NCBI GenBank assembly: GCA_016928995.1
Contig: JAFGJS010000110.1
Span: 25,613-89,612, forward strand
Direction: 5' to 3'
From: Candidatus Sumerlaeota bacterium
GTDB taxonomy: Bacteria > Sumerlaeota > Sumerlaeia > JAFGJS01
Length of the DNA stretch: 64,000 nucleotides
A model generated the notes under the pieces. The model was not told the origin of the DNA, did not search any database, and worked only from the letters and a program-made list of their open reading frames with translations. The position numbers were made by a program, and so were the translations under genes. This document shows, in pieces, positions 1 to 64,000 of the stretch; position 1 is the stretch's first letter; each line of letters starts with the position of its first letter.

Positions 1-637
1 TGATTACGACGCCTACTTGTGGAATTTTGGCCGGCACGCCGCCAATCGCTTCGTATTTATAACCATCAGCGCCGATCACGGCCCCCGGATGCAGAATGCA
101 ATTCGCGCCGATTTCGCAGAAATCCATCACGATGCAATTGGGATGCAGGACCGTGTGATTGCCGATTTGGGCGCCTTTGCCGATATAGCATCCCGCGCCA
201 ATGCGGACATTGTCGCCCAGCGTTGCGCCGGACTCGATCACGGCGTTGTGGCCGGCGCTCAGATTGGCGCCGCGTTTCACGTCATCCGCAATCATGGCGC
301 TTGGTGCGATGCCAGCGGAATCCGCCTGCGGACGATACAGGTGTTCCAGGATGGCTTTCACCGCCGCCCATACATCGTCGCAGCGCACCAGCGACATCGC
401 CGACGTTTCAAGTTCCAGCGAGTGCGGGACCAGCGCCAGTCCGGCGCGAGTTTCGCTGAGTTGCGCCGCGTACTTCTCCGATGAAATGAATGTCGCATCC
501 TCTGGACGGGCGTCCGCCAGCGAGGTTAGCCGTTCGATGTTCTGATCCTCTTTCGCGCCCTTGCATAGCGCTAATTCCCCCTTCGCCAGCTGAGCGGCTT
601 CGCGATAGGTGAGTGTCGTTTCGGTGGGTATGGGCAT
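1..637 (-). CDS. lpxD: UDP-3-O-acylglucosamine N-acyltransferase LpxD, 3' end beyond the window
   Basis: LpxD adds the N-linked 3-hydroxyacyl chain to UDP-3-O-acyl-glucosamine, the third step of lipid A synthesis, in the cytoplasm. The minus strand reads open from ATG at 637 to the left edge (212 codons). The N-terminal uridine-binding region contains FISSEKYAAQL (about residues 49-59). After residue 110 the left-handed beta-helix hexapeptide repeats begin (IGAGCYIGKGAQIGNH), and the family hallmark HPGAVIGADGYKYE, with the catalytic His region, lies near the edge. The product should be about 340 residues, so roughly 40% is outside the window. It shows that the cell makes lipid A and has an outer membrane. 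Family assignment is secure. Confidence 0.95.
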   Translation of the reverse strand, partial: MPIPTETTLTYREAAQLAKGELALCKGAKEDQNIERLTSLADARPEDATFISSEKYAAQLSETRAGLALVPHSLELETSAMSLVRCDDVWAAVKAILEHLYRPQADSAGIAPSAMIADDVKRGANLSAGHNAVIESGATLGDNVRIGAGCYIGKGAQIGNHTVLHPNCIVMDFCEIGANCILHPGAVIGADGYKYEAIGGVPAKIPQVGVVI

Positions 638-828
638 CGTTTCATCTCGCTTTAGCTCCGGCGGCCGGAGGCCGGTGTTTGCAATGATTGAAAAATGAAA
701 TTGCATCGAGCCGTTTGTTGCCCTAGAACAGGCCGGCAGATGCGACAGCATGCTTAATTTTTGGATTTCCAGCGCAAATGTCAAGCAGACTTGGGTTTTA
801 ATGAAACGCAAAAACGAGAGGATTGCCG

Positions 829-2304
829 ATGAGCGGCCGGTTGGGTCTTTTCGATAAATATGGCGGTGTCCTGCGGCAAAACATCGACGCCGCGCAGGAA
901 CAGGCCGCGTATGACCTTTCGCGCATCCTGCGCTTCGAGACCGTTAACGGCGCGGAACCGGCCGAGCGCGCGAAGTTCGAACAGCAGCGCGACGCTTGTT
1001 TCGCGTTCCTGGGCGAACTGTCTGCGAGACTCGGCTTTGCTTTCCGCATGCCCACCCCTCGCGTCGGCGTGATCGAATGCGGCGAGGGCGCTGAAACACT
1101 CGGCGTCCTGACGCACATCGACGTCGTTCCAGCGGGCAAAGGTTGGACGTATCCGCCGTTCAGCGGCGAGATCGCCGATGGTTGCATCTGGGGGCGAGGC
1201 GCGCAGGACGACAAAGGTCCGCTGATTCAATTTCTGTACGCCCTGGCTGCCGTGCGCGATGCGGGCGCGCCGGTCCAGCGCCGTGTGCGCATCATCATCG
1301 GCAGCGAGGAGGAAGGCGGCGTTTGGAGCGACATCGAGGAATATCTCGCTCTGGAGAGCGCCCCGGACATCAGCATTGTGCCCGATTCGCAGTTCCCGAT
1401 CATCAACGGTGAAAAAGGCATCGTCACAACGCGGCTGGGCCTGCCGGGATTGAGTTTCTCCGTGTGCGAATCCAGCATTCGTTTCGTCTTGCTGGAAGCC
1501 GGAGTGGCGGCCAATGTCGTGCCTGACGAAGCCACGCTTGTCTTCGAAATCGAAATTGACGATACGCAGGAGGAATTCGAGCGGTTGATGGCTGAGTTCG
1601 ATGAACGCACGGGCATGAAGCGCCCAGCGAATATTGAGCGCGACGCTGACGGCAAGGTGTGCTCGACCTTTGTGTTTAAGGGGCACAGCGCCCATGCCTC
1701 GTTGCCGCACGCTGGCCGCAACGCCGCCGCCATTGCGCTGGACTTCCTCGCCGGAATCACGCGGGCTGAGGGCGGAACGCCGCCGCTGATTTCGGCATTG
1801 CAGCAAGGCGCGAAGGATCTAAAAGGCGAGTGCTTCGGTATCCATCGCATTCACGAGCGACTGGGCGAGACGACATGCAGCCTGACTATGCTCAAGCTGA
1901 CGCCCGAAGCAGGTTCCGCCGTCTTCAACGTCCGGCAACCCTTTAGCATCGAACCGGAAGAAATCCTCAACGGCATCGCATCCAAATTCGACGGCGCCAC
2001 AGCGGAATTCATCGGCAAGCCGCTGCGCCCGATCTGGATCGATCCGGCGCTGCATCCCGATTTCATCGAAGCACTGCAAGCGGCGTATCGTTGCGTCACC
2101 GGACGCGAGCCGAAACTGATGTCTATTGGCGGCACTACCTACGCCAAGGCGCTGCCGAACGCGTTGAACTTCGGTCCATGCGATGAGGCCGATGGCGAGG
2201 AAGAACTCGCGCATCAGCCCAATGAGCGCATTACGCTTGAACATCTCCGGCGCAACCTGCTCATCTACGCCCATGCGTTAGCCGCGCTCATCGTCGACGA
2301 ATAA
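829..2304 (+). CDS. M20 family metallopeptidase, PepV/Sapep-like dipeptidase
   Basis: A 491-residue zinc-dependent peptidase of clan MH, probably a cytosolic dipeptidase. Metal-site motifs are in order: THIDVVPAGKGW (HxD, about residue 90), WGRGAQDDKGP (bridging Asp, about 122) and the catalytic pair in GSEEEGG (about 160). The phrase PDSQFPIINGEKG is typical of the PepV/Sapep branch, and a lid-domain region (GHSAHASLPHAGRNAA) follows near residue 285. ATG at 829 is preferred because GAGAGGA at 816-822 sits 6 bases upstream; a TTG at 823 would touch that ribosome site. It stands alone, divergent from lpxD with about 190 bases between. Substrate is not predictable from sequence; aminoacylase or carboxypeptidase activity is possible. 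Confidence 0.9.
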   Translation: MSGRLGLFDKYGGVLRQNIDAAQEQAAYDLSRILRFETVNGAEPAERAKFEQQRDACFAFLGELSARLGFAFRMPTPRVGVIECGEGAETLGVLTHIDVVPAGKGWTYPPFSGEIADGCIWGRGAQDDKGPLIQFLYALAAVRDAGAPVQRRVRIIIGSEEEGGVWSDIEEYLALESAPDISIVPDSQFPIINGEKGIVTTRLGLPGLSFSVCESSIRFVLLEAGVAANVVPDEATLVFEIEIDDTQEEFERLMAEFDERTGMKRPANIERDADGKVCSTFVFKGHSAHASLPHAGRNAAAIALDFLAGITRAEGGTPPLISALQQGAKDLKGECFGIHRIHERLGETTCSLTMLKLTPEAGSAVFNVRQPFSIEPEEILNGIASKFDGATAEFIGKPLRPIWIDPALHPDFIEALQAAYRCVTGREPKLMSIGGTTYAKALPNALNFGPCDEADGEEELAHQPNERITLEHLRRNLLIYAHALAALIVDE

Positions 2305-2341
2305 GCAAAGATTAATGTGATTATGGCAACCTTGATAAATT

Positions 2342-2368
2342 CACCACAAAGACACGAAGACACAAAGG
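2342..2368. repeat. CACAAAGACACGAAGACACAAAG-type intergenic repeat
   Basis: A purine-rich run built from the words CACAAAGAC, ACGAAGACA and CACAAAGG lies in the gap between the M20 peptidase and engB. A related-looking run (GCTCCGTGTGCTCTGTGCGAG, 2414-2434) follows 46 bases later. From memory, similar CACAAAGACACGAAG-like runs occur between genes in many environmental bacterial genomes. No function is known to me. Confidence 0.5.
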
Positions 2369-2482
2369 ATTGATTTTCTATACCATGTAAATACAATTAT
2401 TGAATCTCAGTGCGCTCCGTGTGCTCTGTGCGAGAATAGTTTTTATAGGTTCCCTAACTACGGAATGTTGAAGGATATTTCC

Positions 2483-3124
2483 ATGACAGAAACACCATAC
2501 ATCATTAAAACCGCCGAATGGCTCAAGGCTTGCGTCGCGCCCGATCACTGGCCGGAGACCGGATTGCCCGAATTCGCCTTTTCCGGCCGCAGCAACGCCG
2601 GGAAATCGAGCCTGCTGAATTCGCTCGCTCAGCGCAACAAGCTGGCGCGTGTCAGCAAAACCCCCGGTTGCACGCAGAAGATCAATTTTTTTACGATCAA
2701 TGATGAATGCTACTTCGTCGATCTTCCCGGCTACGGCTACGCCAAGGCCCCGCCCCAGGAAAAAGCGAACTGGGGCAAGATGATCGAAACATACTTGAAG
2801 CAAAGCCCGAATTTGATCGGTCTGCTGCAATTGCTCGACGTACGCCGCACGCCGAACGCCGACGATCTGCAGATGATCGAATGGGCCGTTGCTTTTGAGA
2901 TTCCGCTGCTGCTGGTTTTGACGAAGGTGGATAAAGTAAGCAAAAACGAGCGTCAGAAAAACATCGCCGCCATCCGCAAGGCCGTTCGCCCCATTGTCGG
3001 CGAGGTTGATCCGCTTTTACATCTATTCAGCGCCCAGACGAACGAAGGCCGCGAGGAAATTCTCCAACAAATCGCCCTCGCGCTGACAGCGATTAAGCAG
3101 GGGCGCGATGGCGACTCGGATTAG
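2483..3124 (+). CDS. engB: Ribosome biogenesis GTPase EngB (YihA/YsxC)
   Basis: A 213-residue P-loop GTPase of the EngB/YsxC family, needed for late assembly of the large ribosomal subunit. All G motifs are present: G1 GRSNAGKSS (about residue 36), the switch region SKTPGCTQKINFF (G2, about 62), G3 DLPGYGYAK (about 82) and G4 LTKVDK (about 148). The ATG at 2483 is chosen because AAGGA at 2471-2475 sits 7 bases before it; an in-frame ATG at 2465 lacks a ribosome site. Length matches the family (195-220). It is a single gene, convergent with the membrane protein downstream. Confidence 0.95.
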   Translation: MTETPYIIKTAEWLKACVAPDHWPETGLPEFAFSGRSNAGKSSLLNSLAQRNKLARVSKTPGCTQKINFFTINDECYFVDLPGYGYAKAPPQEKANWGKMIETYLKQSPNLIGLLQLLDVRRTPNADDLQMIEWAVAFEIPLLLVLTKVDKVSKNERQKNIAAIRKAVRPIVGEVDPLLHLFSAQTNEGREEILQQIALALTAIKQGRDGDSD

Positions 3125-3134
3125 TAATAAGTAG

Positions 3135-4115
3135 TTATCCTTTAATTGCGCCGGGGCTGGAATTCTTAATCGCCTGCTCGCATAAATCCGCAACGCCAGC
3201 CATCACGATCGGCGTCATTTCAAGATAGATGCGGTTTTCGTTCACAACACCAACGCATAACATGCCAAGGATATATACCGGCAATACCCAGATGATTCGT
3301 TTAATCATGGGGTGTGAGAGGCCGTTGTAATATAGCAGTAGAAAAAGCCCCAAAAAACCGAAGATGCTGAGAAATTCGCTCATGACCTGAAAGTCGCATA
3401 AATAGTGCAGATTGCGGAATAGGGTAAATACAAACGCGCCGCGCTCGGCATTGGCGCTGAAATGCAAGTATAAAAACGTTTTGATCGCAACCCACAGCGC
3501 AATTTGCACCGCGACATGGAGCGCAAGCTTCCGATGCGGAATATCCCGGAAATAGAGGCAAATGCAGTATAAACTTAGAAAACAAGTCGTCTCTTTGTTG
3601 AATGTGCCGGGAATAAATACGATGTAGAATAACAACCACTTTTTGCGGTGCAGCGCCAGGCATCCCGCGAGCATGACCGTCAACGACGTCATGTCATATG
3701 GGAATAGCATCGGCAATTCTTGCGGTATCACCAGATTATACGCCAATAGCGAATAGCCGATGAGCGACATGAGCATGCAAAATAAAAGCGATTGATAAAA
3801 CACCCTGAGGTAATGCACGAGTAAAAACATGCCGATGAATGTGATCGCCACGTCCCAGCGGAACCAGAGATTTTTACCGGTTTCGCCCGTCAAGTTTTCC
3901 AGCCCCAGCAATATCGCAGGAACTAAGATCCGGTACTGAAAAGGCGTGGGGCCTTCGCCTTTTTGGAGCGGCTCCAAGTGCTCGAAGCTTTCGGGCAAAT
4001 TCAAGTTGAAGCGAATTTCCGTAAAGAAGATCGATGCGATCAAGGCAAGCAGCAGAAACGGATACCACATGCGGCGAACATGATGCGGCGTTTGCGAAGG
4101 ATGCGTGGGATTCAT
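3135..4115 (-). CDS. Polytopic membrane protein, GT-C-like, function unknown
   Basis: A 326-residue protein with about eight to nine hydrophobic helices, the first at residues 17-33. After helix 1 there is a periplasm-sized loop (EIRFNLNLPESFEHLEPL) followed by PFQYRILVP, a phrase I associate with poorly described membrane proteins that look like GT-C glycosyltransferases. GTFNKETTCFL near residue 168 also recurs in such proteins. There is no catalytic DxD/ExD that I can point to with confidence. It is alone on the minus strand, 10 bases from the end of engB on the opposite strand. A role in surface glycan handling is only a guess. Confidence 0.6.
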   Translation of the reverse strand: MNPTHPSQTPHHVRRMWYPFLLLALIASIFFTEIRFNLNLPESFEHLEPLQKGEGPTPFQYRILVPAILLGLENLTGETGKNLWFRWDVAITFIGMFLLVHYLRVFYQSLLFCMLMSLIGYSLLAYNLVIPQELPMLFPYDMTSLTVMLAGCLALHRKKWLLFYIVFIPGTFNKETTCFLSLYCICLYFRDIPHRKLALHVAVQIALWVAIKTFLYLHFSANAERGAFVFTLFRNLHYLCDFQVMSEFLSIFGFLGLFLLLYYNGLSHPMIKRIIWVLPVYILGMLCVGVVNENRIYLEMTPIVMAGVADLCEQAIKNSSPGAIKG

Positions 4116-4208
4116 TCCATATCGCCTTGATGGTTTTATTAACCTCCTGAATAATCCATGTTACAAACTGAATATTGTCTGTTTATAATTACTGACTATG
4201 CGGAGTAT

Positions 4209-4674
<466 letters not shown>

Positions 4675-4776
4675 CTAAACCTTCTCCGCGTGTCTTTTGC
4701 GTATATAGTAAAACATCTTTTCGATCATTGCAATCAATACATGCATAACACGCAAAATATCATTCGAAAGATACAT

Positions 4777-5715
4777 TTATGCTTTTTTGTTCTTAAAAAA
4801 CAAGTGCACCATGATGCCTTTCTGCACGTGCAGACGATTTTCCGCCTGGTCGAAGACGATGCTGCGCGGGCTGTCGATCACGTCGTCGGTGATCTCCTCG
4901 CCGCGGTGCGCTGGCAGGTCGTGCATGATTAACGCGTCCGCTTCGGCTTGAGCCATCAGCGCGGTGTTTACCTGGTACGGCATGAAGATCGTCTTGCGCT
5001 GTTCCGCTTCCGCTTCCTGGCCCATGCTGGCCCACACATCGGTGTAGATCATATTAGCGCCCTTGACCGCCGCTGCCGGATCGTCCGTGTACTCCACTGT
5101 CGCGCCGGATGCCTGCGCCAATTTTTGCGCTGCGGTGAATATGTGGGGCTTCAACTGAAACTGCGAAGGTCCGCAATGGCGAAAGTTCACGCCGAGCATC
5201 GGGCAAAGCTGCGCCAGCGACGCGCAGATGTTGTTGCCGTCGCCCATGAAGGTCAGCGTCAATCCCTTCAACGCGCCCATGTGTTCGCGCACGGTGAAAA
5301 GGTCGGCCAGCGCCTGGCAAGGATGATAATCGTCAGTCAGCGCGTTGATCACGGGGATGTTCGCATGCTGCGCGAGCTCCTCCACGATTCGCTGCTGATA
5401 AGTGCGGATCATGATCAGATCGAACCAGCGCTCCAGGTTCTTCGCCACGTCGTAGACGGACTCCCGGCGTCCGATGCCGACTGTGTTCCCTTCGAGCTGG
5501 ATCGCATGGCCGCCCAGGTCGAACATACCCGCTTCGAATGTGCAGCGCGTGCGCAGCGAGGGCTTTTCGAAGTACATCGCCAGCAACTTGCCGCGCAGCA
5601 GGTGATGCTCGCGCTCGTTTTTCACGTCGTCTTTGGTCTCGGCGGAGATGCGATAGATCTCCTCGACGTCTTCAAGGCTCAAGTCGGTCATGCGAGTTAA
5701 GTTGTACTTGCCCAT
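4777..5715 (-). CDS. argF: Ornithine carbamoyltransferase, with Asp in place of the conserved HCLP cysteine
   Basis: This enzyme joins ornithine and carbamoyl phosphate to make citrulline in arginine synthesis (cytosol). The 312 residues carry the carbamoyl-phosphate motif as SLRTRCTFE (about residue 54; STRTR is commoner), RTYQQRIVEEL, DDYHPCQALADL (HPxQ, about 131) and FMGDGNNICASL. The ornithine-site motif, normally HCLPAHRG, reads HDLPAHRGEE (residues 265-274); the GAC codon at 4918-4920 replaces the Cys codon. Everything else is intact. It lies 55 bases after argD on the same strand, so the two are likely one arginine operon. A variant specificity (for example an acylated ornithine) cannot be excluded. 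Confidence 0.92.
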   Translation of the reverse strand: MGKYNLTRMTDLSLEDVEEIYRISAETKDDVKNEREHHLLRGKLLAMYFEKPSLRTRCTFEAGMFDLGGHAIQLEGNTVGIGRRESVYDVAKNLERWFDLIMIRTYQQRIVEELAQHANIPVINALTDDYHPCQALADLFTVREHMGALKGLTLTFMGDGNNICASLAQLCPMLGVNFRHCGPSQFQLKPHIFTAAQKLAQASGATVEYTDDPAAAVKGANMIYTDVWASMGQEAEAEQRKTIFMPYQVNTALMAQAEADALIMHDLPAHRGEEITDDVIDSPRSIVFDQAENRLHVQKGIMVHLFFKNKKA

Positions 5716-5770
5716 GCCCAGTTCCTTCCTTCCGGTGTAATCGCCAACTTACAGAAAATGACTATCCATA

Positions 5771-6979
5771 TCACGCCTTTACGGCGTCGTCCTTTACGTC
5801 ATTCAAACACTCATGCAATATTTCCACTGCGCGGTCGCATTCCTCGCGCGTGATGATGAACGGCGGCAGCAACCGGATCACTCGCTCCGCTGTATCATTG
5901 ACCAGCAGCCCGTGTTCCAGCGCTTTGCGCACGACCGGCGCGGCCTCGCGATCCAGCACGATGCCGAGCATCAGACCGAGTCCGCGCACTTCCTTCACGC
6001 ATTGCATCGGCTTCAGCGTCTCGCGCAACTTGCCGGTCAAATACTCGCCCAGTTCCGCTGCGCGCTCCCAGAGCCGCTTGTCGAAGAGCTCGCCAAGATA
6101 CGCCAGAGCCGCGCTCGCGGAGAGGGGATTGCCGCCGAACGTCGCGCCATGCTGGCCGGGCTGGAACGTCGCGGACCAATCGCCGCGCGCCAGGATCGCT
6201 CCCATCGGCAGACCGCCCGCCAGCCCCTTGGCCAGCGTCACGATGTCCGGCTCCACGCCGAAATGCTCGTATGCGAACGGCCAGCCGATGCGTCCCAGTC
6301 CGCACTGAACTTCATCGAAAATCAGCGCCATGCCGCGTGCATCGCACAGCTCGCGCAACGCCTGCAGGAATTCGCGCGTGGCCGGAATCACGCCGCCCTC
6401 GCCGATCACCGGCTCCACAACTACTGCGCAGATCGAGTCGTCCGCCAATTCCGCCGCATGCGCCGCATCGTTGAATCGAGCAAAGCGCGCCTCGGCCGGT
6501 AGCGGTTCGAAACCCTCGCGTACCTTTCGCGGCGAGGTGACCGACATCGCGCCGAACGTGCGGCCGTGAAACGAGCCTTCCATCGCCAGGAACCCTGTAC
6601 GCTTTCGTTCGCCGCGATTCCAGGCATGCAGCCGGGCGAGTTTCAACGCGCCATCCATCGCCTCGGCGCCGGAATTGCAGAAGAACACCTTGTCGAAAAT
6701 CGACCGGCGGCACAGTTCCTCGGCCAGGCGTAACTGCAGCTCGATGCCGTAAAGATTGCAGGCGTGGATCAGCGTCGCTGCCTGCCGCTGCACCGCCTCC
6801 ACAATCGCCGGATGGCAGTGGCCCAGGTTGTTGACGCCCAGCCCGCTCAGAAAATCGAGATACTCCCGGCCATCTTGATCGTACAAACGCGTTCCTGCGC
6901 CGCGCACCATGATCCGGCTATACGCCCGGTACGTGCGCATCAAGCAGGATGTATCCGTTGTTCTTTCCGCTGCGTTCAT
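5771..6979 (-). CDS. argD: Acetylornithine aminotransferase
   Basis: A PLP-dependent class III aminotransferase that converts N-acetylglutamate semialdehyde to N-acetylornithine in arginine synthesis. Motifs: YLDFLSGLGVNNLGHCHP near residue 45, FFCNSGAEAMDGALKLAR (phosphate binding, about 102), SFHGRTFGAMSVT (about 133), LIFDEVQCGLGR (Asp for the pyridine N, about 219) and TLAKGLAGGLPMGA, which contains the Schiff-base Lys (about 250). At 402 residues it has the normal length. It is the first gene of an argD-argF pair. Its start faces mtnA across about 177 bases. A role in lysine synthesis (DapC) is also possible, as in E. coli, but the argF neighbour favours arginine. Confidence 0.93.
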   Translation of the reverse strand: MNAAERTTDTSCLMRTYRAYSRIMVRGAGTRLYDQDGREYLDFLSGLGVNNLGHCHPAIVEAVQRQAATLIHACNLYGIELQLRLAEELCRRSIFDKVFFCNSGAEAMDGALKLARLHAWNRGERKRTGFLAMEGSFHGRTFGAMSVTSPRKVREGFEPLPAEARFARFNDAAHAAELADDSICAVVVEPVIGEGGVIPATREFLQALRELCDARGMALIFDEVQCGLGRIGWPFAYEHFGVEPDIVTLAKGLAGGLPMGAILARGDWSATFQPGQHGATFGGNPLSASAALAYLGELFDKRLWERAAELGEYLTGKLRETLKPMQCVKEVRGLGLMLGIVLDREAAPVVRKALEHGLLVNDTAERVIRLLPPFIITREECDRAVEILHECLNDVKDDAVKA

Positions 6980-7156
6980 TCAAAAACGATCCTTGTGAAG
7001 TGCCGGAAAAAACTACCACGAAGCCAGTAAGCGCGTCTGAAATCAAGGAAAATCGGCGCCTGTGCCGCCTTGAAAATCCAGTGAAAGTAAATTGAAGATT
7101 GCATTCGCGGGAACTCGTCCCTATCGTCACAACAGCTGAAAAGGAGCATGAAACAT

Positions 7157-8194
7157 ATGCCTGTGCGGACGATTTATTGGGAAGATGACTGTTGTAAAAT
7201 TGTGGATCAGACGCTTTTGCCTACGGAGTTCAAAACCATCGAACTCCGGTCGGCCGAGGAGGCGTGGGAAGCGATCAAGGCCTTGCGTGTGAGGGGAGCG
7301 CCGGCCATCGGGATCGCTGCGGCGTTCGGTGTGTATCTTGGCGTGCGTGATGCGGACGGCGACGCGGCCGGACTCATCGCCAAGGTGAAGACCGTCGCGG
7401 ATTATTTGGCGTCATCGCGCCCCACGGCCGTGAATTTATTCTGGGCGCTGGACCGGGTCGTCGCCAAGGCCGCATCGATGCAGGACGCCGAGTCGCATGC
7501 ATTCAAGGCGGCCTTGCTGGAACTGGCCCAGACGATGATCGACGAGGACAACGCAGTCTGCCGGGCGATCGGCGAGTACGGCACGGCACTGCTGAATGAC
7601 GGCGACACGATCCTCACGCATTGCAACGCCGGCGGACTAGCCACGGCGTCGTATGGCACGGCGCTCGCGCCCGTGCTCGTGGCCATGGAGCAGGGCAAAA
7701 CGATCTCCGTGATCGCCGACGAGACGCGGCCGCTGCTGCAGGGCGCGCGCTTGACGGCGTGGGAATGCCGGGAGAACGGCGTGCCGGTCACGTTGATTTG
7801 CGACGTGGCCAGCGGCACGGTGATGCAGCAGGGGAGAGTGCAGGCCGTGATCGTCGGCACGGATCGCACTACGGCCAACGGCGACGTGTGCAACAAAATC
7901 GGCACGTACAACGTGGCTGTGCTCGCCGCGCGGCACGGCATTCCATTTTACGTGGCGGCGCCGCTTTCCTCCATCGACATGTCGCTCGCTTCGGGCGATG
8001 AGATTCCAATCGAAGAGCGCGACGCGGACGAGGTGCGCAACGGCTTCGGCAAGCAGACCGCGCCGGACGGTGTCAAGATTTTCAATCCCGCGTTCGACGT
8101 GACTCCGGCGGAACTCGTAACGGCGCTGATCACCGAAAAGGGCGTTGTCCGTCCGCCGTACAAGGAAAATCTGAAGCGGCTTTTTTCAGCATAG
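7157..8194 (+). CDS. mtnA: S-methyl-5-thioribose-1-phosphate isomerase
   Basis: MtnA converts methylthioribose-1-phosphate to methylthioribulose-1-phosphate in the methionine salvage pathway. It belongs to the eIF2B-alpha-like family: VRGAPAIGIAAAFGVYLG (about residues 48-65), LTHCNAGGLATASYGTA (catalytic Cys about 157), DETRPLLQGARLTAWE and GTDRTTANGDVCNKIGTY (catalytic Asp about 237) are all present. ATG at 7157 gives AAGGAG (7141-7146) a spacing of 10 bases; an ATG at 7148 would almost touch the ribosome site. The 345-residue length is normal. No other salvage gene is in the window. Confidence 0.94.
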   Translation: MPVRTIYWEDDCCKIVDQTLLPTEFKTIELRSAEEAWEAIKALRVRGAPAIGIAAAFGVYLGVRDADGDAAGLIAKVKTVADYLASSRPTAVNLFWALDRVVAKAASMQDAESHAFKAALLELAQTMIDEDNAVCRAIGEYGTALLNDGDTILTHCNAGGLATASYGTALAPVLVAMEQGKTISVIADETRPLLQGARLTAWECRENGVPVTLICDVASGTVMQQGRVQAVIVGTDRTTANGDVCNKIGTYNVAVLAARHGIPFYVAAPLSSIDMSLASGDEIPIEERDADEVRNGFGKQTAPDGVKIFNPAFDVTPAELVTALITEKGVVRPPYKENLKRLFSA

Positions 8195-8238
8195 GATGAG
8201 CGGAAAACATTGGAATATCATTGAGTCAGGAGATTCTG

Positions 8239-8739
8239 ATGTCCCAAAAAACATTTCTGAAATTAATATTGGTTGTTATTGGCCTGATCGTATGTGCGGG
8301 TCTGGGAGAGATTATATGGAAAATCCATCTCAAGCTGCGCGAGCAACGGATCGCACGTCAGGCGATTGAGAAACTTGAAGGCGCCTTGCCGATGCATGAA
8401 GACGTGCGACAGGCGCTGCGTAATATGCGCGAAAAAAGATCTCCTGACGGCTACGATGAAGTTCTGGAGAGCTGGCTGCAATCAATCAATTACAGTGACA
8501 AGCACCTGAAGAAAAGCGACATCATCTGTCTGCTGGGAGAGCCATTCTCCATGACGGGCGATGCAGATGGGGATTATATGACTTATGGCTATGGCGTCAA
8601 CTCAGACAAAGTTGACGGGGAATATCGAAACATGACGCGAGTGGACATCACCTTCCGCTTGAACAGGGAAACGGGAGAAGTGTCGTCATGTGACGTGGAT
8701 TACGAGCGCACTGTCAGGAAAGTCACCACTGTGTTTTAA
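8239..8739 (+). CDS. Small single-span membrane protein, unknown
   Basis: A 166-residue protein with one N-terminal hydrophobic segment (LKLILVVIGLIVCAGLGEII, about residues 6-25) that is either a membrane anchor or an uncleaved signal. A charged helix (KLREQRIARQAIEKLEGAL) follows, then a soluble domain. The C-terminal half has DIICLLGEPFSMTGDADGD and TRVDITFRLNRETGEVSSC, which resembles the SmpA/OmlA-like beta domains that read as 'LGEP...Y.Y'. ATG at 8239 follows CAGGAG (8227-8232) by 6 bases. It lies 44 bases after mtnA. I do not recognise a family. Confidence 0.6.
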   Translation: MSQKTFLKLILVVIGLIVCAGLGEIIWKIHLKLREQRIARQAIEKLEGALPMHEDVRQALRNMREKRSPDGYDEVLESWLQSINYSDKHLKKSDIICLLGEPFSMTGDADGDYMTYGYGVNSDKVDGEYRNMTRVDITFRLNRETGEVSSCDVDYERTVRKVTTVF

Positions 8740-8803
8740 GACGCATGTCGCGGTGGTAGTTAATGCATGTTTGTATCAATGAAGAATGAAAGGAAAACGA
8801 ATC

Positions 8804-10135
8804 ATGCTACGCGGATTCTCATATTGGATCGCATTGCTGGCTTTGCTCTGCACTATGCCGGCCAAAGCTACGACAGACACCTTAGTGATTCTGCATACGA
8901 ACGACGTGCATGCGCACCTATTGCCTGACGATCAGGGACGCGGCGGCTGGGACAACATCGCGGCCTACGTCCATCGCCTGCGCGGCGAACGTCCGGACGT
9001 GCTCGTGCTCGACGCCGGCGACATGACCCAGGGCACGCCGGTCAGCTCGATCTATAACGGCGCCCCGATCTTTCATGTGATGAATGCCATCGGCTACGAC
9101 TGCGCCGTGCTGGGCAATCATGAATTCGACAATGGCGTAAACTACATTCAGACGTTCAAGGATATCGCCAATTTTCCAATTCTTTCCGCCACGGCGGTCT
9201 ATGAGGGGCAACTGATCGCCGACGCGCCCACAGCCCTGCTCGACATGGATGGCGTGCGCGTGGGCATCATCGGCCTGACCACCAGCCACGCCGTGGATCA
9301 GCCCGGTCTGATCATCCGCGATCCCGCCGAGACATTGCTCGAATACGCGGAGCAGCTGCGGCCGCAATGCGACCTGCTGATCGCCCTGACGCACCTGGGC
9401 GTGCAGGAAGACCGGCGCCTCGCCGCGGCTGTGGAAGGCTGCGGCCTGAACGTGATCGTCGGCGGCCACTCACACACCGCGCTCGATGAACCGGTTCGCG
9501 TCGGCGACACCTGGATCGTGCAGTCTGGACAGCACGGCCGCAACCTTGGCCGCGTGGACATCGTGCTGGACAAAGAATCGCAGAAGATCGTCTCCATCGA
9601 CGCAAAGTTGATCCCCGTGCCGGTTGAAGGCATGGCGCCTCTAGCCTCGGTCAAGGCAGTGATCGACGAATGGGAAGGCAAAGTCTCCGGCGAGATGGAC
9701 GTTGTCATCGGACAAAATCCGCAACTCCAAACCAAGGCGGAGTTCAAGCAAAACGTCGAGCGCGTCTGGCAGCAAAAGTATGGCGTCGATTTCGCCTTTC
9801 ACAACCCCGGAGGCACGCGCGAGAACCTGCCCGCCGGCGACATCACCATCCGTAAAATCTGGCAAATCCTGCCTTTCGACAACACACTCTATCGCATGGA
9901 ACTGACGCAGGAGCAGGTCAAGGTTCTGCTCCCCGACGCGGCATTTGAAGAGACCAAGCCGCTCTATACGCTGATCACGAATAGTTACGTCGGCGACAGG
10001 TTTATTGAAGAGCATAACATTCCTGCAGAGCGCTGGAAAGAGCTCCCCGAAAATTTCCGCGACCCCGTCCTGGAATACATCCAGCGCGAAGGCCGCTTCA
10101 ACCCCCAGTCCATCGAGGCTGTGCCCATGCCGTGA
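8804..10135 (+). CDS. Secreted 5'-nucleotidase / UshA-like metallophosphatase
   Basis: A periplasmic two-domain phosphoesterase, probably hydrolysing nucleotides or nucleotide sugars. A signal peptide (hydrophobic LALLCTMPAKA, likely cut after AKA) is followed at about residue 33 by the metallophosphatase motifs HTNDVHAH, DAGDMTQG (about 73), LGNHEFDNG (about 107), ALTHLG and VGGHSHT (about 224). The C-terminal 5'-nucleotidase domain (about 300-420) includes FAFHNPGGTRENLPAGDIT and LPFDNTLYRMELT, which bind the base. The start at 8804 is preferred over 8786 because AAAGGA precedes it. The length (443) is a little short for UshA. Substrate is not fixed by sequence. Confidence 0.88.
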   Translation: MLRGFSYWIALLALLCTMPAKATTDTLVILHTNDVHAHLLPDDQGRGGWDNIAAYVHRLRGERPDVLVLDAGDMTQGTPVSSIYNGAPIFHVMNAIGYDCAVLGNHEFDNGVNYIQTFKDIANFPILSATAVYEGQLIADAPTALLDMDGVRVGIIGLTTSHAVDQPGLIIRDPAETLLEYAEQLRPQCDLLIALTHLGVQEDRRLAAAVEGCGLNVIVGGHSHTALDEPVRVGDTWIVQSGQHGRNLGRVDIVLDKESQKIVSIDAKLIPVPVEGMAPLASVKAVIDEWEGKVSGEMDVVIGQNPQLQTKAEFKQNVERVWQQKYGVDFAFHNPGGTRENLPAGDITIRKIWQILPFDNTLYRMELTQEQVKVLLPDAAFEETKPLYTLITNSYVGDRFIEEHNIPAERWKELPENFRDPVLEYIQREGRFNPQSIEAVPMP

Positions 10136-10220
10136 ATATTGCATTTTCTTCCGCCTTCTTGACACACAAGGCAGTATGTGCTTATTTCGATGAAGAGTTG
10201 ATAATATATGGCGGATTAAC

Positions 10221-10904
10221 ATGACACGAGACAGATTGATCCAAAGAGTTGAAGAACTGATCGAACAGGGCAAAAAGGTTACAGAAGCATGGTTTACTCA
10301 TAAGATAGAAGGACGTCCTGGAGGTAGAATCTATACAGCCAAATTTGTTGAAGCCGGAAAACTTATGGGGTTTAAGACTGCTGCTCTTTCGTTTATAGAA
10401 CGGGTATATGGCAGCACTCATCCTCATTTTAATGAATTTCAAAAAGGAGTTAAAAGCCATCGACTTGAACATGCTGAGATTGGAATTGCTATCTTGGAAT
10501 CGATTCGTGATGAAATTCAAGGCGATTGGCTTTTTACGATAAAAGGTCTTATAACCGCCGAGGTCTTCGCGGATTTTATAGAGATGGCGAATTATTTGCT
10601 CGAATCGAAATATAAAGATCCTGCGGCGGTTGTGGCGGGCAGTGTGCTCGAAGAACATTTGCGTCAATTATGTCAAGCACACGGAATCGATGTGGAACTT
10701 GGAGGCAAACCCAAAAAAGCCGATCGCTTAAATTCTGATCTTGCTAAAGCGAATATATATTTAAGCAGTGATCAAAAATTTATAACGGCATGGCTTGGAC
10801 TTCGCAACAATGCCGCGCACGGGAAATATGATAAATACAACGAGGCGCAGGTCAAGAGCCTGATTGATGGAGTCACCGAATTTATGTCCCGGATTCCTGT
10901 ATAA
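10221..10904 (+). CDS. HEPN-like domain protein, unknown
   Basis: A 227-residue soluble protein. The C-terminal half has the phrase KDPAAVVAGSVLEEHLRQLC (about residues 134-153) and GLRNNAAHGKYDKYNE (about 193-208). The latter holds the R-x4-H motif (RNNAAH) seen in the active site of HEPN ribonucleases; the all-helical pattern around it fits. The N-terminal 110 residues (TAKFVEAGKLMGFKTAALSF) match nothing I can name. GC is lower than in the neighbours and it sits beside a REP-associated transposase, so horizontal transfer is plausible. No partner nucleotidyltransferase is adjacent. An RNase or defence role is inference only. Confidence 0.6.
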   Translation: MTRDRLIQRVEELIEQGKKVTEAWFTHKIEGRPGGRIYTAKFVEAGKLMGFKTAALSFIERVYGSTHPHFNEFQKGVKSHRLEHAEIGIAILESIRDEIQGDWLFTIKGLITAEVFADFIEMANYLLESKYKDPAAVVAGSVLEEHLRQLCQAHGIDVELGGKPKKADRLNSDLAKANIYLSSDQKFITAWLGLRNNAAHGKYDKYNEAQVKSLIDGVTEFMSRIPV

Positions 10905-10942
10905 TACTGGGGTATGGATAGGATAGCGACCCGTTAAAATGC

Positions 10943-10994
10943 GTAGCGCCAGCGTCTCGCTGGCATATTGAAGCCGCTGGAACGACGGCGCTAC
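10943..10994. repeat. REP-like palindrome, left of the RAYT gene
   Basis: The element is bounded by inverted ends GTAGCGCC (10943-10950) and GGCGCTAC (10987-10994). Inside is CCAGCG-TCT-CGCTGG, a clear small hairpin, followed by a second weaker GCCG/CGGC hairpin. The 52-base unit has the look of a REP/BIME element and lies directly before the REP-associated tyrosine transposase; a related unit lies after it. Confidence 0.8.
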
Positions 10995-10997
10995 GAT

Positions 10998-11681
10998 ATG
11001 GGATACATGATGCAACCACAATCCCAAAATCCTGATCCCGAAGCTATCAATATCCGTTCGCGAGGTTATCTACCGCACTGGACAGCGCAAGACGGAACGT
11101 ACTTCGTGACATTCCGACTTTTTGATTCGTTGCCTCGGAGCGTTTTGGACGACTATAAATTTGAACGTGAAAACATTATCATAACAGCCAAGCAAATTAA
11201 GCGTAAGCTGACTGATGCGGAGAAGCAAAGGGTTAAAGAATTATACGAAGAGAAGATTGAGCGCTCATTGGATGCTAGGGCGGGAGCGTGTTATTTGCAC
11301 AATCCCAAAATCGCCGGTTTAATAGCGGATGCGTTGCGTCATTTTCACGGGACGCGCTATCAACTGTTCGCATGGTGCGTAATGCCTAATCATGTGCATG
11401 TTCTTGTTCAACCTGCGGCAGGCCATGAATTGGAGGATATTTTGCATACATGGAAATCGTACACTGCTCATGAAGCCAACAAGATATTGAAGCGGACGGG
11501 GGCTTTTTGGCAAAGGGAATACTATGATCATTTGATTCGAAATGAAGAGGATTTTGTCAATCACATCGATTATGTGTTGAAAAATCCTTCCGTGGCAAGA
11601 CTGAAGGATTGGAAATGGATTTGGAGTGCTTTCAGTGATTGCAAAGACGATTTTCAATTGCAGCGCCGTCAAATATCGTAA
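10998..11681 (+). CDS. REP-associated tyrosine transposase (RAYT, IS200-like Y1 HUH enzyme)
   Basis: A single-strand DNA endonuclease of the HUH superfamily that recognises REP hairpins. RGYLPHWTAQDGTYFVTFRL (about residues 19-38) is the typical opening strand of RAYTs; the HUH motif is MPNHVHVLVQP (about 128-138). The catalytic Tyr is expected in FWQREYYDHLIRNEEDF, about residues 170-186. YVLKNPSVARL (about 193-203) is the usual RAYT C-terminal signature. In-frame ATGs lie at 10998, 11007 and 11010; an upstream TTG at 10968 falls inside the palindrome and is unlikely. REP-like elements flank it on both sides. The reading frame is intact. Confidence 0.88.
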   Translation: MGYMMQPQSQNPDPEAINIRSRGYLPHWTAQDGTYFVTFRLFDSLPRSVLDDYKFERENIIITAKQIKRKLTDAEKQRVKELYEEKIERSLDARAGACYLHNPKIAGLIADALRHFHGTRYQLFAWCVMPNHVHVLVQPAAGHELEDILHTWKSYTAHEANKILKRTGAFWQREYYDHLIRNEEDFVNHIDYVLKNPSVARLKDWKWIWSAFSDCKDDFQLQRRQIS

Positions 11682-11692
11682 TGCAGATTATC

Positions 11693-11748
11693 GTAGCGCC
11701 GCCGTCTCGGCGGCTTGCTTGAATATGCCAGCGGGACGCTGGCGCTAC
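11693..11748. repeat. REP-like palindrome, right of the RAYT gene
   Basis: Inverted ends GTAGCGCC (11693-11700) and GGCGCTAC (11741-11748) are identical to those of the element at 10943. Inside are two hairpins: GCCG-TCT-CGGC (after the left end) and GCCAGCG-GGA-CGCTGGC (before the right end). The order of the GCCG and CCAGCG hairpins is swapped relative to the left copy, so the two units are roughly inverted copies flanking the transposase. Confidence 0.8.
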
Positions 11749-11781
11749 ACATTATCAACGGATTATTAATATAATGTGTGA

Positions 11782-11818
11782 CCCGCAGGGCGGAGTTTGT
11801 TCCGCCCTGCGGGGCTTT
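11782..11818 (+). terminator. Strong intrinsic hairpin between convergent RAYT and glnK genes
   Basis: A perfect 13-base-pair stem, CCCGCAGGGCGGA / TCCGCCCTGCGGG (11782-11794 and 11801-11813), with a 6-base loop is followed by GCTTTT on the plus strand. It would end the plus-strand transcript. On the minus strand (glnK side) the stem is followed by GTCACACATT, so termination there is less certain. Confidence 0.8.
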
Positions 11819-11828
11819 TGGTTGGATA

Positions 11829-12167
11829 CTATAGGGCGTCAGCGCCGGTTTCGCCGGTGCGGATGCGCATGGCTTGCTCCACGTCGATGACGAAAATTTT
11901 GCCGTCGCCGATGCTGTCGGTGTGCGCCGCTTGACGGATGGCTTCCATGGCGGTTTCCGCCTGATCATCCGTGACGACGATTTCGACTGCGAGCTTGGGA
12001 ATGAAATCCACCTGGTATTCGCTGCCGCGATAGATTTCCTTGTGCCCTTTCTGGCGGCCGAAGCCTTTCACTTCGTAGATCGTCATGCGCGCCAGATCCT
12101 TGCTGGACAGGGCCTCTTTCACATCGTTCAGTTTGTAGGGTTTGATGATCGCCTTGATCAGTTTCAT
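11829..12167 (-). CDS. glnK: Nitrogen regulatory protein PII (GlnK type)
   Basis: A 112-residue trimeric signal protein that senses ATP/ADP and 2-oxoglutarate and blocks the ammonium channel AmtB. It begins MKLIKAIIKPYKLNDVKEAL. The T-loop contains KEIYRGSEYQVDFIPK with the uridylylation-type Tyr (about residue 51). GDGKIFVIDVEQAMRIRTGE is the B/C-loop ATP site. It lies 58 bases after amtB on the same strand, the classic AmtB-GlnK pair (here amtB first). The length is standard. Confidence 0.95.
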   Translation of the reverse strand: MKLIKAIIKPYKLNDVKEALSSKDLARMTIYEVKGFGRQKGHKEIYRGSEYQVDFIPKLAVEIVVTDDQAETAMEAIRQAAHTDSIGDGKIFVIDVEQAMRIRTGETGADAL

Positions 12168-12225
12168 CAGCGTTCAATCCTTTCGTGGGTTTATCATTTT
12201 TCTAGTTCCATTGAATCGTCTTGGC

Positions 12226-13566
12226 TCATGACGCGTCAACGTTAATCATGCCGTAGCCATGTTCGCCGTGAAGCGTGTAGTCCAATCCCGCCAGCTCGCC
12301 TTCCTCATCAATGCGAAAGCCGATGGTTTTTTCAACGATGAAATAGATGATCGTCGTGCCGATGGCCGCGAGGGCGATAGTCGATCCCAGGCCCTGCAGT
12401 TGCACGAAGAACTGGTTGATCGCCGACCAGCTGCCCGCGTCGGTGTTGGCGGCGGCGCTTGCCATCCAGCTCTTGCGAATGAAGAAGGACAGCAAGATCA
12501 CGCCCAGCCCGCTACCCACGCCGTGAATGCCGAAGCAGTCCAGGCTGTCGTCATAACCGAATTTATCTTTGAGTTTGAGCGCGTAGAAACAGACGCAGGC
12601 CGAGCATGCTCCCAGCAGAAGCGCGCCGCTGGGCAAGACGACGCCCGCCGCGGGAGTGATGACGACAAGACCCGCCAGCACGCCAGAGGCGAAGCCCAGC
12701 GATGTCGCCTTGCGGAAAAACACAGCTTCGATCACGATCCAGGTCAGTGCGCCGCTTGCCGCGGAAATCTGCGTCATGGTCAACGCTCGCGCGGTGTCCA
12801 GGTTGCTATGCACGGTCGATCCGGCATTAAAGCCGAACCAGCCCACCCACAGCAGACCGGCGCCCATCAGGGTCATCACCAGGTTGTTCGGGTGGATGGC
12901 GGTTTTCGGATATCCCCGTCGCGCGCCCAGCAGCAGTGCGATCACCAAAGCGCTCGTGCCAGCCGAGACATGGATCACCGTGCCGCCGGCGAGGTCGATC
13001 ACGCCATTGGCGCCCGCGTTGAACAGCCAGCCGTCGCTCGCCCAGATCCAATGGCACAACGGGCAATAAATCAGCAGAAACCATAACGCGATGAACAGAC
13101 AATACCCGCGAAAATACACCCGCTCAGCCAGGGCGCCGCTGATCAGCGCCGGGGTGATGATCGCAAACTTGCCCTGAAACATCGCCAGCACGTATTCCGG
13201 CACTCCGTTGGTGATCGACTCATCGATTCCTCGCAGCATGAAATAATCGCTGTTCCATCCGATGAAGCCGCCGAGGACATTGCTGCCGAAGCATAACGCA
13301 TAACCGCAAACCATCCATAGGACGCCGATCAGCGCCATGGCCACAAAGGAATGCATCATGGTTCCCAGCACATTTTTCGTTCGCACCAATCCGCCGTAAA
13401 ACATAGCCAGGCCGGGCACCATGAGCAGCACGAGCGCCGTCGATGTGAGCATCCAGGCCGTATCGCCGGTGTCAGTCGTCTGGCTTGCGCCTTCCGCGCA
13501 CCAGGCGGCTGATGCCATCAGCGTCATACCCGCGACGACGGCCTTTTGTTTGTACTTGTACAGCAT
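12226..13566 (-). CDS. amtB: Ammonium transporter AmtB
   Basis: A trimeric inner-membrane ammonia channel. A cleavable signal (KAVVAGMTLMASAAWC) is followed by about eleven transmembrane helices. Family marks are GLAMFYGGLVRTKNVLGTMM (about residues 55-74), the channel His region DLAGGTVIHVSAG (about 192-204), the AGLLWVGWFGFNAGS stretch and the second pore His in FGIHGVGSGLG. The start is ATG at 13566 with GGAGG 8 bases before; a TTG at 13581 would precede the ribosome site. The downstream glnK gene supports control by PII. Length 446 is slightly longer than E. coli AmtB. Confidence 0.95.
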   Translation of the reverse strand: MLYKYKQKAVVAGMTLMASAAWCAEGASQTTDTGDTAWMLTSTALVLLMVPGLAMFYGGLVRTKNVLGTMMHSFVAMALIGVLWMVCGYALCFGSNVLGGFIGWNSDYFMLRGIDESITNGVPEYVLAMFQGKFAIITPALISGALAERVYFRGYCLFIALWFLLIYCPLCHWIWASDGWLFNAGANGVIDLAGGTVIHVSAGTSALVIALLLGARRGYPKTAIHPNNLVMTLMGAGLLWVGWFGFNAGSTVHSNLDTARALTMTQISAASGALTWIVIEAVFFRKATSLGFASGVLAGLVVITPAAGVVLPSGALLLGACSACVCFYALKLKDKFGYDDSLDCFGIHGVGSGLGVILLSFFIRKSWMASAAANTDAGSWSAINQFFVQLQGLGSTIALAAIGTTIIYFIVEKTIGFRIDEEGELAGLDYTLHGEHGYGMINVDAS

Positions 13567-14121
13567 TGCTTCCGCCTCCAATCCTTGCCAAAAAATGAAA
13601 TTGTAAATAACTATATATCGGTGATGTGGCGATATTCATCGTATAGTATTTCAAGGCGTGAATATGCACGCCGTAGCGACAGATAAATACATATCTGCCG
13701 GGCATGTCATTAATCGCAAATTGAATAGTTATTTATTGTTGGAGATCCATGAGTCACATACAAAACACAAACGCCGTAAAATACAGTTACGGCATTTGAA
13801 CAATAAACAGCTCATGGGTCTTTCGGTGATAGGCGAATAACATTTAACAGAATGAAAATGGATTGCAAGAAAATTAACGCTTTGGCATAAGCGCCGCTTC
13901 AGCGCTGTATTAGCGCGGATGATCGTTCGCTGCAGGCAAGTATCATCATCAGTTGATACACCAAAGTTTAAGCGGTTACAAAAATGTGATATAATTTATT
14001 GTTGGAATATAATTCATGCGGCATGCATCATTTTGTCATGGACGCCGAGAGGCCAGAACTGTCAAACTCATCAGTTGATTGGCTGATCACACCAGCAAAC
14101 GTTGAAACTGAAGGATGAACC
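13567..14121. other. 555-base regulatory region between amtB and the PEP-binding fusion gene
   Basis: No gene is supported here. It holds the amtB leader on one side and a promoter for the plus-strand gene on the other. Two palindromes are visible: GGCGTG-AATATG-CACGCC (13655-13672), about 90 bases upstream of amtB and a possible operator, and GCCGTAA-AATACAG-TTACGGC (13773-13793). I could not find a convincing sigma54 -24/-12 element for amtB. Confidence 0.5.
13967..13995 (+). promoter_or_regulatory. Candidate extended -10 sigma70 promoter
   Basis: TATAAT at 13990-13995 is preceded by TGA, giving a perfect extended -10 (TGATATAAT), with a weak -35 (TTTAAG, 13967-13972) at 17 bases. A second TATAAT lies at 14008-14013. 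It would drive the gene starting at 14122, leaving a leader of about 120 bases. Confidence 0.5.
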
Positions 14122-16752
14122 ATGGATGGCGTGGAAATCAGCACAGGTTTGCCCGGATTGGATCGGGTGCTGCGAAGGATTCTGGCTGGCGACAACATCG
14201 TATGGCATACGAACAGCATCGAAGATTATAAGTTGTTTGTGCAGCCCTATGCCGATTGGGTGCGGGATCAGGGATCGGAGATTATTTATTTCCGTTTCGC
14301 CCAGCATGAGCCGCTGCTGGAAGCCGGACCGGGCGTGGAAGTCATTCCGCTCAGTTCGAAGGAAGGTCTGGAGCATTTCCTGATCACCATGCACCGGCAT
14401 ATCGAGATGGGCGGACGCGGCGCTTATTACGTGTTCGATTGCCTGACGGACCTGGCCATCGATTGGTACAGCGACACGATGCTCGGTAATTTCTTTCAGC
14501 TGACGTGTCCGTATCTTTACGACATCGAAGCAGTGGCATATTTTTGCCTGCTGCGCAACCAGCATTCATTCTACGCCACAACTCCGATCACCGATACGGC
14601 GCAAGTGGTGATCGATGTGCATAATCATCGGGATAAGATCTACATCCATCCGTTGAAAGTGCAACAGCGCCATTCGCCGACGATGTACATGTTGCATGTC
14701 TGGGATGGCGATGAGTTCGCGCCGGCCACGGAGAGCGTGATCATCTCCGAAATCATGGCGTCGGTCGGCCGGCCGGAACTGGCTTCGGCCAGCACGACGC
14801 GCGATGTTTGGCAGCGCAGTTTCACGCGGCTGCAACAGCTGTGGGAAGACAAAAAACGCGGCCTGGCAAGCAAAGATGAGATCGAACAATGCAAGGAGCG
14901 CGTCCTGCGCATGGCCGTTTCGCGCGATGATCGCCTGCTGCAATTAGCGCGGAAATATTTCACGGTGGAAGATCTGCTGGACATCAGCCATCGCACGATC
15001 GGCACCGGCATGCTGGGCGGCAAGGCGGTCGGTATGCTGCTTGCGCGCGCCATTCTGAAAAAGGAGGATCCGCGCTGGCAGGATCTGCTGGAAGTGCAGG
15101 ACTCCTTCTACATCGCCTCGGACGTGTTCTACACCTTCCTGGTGCGCAACGGCTGCTGGTGGATCCGTCAGCAGCAATACGATCATGAAAAATACCTGGA
15201 AGGCGCCGAGCGCGGCCGGCATCGCATTCTGCAGGGCGAGTTTCCCGATTACATCGTCCAGCAGTTCTCCGACTTGCTGGATTACTACGGCCAGTCGCCG
15301 ATCATCGTGCGTTCCTCGAGTTTGCTGGAGGACGCCTTCGGCAACGCCTTCGCCGGAAAATACATCAGTGTCTTTTGCCCCAATCAGGGTTCGCGTAAAC
15401 AGCGCCTCGACGATTTCATCGCCGCGGTGCGCCAGGTATACGCCAGCACGATGAGCGAGCGCGCGCTGAGCTACCGCGCTCGCCGTAATGTGCTGCATCA
15501 GGATGAGCAGATGAGCCTGCTGGTCATGCGCGTGTCAGGCGCGCTGTACGGCAATTATTTCTTTCCGCAGATCGCCGGCGTCGGTTTCTCATTCAATCCG
15601 TACGTCTGGCACGAGGACATCGATCCGAATGCCGGGATGTTGCGTCTGGTCTATGGGCTGGGCACTCGCGCTGTTGATCGCACCGATGACGATTATACGC
15701 GTCTTGTGGCGCTTAATGCGCCAATGCGCAGGCCGGAGAGCAACATCGAGGAAATCACCCAGTTCGCCCAACACAAGGTGGACGTGCTCGACCTTGAAGT
15801 CAATCAGCTGCTTTCGTACCGCTTTGAAAACGTCGCGGCCAAACCGGGATTGAAACCGCCGTTGAGCATCTTCGCCTCCCGCGACGAGCAACTGCTTCGT
15901 GAGAGCCGTGATCGCGGCGGTGAAGTCTTCTCCTGGTTTTTAACGTTCGATAATCTGCTCTCCGAAACGGAATTCGTTCAGGACATGCGGCAGATGATGC
16001 GCTTGTTGCATGACGCCTATGATTATCCCGTGGATGTTGAATTCACGGCTAATTTCCTGGACGAAAAGTCGTATCGGATCAACCTGGTGCAATGCCGGCC
16101 GCTCCAGGTGATCGGCGTCGGCGAAGCGCCGGAAACGCCGGTCAATCTTTCGCGCGAGGAAACGATTCTCGAAGCGCATGGCGCCGTGATCGGACATAGC
16201 CGGCAAATCCCGATCCATCGTTTCATCTATGTCGTTCCGTCGATCTACAGCCGCATGCCGCAGACCGAGCGATACAGCGTGGCGCGGCTGATCGGCCGCA
16301 TCACGCAAGCGCCGCTGGACGACAAAGACGGCAAGATTTTCCTGATCGGTCCCGGACGCTGGGGCACGACGACGCCTTCGCTTGGCGTCCCAGTTTCCTT
16401 CGCGGAGATCAATCGGGTCGCGGTGATTTGCGAGATCGTCGGCATGGACAAAGACATCGTGCCGGACGTGTCGCTGGGCACGCATTTCTTCAGCGAGCTG
16501 GTGGAATTGGATATTTTATACCTGGCGTACTTTCCGCAAAAAGAGCACAACTTTCTCAATGAGCAGTTCTTGCTGGAGACGCCGAACAAACTGGCGGAAC
16601 TCCTCCCGGACGTGACGATCAAGATGGAGGATGCCATCCGCGTGATCGACACGGAGGATTTGCCTGGGGGCCGGCCGATCTTTCTCAACGCCGCCACGAC
16701 CGAGCAGAAGGCGGTGTGTTTCGTTGAAACACAGCAGACCGGTTCCGAGTAA
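14122..16752 (+). CDS. Degenerate KaiC-like domain fused to a PEP-synthase-type ATP-grasp domain
   Basis: An 876-residue cytoplasmic protein. Residues 1-200 resemble a RecA/KaiC-like fold (STGLPGLDRVLRRILAGDN) but there is no Walker A GxxxxGK, so nucleotide binding there is doubtful. The middle (about 290-700) is a PPDK/PEP-synthase N-terminal ATP-grasp domain: GTGMLGGKAVGMLLAR (about 293) and PIIVRSSSLLEDAFGNAFAG (about 393), the equivalent of the VRSSATAED motif. The swivelling phospho-His domain and the PEP-binding barrel of true PEP synthase are missing. The last 170 residues (FLIGPGRWGTTTPSLGVPV, about 734) form an unnamed conserved end. AAGGA precedes the ATG by 6 bases. Function unknown; ATP-dependent phosphotransfer is a guess. 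Confidence 0.8.
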   Translation: MDGVEISTGLPGLDRVLRRILAGDNIVWHTNSIEDYKLFVQPYADWVRDQGSEIIYFRFAQHEPLLEAGPGVEVIPLSSKEGLEHFLITMHRHIEMGGRGAYYVFDCLTDLAIDWYSDTMLGNFFQLTCPYLYDIEAVAYFCLLRNQHSFYATTPITDTAQVVIDVHNHRDKIYIHPLKVQQRHSPTMYMLHVWDGDEFAPATESVIISEIMASVGRPELASASTTRDVWQRSFTRLQQLWEDKKRGLASKDEIEQCKERVLRMAVSRDDRLLQLARKYFTVEDLLDISHRTIGTGMLGGKAVGMLLARAILKKEDPRWQDLLEVQDSFYIASDVFYTFLVRNGCWWIRQQQYDHEKYLEGAERGRHRILQGEFPDYIVQQFSDLLDYYGQSPIIVRSSSLLEDAFGNAFAGKYISVFCPNQGSRKQRLDDFIAAVRQVYASTMSERALSYRARRNVLHQDEQMSLLVMRVSGALYGNYFFPQIAGVGFSFNPYVWHEDIDPNAGMLRLVYGLGTRAVDRTDDDYTRLVALNAPMRRPESNIEEITQFAQHKVDVLDLEVNQLLSYRFENVAAKPGLKPPLSIFASRDEQLLRESRDRGGEVFSWFLTFDNLLSETEFVQDMRQMMRLLHDAYDYPVDVEFTANFLDEKSYRINLVQCRPLQVIGVGEAPETPVNLSREETILEAHGAVIGHSRQIPIHRFIYVVPSIYSRMPQTERYSVARLIGRITQAPLDDKDGKIFLIGPGRWGTTTPSLGVPVSFAEINRVAVICEIVGMDKDIVPDVSLGTHFFSELVELDILYLAYFPQKEHNFLNEQFLLETPNKLAELLPDVTIKMEDAIRVIDTEDLPGGRPIFLNAATTEQKAVCFVETQQTGSE

Positions 16753-16791
16753 TAAAGCGAACGCATGAATGAATTTGCGCGGAGTGAAAAC

Positions 16792-17481
16792 ATGAAGCGA
16801 TTCGGATGGATTGCGCTGCTGATCGCGCTGGTTTTTAGCGGTTGCGCACGACAGCAGAACGCCTTGGTCGCGTATTGGATTTATGACGAGGCTATGGAAC
16901 TGGATCCGACGATCGTCACCGAAACACGCAAGGTTTATACGGAGTACGAGGCGCAATTGCGCGAACAGCCGACCTCCGCCACGCTGGGGGAGCCGGTGAT
17001 CCGCAATGAATTCGGCGCATTCTATGGGCAGCCGGAGGCCGTATGGGAGCCGGACGGCGTCTGGATGAAGTTGACCAGGACGGTCTATTATGAAGATCCG
17101 TCCGGTGTGATCTGGACCGCGCCGCGCGGGACGTATGTGAACGGTTCGTCCATCCCTCAGGGCTTCTGGTCGACGGTCGGCTCGCCTTATCGCGGACGGC
17201 ACAGGTATGCGAGCGTGTTTCACGATGTGGCGTGTTTGCTGGGACCGCAGCCAGGACGGGACTGGAAGACGATCCATCGGATGTACTACAACGCCTGCCG
17301 TTGCGGGGGGATGCCGGAAAACGAGGCGAAACTGCTCTACACCTCGGTCTATCATTTCGGTCCGCCTCGATTCGGCGGGGACTTCGACGCGAAGCAAAAA
17401 TTGAATCTCGCGCGCAATGCCGAGGAATATATCAGTGAGAAAGATCGCTCGCTTGAGCAGTTGGAGCAATTGCCGTATTGA
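16792..17481 (+). CDS. Lipoprotein with DUF1353-like domain
   Basis: A 229-residue secreted lipoprotein: signal helix LLIALVFSGC ends in a lipobox (Cys about residue 18). The centre has GTYVNGSSIPQGFWSTVGSP (about 119-138) and YASVFHDVACLL (about 144-155), the two conserved blocks of DUF1353 proteins, whose role is unknown and which occur in phages and bacteria. ATG at 16792 follows GGAG by 7 bases; the in-frame ATG at 16765 lacks a ribosome site and would spoil the signal peptide. It starts 39 bases after the PEP-binding fusion gene and is likely co-transcribed. Confidence 0.72.
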   Translation: MKRFGWIALLIALVFSGCARQQNALVAYWIYDEAMELDPTIVTETRKVYTEYEAQLREQPTSATLGEPVIRNEFGAFYGQPEAVWEPDGVWMKLTRTVYYEDPSGVIWTAPRGTYVNGSSIPQGFWSTVGSPYRGRHRYASVFHDVACLLGPQPGRDWKTIHRMYYNACRCGGMPENEAKLLYTSVYHFGPPRFGGDFDAKQKLNLARNAEEYISEKDRSLEQLEQLPY

Positions 17482-17517
17482 GCGCAGCCGTCCCGGCCGC
17501 CTTGTCGCGCAGGATCA

Positions 17518-19266
17518 TTACAAGTTGCTCATCAGCTGATACAGGTTCTCCCGATCTTGATCAAACCTGGCGAAGGTGAACGCCCTGACGATCTGCCCCT
17601 GTTTGTTCTGCAGCATCAACGTCGGAACTCGATACACGGTGAATTTATTATTGTCGCAACAATACGACACTCCTTTGCCTGGAGTGATCTCCTCGCGATA
17701 GCAGACGAAATTTTCCGCAAGCGTCTGGAAGGAAGCGGAAGCGATAATCCCTTCATCCACCTTTTTGCAGATCCCTATGTCATTTTGGTAGAAATAGAGG
17801 ATTCGCGGTTTGTTTTGCGCCTGAGCCTTGGTCTGCGCCTCCTTGAAGTCAGGCATCCAGGAGACTAAACTTGGATTTTGCAATTGCGGTTGCTGCAACC
17901 CTATCGGCGTCGCGGATGTATAGGATGGATTCACTTTCCGTCCGGCCAGCATTTCAATCTCCGATTGCGTCAACGCGTAGCTGAAGATGTAAAAATCATC
18001 GATCCGGCCGTTGAACAGCGGATCATAAGGCCACTGGCTCTTGCCAAGATAGTTCAGATAGGGCTTGATGTCGAAGGGATCCAGCTCGATGGAGCCTGTG
18101 ATCGCGAGGTTTCCATTGGTGTACATTTTGCCGACGTCATCTTTGATCGAAACGGCCACATGGGTCCATTGACCGGCGAGCAGCGGATCGGTTTCCAGGA
18201 TGTTCTCGACATTTCCCTTTCTAATCACGAAACGCAGCGTATCGCCGCCTGAACGCGGCGTCAGGAGGAAGTACGCATCCGTTCCTGCGCCGAAATCGAA
18301 GATGCGCTGCCAGGGTCCGCCGCCATCCCAGTTAACCCACGCGGCGACGGTGATGTCATGCGAATCGATCAATACCGCGGGCAGCATCACATAATCATTG
18401 GATCCATCTAGAAAGATGGCCTGTCCAGCGTGGCCCATGATAAAGGATATATCGCCGGAGTTGATCCCGTTTTTCGAGTTGATGCTGTCCAACAGGTTGC
18501 CTTCGAAAGCATAGCACGCCACGATGGATTTCAATCCGCCGCTCTGAGACAACGCCGCGACTTCCGATGCCGACAGCGCGTAGTTGTATACTCTAAAGTC
18601 ATCAATGCGGCCATTGAACAGCGGATCGCCCCATTGGCTTTTGCCGATATAATTGTGCACCGGATAAATTGTAGACGGATCCAGCGTGATCGGCTTGGAG
18701 TCGGCGATGGCGCCATTGACATACAGCGTGCCCGTGTCGCCTTCGAGTGTCACCGCGATATGCGTCCATTCGCCGACGGTCAATTCCGGCGCTTCGAGCC
18801 TTTCCTCTTCTTCATAACTGTCGGATGTAATCGCAAAACGCAGCGTTCGCGAAGCGGAACTCGGCGTGAGAAACAGGTATAGAGTCTTGTTGTTCCCGAA
18901 ATCAAAGACACGTTGCCAAGTCCTCTCCCGGCCTTTGCCTCCGTCCCAGTTGATCCATGCCGCGATTGTGATGTCATCCGAATTGGCCACACTGGCCGGC
19001 AGTTGAATATAATCGTCCAAGCCGTCCAGTTCGATTGACTGTCCGATTCGTCCCACGGCATAAACCGGACTGCCAATCGCATTGCCGTTGGCCGATCCGG
19101 CGGCGTCGAACATGTTTTGATCGAATTGATAATGCACAACCAGCTTCATGCTGTTTGCGCCGCCGCTCATGTTTCCTTCGGCGTGGCTGGATGGACATGC
19201 TCCAACCATGATCACTGACGTCAGCATAATCAGCCATGCCTGACGTTCACGGACGGTGTTCCACAT
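17518..19266 (-). CDS. Secreted LamG-LamG-thioredoxin-like protein (paralogue 1)
   Basis: A 582-residue exported protein. The N-terminal signal (WLIMLTSVIMVGAC) may end in a lipobox. Two LamG/concanavalin-like jellyroll repeats follow (about residues 42-240 and 247-440), each with the pattern GLDDYIQLP or GSNDYVMLP, then DDITIAAWINWDGG, WTHIAVTLEGDTGTLYVNG, YIGKSQWGDPLFNGRIDDFR and ALSASEVAAL. The last 110 residues look like a thioredoxin fold: RILYFYQNDIGICKKVDEG and a cis-Pro strand RVPTLML. The first Cys of CxxC is Ile (codon at 17776-17778), so redox exchange is unlikely. The same layout occurs at 44359-46104. LamG domains bind glycans or proteins; the ligand is unknown. Confidence 0.82.
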   Translation of the reverse strand: MWNTVRERQAWLIMLTSVIMVGACPSSHAEGNMSGGANSMKLVVHYQFDQNMFDAAGSANGNAIGSPVYAVGRIGQSIELDGLDDYIQLPASVANSDDITIAAWINWDGGKGRERTWQRVFDFGNNKTLYLFLTPSSASRTLRFAITSDSYEEEERLEAPELTVGEWTHIAVTLEGDTGTLYVNGAIADSKPITLDPSTIYPVHNYIGKSQWGDPLFNGRIDDFRVYNYALSASEVAALSQSGGLKSIVACYAFEGNLLDSINSKNGINSGDISFIMGHAGQAIFLDGSNDYVMLPAVLIDSHDITVAAWVNWDGGGPWQRIFDFGAGTDAYFLLTPRSGGDTLRFVIRKGNVENILETDPLLAGQWTHVAVSIKDDVGKMYTNGNLAITGSIELDPFDIKPYLNYLGKSQWPYDPLFNGRIDDFYIFSYALTQSEIEMLAGRKVNPSYTSATPIGLQQPQLQNPSLVSWMPDFKEAQTKAQAQNKPRILYFYQNDIGICKKVDEGIIASASFQTLAENFVCYREEITPGKGVSYCCDNNKFTVYRVPTLMLQNKQGQIVRAFTFARFDQDRENLYQLMSNL

Positions 19267-19528
19267 TGTTCTCTTGTCCTCTTATGGCAAATGTCTCTAT
19301 GTCGAACAGTTTTGGAAAGCCACTCGCACACCTCGACTTCGATAATGTAATAATAGCCTCTTGGCAGAACCTTTCTCGTAATCAACCGGATCAGTGGAAA
19401 CTGGAAGATGCAGACGCGAGGCATATTCATACGCATGCCCCTCTGCTATCATGATCGGCAGAGTGATGAAAAATTTGAATTTTTTTTACGGCTTGATCTC
19501 TATGGTTGGTTTTTTGAAGCGCAGGCGG

Positions 19529-20041
19529 CTAGGAATCCGTCAGGTCCGTTTTGATGGTTTTGACGATTCTGTTCCATTTTCGAGCGTCGAATCGCAACGC
19601 GAGGAACTGGTCGAATAAAGCGAGAAAAACCTGGCTGAAGCGTTCGAATTGATTCAAACGCAGCGAACAGGCTTCTTCGAAAAACATCGCGCCGGGCACA
19701 GGAATCTTGATGCCGCCCAGCGACCATTTGCGCGAATCGAGAGTCAAAGCCCAATCCGCGCCGTCGATTTTCATCAGCAGTTTCACTTTTTGCGGCGTCT
19801 TGTTTTCCTGCAATGCGGTGTGAAATTCGCTCGATTGCGCGGGCATTTCGCCCTTCATCTGCACACGGCTGGCGTTGCCCATTTCGCCTTCAAGCACCAT
19901 CTGCTCGCCCAGGCGCACCTCCAGCTCCTCGCAGCCTTCCACGTTGAATTTGCCGTCGTTTTTCAAGCCATGATGCCAGAGCCACATCAGAAATTCCGGC
20001 CCCAAGTGTTCGTATTTTGTAATTGATTCCAGCGTGCCCAT
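19529..20041 (-). CDS. RdgC-like / hypothetical protein
   Basis: A 170-residue protein (192 if an upstream ATG at 20107 is used). HLGPEFLMWLWHHGLKNDGK (about residues 12-31 of the short form), then LEVRLGEQMVLEGEMGNA and WALTLDSRKWSLGGIKIPVP, recall the C-terminal region of RdgC-type recombination-associated proteins, where 'FLGxEFLTWLW' is typical. The N-terminal half of RdgC is missing. The start at 20041 is chosen because similarity begins right after it, but its ribosome site is poor. It sits between the sulfatase and the LamG gene on the same strand. Name is tentative. Confidence 0.5.
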   Translation of the reverse strand: MGTLESITKYEHLGPEFLMWLWHHGLKNDGKFNVEGCEELEVRLGEQMVLEGEMGNASRVQMKGEMPAQSSEFHTALQENKTPQKVKLLMKIDGADWALTLDSRKWSLGGIKIPVPGAMFFEEACSLRLNQFERFSQVFLALFDQFLALRFDARKWNRIVKTIKTDLTDS

Positions 20042-20153
20042 GATTTTCGTGTTTTCCAAACTTGGTTGATTCCGGCGAGTGCGTCTCATCGCCAGGGCGA
20101 TCCTCATTCACCATGAACGGGAACGCAACCGGAATCGAAAAAATTTGCGCGTC

Positions 20154-22157
20154 TTATTCCAGAATTTCCCAATGCCTGGCTCGCGACAACTCCGCCGGCG
20201 CCGGATCTGGCGGATTCGTTTCCGCGCATTCCAGGATTTCCAGTTCCGCCAGGCAGGTGAATGTGTTCTGCGAACCCCATTCCGAGATGGCGCGCAGCAT
20301 GACATACCGCCCCCGCGTGCAGTCGAAATCCACACATTGATAATCCTGTTCCTGCGGGAATTGGCCCGAGGCTACGACCGTGTCCAGAGTGTCCGGATCG
20401 GCGCCAATGTAAAACTCAAAATCCTTAATCATTCCATCCGTTTCGCCGTCGGTGCGCGGCAGATAGACAAAACCGTTGAGTCGACGCTCCCGTCCCAGGT
20501 CGATCACGATTTCATGCGGCAGCGGATCCGGCGACGGACTGGCGCTCGTGCTCCACCACGTCGTTTCATCGCCGTCGAACGCGCTTGTCGCATCTTCGCC
20601 GTCCGTTTTGCTTTCGCTGTCCACGCGCACCAGCGTCCAACCCGACTTTTCCAATGCGCGCGGGCGCCAGGCCTCGTATCCCTCTAAATCCGGAAAGGGA
20701 AAATCTTCCGAAACTGTCCGGGCCGCTCCAACGATCTGCTTGATCTGCTCGATCACATCGGGTTGTAACAGCGCGACATTGTTTATTTCCGCAGGATCCG
20801 TGCATAAGTCGTAGAGCTCGAATTCCGCCTCTGGATTGTTTAACACATCGGATCGCACAGCCTTCCAGTCGCCCATGCGCACCGCCTGCAATCCGCCATC
20901 GTGGGAATTCAACTCCCAATATAAATATGCATGCTCCGCCTGCGTATCCGCTTCCGTCAGCGCGGGCATGAGGCTGATCCCGTCGCTCTCTTCCTGCATC
21001 ACGGCGCCGCAAGCCTCCGCGATGGTCGGCAGCAGATCCCACGCCGCGCAGATATGGCCGCACACTGTTCCTGCTTTCACGCAGCCGGGCCATTTGACGA
21101 TCAGCGGCGCGCGGATGCCTCCCTCGTATAGTTCCTGTTTGCCTCCGCGCAAGCCGCCCGAGCTGTCGAAATAGCCGCGATCCACGCCGCCCTCGTTCGC
21201 CGGCCCGTTGTCGCTGGTGAAAATCACGATCGTGTCATCGCTCAAGGCCAAGTCGTCGATCTTCTGCAGGATTTCCCCGATGTCCGAATCCAGCCGCGTG
21301 ATCATCGCCGCATAGGCCGCGCGCGGCTTTGACTGCGGGCTGAAATCGCCGCCGGAGTACACCTGCTCTGGCTCGAACGCCGAACTGACGGCGTCAAGCA
21401 TGTAGTAGTTCAACGAGTCTTGCGGAACTTGCAGCGAAGCATGCGGCGCCGGCGCCGCGTAATAGAGCAACCACGGCTCGCTGGCATGCGCATCGATGAA
21501 ATCGATGGCTTGCTGTTTCATCGAATCCGGCGCATAGAGCGCGCCGCCATTGTAAGGATCCGTATTGCCGGTCTGCGCCTCGCGCGCCATGTCGCTCCAG
21601 AGGTGCGTAGGATAATAAAAACGTCCGACGCGCAGATCCAGATAGCCGTGCCACGCATCCCAGCCCTGGTTGTTCGGCATGGCCTCCGTATTCACCGCTT
21701 GCCCGGCGGCATCATCCCAGCCGCCGCCCAAGCCCCACTTGCCGATCAGGCACGTGGCATAGCCGGCGTCGCTCAGCATGAAGCCCAGGTTCCACTGGCC
21801 GGCCGGAAGCGGGTGCTGTCCAAGGCCGGCCGTTGTCGCGTAATCCATGTCCGCGCGGATGCATGCATGTCCGGTATGCAGTCCTGTCAGCATCGTGCAA
21901 CGCGCGGGAGCATCTTCCGCGCTTCCGGAGTAGAACTGGGTGAACCGCATTCCGTCGGCCGCCAGCTGATTCAGAAAAGGAGTGCTGATTTTGGGCTGGC
22001 CATAGCAGCCGAGATCGCCGATTCCTAAATCATCCGCCTGGATGAGGAGAACATTCGGCTGTGTCGCCGCGTTGCATTGCGAGCCGAATTGCAGTGGCAA
22101 TACGCAGAACACCACGCAGCTGACCAGCGCCAATCTTAAAAATTTTTGACTTTGCAT
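20154..22157 (-). CDS. Exported sulfatase-like enzyme with Asp replacing the catalytic Cys, plus C-terminal F5/8 (discoidin) domain
   Basis: A 667-residue secreted member of the sulfatase superfamily (alkaline-phosphatase fold). Signal peptide to about residue 30; metal ligands in LIQADDLGIGDLG (Asp 42, 43) and later in FTSDNGPANEGG; IGKWGLGGG and the GLHTGHACIR block place it in the arylsulfatase branch. The formylglycine motif C-x-P-x-R reads D-A-P-A-R (Asp about residue 82, codon 21912-21914), so it cannot be matured by Cys oxidation. Residues about 500-645 form an F5/8 type C (discoidin) carbohydrate-binding domain (AFDGDETTWWST, FEFYIGADPDTL). ATG at 22157 follows a weak AAAGAG. Whether it is a phosphatase-like or inactive relative is unresolved. 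Confidence 0.85.
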   Translation of the reverse strand: MQSQKFLRLALVSCVVFCVLPLQFGSQCNAATQPNVLLIQADDLGIGDLGCYGQPKISTPFLNQLAADGMRFTQFYSGSAEDAPARCTMLTGLHTGHACIRADMDYATTAGLGQHPLPAGQWNLGFMLSDAGYATCLIGKWGLGGGWDDAAGQAVNTEAMPNNQGWDAWHGYLDLRVGRFYYPTHLWSDMAREAQTGNTDPYNGGALYAPDSMKQQAIDFIDAHASEPWLLYYAAPAPHASLQVPQDSLNYYMLDAVSSAFEPEQVYSGGDFSPQSKPRAAYAAMITRLDSDIGEILQKIDDLALSDDTIVIFTSDNGPANEGGVDRGYFDSSGGLRGGKQELYEGGIRAPLIVKWPGCVKAGTVCGHICAAWDLLPTIAEACGAVMQEESDGISLMPALTEADTQAEHAYLYWELNSHDGGLQAVRMGDWKAVRSDVLNNPEAEFELYDLCTDPAEINNVALLQPDVIEQIKQIVGAARTVSEDFPFPDLEGYEAWRPRALEKSGWTLVRVDSESKTDGEDATSAFDGDETTWWSTSASPSPDPLPHEIVIDLGRERRLNGFVYLPRTDGETDGMIKDFEFYIGADPDTLDTVVASGQFPQEQDYQCVDFDCTRGRYVMLRAISEWGSQNTFTCLAELEILECAETNPPDPAPAELSRARHWEILE

Positions 22158-22365
22158 CAAACAACTCTTTAATTAACACGGCATGGCCAAACCATCACTG
22201 CTTTCAGGTTGATTGACCGGAAAACTCATCGCCGGAACTCAAGACGCAGCTAGAATCGGATGCAACTGGGAGTTTTTTGATCGTGGGAATTGCAATCAAC
22301 GCCACAGAATTTCACCTAACTCAACAAACGCGGCGATTGTTTCATAGCGTCGATTCCAACGCAAC

Positions 22366-22520
22366 TATAATGGCTGTGGAAATTTCTTTTTTTTTCTTGA
22401 AATCGTGGGATGTTTTAAGACAAAGTGATAAGGTCCGGTGTACGACAAGCGCACTCATGCTTGTTAACCGTACATAGTCCCGCTGGAAGTCTCCCCCCTT
22501 CTTCGGCGGGACTCTTGTAT
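22366..22520 (+). ncRNA. Candidate structured small RNA
   Basis: In the gap between the sulfatase start and carD end, a TATAAT (22366-22371) is followed by a region with two strong plus-strand hairpins. Hairpin 1 is GTGTACG + ACAAGC / GCTTGT + CGTACAT with an 8-base loop (22438-22474, stem 13 pairs with one G-U and a small TAAC bulge). Hairpin 2 is AGTCCCGC / GCGGGACT (22476-22513) with inner GGAAG/CTTC pairing, possibly a terminator. There is no matching ORF. I could not match it to 6S, SRP, tmRNA or RNase P signatures. Minus-strand transcription is equally possible. Confidence 0.35.
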
Positions 22521-22591
22521 TCCGGGCGCATTGAAAACCGGAAGGCGAACACGTTCTATTTCATAGAAACTCAATTACATAGCGTTGTAAA

Positions 22592-22632
22592 TTAAAAAAC
22601 ACGCCCGGCATCGGCAGGATGCACGGGCGTGT
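22592..22632 (-). terminator. Intrinsic terminator of carD
   Basis: Reading on the minus strand just after the carD stop: ACACGCCCG / CGGGCGTGT (9-base-pair stem, 16-base loop) followed by TTTTTT. This is a textbook rho-independent terminator 35 bases downstream of the gene. Confidence 0.9.
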
Positions 22633-22666
22633 CTTTCTATACTGGATATGTCGGGCTAATGCGTGA

Positions 22667-23215
22667 TTATTGGTCTTCTTCTTTTTTTGTCGATTTCTTT
22701 GTGATTTTATCTTTTTGCTGTTTTTTCTTGAACATGGTCTTCAGCGCGTCGTGAATCTGCTCCGTCACTTGGCTCTTCGAGGCGTCCTTGACGTAGGATA
22801 TCTCGTTCACCAGGAACTTCATCGCTTGTTCCATGATCTCTTTTTCTTTGCCTTTCAGGTCGTCCTGCTGCTCAAGGATGTAAAGATCGCGCAGCAACTT
22901 GCAGATCGTGACCGGATCGCCTGATTTCATGATGTCGCGGTAATGCAGGTATTGCGTCCGCAGGTCCGTGCGTTGCGGAGTCACCGGCACCTTCAGCAGA
23001 TTGATGATCTTCTTGATTTCTTCCGACGTCATCGGCTTGCGCACGCCGCGCTCGATGATTTTCGATTTCGCGATGTAAACTCGCGTGCTGTTCGAATTGA
23101 ACAGGTAATACAAGTCGGTTTTGCCGTCGATTGTCTTCTGAACCACGCCTTCGATGTTGCAGATGCCGATGGTCGGCTCTACGACAATGTCGCCGGTTTT
23201 AAACTCAGCGTTCAT
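22667..23215 (-). CDS. carD: CarD/CdnL family RNA polymerase-binding regulator
   Basis: A 182-residue transcription factor that binds the RNA polymerase beta lobe. The N-terminal Tudor-like RID domain is FKTGDIVVEPTIGICNIEGV (residues 5-24) with DLYYLFNSNSTRVYIAKSKI; the C-terminal helical domain starts about residue 60 (TSEEIKKIINLL; RTQYLHYRDIMKSGDPVTIC; LRDLYILEQQDDLKGKEKEI). The order and spacing match CarD/CdnL proteins, with a lysine-rich tail (KKKQQKDKITKKSTKK). It is downstream of yqeK-rsfS on the same strand with 129 bases between, and ends in a strong terminator. Confidence 0.9.
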   Translation of the reverse strand: MNAEFKTGDIVVEPTIGICNIEGVVQKTIDGKTDLYYLFNSNSTRVYIAKSKIIERGVRKPMTSEEIKKIINLLKVPVTPQRTDLRTQYLHYRDIMKSGDPVTICKLLRDLYILEQQDDLKGKEKEIMEQAMKFLVNEISYVKDASKSQVTEQIHDALKTMFKKKQQKDKITKKSTKKEEDQ

Positions 23216-23344
23216 AATAGCCCTCTTTCAGTTTCCCCGGATCAAAATAATACGACTTGCACGAGCGGCATTAATCGCATTGGATTGACGCGCAATGTGC
23301 AAGCGTGTAGGAAAATTGCCCACCTTTTTTAAAGAGTCAAGACT

Positions 23345-23749
23345 TTAATTCGCGCTCGCGGAGGCCCTGGAATCCTCCTCTTCAGGAGCCCATTCCACCG
23401 CTTCCGCGTCGGCCCAAAGCCGCTCCAGCGCGTAAAATCCCCGCGTTTCTTCCGTGAAGATGTGCACGACAATGTCGCTGAAATCCAGCACAACCCAATC
23501 CGTATCGCGATAACCGGCCGAGTTGAAACATTTGTGCCCGCGATCTTTGAGCGCTTTTTCGATCGCATTGCCGATTCGACGCTGATGCGTCCGCGTATGG
23601 CCGTTGCACAGCACGAAAAAATCCGTGAAGTTCACCAGGCCCCGCATGTCTAAAATCATAACATCTTCCGCTTTTTCCTGATCCGCGATCCGCGCCATCT
23701 CGATCGCGTCGTTTGATGTCAATTGGTTCTCCCGGGTTTTTTCCGTCAT
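23345..23749 (-). CDS. rsfS: Ribosomal silencing factor RsfS
   Basis: RsfS binds ribosomal protein uL14 and prevents 30S-50S joining when nutrients run low. The 134 residues include KAEDVMILDMRGLVNFTDFF (about 30-49), the conserved 'vD..gl...tDyfVi' block, then CNGHTRTHQRRIGNAIEKAL and DWVVLDFSDIVVHIFTEETR (about 84-103), and GFYALERLWADAE. The acidic tail EEEDSRASASAN is extra. Its start overlaps the yqeK stop (ATGA, 23746-23749), so the two are translationally coupled, the common yqeK-rsfS order. Confidence 0.95.
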   Translation of the reverse strand: MTEKTRENQLTSNDAIEMARIADQEKAEDVMILDMRGLVNFTDFFVLCNGHTRTHQRRIGNAIEKALKDRGHKCFNSAGYRDTDWVVLDFSDIVVHIFTEETRGFYALERLWADAEAVEWAPEEEDSRASASAN

Positions 23750-24345
23750 AAATAGGCCTCGACCATCTCTCGTGTTCTGGGATTCAGGGCGCCGCCGCTC
23801 TTGATCTCGCTCAAACGGGCTTTGTAACGCAATGCCATCGGCGTTGCGAGGCGTAAATCGCGGCAGGCCGTCCGTCGAATCTCCTGGATCGTTTCCTCCT
23901 GCGCATACGGCCGCGTGGGCTCAACCAAATCTGCGATAAATACCGACTGTTGCAACGGTGAAAGGTTTGCCCCTCCTGTGCTGTGCGTCCGAATCGCTGC
24001 CAGGGCATCCGGATCGTGCAGTCCAAATTCGTGCTCCGCGGTCCATGCGCCGCAGTAGGTGTGATACACATACGGCAGTTCCGCTTCATCTTCGGGCAAT
24101 TCCACGCCGTTCGCCTGAATTTTGCGCAGCAGTACGTCCGTCGGGGCGCAACGCTCGCAATCATGCAACAAACCGGCCGCTGCAGCACTGGTTGTATTCA
24201 GGCCATTGCCCTCCGCAATCGCCACGGCAGTCTGCATCGTCCCGATGCAGTGCCAATATCGCTGCTGAGTAAGCCGCTCCCGCAACATCTGATCCCATTT
24301 GTCGAATGCAGCAGCATTCGTGCCAATCTGGCAAACGTTCTCCAT
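23746..24345 (-). CDS. yqeK: YqeK-like HD-domain hydrolase (Ap4A hydrolase family)
   Basis: A 199-residue HD-domain phosphohydrolase; YqeK proteins hydrolyse Ap4A symmetrically. Metal motif: RYWHCIGTMQTAVAIAEG (first His, about residue 31), GLLHDCER (HD, about 58) and YHTYCGAWTAEHEFG (about 91), then DPDALAAIRTHSTGGANLS and FIADLVEPTRPY (last Asp, about 145). ATG at 24345 is chosen since GGAG lies 8 bases before it; GTG at 24354 and ATG at 24351 are in frame but crowd the ribosome site. NadD, the usual upstream neighbour, is not present. Coupled to rsfS. Confidence 0.85.
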   Translation of the reverse strand: MENVCQIGTNAAAFDKWDQMLRERLTQQRYWHCIGTMQTAVAIAEGNGLNTTSAAAAGLLHDCERCAPTDVLLRKIQANGVELPEDEAELPYVYHTYCGAWTAEHEFGLHDPDALAAIRTHSTGGANLSPLQQSVFIADLVEPTRPYAQEETIQEIRRTACRDLRLATPMALRYKARLSEIKSGGALNPRTREMVEAYL

Positions 24346-24422
24346 ATCCATCACTCCATCTGTCTTAAGCAGATGATTATCCTACTTAAAAACGATAAAA
24401 TCAACTGAAACTTTTATCGGAT

Positions 24423-24459
24423 CACGGCGCGCTGTCCGGCTCTTTCGCCGTGTTTTTTT
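24423..24459 (+). terminator. Intrinsic terminator upstream of a membrane-protein gene
   Basis: CACGGCG / CGCCGTG (24423-24429 and 24446-24452) with a 16-base loop is followed by seven T residues. The only plus-strand gene near is the one starting downstream at 24551, so this either ends a short unseen transcript or acts as a leader attenuator. Confidence 0.65.
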
Positions 24460-24488
24460 CGCTGTTTTCACTCGGATTATCTTTGCTG

Positions 24489-24516
24489 TTGCCTCTCGGA
24501 GGGCGGTATGTATACT
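24489..24516 (+). promoter_or_regulatory. Candidate sigma70 promoter
   Basis: TTGCCT (24489-24494) and TATACT (24511-24516) are separated by 16 bases and lie 35 bases before the membrane-protein start. It is after the terminator at 24423, so it would give an unattenuated transcript. Confidence 0.4.
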
Positions 24517-24550
24517 CAGGCGATGCTTCGATGAAAAGGATCGATTGCGC

Positions 24551-25072
24551 ATGCTGTCACAGTTGATGCACACAGTATGGTTTGTCGGCGCGACAATCAG
24601 TCTGAGCGCGCTGGTGATTTATTTTTGCATCCCCGCGTTCTATTATGCCGGTCTTTTCCGGTGGTTTCTCTGGGGCGTCTGCATCTATGGCTGCTACCTG
24701 GTTTTAGCCAATGCCGGGCCTTGGCTGGGATTGTTCTGGACTTTATTGATGGTGGGCGTCTTCGCCTATTGCAGCACGAGCGGATGGTATCGCAGGATGG
24801 TGCTCAAACGCACATATGAAGAATGGAAGCGCTACGGTGCGGATCAGAACATCGCGCCGGAAGGCGAAGAGGATCGCTCCGCCGGAGAAATGCCGCAGGA
24901 AAAACTCCTCGGCCGCGTGGCCGAGTCCTGGAATCCGCAATGGACCCACGGGGAACTTCAGCGTCTTGTGGACGGGATTGAAACTCTGGAGCAGCTGGAC
25001 CAACGCATCGTTCAGCGTGCCTGGATCGATCGCAGCGCTCAAGGTGGCGATGAGCCGAAAGACGCCTCGTGA
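24551..25072 (+). CDS. Membrane protein with soluble C-terminal domain, unknown
   Basis: A 173-residue protein. Three hydrophobic segments occupy residues about 9-80 (FVGATISLSALVIYFCIPAF; FLWGVCIYGCYLVLANAG; LGLFWTLLMVGVFAYC), then a soluble half rich in charged residues (TYEEWKRYGADQNIAPEGEE) ends in a helix-turn-like stretch (ELQRLVDGIETLEQLDQRIV). No family recognised. ATG at 24551 follows AAGGA by 10 bases. It is 144 bases upstream of the TatA-like gene, same strand. Confidence 0.6.
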   Translation: MLSQLMHTVWFVGATISLSALVIYFCIPAFYYAGLFRWFLWGVCIYGCYLVLANAGPWLGLFWTLLMVGVFAYCSTSGWYRRMVLKRTYEEWKRYGADQNIAPEGEEDRSAGEMPQEKLLGRVAESWNPQWTHGELQRLVDGIETLEQLDQRIVQRAWIDRSAQGGDEPKDAS

Positions 25073-25216
25073 ATCCGGCTATTGCTCACGTAAACTGGAT
25101 GATGCGCCATAAGGCTATTCATTCTTTAGGCTGGACAAGCTCAGGCGCGTAAACCTAAAATCACCATGTAAATCGGCAAATCAGGCATATTGAACGGATA
25201 AGAAACGGCTGCTATC

Positions 25217-25414
25217 ATGTTTCGTTTCGGCGTTTGGGAAATAATCGCGATTATCGCCGTCATTTTGCTTATCTTTGGGCATCGCTTGATCCCATGGGGC
25301 TTCAGGCAGGCGCTGGAATTATTCAAGGGCGCCAGGGCCTTCAAGGAATCGGTGCAATCCGAGTCAAAATTGGACGAAGATGGGAACAAGCGTCAGCCGC
25401 CTCCCGAGTCATAA
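25217..25414 (+). CDS. tatA: TatA/TatE-like twin-arginine translocase subunit
   Basis: A 65-residue protein with the TatA pattern: short N-terminus, one hydrophobic helix (WEIIAIIAVILLIFG, residues 7-21), the FG hinge and a Pro six residues on (FGHRLIP), then an amphipathic helix (GFRQALELFKGARAFKESV) and a charged, Pro-ending tail. The usual 'GAKKLPELG' hinge is replaced by GHRLIPWGF, a divergent form. No tatC or tatB is in the window. It could be an auxiliary TatE-like copy or a homologue with a different use. Confidence 0.75.
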   Translation: MFRFGVWEIIAIIAVILLIFGHRLIPWGFRQALELFKGARAFKESVQSESKLDEDGNKRQPPPES

Positions 25415-25669
25415 TCACTGCTCAGAATTTCCTGTGATCTAACTTCAATATAGTTGTGAATTCACAATTGGTGGACCGCGATTTTCCGATTGGAGAACAT
25501 GCGGTTGATCACCGCGCCTTGAACGGCTTCATCCTGTATTGGATCCTAAATTCATTTATCACAATCATCAACATGGATTATTCGGCTTTCCCGTTGGCCG
25601 GGATTATTTTATGACGGAACGATTCAATCTGGCATGCTACTGGCCTATATTTATTAGCTTTGATGGAGA

Positions 25670-25675
25670 TATAAT
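25670..25675 (+). promoter_or_regulatory. Possible -10 element for the secretion operon
   Basis: A perfect TATAAT lies 18 bases before the gspE start codon. No good -35 is seen at 16-18 bases, so this is weak. If used, the leader would be about 10-12 bases. Confidence 0.3.
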
Positions 25676-25693
25676 ATTGGGGCGGATCGAATC

Positions 25694-27421
25694 ATGATCA
25701 ATGTCGGCACAAAACGGATTGGCGAGATTCTGCTGGATGAAGGCAAGCTGAACGAGCGCGACCTGGATCTGGCTCTGCACGAGCATGAGAAAACCGGCGA
25801 TCAATTGGGCCGGGTGATCATCAACATGGGGCTGCTGAGCGAAGAGGACGTGATGCGCGCCCTGGCCACGCAGCTGCACATCCCCTTTATCCGGCTTTCC
25901 GCCACGGAACTCAGCCCGGAAATCATCCAGCGCATACCGGCCAAGATCGCCAGCCACTATCACGTGGTGCCGCTGGGCGAAGACAACGGCATGCTGAAAA
26001 TCGCCACGGACGATCCGCACAACATCGAAACGCTGGACAGCCTGAACCGTTTGCTGGACATGGAGGTCGAACCGGTCGCGGCCACGCGGCGCGACATCGA
26101 CGAAGCGATCAAGGTGCACTACGGCATCGGCGCGGCCACGATGGAGCAGATGATGGACAACCGCGAACAATCGCGGCTGGCCGTCGATGAAGCCAACGTC
26201 ACCGCCGACGTCGATGAAATGGCCGAGGACGCCACCATCGTCCGCTTCGTGAACCAGGTCGTCCGTGAGGCGTTCAACGACCGCGCCACGGACATCCACA
26301 TCGAGCCGATGGAGAAAGACCTGCGCATCCGCTACCGCATCGACGGCATGCTCTACGAAGCCGCCGTGCCCCCTACGATTAAGCGCTTCCAATCCGCGAT
26401 CATCTCGCGCGTAAAAATCATGAGCGACATGAACATCGCCGAGCGCCGCTTGCCGCAGGACGGCAAGATCAAGATCACGATGAAGGGCGAGGAATACGAC
26501 CTGCGCGTTTCAACGGTGCCTACGCCCTATGGCGAGAGCGTCGCCATCCGCATCCTACGCCGCGAGGAATCCCTGATCAAACTGGAAAACCAGGGTCTCG
26601 ACGAACACAACATCGCCATCATTCGTGACATGATCAGCAAGCCGCATGGCATCTTTCTCGTCACCGGTCCGACGGGCTCGGGTAAATCGACCACGCTTTA
26701 CGGCGCGATCAGCGAGATCAACGCCATCGAGCGCAAGATCATCACGATTGAAGATCCTATCGAGTACCGCATCGAGGGCGTCACGCAGATTCAGGTGCAC
26801 TCCGATATCGGCCTGACCTTCGCCTCTGTGCTGCGCACGATTCTGCGTCAGGATCCGGACGTGATCATGGTCGGCGAGATCCGCGACACGGAAACTGCGC
26901 AAATTTCAATCCGCACCGCGCTCACGGGCCACTTGGTGTTCAGCACGCTGCACACCAACGACTCCTGCGGCGCCGTGGCGCGTCTGATCGACATGGGCAT
27001 CGAGCCGTTCCTCGTCTCTTCCTCGGTCGAGGGGATCGTGGCGCAGCGTCTGGTGCGGCTCCTCTGCCATGAATGCAAACAGGTTTATCAGCCGGAGACG
27101 GCCATCCTCGACCGGCTGAATCTGCAAAAGAAAGTCAACTTCAGCGACGTGGATTTCTTCAAGCCAGTCGGCTGCAAGCGCTGCCGCTACACCGGGCATT
27201 ACGGCCGCACGGCGATCTACGAGATCGTGCGGATCGATGAGGACATCAAACGTCACATCGTCAACCGCGACAGCGCGAACCTGATCCGGAAGACCGCGCT
27301 GAAAAACGGCATGCGCACGATCCGCGACGATGGCTTCCTGAAAATCCAGCGAGGCATCACCACGATCGACGAAGTGATGCGCATGACCATGGAAGATGAG
27401 TTCGCGCATCAACCGGCATAA
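25694..27421 (+). CDS. gspE: Type II secretion / type IV pilus assembly ATPase GspE/PilB
   Basis: Cytoplasmic hexameric ATPase that powers pseudopilus assembly. Residues 1-150 are the GspE_N/MshEN domain (IGEILLDEGKLNERDLDLAL; LGRVIINMGLLSEEDV). The ATPase core has Walker A GPTGSGKST (about 324-332), the Asp box ERKIITIEDPIEYRIEG, Walker B and His boxes (DPDVIMVGEIRDTETAQISI; GHLVFSTLHTNDS) and the tetra-Cys zinc module CHECK...CKRC (about 456 and 495). At 575 residues it is full length. It starts a run of eleven same-strand genes for one machine. Confidence 0.95.
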   Translation: MINVGTKRIGEILLDEGKLNERDLDLALHEHEKTGDQLGRVIINMGLLSEEDVMRALATQLHIPFIRLSATELSPEIIQRIPAKIASHYHVVPLGEDNGMLKIATDDPHNIETLDSLNRLLDMEVEPVAATRRDIDEAIKVHYGIGAATMEQMMDNREQSRLAVDEANVTADVDEMAEDATIVRFVNQVVREAFNDRATDIHIEPMEKDLRIRYRIDGMLYEAAVPPTIKRFQSAIISRVKIMSDMNIAERRLPQDGKIKITMKGEEYDLRVSTVPTPYGESVAIRILRREESLIKLENQGLDEHNIAIIRDMISKPHGIFLVTGPTGSGKSTTLYGAISEINAIERKIITIEDPIEYRIEGVTQIQVHSDIGLTFASVLRTILRQDPDVIMVGEIRDTETAQISIRTALTGHLVFSTLHTNDSCGAVARLIDMGIEPFLVSSSVEGIVAQRLVRLLCHECKQVYQPETAILDRLNLQKKVNFSDVDFFKPVGCKRCRYTGHYGRTAIYEIVRIDEDIKRHIVNRDSANLIRKTALKNGMRTIRDDGFLKIQRGITTIDEVMRMTMEDEFAHQPA

Positions 27422-27472
27422 ATCGGCCGGGATAGATTGTTGTCTAATATTTTTTGAAGAAGGGAGCCAGCC

Positions 27473-28072
27473 ATGAATATGAATCGCGTTATGTTTTATG
27501 TGAGAAGCCTCTGTCTCGTTGCGTTGATCGCCAGTGGATTTGCCTGCGAATCAGTCAGCGTCAAGGCTCCGCTTGGCGAGCCGGTCAAGGAAGACTTGAG
27601 CGAAAAACTGGAAGGCGTCTGGCTGACCGACGCGACCAGCGATGAGCCTAATCGTCACGCCATTCAAACCAAATGGCGCGAAGGTGGGATTTTGGAGATC
27701 GCCATCACAGACTTCAAAGAGGATCAGTTCAAACTGACCACCGACACGGTCTATGTCACCGCCACTCAGAAATACGGTCTCTTCAACGTTCAGGATGGTT
27801 TTTTGGTTATACCGCAAGAAGAACGCGCTGAGGAATACTATTTCATACGCTATGAATGCAAAGACGACGTGATGACTTTGTGGCCAGCGCGAGTGCAAGG
27901 CTATTCCGATGCGGTTGGAGCCGGACAGTTGAGCGGCACAACCGGATCTGAAGTGGAAATCGAAACCGATCCGACCGAGACCGTTCGATGGCTTGACGAT
28001 CAGGAGACCTCGATAGTCTTCAAACTGAACGAGCCATCCGTGCTTCGCCGCATCCAAAAAGGCTTTCAATAA
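27473..28072 (+). CDS. Putative lipoprotein inserted between gspE and gspF
   Basis: A 199-residue exported protein. Signal LCLVALIASGFAC ends at Cys 25, a weak lipobox. The mature part reads LEGVWLTDATSDEPNRHAIQ, then ILEIAITDFKEDQFKLTTDT and QDGFLVIPQE, a lipocalin-like or 'WxxD..tG' beta-barrel pattern that I cannot name. GGGAG precedes the ATG. It lies 51 bases after gspE and 9 before gspF, so it belongs to the operon; it might be a pilotin-like assembly helper, but no pilotin signature is seen. Confidence 0.6.
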   Translation: MNMNRVMFYVRSLCLVALIASGFACESVSVKAPLGEPVKEDLSEKLEGVWLTDATSDEPNRHAIQTKWREGGILEIAITDFKEDQFKLTTDTVYVTATQKYGLFNVQDGFLVIPQEERAEEYYFIRYECKDDVMTLWPARVQGYSDAVGAGQLSGTTGSEVEIETDPTETVRWLDDQETSIVFKLNEPSVLRRIQKGFQ

Positions 28073-28081
28073 TCAAACGAT

Positions 28082-29302
28082 ATGGCAACTTTCACTTACA
28101 ACGCAAAAGACACCAAGGGCGCGGTGGTGCAGGGCACGATGGAAGCCGATCATTCTTCCGCCGTAGTGCAACGCTTGCAGTCCATGGGCTATTTCCCGCT
28201 CGATATCGTGGACACGTCGCCCAGGCAGAATTGGCTGACCGACCTGCCGATCTTCAAGAAACGCGTCTCGACCAACGATCTGACGACCTTTACGCGCCAG
28301 CTGAGCGATTTGATCAGCGCGGGCGTGACGCTCGTGCGCAGCCTGGGCGTGCTGGAGAAGCAAGCCACGCAGGAAGCGTTGCGGCAGGTGATCCATGACG
28401 TGCGCAGCGACGTTGAGCGCGGAGACTCGCTGGCCAAGGCCTTCGCGCAGCATCCGGAGACCTTCCCGCCGATCTACTGCGCCATGGTGAAGGCCGGCGA
28501 GACGGGCGGTCTGCTCAGCGAGGTGCTCAACCGTCTGGCCGACTTCGGCGAGGCGGAAAGCGAACTGAAGGCCAAGATCAAATCCGCGATGATTTACCCC
28601 ATGATCATGACCGGCTTCGGGACCATTGTTTTCATTGTGCTGATGACCTACGTGATCCCGAAGATGACGGCGATTTTCGATGACATTGGCAAATCCCTGC
28701 CCGCCGTCACGCAGTTCCTCGTCACGTTCAGCAATGTCTTCACGCATTACTTTCCGTTCATCATCGGCGGCGCGGTCGTGGGCGTTTTCCTCTTCCGGAG
28801 ATACATGAAGATGGAGCAAGGCCGCTACCGCATTCATAGCGGGTTGCTGAAAGTGCCAGTGCTGGGCAGCCTGCTGGTGAAGCGCGAAATCGCGCGTTTT
28901 TCCCGCACGCTCGGTTCGTTGCTGCACAACGGCGTGAACATCCTGCCAGCGCTCGAGATCGTGGCGGATGTCGTAGGCAACGCCGTGCTTCAACGCGAAG
29001 TGAAAGACATGCCCGAACAAGTGACGCAAGGCTCCGGCGTGGCCAAGGCTCTGGATGGGAGCAAGACCTTCCCTGACGTGGTGATCAGCATGATGGCCGT
29101 CGGCGAGGAAACGGGCAACCTGGACGAAGTGCTGATAAAAATCGCCGACTCGTATGAGAAGGAGGTCAACCGCAGCATCAAGACGCTCACGGCGCTGATC
29201 GAGCCGCTGATCATTCTCATCATCGCGGCGTTTGTCGGCTTTATCGTGATGGCGATTCTGCTGCCGATCTTCAACATCGACCTGACGGAAATGGGAGGCT
29301 GA
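28082..29302 (+). CDS. gspF: Inner-membrane platform protein GspF/PilC
   Basis: A 406-residue polytopic protein that docks the ATPase and builds the pseudopilus. Two T2SSF domains are visible: SWRx-like FTRQLSDLISAGVTLVRSLG (about 69-88) and FSRTLGSLLHNGVNILPALE (about 274-293), each preceding membrane segments (MIMTGFGTIVFIVLMTYVIP about 176; LIILIIAAFVGFIVMAILLP near the end). PEVFP-type 'HPETFPPIYCAMVKAGETGG' (about 124-143) is a GspF hallmark. Full length. It is the third gene of the operon. Confidence 0.93.
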   Translation: MATFTYNAKDTKGAVVQGTMEADHSSAVVQRLQSMGYFPLDIVDTSPRQNWLTDLPIFKKRVSTNDLTTFTRQLSDLISAGVTLVRSLGVLEKQATQEALRQVIHDVRSDVERGDSLAKAFAQHPETFPPIYCAMVKAGETGGLLSEVLNRLADFGEAESELKAKIKSAMIYPMIMTGFGTIVFIVLMTYVIPKMTAIFDDIGKSLPAVTQFLVTFSNVFTHYFPFIIGGAVVGVFLFRRYMKMEQGRYRIHSGLLKVPVLGSLLVKREIARFSRTLGSLLHNGVNILPALEIVADVVGNAVLQREVKDMPEQVTQGSGVAKALDGSKTFPDVVISMMAVGEETGNLDEVLIKIADSYEKEVNRSIKTLTALIEPLIILIIAAFVGFIVMAILLPIFNIDLTEMGG

Positions 29303-29307
29303 CGGCG

Positions 29308-30033
29308 ATGCACGGCGCGCGCAACAGAACCGGCCGATCCGCATCGCGCGGCATGACGATGATCGAAATCGTCGTTGTCGTCGTGATCCTGGGCATGCTG
29401 CTCGCGGTCGCCGCGCCGTCAATGAAGCACATGTTGCACAGAGGGCAGCTGCGCGGCGAAGCGCGTAATCTTGTTTCGCTGCTGAAGTACGCGCGCAACG
29501 AGGCTGTCTCGCGCAATCAACTCGTGGAGTTGCATTTCGATCTGCGCGAGCATGTCTATCGGCTCGATTTGATGCTGGACGGCATTCCGGCCAATGTGCG
29601 GGAAGAAGATGAGATGCGGGTGGAGTCCGAGGAGCGCGTGATCGAACTGCCGAGCAACGACGTGCAGTTCACCGCCGTCGTGACATACGAGATGGAGCGC
29701 AACCGCCGCTATAAGGAGCAGGATCCTTACTTGAAGAAACGCAACCGCCGCTCCTCCAGCCGCGACGACGAGGATGACGCCGATATCGTCACGTTGCGTT
29801 TTTACCCGCGCGGAACGGCCACTGGAGCCTCGATCGTGCTGCAATCCGTGAAGGAAAATCGCGACGAGGAGAAATTCATGACAGTTGAGCTGTATAGCAC
29901 CACGGGTCGTGTGGAGGTGCACAACGGCAAACCCGACGTAAAGACGGACGAAGATATTTCGCAGTTAGCGGATGAAAACGGCAGCGGATGGGATCAAAGC
30001 AATGTCCCGTATTACCGCCGCAAGAATCGATGA
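29308..30033 (+). CDS. gspH: GspH/FimT-type minor pseudopilin
   Basis: A 241-residue prepilin: basic leader (RTGRSASRG) and G^MTMIEIVVVVVILGMLLAV, cleavage after Gly with Glu at +5. The region after the helix (RGEARNLVSLLKYARNEAVS; LVELHFDL) is the GspH/FimT consensus 'l...l..aR.eAv.r'. The middle has a charged insertion (RKEQ- and RSSSRDDEDD-like) longer than usual for GspH (~180). Starts 5 bases after gspF. The gene order E-F-H without G is unusual: the major pseudopilin must be elsewhere. Confidence 0.8.
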   Translation: MHGARNRTGRSASRGMTMIEIVVVVVILGMLLAVAAPSMKHMLHRGQLRGEARNLVSLLKYARNEAVSRNQLVELHFDLREHVYRLDLMLDGIPANVREEDEMRVESEERVIELPSNDVQFTAVVTYEMERNRRYKEQDPYLKKRNRRSSSRDDEDDADIVTLRFYPRGTATGASIVLQSVKENRDEEKFMTVELYSTTGRVEVHNGKPDVKTDEDISQLADENGSGWDQSNVPYYRRKNR

Positions 30034-30055
30034 CGATGGAAAGCGTTCGAAAACC

Positions 30056-30565
30056 ATGCCGCGCACAAACAACATCATGATCCGCAAGCGCCGCGCCCGC
30101 TCCAGCTTTATTCTGCTGGAAGTGATGGTCTCGTTGCTGATCCTCAGCATTGGCTTCACCGCCGTGATGCAGTCGTTTTCCATGGCGCTGAAGGCTCTGC
30201 GGCGTCAGGAGATCATCACTACCTCCGTGATGCTGGCCAACTCGTTCATCGAGGATCTGGAGCACAATCCCGCTCTGGCGCGAGAGGGCACTGGCTCCTG
30301 GGAAGCTTACCCGAACTACGAATATGAAATTATGATTGAAGAGGAAGAGCCGCGTTACGATGTGAAGTCGGATCAGCTCAATGATTTTCATACGAACCTC
30401 ACCTGGGTTTCGATCCGGGTGGAGTATTACGATCCGAACCGTCCGCAGCGCCGGCCGTATATCGGAGCGGAACTCGCCACGTGCCTGATCAACTTCGAAC
30501 GCTTCGCGCGCGACACGAGGATGGAAAAGCTGCGCCAGGAAGGCGGATGGGAGAAATACAAATGA
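30056..30565 (+). CDS. gspI: GspI-type minor pseudopilin with Ser at the cleavage site
   Basis: A 169-residue prepilin. The leader ends RRARSS then FILLEVMVSLLILSIGFTAV, so the residue before Phe is Ser rather than the usual Gly; Glu at +5 is kept. The soluble part (ANSFIEDLEHNPALAREGTG; YPNYEYEIMIEEEEP) fits GspI/PilV-like pseudopilins. ATG at 30056 starts after the gspH stop (30033); longer in-frame starts would overlap gspH. It ends with ATGA shared with gspJ (30562-30565), so the two are coupled. Confidence 0.75.
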   Translation: MPRTNNIMIRKRRARSSFILLEVMVSLLILSIGFTAVMQSFSMALKALRRQEIITTSVMLANSFIEDLEHNPALAREGTGSWEAYPNYEYEIMIEEEEPRYDVKSDQLNDFHTNLTWVSIRVEYYDPNRPQRRPYIGAELATCLINFERFARDTRMEKLRQEGGWEKYK

Positions 30566-31551
30566 CGACCGCCATCATCCATCGCCGCCGCGCCATGACC
30601 CTCTTTGAAGTGATGGCCGCAGTCGCCATCTTCAGCCTGACGGCCGTGACGATCTTCTCCGTCTTTCGCGTCGCGGTGCGCTCAATGCAGCGTTATCATC
30701 GCGACGCGGTCGCCTTCCAGTCCTCGCGCGTGACGCTGGATTTGCTGATGCGCGACCTGCGGGCCGTGGCTTATAAAAGGCCGGAACAAGTCAATGAGCA
30801 CTTCATCAACAAGGAGCGCGCCCTGCGCAACCAGATGGAAGTGGACCGGCAGCGCGTGTTGCAGACTGGAGCCGATCCGGTTTTCAAGGATCCGAGCGAT
30901 CCGGCGTTCAAGGACATTTGGGGCGAGCTCAATGAACAGGGCCTGCCGATCGATTTGACCTTTCAATGCAACAATGCCGGCGACTCGGACAAGCTGTCTT
31001 TTGTCCGCTATTACGCCAGCGGGCGCGAGCCATTGCCCGGCGCCGGACCATATCGCCATTTGGGTCGCATCGAATACAGCTTGCGCGGCGGCGTGCTGTA
31101 TCGCTCCGAGGGAACGGTGCGTTTGCCGGATTTCGACATCTTCGGCGAATACCTGGACATGCCCGAAGCGCAGGACGAAATCATCGCGGAAAACGTTGAG
31201 GTTTTCGACCTGCAATTCGGCTATTGGCATAACGACTATTGGGCGGTCGCGCAGGATTGGAATTCCGCCGAATCCTTCTATCGCAATCCATACAAGGATT
31301 TTGATTTTCTGCGCGACGATCCGGCGATGGAGACGTTTTTTCTTTTTGACAACAATGTGGATCCAGACGGCATTCCGGGATATGTGGACGTGACGCTGGG
31401 CGTGCGTGAAGGCGCCTCTGCCAAGTCGGGCGCGGCGGGTTCGATCCGCTATTTCTCGACGCGCATCATGCTGCCGTCCAGCATTGAGAGCTTTCGTCCA
31501 TTGGGCGTTAAAGAGAAGATGTATCTGGAAGAGGCGATGGTCTCATGGTGA
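30562..31551 (+). CDS. gspJ: GspJ-type minor pseudopilin
   Basis: A 329-residue prepilin. The leader HRRRA precedes MTLFEVMAAVAIFSLTAVTI, so the residue before the cleavage is Ala instead of Gly, with Glu at +5. The body (AFQSSRVTLDLLMRDLRAVA; RIEYSLRGGVLYRSEGTV; VEVFDLQFGYW) matches the GspJ pattern of a curved beta sheet with 'l..dlr' helix. It is longer than E. coli GspJ (~195) owing to inserted loops. It overlaps gspI by 4 bases and gspK by 7. Confidence 0.8.
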   Translation: MTTAIIHRRRAMTLFEVMAAVAIFSLTAVTIFSVFRVAVRSMQRYHRDAVAFQSSRVTLDLLMRDLRAVAYKRPEQVNEHFINKERALRNQMEVDRQRVLQTGADPVFKDPSDPAFKDIWGELNEQGLPIDLTFQCNNAGDSDKLSFVRYYASGREPLPGAGPYRHLGRIEYSLRGGVLYRSEGTVRLPDFDIFGEYLDMPEAQDEIIAENVEVFDLQFGYWHNDYWAVAQDWNSAESFYRNPYKDFDFLRDDPAMETFFLFDNNVDPDGIPGYVDVTLGVREGASAKSGAAGSIRYFSTRIMLPSSIESFRPLGVKEKMYLEEAMVSW

Positions 31552-32909
31552 CGATTCCGCGCACAAAACACCGGCGGCAAAGGGGATTCATCCTCGTGCT
31601 CACACTCGGCATGCTGCTGATGCTGAGCATGATGGCCGTGCGTCTGATCACCGACGTCAGCCGCGAGCTGCACATCGCGCGCTCCCAGCGCGACAGTCAG
31701 GCGGCTTTCAACCTGGCTCGCGCCGGCATTGGACGGGCGGTCAATGATCTGCAGAACGATATGTTGCTGCACACGGACAAGGAACTTTTGCAGGAGCATC
31801 CGGCCACGGACTCCCTGAACGACTTCTGGGCCGACCATCCCAGCAAGGATGAGCCGGAGCAGCTGAATGACGGCGTTTTCTGGTATATCACCGTGGACGA
31901 GGAAAGCAAGCTGAGCATCAACCTTTGTTCTCCGGAAATCATCAAGGCCGCGCTGTTGTATCTCGGCATGGAGGATGAAATGGACGCTGAACGCCTGGCC
32001 GGCGCGATCTATGATTGGCGCGACGACAACGGCGTGGTGCAATTCCTCTCCGAGGAAAGCAAAGAGAGCATTATGGACGAATACGAAGAAATCCGCGACT
32101 ACGTGGAGACCGAAGAGGAGCAGGAAGCGCTTGAGGATAACAAACAACGCGCGGATCAAATCAGCGAAGTGCGCTATTACGGGTATCGCAACCGGAACGA
32201 GAACATATTATTCATGGATGAATTGCTGGAGGTCAATGGCGTCACGCCCGAATTGCTTTATGGATACGATCCTGAAAAGGAATACCGCGAAAATCCTTTT
32301 CCGCTTCCTGATGACGACGAGGAATCCGCGCCTTGGCGTTTTGACATTGATGAGCGTCAGCTGGGGCTGGCGCAGCTCTTCACCGCCTCGCCCGTTGCGT
32401 GCATCAACATGAACACGGCGAATTTCGACTCGCTGGCGGTGCTGTTTATGCTGCACACGGATTATGACATCGATAAAGCTCAAAACTTGGCCGAGGATGT
32501 CGTCAAATGGCGGGAAGATCGCGGCTATCGCCGGTTTAATGACGCGAATATTTTTTATCAACTGGAGGATCTCGGCCAGGTGCCCGAATTGACGACTGCT
32601 ATCGATAAGGCGAACGGGAAACATCCGGTCGGATTCAAATCGTCTTATTTCACTATTTATGCTTTTGGCCAATACGCTAACAGCCGGTCGTTTATTTCTG
32701 CGACGGTGAACCGCCAGCTGTACCGGTTCCCCATCGCTTTGCTGGAAGTCGACGAATACGATTTGGAACAACAGCAGATCCTGAAGGACCAACTGGCGTC
32801 GCGCGTTATGAGAGAAGGCGCACTCTCAGAAGAAGAGGCGCAACAAGACATCAGCACTGATTTTTATGAGTCGCCCGCGGTCATCTGCGAGCACTGGGTG
32901 GAATGGTGA
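31545..32909 (+). CDS. gspK: GspK-type pseudopilin
   Basis: A 454-residue prepilin: leader ends RRQRG, then FILVLTLGMLLMLSMMAVRL, lacking Glu at +5 as is typical of GspK, which caps the pseudopilus tip. Then HIARSQRDSQAAFNLARAGI (about 45-64) and two SAM-like/helix-hairpin domains: KLSINLCSPEIIKAALLYLG and CINMNTANFDSLAVLFML (about 286), as expected (GspK 'NiNtA'). GspK domains are rich in loops with acidic insertions (EEESKESIMDEYEEI-like). Overlaps gspJ by 7 bases. Confidence 0.85.
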   Translation: MVTIPRTKHRRQRGFILVLTLGMLLMLSMMAVRLITDVSRELHIARSQRDSQAAFNLARAGIGRAVNDLQNDMLLHTDKELLQEHPATDSLNDFWADHPSKDEPEQLNDGVFWYITVDEESKLSINLCSPEIIKAALLYLGMEDEMDAERLAGAIYDWRDDNGVVQFLSEESKESIMDEYEEIRDYVETEEEQEALEDNKQRADQISEVRYYGYRNRNENILFMDELLEVNGVTPELLYGYDPEKEYRENPFPLPDDDEESAPWRFDIDERQLGLAQLFTASPVACINMNTANFDSLAVLFMLHTDYDIDKAQNLAEDVVKWREDRGYRRFNDANIFYQLEDLGQVPELTTAIDKANGKHPVGFKSSYFTIYAFGQYANSRSFISATVNRQLYRFPIALLEVDEYDLEQQQILKDQLASRVMREGALSEEEAQQDISTDFYESPAVICEHWVEW

Positions 32910-32978
32910 CGGCCGGCCTGCTCCAAGGCGGCGATATTCTGGAGAATCGACATTACACGGAAAGCGGAAAGAACAACT

Positions 32979-34631
32979 ATGGCACGTAAGATCACAGCAT
33001 CGAAACTCAAAACCGCGCTCACGGTCGAGGCCAAGGAAAACGAATTGCATTTTGTTTTCTGGATCAACGGCGGCGATGGATGGAACGCGGATCATGAGAG
33101 CCGGATCAACGTCGAACTGGAAAACGGCGAGATGGACGCGGCCGCGGAAACAGCCCTTGTTGAGCAGATCCAAACCTCCATCAAGACCGTGCGCATCAAA
33201 CCGCAATACAAGGTTTTGATTCTGCCGAAGCAACATGTGACATTGCGTGAAACGCGTCTGCCGACGATCAACGACGACGAAGTGGCGAAGATGGCCCGCT
33301 TTGAAGCGGAAAAGCAGATCCCCTTCAATCCGGAGCGCTATGGATTTTCCCATCACATTTCCAAGCACCTCGGCATCGAGGGCTCCGAAGTGCTGATCGC
33401 CGCCATTGAGAGCGAATATTTACAACGCCATTTGATGCTGTTGAAGCGCGCGGGAATCGAGTTCCACACGGCGATCTGCACTTCGCAATGCCTGGCCAAC
33501 CTGATGCCGCGCGAGCGGATCGATCCCGAAACGCCTGGCACATTGATGCTGGTCAACGTCGACCGGTGCGCCACGGACCTGGTATTGTTCGCCGACGGCC
33601 GCTTGAAATACGCGCGCAGCGTCAAATCCGGGTGGGAGTCGCTGTTCGTTGATTTGCGGAACATCGCTCCGGATTTCGATGTCTCCTTGCTCGAAAGCAT
33701 CGACGTGTTGAATCCGCAAGCGGCGTTTGTGGACGCGTCCCGTTCCGCCGACGCCGGCGCGCCAGACGCGAGCGGCTTGGACTTCGAAGAGCATGAGCCT
33801 CCTGGCGAGGCATCCGCGGCGCTGGATGAATGGATGCGCCGTTTCTTCGGAGAGATGCACCGCACCTGGAACTTCGCCCGGCGCGAAGCGAACTATCCCC
33901 CCTTGCGCGCGGTGATCATCGGCGGATTGCCCTGCCGCTGGCAAAATCTTCAGCAGGCTGTGGCCGAGACCTTCTCTTGCGAATGCGTCAGCCTGGACGA
34001 GGGCTGGAATCAATATCATGCTTCCAAGACCAGGGACGCCGCGAAAACCGAGCTTTTGCACATCCATTTCGGCGCGCTGGCCCAGGCCCTGAATCCCAAG
34101 CCGATCTCCATCAACCTGCTGCCGGACGATTATCTCAAGCAGCAAACCACGCAGCAGAAAATCCGCACCTGGTCGATCATCGGGGCCGAGGTTTTCGTGC
34201 TGCTGATTCTTTGCTTCCTGGCTTACAACAAGCACCAGCGGATCAATCGCACGGAATACCAATGGTATGTCAGTCAGAACAAGAAAATGGAGAAGGAAAT
34301 CGATCAGCTCCAGAAGATGAAGACGCACCTGGATATTCTGGAAACCAACGTAAACGACAAAGTTTCCGCGCTGGCGATTCTCAACGCCCTCAATTCGGAA
34401 GAAGTGAAATCGATCCCGGAATCCGTCACGCTGACGATGGTGGAGTTTCAGCGCCAGAAGGAGCTGAAACTGCGCGGCCACTCGCGTTCCATTCCAGAGA
34501 TCACCGAATTTCGCAAGGAATTGAAGGATACGAATCTCTTCATCAATGTGGAGATCGTCACGCAATCGAAAACGCATCTGCCGCGCAGACCCGATCCCAT
34601 TTATGAATTCACCATCGACTGCGAATTCTGA
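32979..34631 (+). CDS. PilM-PilN fusion serving as the GspL component
   Basis: A 550-residue protein. Residues 1-330 look like PilM/GspL cytoplasmic domains: LILPKQHVTLRETRLPTIND (about 82-101), EAEKQIPFNPERYGFSHHIS (about 109-128), and the actin-like strand LMLVNVDRCATDLVLFADGR. Residues about 370-550 are PilN: ISINLLPDDYLKQQT, a transmembrane helix (GAEVFVLLILCFLAYN, about 402-417), then a coiled coil (KKMEKEIDQLQKMKTHLDIL) and the PilN ferredoxin-like fold ending TIDCEF. In T4P systems PilM and PilN are separate genes; here they are one, as in GspL. Links pseudopilus base to the ATPase. Confidence 0.82.
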   Translation: MARKITASKLKTALTVEAKENELHFVFWINGGDGWNADHESRINVELENGEMDAAAETALVEQIQTSIKTVRIKPQYKVLILPKQHVTLRETRLPTINDDEVAKMARFEAEKQIPFNPERYGFSHHISKHLGIEGSEVLIAAIESEYLQRHLMLLKRAGIEFHTAICTSQCLANLMPRERIDPETPGTLMLVNVDRCATDLVLFADGRLKYARSVKSGWESLFVDLRNIAPDFDVSLLESIDVLNPQAAFVDASRSADAGAPDASGLDFEEHEPPGEASAALDEWMRRFFGEMHRTWNFARREANYPPLRAVIIGGLPCRWQNLQQAVAETFSCECVSLDEGWNQYHASKTRDAAKTELLHIHFGALAQALNPKPISINLLPDDYLKQQTTQQKIRTWSIIGAEVFVLLILCFLAYNKHQRINRTEYQWYVSQNKKMEKEIDQLQKMKTHLDILETNVNDKVSALAILNALNSEEVKSIPESVTLTMVEFQRQKELKLRGHSRSIPEITEFRKELKDTNLFINVEIVTQSKTHLPRRPDPIYEFTIDCEF

Positions 34632-34650
34632 CGGCATAAGGAGAACTCGA

Positions 34651-35268
34651 GTGAAAATAAGCGAACGTGAAAAGAAATTGCTGATGCTCTGCGCCGTGGT
34701 TGTCTTCATCTGCGGCGTGGGCATCCTGATGATGGTCGGCGGCGGCGAAGAAGGAAAATCGTCCGGATTCGACGCACACAGTTTAGACAAGGCCAAGAGC
34801 GAATACGAAGGCAATCTGCGGCTGATCGACGACGCTGAGAAACTGGCGATGCGGCTCAAGAAAATCAGGGAATTCATCCCCAAAAGCCTTGAAAGAGGCG
34901 AGAATTCTGAAGATCCGCGTGATCTGCTGCCATTGGAAGTGACCAGCATCTACCAGGACTTCGGCATCGCCGCCCCGCGGATCGAACCGCCGCGTTCGAC
35001 CTCCATCGCCGGAAGCGACCAGTACAAGTGGCTTGAATTGCAAACGAACTTTCAAGGGCCGTACGAGCAGGTATGCAATCTGCTGAAGGCTTTCGACCGC
35101 AACGGTTTTTTCATCGAAGATATGCGCATTAACAACACTATTGATCAGGACGCTTTGACCGTGAAACTGACGCTGCAAAAACTCGTGCCGCTCACACCGG
35201 CGGAACAGCGGCGGCGGCAGGAGATGATGGATCGCAAGCGTCAAATCCGTGGAGGGGGAGTGCGATAA
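34651..35268 (+). CDS. GspM/PilO-like inner-membrane protein
   Basis: A 205-residue bitopic protein: short cytoplasmic start (KISEREKK), one helix (LLMLCAVVVFICGVGILMMV, about 9-28), a coiled stretch (YEGNLRLIDDAEKLAMRLKK) and a ferredoxin-like periplasmic domain (WLELQTNFQGPYEQVCNLLK; FFIEDMRINN). This is the PilO/GspM pattern. GTG at 34651 follows AAGGAG (34638-34643) by 7 bases; the ATG at 34546 lies inside the preceding gene. Its stop overlaps the next start (TAATG). Confidence 0.8.
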   Translation: MKISEREKKLLMLCAVVVFICGVGILMMVGGGEEGKSSGFDAHSLDKAKSEYEGNLRLIDDAEKLAMRLKKIREFIPKSLERGENSEDPRDLLPLEVTSIYQDFGIAAPRIEPPRSTSIAGSDQYKWLELQTNFQGPYEQVCNLLKAFDRNGFFIEDMRINNTIDQDALTVKLTLQKLVPLTPAEQRRRQEMMDRKRQIRGGGVR

Positions 35269-35780
35269 TGAGCAACATGAAGGAAACCATCGTCATCATG
35301 ATTCTGCTGGCCTGCATCTGCGGAACGGGATTTCTATATTTTATTCTCAGACCCCAGTTGCCGCCGCCGCAGCAGATTGGCGTCGAGGAAATCATCAAAA
35401 ACGCAATGGAAAAAGCGAAGACCAGCGACACTGTGCGTGTTTATGCCTCCGTGGGCGAGAAGGAGGTCTTCCGCACGCTGATCGCCACGCCAACGCCTCC
35501 GCCGCCAACGCCTGAACCGCCTAAGCCTTTTCCGAACATCGACGCGGCGTTGCAGCATTGGAAATTCGTCGGACCCGACAGCGAGACGCAGGCCATCTTC
35601 GATATTAACGGCGATTATGTCTATTTGACCGTCGGCCAGCCCTATTCAGCGCCGATCGGCGGTACGAATCTCGTCGTGATCCTGGACTCCGTGAACACGG
35701 AAAATCCTGCTTGCACGATCAAGGCGCAGGCTAACAACGAGGACGAGGAATGGACGCAACGCAAGCAGTTCAGCTTCTAG
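35268..35780 (+). CDS. GspC/PilP-like protein
   Basis: A 170-residue bitopic protein: one helix (IVIMILLACICGTGFLYFIL, about 8-27), a spacer with a Pro-rich run (TPTPPPPTPEPPKPF, about 77-91), and a small HR-type beta domain (LQHWKFVGPDSETQAIFDIN; YVYLTVGQPYSAPI; TNLVVILDSVNTENPACTIK). The domain order matches PilP/GspC, which link inner-membrane platform to secretin. It starts on the overlapping TAATG of the previous gene. Confidence 0.75.
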   Translation: MSNMKETIVIMILLACICGTGFLYFILRPQLPPPQQIGVEEIIKNAMEKAKTSDTVRVYASVGEKEVFRTLIATPTPPPPTPEPPKPFPNIDAALQHWKFVGPDSETQAIFDINGDYVYLTVGQPYSAPIGGTNLVVILDSVNTENPACTIKAQANNEDEEWTQRKQFSF

Positions 35781-35860
35781 CGTTGCCGCAGAAAGGCTTA
35801 AAGATCTTGAATCATATTACGCGCGCCAGAAGGACGCGCAATCCCGAGGAGAAGATTCGA

Positions 35861-38545
35861 ATGCTAACGCCGACGAACACACAATCATCCCGCGACGCAT
35901 GCTCCACGCGCGGCAATTCGCGCCGTGCGCTTTGCCTGTGCGCCCTGGCGATGGGCGCGCTTCTGCTGCTTTCTGCCGGCCGGGCCGCCGCGCAGGGCGA
36001 CATCAAGACCGACGAGCGGGGAGAGCCCCTGATCACCTTGATCCGCAACGAAGCCCCCGCCGAAATGATCCTGGGCGACATCACCAAACAGTCCGGTTAT
36101 TCCGTTTCCGCGGAAGGCACAGCCACTGGCATGAAATTCAGCGTCAATGCAAAAGAAGAACCGCTGATGTCCGTGCTGGAAAAACTCGCCGCGGGATCCA
36201 ACCTGGTGCTCTACTCTCCGCCTGGCGAAGCGCGCTACATCCTGATGGATGAGCCGACGTACAAAACCAAATATCTGAGCAACCAGGTGCAGCGGAAAAT
36301 CTATCAGCTGGATAATATTCCCCCGGCGGAATTCTCGAACTACATTCAATCCATCCTTACTCCGGAAATCGGCTCCTCATCGCCCAATCCGGTGGACGGC
36401 ACTGTCGTGGTCGTGGACCTGCCGCAGGTGCTCGCTGAAATCGACTGGGTCATCAGCTGGCTCGATGTCAAACCCACCATCCGCCGTTTTCAGATCGCGC
36501 GCGGCAACGCGGACTTTATCTACGACGCCGTGCAGAACGAATCCAAGCGGCTGCTGGGCCAGCCGGCGGAGATCCTGTTCGACAAGCCCAACCGCAGCAT
36601 CGTCGTGATGGCCACGCCCAGCCACATCAAGCGGCTGGAGACGATCGTGGCGCTGCTCGACATCCGCCCGGTGATCCGCAGCTACCCGATTTATTCCGTC
36701 GGCATGGAGGGCGATGATTTCACTCGCATCGAAGAAGCCGTCGAGCCGCTGCTCTCCGAAGACGCTTACTGGCATTTCGACTACGAAAATCACATCATGA
36801 TCCTGCGCGACATTCCCCCGGTGCACGAGGATGTGGAGCAGATACTGGCTCAGATCGACCGCACTCCGGCGGAAGTGCTGATCCAGGCCGAAATCATCGA
36901 GACCCAGATGCAGCACGGCATGAGCTACGGCACAGATATTACCTGGAGCGAGGATCTTTTCAGTGCTACCCGTGATGGTCTGTTTACAGGTCTTCCACAT
37001 AGTTTGAGTCCCTCAATCCCAGAAGGCAGCGATATAGCCAATACACCGGAAAATCTTGGTTTTCTGAATCTGCGCGATGAATTCCCAACAGTCACTCTCG
37101 GCAGCGGAGGCATCACGCTGGACAACCTGAGCCGTCACGCGCGCATCACATTCACAGCCGCGATGAGCGACACCCGCACGCAAGTGTTGCAACAGCCGCG
37201 TCTTTTTGTGCGCAATCATGGCAAGGCCACGATGGACATCGGCGCCGAAGTGCCGTTCATCACCACGCGCTACACCGACAGCACATCAAGCAACTACTCT
37301 AATCGCACTTTCACGCAGGAAACGAAAAACGAGGGCATCGAGATGGACATCGAAGTCGCCATCCAGGCTGGCGACTTAATCCGCATCAATGTCAGTTTAA
37401 AAAACAACAAAGCCTATTTCGACTCGCGCGTTGTCGAGGGCTATGACTACGACGTGGTGGGTCTGAACACACAGGAAATCGAAACCGAGATGATCATCCC
37501 GAACGGCAACACGCGAGTCATTGGCGGTCTGCTTTCCAAAGGCAGCGGCGAATCGAAGAACGGGATTCCTTTCCTCAAAGACATTCCGCTCATTGGCGGG
37601 GTGCTCTTCGGTTCGACGAATCGTCCCTCGGAAAGCAACTATAACCGCATGCTGATGATTTTCGTCACGCCATACGTGATCCGTCCTGAAGAGTCCGTGC
37701 TGGCGCCGGAGCCGCTTAAGGAATACCACGATCGCCGCATCGAAGTGCTGCCGCAAGCTGACAACGCATGGGGTCAGGGCAGTCTTCGCGAACAGCTATC
37801 CCGTCAGTGGGATGAAGGTCCGCAAATCGCGGATCGTGAACCGAGCCAGCCTGATATTCCGGATTACGCCGGGCTGGATGATTTGACCAGCAATTCGCTG
37901 GCCTCCGCCGCCTCCGTCGAACGAGCCCGTTTCCGTTTCACCTGGGCGAATGTCAGCGACGTCGCGCAAGGCGTCAAGCAGCGCCTCACATCGCAGGGGA
38001 GCCTGGACTTCATGAGCGACGACTTGCACTTCCTCATTCTCCAGGACACGCCCGAATCTGTGGAGAAAATCCATCGCTACCTGGTGGAAGAAGAGCGCCG
38101 GGCCGCCCGAGCGCATGGGTATCTGTTGGACGACATCGACAGCCTCGATGTTGATCTTTCCGTGATCGAGCAAGCCCAGGTTGCTGCTGCGGACGATCGT
38201 TTTGATCCCTACAAGGCTTACACGAATTATAAAGTCAACGTCGGAGCGCCGAAAGGGGAGATCGCGATACAACCGAGCCATATCTATTCGATCAACCAGG
38301 GCCGATCGCAAGATAATGCTCCCAGCACCGATCCCAGCATGTCGATTTCCGCCATGCGAGACGCCAGGATCAGGGCTGAGCAAGCGAGATCTGGGCAAAC
38401 ATCAATGTCTTCAAGCGGCGGTCCTGGGCGACCCGGTTCGAGCGAAGGAGAGAGCAGTCCGTCCTCCACCTCCTCATCCTCTTCCTCCTCGAATCCCAGC
38501 AGCCGGCCGTCGGGTTTGTACAATCCGAGCGAAACGAGCTTTTAA
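35861..38545 (+). CDS. gspD: Secretin GspD/PilQ-like with an extra N-domain after the channel
   Basis: An 894-residue outer-membrane channel. A signal peptide (ALAMGALLLLSAGRAAAQG) is followed by N-domains with FQIARGNADFIYDAVQ and SIVVMATPSHIKRLETIVAL. The secretin core is at about residues 450-620: VPFITTRYT, GIEMDIEVAIQAGDLIRINV, GIPFLKDIPLIGGVLFG and MLMIFVTPYVIR. After it comes another N-like unit (about 686-750: FRFTWANVSDVAQGVKQRL, FLILQDTPESVEKIHRYLV) and a Ser-rich tail (SSTSSSSSSSNPSSRPSG), both unusual. ATG at 35861 follows GAGGAGAAG; an ATG at 35750 overlaps the previous gene. Last gene of the operon. Confidence 0.9.
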   Translation: MLTPTNTQSSRDACSTRGNSRRALCLCALAMGALLLLSAGRAAAQGDIKTDERGEPLITLIRNEAPAEMILGDITKQSGYSVSAEGTATGMKFSVNAKEEPLMSVLEKLAAGSNLVLYSPPGEARYILMDEPTYKTKYLSNQVQRKIYQLDNIPPAEFSNYIQSILTPEIGSSSPNPVDGTVVVVDLPQVLAEIDWVISWLDVKPTIRRFQIARGNADFIYDAVQNESKRLLGQPAEILFDKPNRSIVVMATPSHIKRLETIVALLDIRPVIRSYPIYSVGMEGDDFTRIEEAVEPLLSEDAYWHFDYENHIMILRDIPPVHEDVEQILAQIDRTPAEVLIQAEIIETQMQHGMSYGTDITWSEDLFSATRDGLFTGLPHSLSPSIPEGSDIANTPENLGFLNLRDEFPTVTLGSGGITLDNLSRHARITFTAAMSDTRTQVLQQPRLFVRNHGKATMDIGAEVPFITTRYTDSTSSNYSNRTFTQETKNEGIEMDIEVAIQAGDLIRINVSLKNNKAYFDSRVVEGYDYDVVGLNTQEIETEMIIPNGNTRVIGGLLSKGSGESKNGIPFLKDIPLIGGVLFGSTNRPSESNYNRMLMIFVTPYVIRPEESVLAPEPLKEYHDRRIEVLPQADNAWGQGSLREQLSRQWDEGPQIADREPSQPDIPDYAGLDDLTSNSLASAASVERARFRFTWANVSDVAQGVKQRLTSQGSLDFMSDDLHFLILQDTPESVEKIHRYLVEEERRAARAHGYLLDDIDSLDVDLSVIEQAQVAAADDRFDPYKAYTNYKVNVGAPKGEIAIQPSHIYSINQGRSQDNAPSTDPSMSISAMRDARIRAEQARSGQTSMSSSGGPGRPGSSEGESSPSSTSSSSSSSNPSSRPSGLYNPSETSF

Positions 38546-38570
38546 TCGCCGGTTTGATACGATAAATCGC

Positions 38571-38595
38571 GGGGGCGGATGATCAATCCGCCTCC
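38571..38595 (+). terminator. Hairpin after gspD
   Basis: A 10-base-pair stem GGGGGCGGAT / ATCCGCCTCC (one G-U pair) with a GATCA loop lies 25 bases after the gspD stop, but no T-tract follows. It may end the operon or stabilise its 3' end. Confidence 0.5.
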
Positions 38596-38715
38596 GTAGC
38601 ATTAAGACATTCTGCCTATCAGGTTAATTTTCTGCTTGCTTCGGAAGCGGGGATATGGTTATCGTAAAAGACAATATCTAAGCGCCGTTTCGGAAAACCC
38701 GTTGGAGGGAGCATT

Positions 38716-39012
38716 ATGATTAAAGCGGATATCGTGAAAAAAATCGCCGCCAGCATGAATAAAAAGGACAAGGAAGCGCTGGTGATTGTGGACACGATCA
38801 TCGAATCCATGAAGGATGTCATCTGCCAAAATCAAAGGCTTGAAATCCGCGACTTCGGCGTTTTTCAAATCAAACAGCGCAAACCGCGAATCGGGCGCAA
38901 TCCGAAAGATAAAAAAGAATATCCGATCCCGCCGCGCAAGGTTGTGACTTTCAAATCAGGCAAGGAATTGAAAAAACACAACACGACAGGAGCCGATCAT
39001 AATCCGCTATGA
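38716..39012 (+). CDS. HU/IHF-family DNA-bending protein
   Basis: A 98-residue nucleoid protein: KADIVKKIAASMNKKDKEAL helix, then the dimer and arm motif QRLEIRDFGVFQIKQRKPRI (about 43-62) and GRNPKDKKEYPIPPRKVVTF (about 63-82), where the RNP(K/...)xP intercalating Pro is visible. KSGKELKKHN follows, then an extra tail (NTTGADHNPL). Both HU and IHF are possible; the GRNP signature with an IHF-like 'F.i..r..r.grNP' does not separate them. GGAG precedes. It overlaps the zinc-ribbon gene by 4 bases. Confidence 0.9.
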   Translation: MIKADIVKKIAASMNKKDKEALVIVDTIIESMKDVICQNQRLEIRDFGVFQIKQRKPRIGRNPKDKKEYPIPPRKVVTFKSGKELKKHNTTGADHNPL

Positions 39013-39311
39013 AATATTGCCACGCATGCGGACAGGAATGGACGGAGCATCGGCAGCCAGGCCGCCGGGAAGAATGCGACGCATGCGGCGCTCCGTGGCG
39101 CTGTTGCCTGAATTGCAGCAACTACGACTCCGCCAAAGCCAACGCCTGCGCTCTGCGAAACACAAATCCTCCCTCGGAAAAAGCAGGCTCCAACGATTGC
39201 GATGAATTCCTGATTGCGGATCGAAATCCGCAAGATCGCCTTCAACCCGCCGATCCCGCCAAGCGCAAGGAAGAACTTCAAAAAAAGTGGGATTCCCTTT
39301 TTAAGCAATAA
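39009..39311 (+). CDS. Small zinc-ribbon protein, unknown
   Basis: A 100-residue protein with CHACG (4-8) and CDACG (23-27), one CxxC pair each, then CCLNC and a further Cys (CALR), giving eight Cys in the first 65 residues: two possible zinc sites. The rest is charged and helical (DPAKRKEELQKKWDSLFKQ). It starts on the ATGA of the HU gene (39009-39012), so the two are translationally coupled. Zinc-ribbon proteins of this size are widespread without known function. A DNA-binding or assembly role next to HU is a guess. Confidence 0.65.
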   Translation: MKYCHACGQEWTEHRQPGRREECDACGAPWRCCLNCSNYDSAKANACALRNTNPPSEKAGSNDCDEFLIADRNPQDRLQPADPAKRKEELQKKWDSLFKQ

Positions 39312-39565
39312 ATGCTCCGATGGCCTGCGCCGCAACCTGGGGCGTGGATGAAACTGCTGAAACCACGCCATGTGGATGAAATTCAGAGAACGTAAACAGG
39401 CATTCCACGGATTTATTGATCGCGGCGGCGACGGCTCGGTTTAACATTTCGTCTTGATCTGTCGATGAGCAATATGTTCCAATTCGAATTGATTCTATAA
39501 TTACGGATGGATTGGGCTGTGGACGGAGCAGAGCATCGCAACTGCTGCAAGCATCGGAGCTGAAA

Positions 39566-39934
39566 ATGGCAAAAATTCTGATCGTTGATGATGAAGAAGC
39601 GGTTCGGAACATGGTCAAGAAGATGTTGTCGATGGCCGGTTATGACACCGTTTGCGCCAAAGACGGCAATGAGGCGATTCGACTCTGGGGCCAGGAGAAT
39701 CCTGATTTGATTCTTCTGGATATCATCATGCCGGAAAAAGATGGATTGGAGACCGTCATCGAAATCAGGAAAAAAGCGTCGGACACCCGCATCATCGCCT
39801 ACACCGGCGGCGGTCCCTTTTCACCGGATGAACTGCTCAGCACCGCGAAACTCCTCGGTTGTTGCAGCGTGTTGTCCAAACCATTAAGATCCGATGAACT
39901 GATCAGCGCCGTTCAGGAAGCGCTTGAATCGTGA
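39566..39934 (+). CDS. Single-domain response regulator (CheY-like)
   Basis: A 122-residue receiver domain with no output domain. Acidic pocket KILIVDDEEAV (Asp 8-9), phospho-acceptor Asp in LILLDIIMPEKDG (about residue 53), Thr in IIAYTGGG (about 82) and Lys in VLSKPLRSDEL (about 104). Cys-rich stretch LLGCCSVLSKP is unusual. ATG at 39566 follows CGGAG; an in-frame ATG at 39512 lacks a ribosome site. Partner kinase unknown; the hybrid kinase at 61.9 kb has its own receiver and is not linked. Confidence 0.85.
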   Translation: MAKILIVDDEEAVRNMVKKMLSMAGYDTVCAKDGNEAIRLWGQENPDLILLDIIMPEKDGLETVIEIRKKASDTRIIAYTGGGPFSPDELLSTAKLLGCCSVLSKPLRSDELISAVQEALES

Positions 39935-40006
39935 GCGGCGCCGGGCGCGCGCCTTTCAGCGCAACGCCCGTTTTGTCAGCATGACCTTCCCGCGCCGGAT
40001 CGCTTC

Positions 40007-43969
<3,963 letters not shown>

Positions 43970-44072
43970 TCAATAGTTAGATCATTCCGCGGCGAGTTGC
44001 GCAACGGCTTTTTTTCAAAAGCAAGTACGCCCGGTTGCGGGTATAACTCAAATTGAGCTGAATTATGCGCTT

Positions 44073-44212
44073 CTTGCTCCTGCTCTTGCTCTTGCTCGCA
44101 ATCCAATGATGGTCTCTGGTTTCAGCATTCGGATTCAAAGAGCGACACTGCGTTGAAGCATATTTTCGGCTGCGAGGTGAAGAATCGGAGCATGAGCAAG
44201 AGCAAGAGCAAG
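44073..44212. repeat. Inverted pair of CTTGCT/AGCAAG hexamer arrays
   Basis: The left arm at 44073-44097 is CTTGCTCCTGCTCTTGCTC plus CTTGCTC; the right arm at 44188-44212 is its inverse, GAGCATGAGCAAGAGCAAG plus AGCAAG. The arms match at 23 of 25 positions and are separated by 90 bases. Each arm is a degenerate hexamer repeat (CTTGCT / AGCAAG). An A8 run follows the right arm. Confidence 0.85.
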
Positions 44213-44299
44213 AAAAAAAAGAGATAAAGTCAAGATGCGCCCCACGCCCGATTGTGGTTCGAATGAAGTTTATTGACGGATGGACGATGAAAGACAAAC

Positions 44300-44325
44300 G
44301 GCGCGCAATCGGTTGATTGCGCGCC
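44300..44325 (-). terminator. Intrinsic terminator of the second LamG gene
   Basis: A perfect 11-base-pair stem GGCGCGCAATC / GATTGCGCGCC with a 4-base loop. On the minus strand it is followed by GTTTGTCTTTC, a broken T-tract, 34 bases after the gene's stop. Confidence 0.75.
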
Positions 44326-44358
44326 GGATAGAATTCTGTAACATGTTTTCCAACGGCT

Positions 44359-46104
44359 TTACATTTGCCCCATTCTTTGCATCAGATCAGCTTTATCTGT
44401 ATCGAAATTGTTGAAAACATATGCGCGGAGGATTCTTCCCTGCGCATCTTGCAAGATGAGCGAAGGAATCTGATACACGCCTAACTGGTGATATGTTCCG
44501 CGCGAATAGATCTGTTCGCGATAGCAGACGAACTTTCGGGTCAGATCGAGGAAATCGCCGGCCGAGAAGATTTCTGAATCGATCCTGCGGCAGACCGGTA
44601 CGTTGTCATTGTAAAAGTATAATACCCGCGCTTTTTGTTGATTCAGCGCTTCCGATTCAAATTCCTGGTAGGTCAGTTTCCATGGCACGCTTGTGGGAAT
44701 CGGACCCGTGGCTTGACTTTGCTGCGTTTGCTGCGTTTCTTGTTTTGCGTAATCAGCAGTGGCAGACTGGCTGCTTGTCCCGGCAACGTTTGTATTGCCA
44801 TACGCCAGCGCCGCAACGTCTGATTCCGACAGGGCGACATTGTACACGCGGAAGTCGTCAATCCACCCTCTGAAAAACGGATCGTTGGGCCACTGGCTTT
44901 TCGCGATATAATTGTTGCTCTGAAGGATGTCGGATGGATTCAAGGTGATGCGCCCTGAAACCGCCACTTCGCCATTGACGAATATTTTACCGGTGTCGCC
45001 TTCGAGAGTGACGGCCACATGCACCCATTGCCGCATGGGCAGCGGTCTTGTGGCGTCCAGGGATTGATTGATCTCGTATTTCCGGATGGCGAAGCGCAAA
45101 GCATTGCCGCCGGAGCATGGAGTCAGGTATAGGTATTGATTGGTGTCAACGCCGAAGTCAAAGATGTGCTGCCATTGATTGCCGCCGCTCCAGCTGACCC
45201 ACATGGCGATGGTCATGTCCTCAGAATCCAGCACGCTGTTGGCAAGCCTGACATGATCATCCATGCCGTCCATGCCGATCGTTTGACCGCTGATGCCCCC
45301 GGCAAATATCGGACCGCCCATGGCGACGCCATTGTTTGTTCCGGCGATATCGCGTGCATCGCCTTCGAATTGCATATGCGTGATCAGACTGGACGGTCCG
45401 ATGCTGCCGCTGCCGCTGGCCAGGCTGACCAGCTCATCTTGCGACAGCGCTTGGTCAAAGATGCGGAAGTCGTCAATCAAACCGTTGTAAGGAGGCTCGC
45501 TGCCGTGCCCTTTGCCAATATAGTTTGAGGTTTGATTGATCGCGGTTGGATTGAGCGTGATGCGACGTGAAGCGACCTGAGCGCCATCGACATACAGCGC
45601 TCCGATGTCACCATTGAGCGTGACGGCGACATGCACCCACTTGCCGGAGGGCAACTGGGGGGCGTCGATCGTTTGATTCGTATTGCCTTTGCGGATGCCG
45701 AAGTGGAAAGTATTGCTTCCGGAACTGGGGGTCATATACATTAAATCTCCGGAGCCGGTGTCTCCAAAATCAAAGATACGTTGCCATTGACCGCCGCCGT
45801 TCCAGTAAACCCACATCGCAATGGTCATATCATCAGTAGCGACGACGTTATACGGCAACTCCACATAATCATTCAACGCGCTCAGGCTGATGGCTTGCCC
45901 GATGCAGCCCTGGACGTACTGTGGATTGCCTGAGACACGCGCATGCATCGCGCCCGCGCTATCGATCGTGTTTCCATCAAATTGATAATGCGCGAGTTGT
46001 GCAGTCCAGCCGTTAACACCGCTGATTCCAATCATGACGCCCAAGATCGCAATCGTTTTCATGATCGGGCTTTTCTGTGGTTTTGTGAGATTTTGGATTT
46101 GCAT
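44359..46104 (-). CDS. Secreted LamG-LamG-thioredoxin-like protein (paralogue 2)
   Basis: A 581-residue homologue of the protein at 17518-19266. The signal peptide is the helix IAILGVMIGISGVNG ahead of the first domain. The two LamG repeats share the same landmarks (DMTIAMWVYWNGGGQWQRIF; WVHVAVTLNGDIGALYVDG; NYIGKGHGSEPPYNGLIDDF; and again with SGGNQWQHIFDFGVDTNQYL). A Gln/Thr-rich linker (AKQETQQTQQSQATGP) precedes a thioredoxin-like tail: RVLYFYNDNVPVCRRIDSE and the cis-Pro strand YQIPSLIL. The first Cys of CxxC is Val (codon 44599-44601). ATG at 46104 follows GAGG by 8. Secreted glycan- or protein-binding role is inferred. Confidence 0.82.
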   Translation of the reverse strand: MQIQNLTKPQKSPIMKTIAILGVMIGISGVNGWTAQLAHYQFDGNTIDSAGAMHARVSGNPQYVQGCIGQAISLSALNDYVELPYNVVATDDMTIAMWVYWNGGGQWQRIFDFGDTGSGDLMYMTPSSGSNTFHFGIRKGNTNQTIDAPQLPSGKWVHVAVTLNGDIGALYVDGAQVASRRITLNPTAINQTSNYIGKGHGSEPPYNGLIDDFRIFDQALSQDELVSLASGSGSIGPSSLITHMQFEGDARDIAGTNNGVAMGGPIFAGGISGQTIGMDGMDDHVRLANSVLDSEDMTIAMWVSWSGGNQWQHIFDFGVDTNQYLYLTPCSGGNALRFAIRKYEINQSLDATRPLPMRQWVHVAVTLEGDTGKIFVNGEVAVSGRITLNPSDILQSNNYIAKSQWPNDPFFRGWIDDFRVYNVALSESDVAALAYGNTNVAGTSSQSATADYAKQETQQTQQSQATGPIPTSVPWKLTYQEFESEALNQQKARVLYFYNDNVPVCRRIDSEIFSAGDFLDLTRKFVCYREQIYSRGTYHQLGVYQIPSLILQDAQGRILRAYVFNNFDTDKADLMQRMGQM

Positions 46105-46395
46105 AATTATGCCTCTTCTGTCCTTCGATTCGCCACGCACAATTATGGTTCAAAGCATGGATTAAAACAGTCCTTCCATTTTACCCACATATTAAACACT
46201 ATTTGCTGAACCGATTTCCAGTAAAATACGCTACATGTGTAAAATAATTTCACTTATCGGAAACCGATAAAGAAATATCAATTGAAATCTTCTGCAATTT
46301 TACTCGGGGTAATATTCAAACGAATTCAAACCAAGAATTGCTGCAATCGGTCTTATTCACTGATGTTGCGCACTGCGTCACTCCAGCCGCCAGTT

Positions 46396-46514
46396 GCCGG
46401 CATTCGCCGGCGTGAAACCGGTTAGACCCCGAATTCATTCGGGGGGAAAGCTCCGTTGCACTCCCGGATTGCCCGCTTCAGTGGGCGTCCAGAGCAAAAC
46501 AGCACCGTTGGACG
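46396..46514. repeat. REP-like cluster of four hairpins
   Basis: In order: GCCGGC-ATTC-GCCGGC (46396-46411), CCCCGAAT-TC-ATTCGGGG (46427-46444), GCCCGC-TTCA-GTGGGC (46471-46486) and CGTCCA...TGGACG (46486-46514). Three share short TTC-containing loops and look like separate REP units placed side by side. They are unlike the GTAGCGCC-bounded REPs at 10.9-11.7 kb. Confidence 0.65.
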
Positions 46515-46590
46515 ACAATCGAACAAGGCCATGCGTAACATCAGTTATTCAACGAGTGAAGACCGATTCAATCCATTTGACAATCAGCTC

Positions 46591-46635
46591 CCGGCATGAC
46601 AGACAGATCTATCTGTTTTGAAAGACACATGCCGG
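46591..46635. promoter_or_regulatory. Candidate operator of the efflux operon
   Basis: CCGGCATG (46591-46598) and CATGCCGG (46628-46635) flank the 14-base palindrome ACAGATCTATCTGT (46603-46616). It lies about 60-100 bases before the OMF start and just after a TTGACA. Palindromes of this kind are typical binding sites of TetR/AcrR-type efflux repressors; no such regulator gene is in the window. Confidence 0.4.
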
Positions 46636-46691
46636 AAAACGCCGTTTGCGCTGGCGGATGCGTCTAGTACGAATCCGAAGGGAAAAGGCTT

Positions 46692-48203
46692 GTGAGAGTG
46701 TCGCGAAGGATCATCTGGAGCGCGGGTTTGGCGGCGCTGGCTTTGACTTGGACGTCCTGCGCCGTGCGAATTCAACCGGCGCCGATGCCATTGGATTTGC
46801 CGCAGGATTTCTCGCGTTCCGGCGCAGAGGAACTCCCTGCGCAATGGTGGCTGTGTTTTAACGATCCTTCATTGAATGTTTTGATGGATCGCGCATTCGA
46901 GGGCAACTTCAATCTTCGCAGCGCGTGGAACCGTCTGGAGCAGGCGGAGGCGGCGCTGCGCAAATCGGGCGCTACGCTCTATCCGGAACTGAATGACAGC
47001 GCAGCCTGGAAGCGCACTTGGTCGCGCGAGAAAAGCGTGCAGACCGTGACGATTGAGACCGGCGATTCCAGTGAAAGCACGCAAACCGTGCAGAGGACCG
47101 TTGTGGAAGAAGGGCATATCGACAACGCCAGCCTGGGTTTTTCGGCGAGCTACGAAGTGGATTTATGGGGGCGCGTACGCTTCGCGCGAAACGCCGCGAA
47201 ATTGGATGCCGAGGCTACGCTGGAGGATGTGATGAGCGCGGCGGTGTCTTTGTCCGCGAACATCGCGTCGCTCTGGTATCAGCTGGTCGCGCAACGCATT
47301 CAGGTTCGCGTGCTGGAAGAGCAACTGGCGGTCAACCAGGCGACGCTGGAAATCATCACGTTGCGCTTTAAGCGTGGGCAATCCAGTTCGATCGACGTGT
47401 TGCAGCAGCGTCAGCTCGTGGAAACGCGCAGCGGGCAAAAAACGCTGGCCGAGGCTCAGTTAAAGACTCTGGAGCATTCGCTGGCGATTCTCTTGGGTCA
47501 GGCACCGGGCGCCTTGGAACTGCCGCCGGACAGCCAGTTGCAAGAACTCCCGCCCTTGCCGGAGACCGGAGTTCCCGCGGAACTGGTGCGGCGCCGTCCG
47601 GATGTGCGCAGCGATTACCTTCGCATTCAAGCGGCGGACCAGCGCGTGGCGGCGGCGATCGCGGATCGCTTCCCGCAGCTCTCGATCACGGCGCGTTACG
47701 ACGCCACCAATGAGAAGTGGCGCGATCTGTTCGACAACTGGGCGGCGGCGCTGGCGGCGAATCTGACGGCGCCTCTGTTTGACGCTGGTTTGCGCAAAGC
47801 CGAGGTGGAGCGAACACGCGCCGTCGCCGATGAGTATGTGAACACGTACGCTCAGACGATCTTGACCGCGTTGCATGAAGTGGAAGACGCCCTCGCGTTG
47901 GAAAGCAAGCAACAGGAGTATCTGGAAAGCCTGCATCGTCAATACGAACTATCGCAGCAAATCACGGAACAAACACGCGATGAATATCTCAAAGGCTCCG
48001 AGGATTATCTGCGCGTGCTCGACGTGCAGCTCAGCCATCAAGACCTGCAAAGCCAACTCGTGGAAGCGCAACGACAATTAATCGATTACCGCATCGATCT
48101 GTGCCGCGCGCTGGCCGGCGGATGGGAACTTGCCCGTCCGGAATTCAGCGTTGCGCCGCGCAACGATCTGTTGACATGGCTGCGGAGTAAGCGCGACAAC
48201 TGA
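46692..48203 (+). CDS. Outer-membrane efflux lipoprotein of the RND operon (OprM/NodT type)
   Basis: A 503-residue TolC-like outer-membrane factor. Lipobox LALTWTSC (Cys about residue 23), then PLDLPQDFSRS and LPAQWWLCFNDPSLNVLMDR (the NodT/OprM 'wW..f.D..L..Li' block), ARSR-type helices NLRSAWNRLEQAEAALRKSG, and a repeat of the same helix-hairpin domain near residue 290 (RRRPDVRSDYLRIQAADQRV). Start is GTG (46692 or 46698); GGAAAAGG is just upstream. First gene of an OMF-adaptor-pump operon. Confidence 0.9.
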   Translation: MRVSRRIIWSAGLAALALTWTSCAVRIQPAPMPLDLPQDFSRSGAEELPAQWWLCFNDPSLNVLMDRAFEGNFNLRSAWNRLEQAEAALRKSGATLYPELNDSAAWKRTWSREKSVQTVTIETGDSSESTQTVQRTVVEEGHIDNASLGFSASYEVDLWGRVRFARNAAKLDAEATLEDVMSAAVSLSANIASLWYQLVAQRIQVRVLEEQLAVNQATLEIITLRFKRGQSSSIDVLQQRQLVETRSGQKTLAEAQLKTLEHSLAILLGQAPGALELPPDSQLQELPPLPETGVPAELVRRRPDVRSDYLRIQAADQRVAAAIADRFPQLSITARYDATNEKWRDLFDNWAAALAANLTAPLFDAGLRKAEVERTRAVADEYVNTYAQTILTALHEVEDALALESKQQEYLESLHRQYELSQQITEQTRDEYLKGSEDYLRVLDVQLSHQDLQSQLVEAQRQLIDYRIDLCRALAGGWELARPEFSVAPRNDLLTWLRSKRDN

Positions 48204-48243
48204 AACGGCTTTGCCGCCGTCGCCTCAAGAGAGGAACTTCAAC

Positions 48244-49548
48244 ATGTCTGGACAAAACTCAGCGGGCGCCAATCCGCCCAATTTAGCCACGCGATCCGTC
48301 CGCCTTCTTTTCAGTCTATTCGTCAAGGTGATCCTGCCGATCCTGGTTTTGACGGGAGCGACGCTGGCGGCGATTTATCTGATGGAATCCGGTCCGAAAT
48401 CATCGCGCCAAAAACCCGTGCGCAACGCTCGCCTGGTTGAAACGCTTCTCGCGGCTCCGATCGAGGCCTCTGTGACCATTGAAGGCATGGGCACGGTGAA
48501 AGCCTCGCGCGTGGCGCAATTGCAGCCGCGGGTGAGCGGCCAGGTGATTGAAATGAGTCCGGCCTTGATCCCCGGCGGATTGCTGAGTGAAGGCGAAATC
48601 GTCCTGCGCATCGACTCCAAGGACTACGAGCTGAATGTGCGTCAGCGCAAAGCGGAATTGGCCTCGATCCAAAGCGAATTGAAAATCGAAGAAGGTCAGC
48701 AGTCCATCGCCCGCAACGAGTATCAATTGCTCCAGAAAGAGATCGCTCCGGAAGACGAAGAGTGGGTTTTGCGCAAACCGCAAATGGAGAGCGCCCAGGC
48801 GAAGGTCGACACGGCGCAAGCCGCGCTGGAATTGGCGCAGTTGGAACTGGAGCGCACAAAAGTGCAGGCGCCGTTCAACGCCGTGGTGCAGTCGCGCGAT
48901 GTGAATCTTGGGATGCAAGTCAACGTCTCCACGTCGCTGGCCACGCTTGTTGGAGCGGATGAATACTGGGTCACAGTCGCGCTGCCTGTCAATCAACTCA
49001 AGTGGATCACGATCCCGCGCAAGACCGGTGAGACGGGATCAATGGTGCGGGTGTATGACGAAGCCGCATGGGGCGCCGGGATTTATCGCACAGGGCGCGT
49101 GCTTCGGCTGGAAAGCGCCCTGGAAGAGGAAGGACGCATGGCGCAGCTGCTGGTGTCCGTCGCCGATCCATTGGCCTTGCAGCCGGAGAATGAAGATCAA
49201 CCGGCGCTGCTCATCGGCTCATACGTCAGCGTGGAGATTGAAGGGTCCGCGCTGGAGGATGTCTATGCGCTCGATCGCGCTTTGCTGCGGGATGGCGATC
49301 AGGTCTGGATCATGACGCCGGAAGACACGCTGGAGATTCGCCTGGTGAAAGTCGCTCATCGCGGTCCGGAGCAGTTGCTGGTTTCCGAGGGCCTGAGCCC
49401 CGGCGAGCGGGTCGTCGTCACCACGCTTTCCGCTCCGGTGGAAGGCATGGCTCTGCGCGTGGCGGAAAGCGAAGCGGCATCATCTCCCACGCTGCAAGGA
49501 ACCGAAACGACAGACGATGGAACGCTCACGGAGGCGCCGCAATCATGA
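48244..49548 (+). CDS. RND efflux periplasmic adaptor (membrane fusion protein)
   Basis: A 434-residue adaptor: one N-terminal helix (VKVILPILVLTGATLAAIYL, about 26-45) instead of a lipobox, a lipoyl/barrel-sandwich strand TIEGMGTVKASRVAQLQPRV (about 82), SGQVIEMSPALIPGGLLSEG, a coiled-coil hairpin (about 135-210), then a second half-motif (LERTKVQAPFNAVVQSRDVN) and beta-barrel and membrane-proximal domains. ATG at 48244 follows GAGAGGA by 8 bases; MPPSP start at 48211 lacks one. Four bases overlap with the pump gene. Confidence 0.9.
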   Translation: MSGQNSAGANPPNLATRSVRLLFSLFVKVILPILVLTGATLAAIYLMESGPKSSRQKPVRNARLVETLLAAPIEASVTIEGMGTVKASRVAQLQPRVSGQVIEMSPALIPGGLLSEGEIVLRIDSKDYELNVRQRKAELASIQSELKIEEGQQSIARNEYQLLQKEIAPEDEEWVLRKPQMESAQAKVDTAQAALELAQLELERTKVQAPFNAVVQSRDVNLGMQVNVSTSLATLVGADEYWVTVALPVNQLKWITIPRKTGETGSMVRVYDEAAWGAGIYRTGRVLRLESALEEEGRMAQLLVSVADPLALQPENEDQPALLIGSYVSVEIEGSALEDVYALDRALLRDGDQVWIMTPEDTLEIRLVKVAHRGPEQLLVSEGLSPGERVVVTTLSAPVEGMALRVAESEAASSPTLQGTETTDDGTLTEAPQS

Positions 49549-52500
49549 ACCTTCCAGAGCCACGGTTAGAGCCTGGAACGCAACGCGGACCCATCGCGTG
49601 GATGGTGCGCAATGGCGTCACACCGAATCTGCTGATGGTGGTGCTGATGATCGGCGGCCTGCTGATGGCGTTTCAGATCAAGCAGGAGATTTTTCCCGAG
49701 TTCGATCTGGACATCGTCAGCATCTCCGTCGCCTATCCCGGCGCCAGTCCGGCGGAGGTGGAACAAGGCATTCTGCTCTCCATTGAAGAAGCCGTGCGCG
49801 GCGTCGACGGCGTGGATGAATTCACTTCCAGCGCGAATGAAGGCTCCGGCTCGGTGCGGGTGGAGTTGGAAAGCTCCGCCGACGCGCAAAAGGTCTATCA
49901 GGACATCCAGCAGGAAGTGGACCGCATCACGACATTTCCCGAAGACGCCGAAGAGCCGCAGGTGTCCATGGCTTCGCATTTCCACGAGGTGCTGGATGTG
50001 CAGCTCTTTGGAGACGTCAACGAACGTTCCTTGCGCGAATGCGCCGAGGACGTGCGCGACCGCCTGTTGCAGTCGTCTGGCATTACGAAGGTGGAGCTGA
50101 TTGGCGCGCGGGATTATGAAATTACGATTGAAGTCTCCACGGAAAACCTGCGGGCCTACGGCCTGACAGTCTCGGAGATCGCCAATACGATCCGCAACAC
50201 AGCGGTGGAGGCGCCCGGCGGCAGCATGAAGACCAGCGCGGGCGAGATCATGGTGCGCGTGAATGAGCGCCGGGATTGGGCCAGGGAGTTCGCCGATATT
50301 CCCATCGTGGCCGCGGATAACGGTTCTATCCTTTACCTGCGCGACATCGCCGAAGTGCGCGAGGGTTTTGAAGACTCCGACAGGCTGGCGACGTATGACG
50401 GACAGCGCTCTATCGGCCTTGGCGTCTATCGCATCGGCTCTCAAACGCCGATCGGCGTTTCTGATGCGGCGCACCAGGCGTTGGAGGACATCGAGGCGGA
50501 TCTGCCGGCCGGCATCCAATACGCGATCAGCCGGGACATGTCGGACATCTATCGTCAACGCCTGCACTTGCTGCTGAAAAACGCCTTCTTCGGCTTGACG
50601 CTGGTGTTTATCTCTCTCACCTTGTTTCTGGAATTCAAACTCGCCTTCTGGGTTGTCATGGGCATTCCGATCTCCTTTCTCGGGACGCTGCTGTTTCTGC
50701 CCTCGATGGGCGTGTCGATCAACATGATCTCGATGTTCGCCTTCATCATCGCGCTGGGCATCGTGGTGGACGACGCCATCGTGGCTGGCGAGAACATCTA
50801 CGAATACCGCCAGCGCGGGATGAGTTTCTCGCAAGCGGCGATCAAAGGCGCGCAAGAAGTCTCCATGCCGGTGGCGTTCAGCATCCTCACCAATAACGTC
50901 ACGTTCCTCCCGTTGCTCTTCGTGCCGGGCTTCATGGGTAAAATCTGGGGCGTCATCACCCTTGTCGTGCTCACCGTCTTTTCGATATCCTTGGTTGAAG
51001 CGCTGTTGATCCTGCCGGTGCATTTGGCCCATGTGAAAGAATCCAGGAATCCCATCAGCCTCAAGTTTCACCACTGGCAACAGGCGTTCAGCCGTTTTTT
51101 CATTCGCATGGTGAATAAAATTTACGGACCCTTTTTGGACGCCTGTATCCGGGTGCGCTATCTCACGTTGTCGTTCGGTCTTGCCCTGCTGGCGATCGTC
51201 TGCGCATACGCCCTCAGCGGGCGCATGGGCATGACGCTGATGCCCAAGGTGGAGTCCGACCGCGCGATTGTCACCGCCTCGCTGCCGTACGGCTCTCCGA
51301 TGTCTCTCGCGTTGCATGTGCGCGACCAGCTGGAGAAAGCCGCACGTGAGACGGTGGATGAAGTGGAAAAAGAAAAGAATATGCAACTCGCAAAGAACAT
51401 CTTCGCCGAAATCAATGAAAACGTCGTGACCGTCACGATCAATCTTGTCGATTCCGAGGTGCGGCCGATCAGCACGACGGAGGCGACGAAGATCTGGCGC
51501 GGGAAGACCGGCTCGATCCCTGCCGCGGAATGGCTCCGATTCGAGTCGGATCGCGGCGGTCCCGGCGGAGGCAAGTCGCTCACCGTGGAACTCAGCCATC
51601 GCGACATCGACGTTTTGGAGCGCGCGGCGGAGACGCTTGCGGAGCGGCTTGAGGAATTCACCAATGTGCGCGACGTGGAAAACGGATTCAATCCCGGCAA
51701 AACTCAGCTCGATTTTCGCCTCAAACCGGAGGGACGCAGCTTGGGCTTGACCGCCAGCGGCGTGGCGCAGCAAGTGCGCAACGCCTTTTATGGCGCGGAG
51801 GCCCTGCGGCAGCAGCGCGGACGCAACGAGGTGACTGTTCGCGTTCGACTGCCGGAAGCGGAGCGCTCCAGCGAATACGTCATTGAGCAAATGCTGATTC
51901 GCACGCCGTCGGGAAAGGACGTTCCGCTGAGTCAAATCGCTGAAATTGACCGCGGCAGGGCCTATTCCACGATTGACCGGCGCAATGGCCGCCGCACGAT
52001 CAGCGTGAGCGCCGCCGTGGAGCCGGACGATCAAACCAATCAGGTGATTGAGAGCATGAATGAATCGACGCTGCCGCAATTGGCGGCGGATTTCCCCGGA
52101 CTGTCGTTCAGCTTCGAAGGCCGCGAGGCCGATATGCGCGATTCGATGAACAGCCTTAAGCGCAACTTCGTTCTCGCGTTGCTGGTGATTTATGCGATGC
52201 TGGCGATTCCCTTCGGCAGCTATGTTCAACCCCTGATTGTCATGTTTGCCATCCCGTTTGGCTTTGTCGGCGCGATCCTGGGACATTTGCTGATGGGATT
52301 CAATCTCAGCGTGGTCAGCATGATGGGCATCATCGCGCTTTCCGGAGTGGTGGTGAACGACTCGCTGGTGATGGTCGTGTATGCCAATGAGCATCGCCGC
52401 GCGGATGGACTGAGCGCCTTCAACGCCATTCATCTGGCCGGGGTCCGGCGCTTCCGGCCGATCATGCTCACGACGCTTTCCACGTTCGGCGGACTCGCGC

Positions 52501-52721
52501 CGATGATTTTCGAAACTTCCATTCAGGCGCGTTTCATGATCCCGATGGCCATTTCGCTGGGTTATGGTCTGCTTTTTGCCACGGCGATCACGCTGCTGAT
52601 CGTTCCCTGTCTGTATCTCATGATTGAGGACGTCAAGGATCTTCTGGGATTCGTGGACGAATCGGACGCTGATTCCGCTTCAGGCCTGCCGGAATTCACC
52701 GCGTCCGCCTCCGGGGGGTAA
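49545..52721 (+). CDS. RND-family efflux pump (AcrB-like)
   Basis: A 1058-residue inner-membrane proton antiporter with two six-helix halves. Motifs: FDLDIVSISVAYPGASPAEV (about 47-66) at the porter start; VEQGILLSIEEAVRGVDGVD; and the proton-relay GIVVDDAIVAGENIYEYRQR (Asp pair about 409) with GMSFSQAAIKGAQEV. The second half ends LVMVVYANEHRRADGLSAFN and LTTLSTFGGLAPMIF, the usual AcrB tail. Starts on the ATGA overlap of the adaptor gene. Substrate is not predictable. Confidence 0.93.
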   Translation: MNLPEPRLEPGTQRGPIAWMVRNGVTPNLLMVVLMIGGLLMAFQIKQEIFPEFDLDIVSISVAYPGASPAEVEQGILLSIEEAVRGVDGVDEFTSSANEGSGSVRVELESSADAQKVYQDIQQEVDRITTFPEDAEEPQVSMASHFHEVLDVQLFGDVNERSLRECAEDVRDRLLQSSGITKVELIGARDYEITIEVSTENLRAYGLTVSEIANTIRNTAVEAPGGSMKTSAGEIMVRVNERRDWAREFADIPIVAADNGSILYLRDIAEVREGFEDSDRLATYDGQRSIGLGVYRIGSQTPIGVSDAAHQALEDIEADLPAGIQYAISRDMSDIYRQRLHLLLKNAFFGLTLVFISLTLFLEFKLAFWVVMGIPISFLGTLLFLPSMGVSINMISMFAFIIALGIVVDDAIVAGENIYEYRQRGMSFSQAAIKGAQEVSMPVAFSILTNNVTFLPLLFVPGFMGKIWGVITLVVLTVFSISLVEALLILPVHLAHVKESRNPISLKFHHWQQAFSRFFIRMVNKIYGPFLDACIRVRYLTLSFGLALLAIVCAYALSGRMGMTLMPKVESDRAIVTASLPYGSPMSLALHVRDQLEKAARETVDEVEKEKNMQLAKNIFAEINENVVTVTINLVDSEVRPISTTEATKIWRGKTGSIPAAEWLRFESDRGGPGGGKSLTVELSHRDIDVLERAAETLAERLEEFTNVRDVENGFNPGKTQLDFRLKPEGRSLGLTASGVAQQVRNAFYGAEALRQQRGRNEVTVRVRLPEAERSSEYVIEQMLIRTPSGKDVPLSQIAEIDRGRAYSTIDRRNGRRTISVSAAVEPDDQTNQVIESMNESTLPQLAADFPGLSFSFEGREADMRDSMNSLKRNFVLALLVIYAMLAIPFGSYVQPLIVMFAIPFGFVGAILGHLLMGFNLSVVSMMGIIALSGVVVNDSLVMVVYANEHRRADGLSAFNAIHLAGVRRFRPIMLTTLSTFGGLAPMIFETSIQARFMIPMAISLGYGLLFATAITLLIVPCLYLMIEDVKDLLGFVDESDADSASGLPEFTASASGG

Positions 52722-53294
52722 TCAGTCTTTTTTCCACGCGCCGTCTTCATGCACCAGGCGCATATTGCCATGCTGCATCTTCTTGTTTTGATAGCGTAGT
52801 TGATACGGCACGACGCTGCGTCCGTTCTGGATTTCCACGTCGCCGGTCTGGATTTCAACGATGCCGCCGTTGCGCTGGAAGTATGCGCGCAGCTCGCGCA
52901 GCTCCGCCTCGCCTTCCTCGGCCCAGATGGCGAGCTCATCGCGCGACATGTGCTCCTTGACGCGTTCGAACTCGCCGTTTTCGATCCAGCGGAGCAACTG
53001 CTGGACCATCTGCGCCGGATCGGACGATGCGGCTGCTGTTGGAATCGAAGCCGGGCGCTGTTTGGGCGGCTGCGCAGGAGCCGGCTTCTGGGCAACCGGC
53101 GTAGGCGAGGGAAATGGCGTCTGGTCCGGCGCCGGTGTTTTTCCCGGCGTAGCAGGCGGATCGCTTGTGCCGCAGGCGGCGAGGATTCCCGCAAGTCCAA
53201 TGCACAGCGCGGAGAGATAATAGGGCGATCGCAGCCTCTTAAGCGTTTTTAAGGCTCGAACGAAAACTCGATGGATTAAGGAGGGTGGGCGCAT
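52722..53294 (-). CDS. Lipoprotein with Pro-rich linker and DUF4878-like domain
   Basis: A 190-residue exported protein: signal CIGLAGILAAC (Cys about residue 41), a long N-terminal basic stretch before it, then a Pro/Thr/Ala-rich linker (TPFPSPTPVAQKPAPAQPPK) and a C-terminal domain (VQQLLRWIENGEFERVKEHM; YFQRNGGIVEIQTGDVEIQN; MRLVHEDGAWKKD), which looks like the NTF2-like DUF4878 found after lipoprotein signals. It converges on the pump gene, sharing no spacer. Start is not certain since the n-region is long. Confidence 0.65.
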   Translation of the reverse strand: MRPPSLIHRVFVRALKTLKRLRSPYYLSALCIGLAGILAACGTSDPPATPGKTPAPDQTPFPSPTPVAQKPAPAQPPKQRPASIPTAAASSDPAQMVQQLLRWIENGEFERVKEHMSRDELAIWAEEGEAELRELRAYFQRNGGIVEIQTGDVEIQNGRSVVPYQLRYQNKKMQHGNMRLVHEDGAWKKD

Positions 53295-53303
53295 CGGTCG
53301 CGG

Positions 53304-53864
53304 TTACACGAAGGACATTGGATTGGATGCGGCGCTGTTGGGATGCAGCAGCAACTCCGCGAAAGATTCGCCGAACAGCCTGGCGTACTTCGCATCGGCG
53401 ATCATGATCAGCTGCTTGCGCACTTCCTCGCGCGTTTTTTTGCGCTGCTCCGCGCCGGAGCGCAGCATGTTTTGCAGGATGTCCCGCACGACCGGCTGGG
53501 GATCCGTCAGGTATCCGCCGCGCACCAGTATCGCGACCGCTTCGCCGATCGCGCCGACGGGCTTGCCGTTGCTGATAAATGAGCCGACCAGATGATGCAC
53601 ACGGACATCGTCCCAGTACACCGTCGCGCCGCTGCCGCCGACCAGGATCAAGCCGCTGTAATCGTCATGCGAGCAGCCGGCCAGCATGGTCGTCGGATGG
53701 ACTTCCATGCCGAACATGCCGCGCGCGGGCGAGATGGAACTGCTGACCGTGGAGACATGCAGCCCCGCCCGCATCAACGCGTTGCGAGGATGGATGAACT
53801 CCTCGTCGCGGAAATTGTGATGCGCGATCAGCATCAGCACATGTTTTTCATCGCTGAATAGCAT
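53304..53864 (-). CDS. DJ-1/PfpI-like protein lacking the nucleophile Cys
   Basis: A 186-residue flavodoxin-like fold: HVLMLIAHHNFRDEEFIHPR (about 8-27, the Glu position), ALMRAGLHVSTVSS, LILVGGSGATVYWDD and GKPVGAIGEAVAILVRGGYL (about 99-118). The usual nucleophile elbow 'aiC(H/G)g' is A-I-G-E-A, so Cys is Gly (codon 53544-53546) and the next His is Glu. Standard glyoxalase or protease chemistry is therefore unlikely. An extra C-terminal 40 residues (RKKTREEVRKQLIMIADAKY) are helical. ATG at 53864 has GGGGA 6 bases before; the ATG at 53912 is weaker. Confidence 0.7.
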   Translation of the reverse strand: MLFSDEKHVLMLIAHHNFRDEEFIHPRNALMRAGLHVSTVSSSISPARGMFGMEVHPTTMLAGCSHDDYSGLILVGGSGATVYWDDVRVHHLVGSFISNGKPVGAIGEAVAILVRGGYLTDPQPVVRDILQNMLRSGAEQRKKTREEVRKQLIMIADAKYARLFGESFAELLLHPNSAASNPMSFV

Positions 53865-53968
53865 GGCGCTTCCCCGCATGCTCGGATTGGATCCTGGACA
53901 GGCTTTCGACATTTATTTTATATGCCAAACCCTCAACTTGTAAAGAAGTTTCCAAATAATGCTTGTCC

Positions 53969-53999
53969 TTGACACCGTTGCTGCCGATGTGTGTATAAT
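53969..53999 (+). promoter_or_regulatory. sigma70 promoter of hsp20-lon
   Basis: TTGACA (53969-53974) and TATAAT (53994-53999) are perfect hexamers with a 19-base spacer. The start of transcription would be about 54006, so an in-frame ATG at 54002 is not in the mRNA and the gene must begin further on. The hexamers are housekeeping-type, not sigma32-type, in a heat-shock operon. Confidence 0.85.
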
Positions 54000-54085
54000 G
54001 AATGCCGCTTGAGGTGCGCAGTGGGCCGGGCGCATCGATGCTTCAGTTTAATGGGTTAACTCTCGAAAAATTGGGGAAGCGCGTC

Positions 54086-54505
54086 ATGGTATCCGGCAAA
54101 GAATTCAAGGGATCGTTCGATCATTTTTTTTCATCGCAAAAACCCTGGTTTTCCTTGTCGAAAAAAATCTGGAATCCCCCCGTGGATGTCTACGAATGCG
54201 AAAACGCCATTGTCATCAAAATGGAGGTGGCCGGCGTGAAGGAAGAGCATCTGGACATCGCCACGGAGGGCCACATGCTGATGATTCGCGGAGTGAGGCC
54301 GGAGGAAAAGGATCTCGAACGGTCGTCGATTCATCTGCTTGAAATTAATTACGGGCAGTTCGAGCGAGCCTTCAGACTGCCCGACGGCATTGTCGTCGAA
54401 GACATCCAGGCGAACTATACGAACGGTTTTCTGCGGGTGAAGATCGTGAAAAGCGACAAGCCGGAGGACACAATCACCGTTCCTGTAAGGATTGATGGAG
54501 AATAA
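54086..54505 (+). CDS. Small heat-shock protein Hsp20
   Basis: A 139-residue alpha-crystallin chaperone that holds unfolding proteins. The crystallin domain runs from about residue 35: WNPPVDVYECENAIVIKMEV (about 30-49), VAGVKEEHLDIATEGHMLMI, GQFERAFRLPDGIVVEDIQA and YTNGFLRVKIVK, the conserved A-x-x-x-n-G-(V/F)-L motif. The start at 54086 follows GGGG and lies inside the predicted mRNA; ATG at 54038 is an alternative, ATG at 54002 is excluded by the promoter. It is followed by lon 28 bases on and probably forms one operon with it. Confidence 0.9.
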   Translation: MVSGKEFKGSFDHFFSSQKPWFSLSKKIWNPPVDVYECENAIVIKMEVAGVKEEHLDIATEGHMLMIRGVRPEEKDLERSSIHLLEINYGQFERAFRLPDGIVVEDIQANYTNGFLRVKIVKSDKPEDTITVPVRIDGE

Positions 54506-54533
54506 ATCGCATACATCGAGAGAGGTGTCAGTC

Positions 54534-56936
54534 GTGAGCCAAGCAACTATCGCGCACGTCTCCAACAATGATGAGCAGCTTTCCGAGGCGGAAATGCCTG
54601 AAGTGCTGCCGATCCTGCCGATCGACAACATCGTGGTGTATCCATTTATGATCGCTCCGATCATCGTCGGCGATGAAAACAGCCGCATAATGATCGAATG
54701 CGCCTTGCGCGAGGATCGCATGGTCGGGATCTTTACGCGTAAGGAAAACGCCCCGATGACCAATCAGGATTTCGAGGAGATCTATGAGGTTGGCACCGCC
54801 GCGGCGATCCTGAAAATGCTCAAGATTCCCGACGGCACGATGCGGCTGCTCTTGCACGGCGTGCGTCGCGTTAAAATCACCGAACACATTTCGAGTGAGC
54901 CGTACATGAAGGCGCGCATCGAAGCCGTGGAAGAGACATCGAGCGCCACGCGCGAGATCGATGCGATCGTTTCGCGCATCCGGCCGATGATCAACGAGAT
55001 CGTGCAACTCGCCAACATGCCGGAAGACATGGCCGTGGCTGCGGCGAACTTGAACGAGCCGGGAAAACTGGCCGATCTAATCGCCAGCAATCTGAACCTG
55101 AAGCTCAGCGAGCAACAGGAGATTCTGGAGCACTTCGACATCCGGGCGCGGTTGAAACGCATTCTGGAGATCATGAACCGCGAGCTGGACAAACTCCAGT
55201 TGGGCAATCAGATCCAGCAGGACATCCAGGACAATCTGCACCAGAACCAGCGGGAATATTATCTGCGCGAGCAGATGAAGGCGATTCAGCGGGAATTGGG
55301 CGAGGACGAAGAGGCGTCGCCTGAACTCGAGGAGATCCGCGAACGGCTGGCAGAAAAACAGCTGCCGGAATATGCCCGCGAGACGGCTGAACGGGAACTC
55401 AGCCGGCTGGAAATGATGCCTCCTTCCTCCGGCGAATACTCCGTCGTGCGCACCTATCTGGATTGGATTGTCGATCTGCCCTGGATGGACTCCACCGATG
55501 ACAATATCGACATCAAGCACGCGCAGAAAATTCTGGATGAGGATCATTACGGTTTGGAGCGGATCAAGGAGCGCATCCTCGAGCATCTGTCCGTGATCAA
55601 AATCCGCAAGGAACTACGCGGACCAATTCTCTGCTTCGCCGGACCGCCCGGAGTGGGCAAAACCTCCCTGGGGCGCAGCATTGCTCATGCCACGGGACGC
55701 AAATTTCACCGCATCGCCCTCGGCGGCATGCACGATGAATCGGAGATCCGCGGTCACCGGCGCACGTATATCGGCGCCATGCCTGGCCGCGTGCTTAAGG
55801 GGCTTAAGGAATGCGGATCGAACAACCCGCTTTTCATGCTGGATGAGGTGGACAAACTGGGTCAGGACTTCCGCGGCGATCCGGCTTCGGCGCTGCTCGA
55901 AGTGCTTGATCCGGAGCAGAACTTCTCCTTCACCGACAACTATCTCGACATGGCTTTTGACCTGAGCAAGGTGATGTTCGTCACCACCGCCAACATGCTC
56001 GACACGATCCCCGGACCGTTGCGCGACCGCATGGAAGTGATCCAACTTTCCGGCTACACGATCCGGGAGAAAACCGCCATCGCGAAAAAATATCTCGTGC
56101 CGCGTCAGATCAGCCAGAACGGCCTGAAAAGCAAGGATCTGAAAATCAGCGACTCCGCCCTTGAGCAGATGATCGACAATTATACTCGCGAGGCGGGATT
56201 GCGCAACCTGGAGCGCTCCATCGGCTCGATCTGCCGCAAAGTGGCGCGGCGCCACGTCGAGGGCGATGAGACTCAGGTTCGCGTCAACACCCGCAATCTG
56301 GAGGATTTCCTCGGTCCGCGTCAGTATTTCTCGGAAGTGGCCGATCGCACCGGCGTGCCCGGCGTATGCACGGGTTTAGCCTGGACTCCGGTGGGCGGCG
56401 AGATCCTCTTTATTGAAGCCGCCGCGTCGAGAGGCAAAGGCAACCTGATCCTCACCGGGCAGCTCGGCGATGTGATGAAGGAATCCGCCTGCGCGGCCGT
56501 GAGCTACCTGAAAACTCAGAGCGATGCCAGCAACCGTTTCTTGGAATTTTTGCAGGAAAACGACCTGCATATCCATATCCCGGCCGGCGCCACGCCGAAA
56601 GACGGCCCCAGCGCAGGCATCGCGCTTTGCACCGCCATCGCCTCGCTTGCGCTCAATCAACCCATCAAGCCGCTGCTGGCGATGACCGGAGAAATCACGA
56701 TCACCGGCAAGGTGCTCCCCATCGGCGGTCTTAAGGAGAAAGTCCTCGGCGCCGCGCGCGCGGGCATCCGTGAAATCATCATGCCGACGCACAATCAAAA
56801 AGACATGGAAGACGTGCCGGTGGAAATCCGCAACAAAATCCGTTTCCACTTTGTGGACAAAGTCCCCGAAGTCGCGCGTATCGCCCTGCCGCAAACGCAG
56901 GGCTTCGACGGCAAGCGCAACGGCTCGAAACGGTGA
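54534..56936 (+). CDS. lon: ATP-dependent protease Lon (LonA)
   Basis: An 800-residue AAA+ serine protease that degrades damaged and regulatory proteins. N-terminal substrate domain (LPILPIDNIVVYPFMIAPII), coiled coil, Walker A GPPGVGKTSLG (about 369), Walker B FMLDEVDK, sensor motifs, and Ser-Lys catalytic dyad PKDGPSAGIALC (about 690) with GGLKEKVLGAARAG (Lys about 735). GTG at 54534 is chosen because GAGAGAGG (54518-54525) precedes it by 8 bases and it clears the hsp20 stop; an ATG at 54495 would overlap hsp20. Clear terminator follows. Co-expression with Hsp20 makes sense for protein quality control. Confidence 0.95.
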   Translation: MSQATIAHVSNNDEQLSEAEMPEVLPILPIDNIVVYPFMIAPIIVGDENSRIMIECALREDRMVGIFTRKENAPMTNQDFEEIYEVGTAAAILKMLKIPDGTMRLLLHGVRRVKITEHISSEPYMKARIEAVEETSSATREIDAIVSRIRPMINEIVQLANMPEDMAVAAANLNEPGKLADLIASNLNLKLSEQQEILEHFDIRARLKRILEIMNRELDKLQLGNQIQQDIQDNLHQNQREYYLREQMKAIQRELGEDEEASPELEEIRERLAEKQLPEYARETAERELSRLEMMPPSSGEYSVVRTYLDWIVDLPWMDSTDDNIDIKHAQKILDEDHYGLERIKERILEHLSVIKIRKELRGPILCFAGPPGVGKTSLGRSIAHATGRKFHRIALGGMHDESEIRGHRRTYIGAMPGRVLKGLKECGSNNPLFMLDEVDKLGQDFRGDPASALLEVLDPEQNFSFTDNYLDMAFDLSKVMFVTTANMLDTIPGPLRDRMEVIQLSGYTIREKTAIAKKYLVPRQISQNGLKSKDLKISDSALEQMIDNYTREAGLRNLERSIGSICRKVARRHVEGDETQVRVNTRNLEDFLGPRQYFSEVADRTGVPGVCTGLAWTPVGGEILFIEAAASRGKGNLILTGQLGDVMKESACAAVSYLKTQSDASNRFLEFLQENDLHIHIPAGATPKDGPSAGIALCTAIASLALNQPIKPLLAMTGEITITGKVLPIGGLKEKVLGAARAGIREIIMPTHNQKDMEDVPVEIRNKIRFHFVDKVPEVARIALPQTQGFDGKRNGSKR

Positions 56937-56942
56937 TCCTGA

Positions 56943-56976
56943 CCGGCTGATCCTGCGATTGGCCGGGAACTTTTTT
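56943..56976 (+). terminator. Intrinsic terminator after lon
   Basis: Stem CCGGCTGATC / GATTGGCCGG (10 pairs with two G-U) and a CTGC loop (56943-56966) followed by GAAC then TTTTTT (56971-56976). It lies 7 bases after the lon stop and closes the hsp20-lon operon. Confidence 0.88.
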
Positions 56977-57034
56977 CAACTGGCATTGTCGAACCTGCAT
57001 CCGTTAATATCTCAACGCGGAAAGGAGTCTTTCT

Positions 57035-58174
57035 ATGTCATTTCGATTTGCGTCAGCATGTTGCATCATCCTTCTGTGCTGGCTTGCGGCTTGCGAGAAG
57101 GTCGAGACGCCCGAGCGTCAGACTGCGGCGCAGACATCCCGGCAAGCGCGAGCCACGCCCACTCCGGAGCCGCAGGCGTCGAAGGTGCGCCGCGCCGAAA
57201 AAACCGCCTGGCGCATGATGATCAACGGCCAGATCGCCGGCAAAGGCAAAAATGAATATTGGGGGCAGGTTCCGGGCATCGGTAAACTCGACCTGGGCAA
57301 GTCCAGCTATAACACCTACCTCTATTCCGCCGACGTCGCGGCGCACATCCATGTGAATAACGATACGAAGCTCGAGATCGGCTATGTCTTTAATAAAATC
57401 CTGGCGCAGGAGATCATCGGCGAACGCGAAATCCGGATGAAACTCCAATCGCGGCATTTACCGCCGTTGATGCCCAAGGGCGTGAAACTGACTGAAGAGA
57501 CCATCGAATACATCGAGCGGAATATCGAGGCCGTTGATCCCATGTTGCCGCCCTCGGTGAAGCAATGGATCGACTACGGCGGCGAAATGCTCGCCTTCCG
57601 CTCCGAGCCGCTGGATCAAGCGCAAGACTCGGCGCTGGGCTTGAACGGCAAAAAAGTGCGCGTGATCAAAACCGTCGGGCGCACCATCGTCCAGGGGCTT
57701 GAGGGCTTCGAGCCGACGCGCGCGCAACGCGACTTCATCGACCGCCTGAGCCTGACGGCCGACGTGGACCTCTTTCCCGAGGATAAAAAGCCCGGCGATC
57801 AATGGATCGCCGACGCGGCCACCCTTGGTTTCGTCTTCGATCCGCTGATCAGCGGCGACTTTCGCGGTCCGGTGAGTGTGGAATACGTCAAGGACGAGCT
57901 GCGCGACGGCTTCAAGACCGCCGTGCTGAAAATCCGCAAAGCGCCGGTCGAATTCATCGCCGCGGATGGCTCCACCAACGGCCAATTCGACGGATGGGGC
58001 GAGGTTGAGTGCCTGATGCCCGGACGTTTGATTGTGTCGATCAATCTCAAAGGCAATGGCGAATTCAAGGGCTTCCCGGCGGACCATCTGCTCTACGGCA
58101 TGCAATACGAAGGCCAACCCGAATACGAAGCCGTCTCCTCCACGCAGGAGATCGACTACAATCCCGCTCCGTGA
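57035..58174 (+). CDS. Large lipoprotein, unknown
   Basis: A 379-residue exported lipoprotein with a lipobox (LCWLAACEKVE, Cys about residue 20) and a short Pro/Thr linker. The body has KTAWRMMINGQIAGKGKNEY, EYWGQVPGIGKLDLGKSSYN, repeated beta strands (GKSSYNTYLYSADVAAHIHV; AVDPMLPPSVKQWIDYGGEM) and a second half with VKTVGRTIVQG-like turns and ADVDLFPEDKKPGDQWIADA. No family is recognised; the layout resembles large periplasmic binding beta-proteins. AAAGGAG precedes the ATG. It stands between the lon terminator and the HAD gene (convergent). Confidence 0.6.
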   Translation: MSFRFASACCIILLCWLAACEKVETPERQTAAQTSRQARATPTPEPQASKVRRAEKTAWRMMINGQIAGKGKNEYWGQVPGIGKLDLGKSSYNTYLYSADVAAHIHVNNDTKLEIGYVFNKILAQEIIGEREIRMKLQSRHLPPLMPKGVKLTEETIEYIERNIEAVDPMLPPSVKQWIDYGGEMLAFRSEPLDQAQDSALGLNGKKVRVIKTVGRTIVQGLEGFEPTRAQRDFIDRLSLTADVDLFPEDKKPGDQWIADAATLGFVFDPLISGDFRGPVSVEYVKDELRDGFKTAVLKIRKAPVEFIAADGSTNGQFDGWGEVECLMPGRLIVSINLKGNGEFKGFPADHLLYGMQYEGQPEYEAVSSTQEIDYNPAP

Positions 58175-58184
58175 TGGACGCTTG

Positions 58185-58886
58185 TTAATTGGGATTTGCT
58201 GGATGAATCGCTTCCACTAATTCCTCGAAGGAATCGACGATGCGCGCCGCGCCGAAGGTTTGAAGGTCTTCCCGGCTGGAGGCGCCCCAGGCGACGGCGC
58301 AGAAGGGAACGCCCGCGGCTTGGGCCGTTCCCGCATCGGCGCGGCCGTCGCCGACCATCAAGGTCTCATGCGTCTCGACGCCCAGGCGCAGCATGATATG
58401 CATTAATCCATCGGGCGCCGGTTTGTGCGGGAATTCATCCATCCCGCCGATCACACACTCGAATTCCTGCGTGATGCCAAAGTGCTCAAGCACGGGCAGC
58501 GCCAGCGCCGCCGGCTTGTTGGTCAATACCGCGAGCCGGAGACCGGCGCTGCGCAACTGAGCCAGCCCTTCGCGCACGCCGGGATAGAGCCGCGTTTGCT
58601 CGCAATGATGCTCCTTGTAATGCGATTGTATGAAACCGACGGCGCGTTCGAGCTCCTCCGCGCAAACGTTCGGATCAGTGTCGCTGATTTCGAGCACCGT
58701 GCGCCGGGCAAGCATTTGAATGCCATAACCCACGCCGCGCGTGACCTGCTCCACGCTGAGCGGCGCCTTATGCATCATCTTCCGGGCGTGATTGACCGAC
58801 GCCGCCAAGTCGTCGAAGGCGTCCACCAGCGTGCCGTCCAAATCGAACGCCACCGCGCGGATATTTTGAAAAATGGCTGTTGTCAT
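58185..58886 (-). CDS. gph: HAD phosphoglycolate phosphatase-like (Gph)
   Basis: A 233-residue HAD hydrolase that would dephosphorylate 2-phosphoglycolate, for example from DNA repair. Motif I AVAFDLDGTLVDAFDDL (nucleophile Asp about residue 15), cap helices (VNHARKMMHKAPLSVEQVTR), motif II LAVLTNKPAALALPVLEHF, motif III KPAPDGLMHIMLRLG, motif IV LMVGDGRADAGTAQAAGV. Full length. ATG at 58886 (second in-frame Met) is taken over 58889. Substrate is inferred only; other phosphatases of this subfamily are possible. Confidence 0.85.
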   Translation of the reverse strand: MTTAIFQNIRAVAFDLDGTLVDAFDDLAASVNHARKMMHKAPLSVEQVTRGVGYGIQMLARRTVLEISDTDPNVCAEELERAVGFIQSHYKEHHCEQTRLYPGVREGLAQLRSAGLRLAVLTNKPAALALPVLEHFGITQEFECVIGGMDEFPHKPAPDGLMHIMLRLGVETHETLMVGDGRADAGTAQAAGVPFCAVAWGASSREDLQTFGAARIVDSFEELVEAIHPANPN

Positions 58887-59260
58887 CATTTCTTGGCGTC
58901 AGTCATAATCTGCGAAATCAGAATTGCAAAGATTTCTTTTCGCAGCCCCGCTCATTGCAGGAGCTTTCCAAAGTCCGTATAACGCGCGTCCTTCTCGCTT
59001 CTCGCTTTTCGCTATCGGGATCGGGATCGCAATCGTCGTCGTCGTTGTTTTTCGATAACGATCCCGATTGCGATAGCGATTTCGACCGGAGCGGATGGGA
59101 CGTTAGAAGGCTTCTGTGTTTATTCGCAAAAATGTCTGGAGAGAGAAAAAGCGCATTGACAGCCGGGGCGATCCTTACAAACATAATCAACGATCATGCA
59201 TTCATATGAATGAAACGGTTGGAAGTCGTATCGGATTGCTTCGCACCTAAGGAAAATGCA
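58887..59260. other. 374-base divergent intergenic region
   Basis: No gene is supported. The region includes three TTCTCGC-like heptamers (about 58991-59012), the hexamer hairpin at 59010-59078 and the 14-base palindrome CATTCATATGAATG (59199-59212), a possible operator about 50 bases before the EIIA-CBS start. An open frame through the hairpin reads repetitively (DNDPDCDSDFDRSG-like), so it is not a gene. Confidence 0.6.
59010..59078. repeat. Hexanucleotide inverted repeat forming a long hairpin
   Basis: The left arm (59010-59035) is CGCTATCGGGATCGGGATCG plus CAATCG. The right arm (59053-59078) is its inverse with 22 of 26 matches: CGATAACGATCCCGATTGCG plus ATAGCG. Each arm is a degenerate period-6 run (GGGATC / GATCCC). 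The 17-base loop is TCGTCGTCGTTGTTTTT. Same design as the repeat at 44 kb, different word. Confidence 0.85.
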
Positions 59261-60166
59261 ATGAAACTGGCGCATTTGCTGAAAGAAGAAAACATTCTGG
59301 CGCAGATCACGCCTGCCTCGAAAGATGAACTCATCTGCCGCATGGCGGAAAACGCCGTGGGCAAACTCGGCGGTGTGACGCCCAAAGACGTGCTGGAAGT
59401 GGTGAACAAGCGTGAGGGCATGGTCACCAGTTACATCGGGCATGGCGTGGCGATGCCGCATGCCAAGATGCCGCAAATGGACAAAGTGACGCTCTGTCTG
59501 GCTTCATTGGAACAGGGATTGGAATGGGACGACGAGGCGGATCAGCTTGTGCGTGTGATTTTTTTGGTCCTCGGTCCTACGGGTCAGAACAGCCAGATGC
59601 TGCAAACCCTCGCGGCCCTGGCGCGCTTGTGCAGTTCGAAGGATAACCGCGATGGGCTTGCGCAGATTAAGTCTTCCCAGCGGCTGTTGAAATTGGTTGA
59701 GGAATCCGGCATCGACGTGAAACGCACCGTGACCGTCGCCGATGTGATGCGGGATCGTTTCATCCAACTCACGCCGGAGATGACCTTGCGCGAAGCCGTG
59801 GAGCGCATGAGCGTCGAAGAGCATGACGGCTATCCCGTGGTCAATGCCCAGGGTGGAGTGGTCGGCAGCCTCTGCGCCGCCGACCTGCTGAAGATCGGCG
59901 TTTCGCCCTATATCGATCTGCTCACCGACGACAGTTTCCTGACGAATTTCGAACCATTCGAGCAGTTCTACGAGCAGGAAAACAGCACCGTGGTGCAGGA
60001 AGTGATGAACAAAGAGGTGCTGGTCTTCACCCCCTCCGCTCCGATCATCAAAGTCGCGCATCAGATGATATCTCACAACCATCATCGCGCCTTCGTCGTG
60101 GCGGACAACAAACTCATCGGCATGATCTACGCCAAGGACATCATGACCAAGATCCTGAACTTGTAA
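59261..60166 (+). CDS. PTS EIIA domain fused to tandem CBS domains
   Basis: A 301-residue cytoplasmic protein. Residues 1-145 are a PTS EIIA-type-2 (fructose/mannitol) domain with the phospho-His in GHGVAMPHAKM (about 62-72) and FLVLGPTGQNSQMLQTLAAL. Then come two CBS domains: VTVADVMRDRFIQLTPEMTL with YPVVNAQGGVVGSLCAADLL, and VQEVMNKEVLVFTPSAPIIK with HRAFVVADNKLIGMIYAKDI. ATG at 59261 follows AAGGA by 7; 59210 lacks one. No other PTS gene is present. A nucleotide- and phosphate-sensing regulator is more likely than sugar uptake; ptsN-like control is inferred. Confidence 0.85.
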   Translation: MKLAHLLKEENILAQITPASKDELICRMAENAVGKLGGVTPKDVLEVVNKREGMVTSYIGHGVAMPHAKMPQMDKVTLCLASLEQGLEWDDEADQLVRVIFLVLGPTGQNSQMLQTLAALARLCSSKDNRDGLAQIKSSQRLLKLVEESGIDVKRTVTVADVMRDRFIQLTPEMTLREAVERMSVEEHDGYPVVNAQGGVVGSLCAADLLKIGVSPYIDLLTDDSFLTNFEPFEQFYEQENSTVVQEVMNKEVLVFTPSAPIIKVAHQMISHNHHRAFVVADNKLIGMIYAKDIMTKILNL

Positions 60167-60217
60167 TCCGCAGCGAGCAACGCTTCAACATAATGCACGG
60201 GCGGCGAGGAGTGAAAA

Positions 60218-60727
60218 ATGGACGATAAAGCTGTTATTCAATCGCAGTATTATGCCGCGTTGAAAATGCTGGAAGCGGCGATCCGCCAGTGTCCGGATGC
60301 GCTTTGGAGCGATCCGGAATGCAAAAACCGCTTCTGGCATATCGCGTATCATAAGCTTTTTTGCACCCATCTTTATCTGCAAGCATCCGAAAAGGAATTC
60401 ACTGCTTGGGAAAAGCATCGAAAAGAGTATGAGTTTCTCGGTCCTCTGCCTTGGCCTCCGCACAAAGAGCCGGACATCGGCGAACCTTACACAAAGGACG
60501 AAATGCTGGAGTTTGTGGAATTCTGTCAGGCAGAGGTCGAGCGCAATGTCTCCGCGTTGAACCTTGAAGCGGAAAGCGGTTTCTTTTGGCTGCCCTTCGG
60601 CAAACTCGAGCTTCAGTTTTACAATATTCGCCATGTTCAACATCACGCCGGTCAGTTGATTGATCGATTGAGAAACAAGGAATCCATCGGCGTGGACTGG
60701 GCCGGAATGAAAACGCAGCAGTCATAG
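60218..60727 (+). CDS. DinB-like four-helix protein
   Basis: A 169-residue protein with the DinB/YfiT-like layout: CKNRFWHIAYHKLFCTHLYL (metal His about residues 40-44) and LQFYNIRHVQHHAGQLIDRL (about 130-149), where two or more His could form the metal site. DinB-like folds include bacillithiol transferases and unknown hydrolases; no thiol partner is in view. ATG at 60218 follows GAGGAG. The PfkB-like kinase starts 21 bases after it, same strand. Confidence 0.7.
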   Translation: MDDKAVIQSQYYAALKMLEAAIRQCPDALWSDPECKNRFWHIAYHKLFCTHLYLQASEKEFTAWEKHRKEYEFLGPLPWPPHKEPDIGEPYTKDEMLEFVEFCQAEVERNVSALNLEAESGFFWLPFGKLELQFYNIRHVQHHAGQLIDRLRNKESIGVDWAGMKTQQS

Positions 60728-60748
60728 CCTCGTATCGAAAGAAAATCA

Positions 60749-61903
60749 ATGACCACACAACAAGAGCAGGATCGGCGATTGCGGTTGGAAGCCGCCCGGC
60801 GGATCGAACAACTGCGCGGCCGTCCGGCGCGCGCGTTCGCCGGACTGGATGGATTTATCGACGAAATCGTGCATCTGGTGCGCCAGCGCCAGGACGCGGA
60901 GCATTTCGAGCGGATCGAAACGATTTCCGAGCTCGCTGAAAAGCTCGCCGGATACGCCGGGAAATCCGGCAATGTCGAGGGCGTGGCGCGCACGACAAAA
61001 ATGGGCGGCAACGGTCCGTTGATGTCGTCCGCAATGGGCAGTTTGGGCGTGCGCATTTTTTACGCCGGCGCCGTTGGCGTTCCTGAGGTGCATCCGGTTT
61101 TCGCCAAGTTGCTCGAATTTGGCGAAGTCCTTTCCATCGCCGATCCGGCGCATACGGACGCGCTGGAGTTCGCCGACGGCAAGATCATGCTGGGCAAGAT
61201 GGAGTCGTTGCGCGAAGTGACATGGGAGCGGATCGTTCAGGCATCCGGCGGCGAAGAGGCCTTTGCGCAAAAACTGGACGGATGCCGGCTCGCTGCGTTG
61301 ACCAACTGGACCATGTTGCCGGAGGCCACGGACGTTTTTGACAACCTGATGCGCGTGGCGGCCGGTCTGGATCAGCCGCCGATGTTCTTTTTTGACTTGG
61401 CCGATCCGGCCAAGCGCAGACGGGAAGACCTTAAGGCCGTGCTCGAACTGCTCGGGCGCCATTCCGCCGACGGGCGGTATGTGATGCTGGGTCTCAACCA
61501 CAACGAAGCCCTGCAGGTCGCGGAGACGTTGCAATGCTCCACTGGCGCCTCGGAAGAGCCAGCGGCGCTGTGTGAACTGGCCGATGCGATCCGTCGCGCT
61601 TCCGGCGTCACAGAGATCATCGTGCATCCCCGTCCACGCGCGGCCGCCAGCACGGCGGAGCGCACGGTTTGCGTCGAGGGAACATTCACCCGCAATCCGA
61701 AAATCAGCACGGGCGCAGGCGATCACTTCAACGGCGGTTACGCCTATGCCCGGCTGCTTGAACTCGATATTGAACTGGCGCTGATCGTCGGCCAGGCTGT
61801 GGCAGGTTTTTACATCCGCAACGGCGCAAGTCCATCGCCGGAAGATGTGATCCGGTTTTGCGAAAAGTGGGCTGAAGCCGGCGGCAATTTTCCCGAAATT
61901 TAG
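60749..61903 (+). CDS. PfkB-family carbohydrate kinase-like protein
   Basis: A 384-residue ribokinase-fold protein. MGGNGPLMSSAMGSLGVRIF (about residues 89-108) is the N-terminal di-Gly block, and STGAGDHFNGGYAYARLLEL (about 316-335) is the ATP-site motif with the catalytic Asp (about 321). FFFDLADPAKRRREDLK (about 213) corresponds to the mid strand. It is longer than ribokinase (~310) because of an N-terminal helical extension (RRLRLEAARRIEQLRGRPAR). The sugar or nucleoside substrate cannot be told. Ends 31 bases from the convergent histidine kinase. Confidence 0.82.
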   Translation: MTTQQEQDRRLRLEAARRIEQLRGRPARAFAGLDGFIDEIVHLVRQRQDAEHFERIETISELAEKLAGYAGKSGNVEGVARTTKMGGNGPLMSSAMGSLGVRIFYAGAVGVPEVHPVFAKLLEFGEVLSIADPAHTDALEFADGKIMLGKMESLREVTWERIVQASGGEEAFAQKLDGCRLAALTNWTMLPEATDVFDNLMRVAAGLDQPPMFFFDLADPAKRRREDLKAVLELLGRHSADGRYVMLGLNHNEALQVAETLQCSTGASEEPAALCELADAIRRASGVTEIIVHPRPRAAASTAERTVCVEGTFTRNPKISTGAGDHFNGGYAYARLLELDIELALIVGQAVAGFYIRNGASPSPEDVIRFCEKWAEAGGNFPEI

Positions 61904-61934
61904 ATCTGAATTGACGCCGTTTGTTTGTTGAAGG

Positions 61935-64000
61935 TTAGGCTTCGGCGTCAAGCGTTTTGCGTATAATGTTCAAGAGCGTCTCGCGATTATAGGGCTTTTG
62001 AATCAGCTGCATATCCTGATTCAAAATAAAATCGGTGTGAATGCTGTCCGCGCTGTAACCGCTGGAGAAAATGACCTGCACATCCGGACGTTTCTCCTTG
62101 ATCCGGTCATAAACCGCTTTCCCGCCAAGTTTGGGCATCATCACATCAAGCAGCGCAAGATCGATTTCATCTTCATGCTCCTCGAACACCTGAATGGCCT
62201 CTTCGCCGTCCACGGCGGGCAGGACGATATAACCCGCTTTCTCCAGCAAGAGCTGGCACAGTCTGCGCACCGCATCTTCATCTTCCGCCAACAGGATCGT
62301 TTCGGCTCCGCCCGGCGCCGCTTTCTTCTCGACGTTGCGCGGTTTTGACGCCTGTCCGCTGGAAAAAGGCAGATATATTCTAAATGTCGTGCCTTCGCCC
62401 ATTTCGCTTTCTGCAAGGATGATCCCCTGGTGCTGCTTGATGATGCCGTATACTGTCGCCAAGCCGAATCCCGTCCCCGCTCCGATCTCTTTCGTGGTGA
62501 AGAACGGCTCAAAGATATGGCTCAGCGTTTCAACGTCCATGCCGCAGCCCGTGTCGGTCACGCTCAGCTGCACATACGATCCCGGCGCATCCATGTTGTG
62601 GACTTTGCAAAACTCATCATTGAGCAAAACGTTTTCGGTTTTAAGGGTGATTGTCCCGCCGCCGGGCATGGCGTCGCGCGCATTGACGCAGAGATTCATC
62701 AGAATCTGTTCGATTTGCACCTTGTCCGCGTATATGGCGCCTAAATGATGTCCCGGAATGACGTCCAGCACGATGTTTTCACCGATCACGCGCTGGATCA
62801 TTTTCAGCGTGTTGATGATCACGTCGTTCAAGTTGAGATCGGTCAATGTGAGCACTTGCCGGCGGCTGAATGCCAGCAGCTGAGTGACCAGCGATGCGGC
62901 GGACTGCGCCGCTTTAGTGATCGCGTTTAATTCCAATTGAATCTCACCGCCGGCTTCCAGTTTGTCCAAGGCCAAGCTGCTATGCCCCAGGATTACATGC
63001 AGCATGTTGTTGAAATCGTGCGCGATGCCGCCCGCCAGCTGCCCCACGGCCTGCAATTTGTGCGACTGGATCAGTTGAGCCTCGAGCTGCGCTCTTTCCG
63101 CTTCGGCTTGTTTACGCTCCTCGATGTCCTCGCCGATGGATTGACAAGCCAGCATCTCCCCCTGGGCGTTGAACAGCGCATGATGAATCCAGCGGTGCCA
63201 GCGGGGCTCTCCTTCTTTTCCGATCATGCGAAACTCCAGCGAATGAATCGGCGTCTCGGCGCTCAACGTTGCGAGCGCTTTCCGAGCCTTTTCGCGGTCC
63301 TCCTCATGCACCTGCTCCAGGAATGCGCCGCTGTTCGCGCCCTGGATGGTTTCGCCGACCTGCCTGCAATATGCGTCGTTTGCATAGATGATCTCGCCGT
63401 TAGGCCGGAAACGGCAAATCAGCACCGGGGTATCCTCAACCAGCGCCCGGTAGCGCACTTCGCTGGCCCGCAATTCTTCATTTTTGACGGCAAGGGCGTT
63501 GATCTTGTCTTTGATCGCATCCCGCATCTGAGCGAAGCTGCGCCCCAGGACTCCCGTTTCATCGCTGCCGCTTGTCGTGATTGGATGATCCAGGTCTCCT
63601 GCTGCGATTTCCGACGCCGAGACGGTGAGCTCCTGGATCGGCCTCGCGATTTTAAAACCGTAAATCGCCAAACCGGCCAGCATTGCGGCGGCCAGCAATG
63701 AGAGCAGCAGAATCATATTTGTCGAGCGTCGCGCGTTTGCGGCGAGCTGCGTTTCCATATGGTTTGTTGTCATCGCCACATCCGCGTCCATTGTTTCGAT
63801 GATCGATTGCACCGCGGATCGCGAGCGGTGCAGCGCCTCCAATTCGCGCTGCATTTCAAGCAATGCTTGTCCGAGGCGAAATAATTCAATTTCGTACTTG
63901 GACAGGGTGTTGATTAACTGCTCTCCGATGGATGCGAGTTCTTCGCCTGCGTTCATCACAGCGTTGAATATCGATTCGAGGTTTTGAAGCATGGACGTGG
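61935..64000 (-). CDS. Hybrid histidine kinase with HAMP, PAS, kinase and receiver domains; 5' end beyond the window
   Basis: At least 685 residues. The frame is open to the edge, and only one of the two expected membrane helices (STNMILLLSLLAAAMLAGLA, about 90-109) is seen, so the N-terminus is cut. Then: HAMP (GYKIARPIQE-like; YGFKIARPIQELTVSASEIA), PAS (ALVEDTPVLICRFRPNGEII), HisKA with phospho-His in LAGGIAHDFNNMLHVILGHS, HATPase motifs (LMNLCVNARDAMPGGG; DTGCGM; GTGFGLATVYGI) and a receiver domain (ETILLAEDEDAVRRLCQLLL; LALLDVMMPKLGG with the phospho-Asp). Cognate regulators unknown. Confidence 0.92.
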   Translation of the reverse strand, partial: TSMLQNLESIFNAVMNAGEELASIGEQLINTLSKYEIELFRLGQALLEMQRELEALHRSRSAVQSIIETMDADVAMTTNHMETQLAANARRSTNMILLLSLLAAAMLAGLAIYGFKIARPIQELTVSASEIAAGDLDHPITTSGSDETGVLGRSFAQMRDAIKDKINALAVKNEELRASEVRYRALVEDTPVLICRFRPNGEIIYANDAYCRQVGETIQGANSGAFLEQVHEEDREKARKALATLSAETPIHSLEFRMIGKEGEPRWHRWIHHALFNAQGEMLACQSIGEDIEERKQAEAERAQLEAQLIQSHKLQAVGQLAGGIAHDFNNMLHVILGHSSLALDKLEAGGEIQLELNAITKAAQSAASLVTQLLAFSRRQVLTLTDLNLNDVIINTLKMIQRVIGENIVLDVIPGHHLGAIYADKVQIEQILMNLCVNARDAMPGGGTITLKTENVLLNDEFCKVHNMDAPGSYVQLSVTDTGCGMDVETLSHIFEPFFTTKEIGAGTGFGLATVYGIIKQHQGIILAESEMGEGTTFRIYLPFSSGQASKPRNVEKKAAPGGAETILLAEDEDAVRRLCQLLLEKAGYIVLPAVDGEEAIQVFEEHEDEIDLALLDVMMPKLGGKAVYDRIKEKRPDVQVIFSSGYSADSIHTDFILNQDMQLIQKPYNRETLLNIIRKTLDAEA

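Follow-up and report, generated by a model that had tools for sequence, protein, structure and literature searches.

Has a thioredoxin-like domain that lacks the first cysteine of its CxxC motif simply decayed, or has the fold been put to another use? The question is raised by a gene on the minus strand (17518..19266) of the window, the whole 64,000-nucleotide stretch of DNA analysed here.

Domain organization of the protein and its paralogues

The open reading frame is real and encodes a protein of 582 residues (copy 1). Its N-terminus is a signal sequence (residues 1–30 or thereabouts, 19177..19266, assigned by eye) that opens with MWNTVRERQAWLIMLTSVIMVGAC and contains the sequence VGAC, by eye a possible lipobox; pLDDT is low over residues 1–40. 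Laminin_G_3 (PF13385) is matched twice in Pfam, well over the cut-off (E = 7e-66, 221.5 bits against 27.6), giving a first LamG domain at residues 41–240 (18547..19146) and a second at residues 245–441 (17944..18534). Both are seen as jelly-roll strands in a full-length model, followed by a disordered linker (443–466, pLDDT < 50), but the packing of the domains is not reliably readable from this model, which was built from three sequences (pTM 0.43). The flexible linker (residues 443–464, 17875..17940) leads into a C-terminal module (residues 465–582, 17521..17874), which we assign as a putatively non-catalytic thioredoxin-fold domain from its predicted structure, its PDB matches and the class-wide family described below; all of these features lie on the minus strand. 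Residues 470–550 match Thioredoxin_7 (PF13899) close to its cut-off of 27 bits, with 25.4 bits (E = 1.5e-5) by hmmscan and 29.6 bits in a six-frame search, and several relatives of the tail score 32–40 bits.

The tail (465–582) was modelled with AlphaFold2 from a 21-row alignment of relatives, the structure prediction that the initial annotation had proposed as a check, and gave a thioredoxin fold (mean pLDDT 94.4, pTM 0.88). The best matches among solved structures are AGR2 (Z 13.1), DsbD gamma (Z 12.8) and the exported Bacteroides protein 3f9u (Z 12.6). DsbD gamma superimposes with an rmsd of 2.5 over 107 residues, and a profile built from the tail alignment finds PDB thioredoxins with E-values starting at 1.9e-9. 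The order that the initial annotation had read from the letters, a secretion signal, two LamG domains and a thioredoxin-like tail, is therefore borne out by sequence, Pfam and model. So is its reading of the motif: in N-D-I-G-I-C (Ile497–Cys500, 17767..17778) the first cysteine is replaced by Ile497 and the second is kept as Cys500, while the cis-proline, Pro548, lies in an intact YRVPTLML strand. An aromatic and a basic residue precede this proline (Y-R-V-P, Tyr545–Pro548, 17623..17634). Copy 1 alone has a further Cys-Cys pair (residues 536–537, 17656–17661) in an insertion, GVSYCCDNNKF, before the cis-proline strand.

The second copy that had been noted at 44359..46104 (minus strand) is present in the open reading frames and in Pfam, with the same layout and approximately 45% identity to copy 1. 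It probably starts at the ATG at 46104, a few bases downstream of AGAAGAGG, with a GTG at 46140 as the alternative; its thioredoxin module (44362..44700, minus strand), placed by sequence and alignment, carries NVPVC and YQIP. A third copy, on contig C11 of the same genome, has the motif D-V-S-A-C and approximately 240 extra residues separating the second LamG domain from the tail. The three motifs are thus IGIC, VPVC and VSAC, none of them the CxxC of a catalytic thioredoxin or disulfide oxidoreductase. Inspection by eye of the surroundings of the three copies showed no neighbour gene conserved among them.

The initial annotation had suggested counting genomes with this order: three copies occur, all in one genome among the 39 of the class that we searched, and the other 38 have none. 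In a wider contig collection, which may lack entries for the genome of the window and for genomes very close to it, the best 80 loci contained no convincing match to the whole order; nearly all matched the LamG part only, and three Paenibacillus loci aligned up to query residue 528. Pfam, NCBIfam and the literature searched yielded no described family with the order, in agreement with the first reading of the locus. The order is one local outcome of a module that is joined to a wide variety of domains.

The module is widespread in the class Sumerlaeia

The class sample comprised 39 genomes, mostly drafts. At E <= 1e-6 the tail profile matched in 36 of them, with up to 25 matches per genome. 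We fetched the regions of the best matches and classified 95 distinct open reading frames; 67 of them have more than 100 other residues followed by the domain, which stops no more than 20 residues short of the C-terminus. The first cysteine is missing from 66 of these 67 C-terminal modules, an upper estimate for C-terminal thioredoxin domains generally since the profile was seeded with members lacking it. Only the second cysteine is retained in 44 and neither in 22; the only protein with CxxC looks like an ordinary membrane protein. A, P, T, S, G, Q and E make up a mean of 62% of the linker ahead of the module, and a crude signal-sequence rule was positive in 64 of the 67 open reading frames (25 in a shuffled control).

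The N-terminal regions of the 67 proteins fall into 13 clusters without similarity at a blastp threshold of 1e-5, or 12 if the CxxC member is left aside. Besides the LamG pair of the three copies they include 25 Kelch-type proteins, 13 with Golvesin_C or LamG-like domains, a 17-member cluster (the one member scanned had no Pfam match), and smaller clusters with CBM48-like, OB-like and DUF2341-LamG proteins. Tandem arrays of three to four Kelch-thioredoxin genes, with the first cysteine missing, occur at two loci (L194, G034:C56:7000-16500; L185, G030:C106:36500-45500). Two adjacent genes in the window's genome (L209, G000:C31:16000-21000) each have a C-terminal module without motif cysteines, and the N-terminal part of the one that was scanned has no Pfam match.

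Modules of the same type were also found in the middle of proteins. In further fetched genes, modules that are xxxC or lack both cysteines, and that carry Arg or Lys beside the cis-proline, stand at the N-terminus ahead of two domains that by eye resemble CBM48; these N-terminal relatives mostly keep the second cysteine. They weaken the idea of a strict C-terminal tag and show the module accompanying exported binding domains at either end.

A basic residue beside the cis-proline marks the module

Two residues before the cis-proline, Arg or Lys is present in 62 of the 67 C-terminal modules, immediately preceded by Phe or Tyr in 55; in catalytic relatives this place is taken by Gly, Ser, Ala or Tyr. 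The basic residue occurs in 75 of 84 modules that lack the first cysteine, with or without the second, vs. none of nine with CxxC (Fisher p = 5e-8, relatedness ignored), and is kept in all five modules that have lost the cis-proline itself. We take the position to be that of Gly74 in E. coli thioredoxin, beside the active site. In our reading, a basic residue next to the cis-proline would reflect a groove changed from catalysis to binding. The pattern is real and class-wide and has a clear sequence signature.

We compared the tail profile at E <= 1e-12 with 382 genomes of three other phyla. The 39 class genomes gave 129 matches (counted from the listing). The phylum that includes a Pirellulales locus gave 48 from 119 genomes, that of a Verrucomicrobia locus 41 from 115, and that of a Botryobacter (Bacteroidota) locus 6 from 148. 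Among the open reading frames fetched, CxxC is present in 19 of 31 (several cut at an in-frame TGA), 33 of 36 and 6 of 6 respectively, and the basic residue in 4 of 31 from the Pirellulales phylum and 1 of 36 from the Verrucomicrobia phylum. On this three-phylum comparison the module is likely confined to the phylum Sumerlaeota. The in-frame TGA in the thioredoxin-like genes of the Pirellulales phylum lies directly ahead of the x-x-C part of the motif (L232, L238, L239, L241, L243, L246, L248 and L250), as expected for selenocysteine at the first cysteine position.

The LamG domains probably have a separate history

The window's genome (4.5 Mb, 161 contigs) holds approximately 30 LamG stretches related to those of the copies, in some 15–20 open reading frames. 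Among the LamG open reading frames that we looked at, only the three copies carry the tail; contig C12 also has a DUF2341-LamG gene with a more distant one. LamG matches in class-mates do not exceed 34% identity, and within the best 80 loci of the wider search pairs with 34–55% identity are found in Paenibacillus, Verrucomicrobia, Planctomycetes and Bacteroidetes. In this genome the LamG pair is part of an expansion of LamG domains; the thioredoxin tail has the broader distribution. Probably, LamG pairs multiplied in the lineage or were acquired by it, and then joined a resident tail.

Approximately ten long open reading frames in the genome have W-x-[IL]-Y as their exact C-terminus (for example SNWMLY, SRWQIY, QWILY and RWLLY; loci L313, L319, L320, L322, L324, L327, L329, L307 and L303), possibly a short C-terminal tag; several of them encode exported LamG or Ig-like proteins. 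Genome-wide the motif is not above control (25 vs. 26 in a reversed control). Binding of such C-termini by the tail was considered and rejected, with no such end in 209 class-mate open reading frames.

What the module may do

We favour, tentatively and at somewhat less than even odds, a reading of sequence and model in which the tail is a non-catalytic thioredoxin-fold module that many exported proteins carry on a flexible linker, with a putative role in binding or docking. Many of these proteins are of the glycan-binding or propeller type. The module would no longer perform thiol-disulfide exchange; its former substrate groove, altered in shape as the W-C pair was lost and Arg or Lys gained at the Gly74 position, would bind a protein or peptide partner, either in the periplasm or at the cell surface, and the LamG pair would be held or positioned there while binding glycans or matrix. 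Against this, the analysis turned up no partner or ligand and no conserved gene nearby, and the second cysteine present in two thirds of the modules suggests some thiol role in those. The seeding of the profile and the poorly resolved single-domain tree count on the same side. The initial annotation had likewise suggested that the fold is used for structure or ligand binding, as opposed to redox chemistry, and that part gains support from the near-universal absence of the first cysteine and from the basic residue that tracks it. A bolder version, that this dead fold is a general docking or sorting module for exported binding proteins, with one common envelope partner reading the aromatic-basic-cis-proline groove, seems to us unlikely; if true, it would amount to a previously undescribed type of protein attachment system.

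The thiol role could be that of a tether, the second cysteine being linked to a partner, or to a low-molecular thiol, by a mixed disulfide that anchors or regulates the protein. All three LamG-LamG-thioredoxin copies and the 44 C-terminal modules counted above have this cysteine, as do most N-terminal CBM48-type relatives, but the 22 modules without it mostly still have Arg or Lys, and the second cysteine of a thioredoxin fold is normally the buried one; we consider the tether improbable. We give similarly little weight to the module as a structural cap, a stable soluble fold that would aid folding or proteolysis resistance of a beta-rich exported domain and have no specific ligand. Terminal position, flexible linkers, beta-rich partners and a confidently predicted compact fold all suit a cap, but a residue pair conserved next to the old active site would be unexpected in one. 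More doubtful still is a role in sorting or surface anchoring, with the C-terminal domain recognized by an export or attachment machine much as a T9SS CTD is: the extreme C-terminal position in the fetched set, unrelated passengers and several copies per genome fit it, but the module also occurs at the N-terminus and mid-protein, other LamG proteins of the genome have signal sequences without the tail, and no machine was identified.

Recent decay of an active thioredoxin in copy 1, for which the missing CxxC might speak, is highly improbable, since the same cysteine is absent from both paralogues and from relatives of other families in the class, and a conserved segment lies close by which CxxC relatives lack; on these paralogues and relatives we reject recent pseudogenisation of the gene. 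The description of the motif as 'defective' therefore falls: the loss is a family trait common to all three copies and the great majority of class relatives, and intact-CxxC homologues of the sort that would reveal a recent decay were not what these sequences supplied. The missing first cysteine is, as far as the compared sequences tell, an old shared trait. A single-domain tree (101 columns), poorly resolved and showing no single origin, was excluded as evidence for dating the loss.

An odd gene thus leads to a testable class-wide pattern, in which an enzyme fold has apparently been converted to another job on exported proteins of an uncultured phylum. A partner, if found, would explain how these bacteria hold or organize part of their surface proteins.

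Comparison with known systems

Sorting domains of the T9SS and PEP-CTERM types likewise attach a single C-terminal module to exported proteins of many unrelated kinds. They differ from the present module in fold, theirs being served by machines of which none is known here, and the present module also occurs at the N-terminus. Literature searches for an inactive bacterial C-terminal thioredoxin domain or a thioredoxin-fold sorting domain found nothing relevant; as far as we have searched, the fold is known and the family trait and its spread are undescribed.

In NHLRC2 a thioredoxin-like domain sits on a flexible loop beside an NHL propeller and is inactive in an insulin assay (PMC6107167). That family is defined by an N-terminal Trx8 domain, CC(I/V)NC and the propeller (PMC6107167), whereas the tail of copy 1 is C-terminal, has xxxC and accompanies LamG domains; NHLRC2, with CCINC, retains a conserved enzyme-like site and is a single protein, not a mobile module. 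The non-canonical PDIs AGR2 and AGR3 provide the best structural match and, like the module, have one cysteine only. AGR2, which binds a specific peptide (PMC5880107), retains the first (CxxS) and the module the second (xxxC), which places the module outside the AGR family; AGR2 and AGR3 are single-domain proteins of the animal ER with 18% identity to it. Thioredoxin_7 domains of the DsbD gamma and DsbH type are like the tail in predicted fold, export, an N-terminal W and secondary structure, and in a profile match that lies close to the cut-off. The tail scored below the NCBIfam cut-offs for DsbH (22.1 bits vs. 190), TsoB (22.4 vs. 805) and trx7_PDZ_seleno (21.3 vs. 300), whole-protein cut-offs that are hard to reach with the tail alone, as scanned here. 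From Thioredoxin_7 domains of this type the module is set apart by the absence of CxxC, Arg or Lys two residues before the cis-proline and fusion to binding-type domains. The class-wide pattern is a reason for annotators to avoid naming such proteins thioredoxins.
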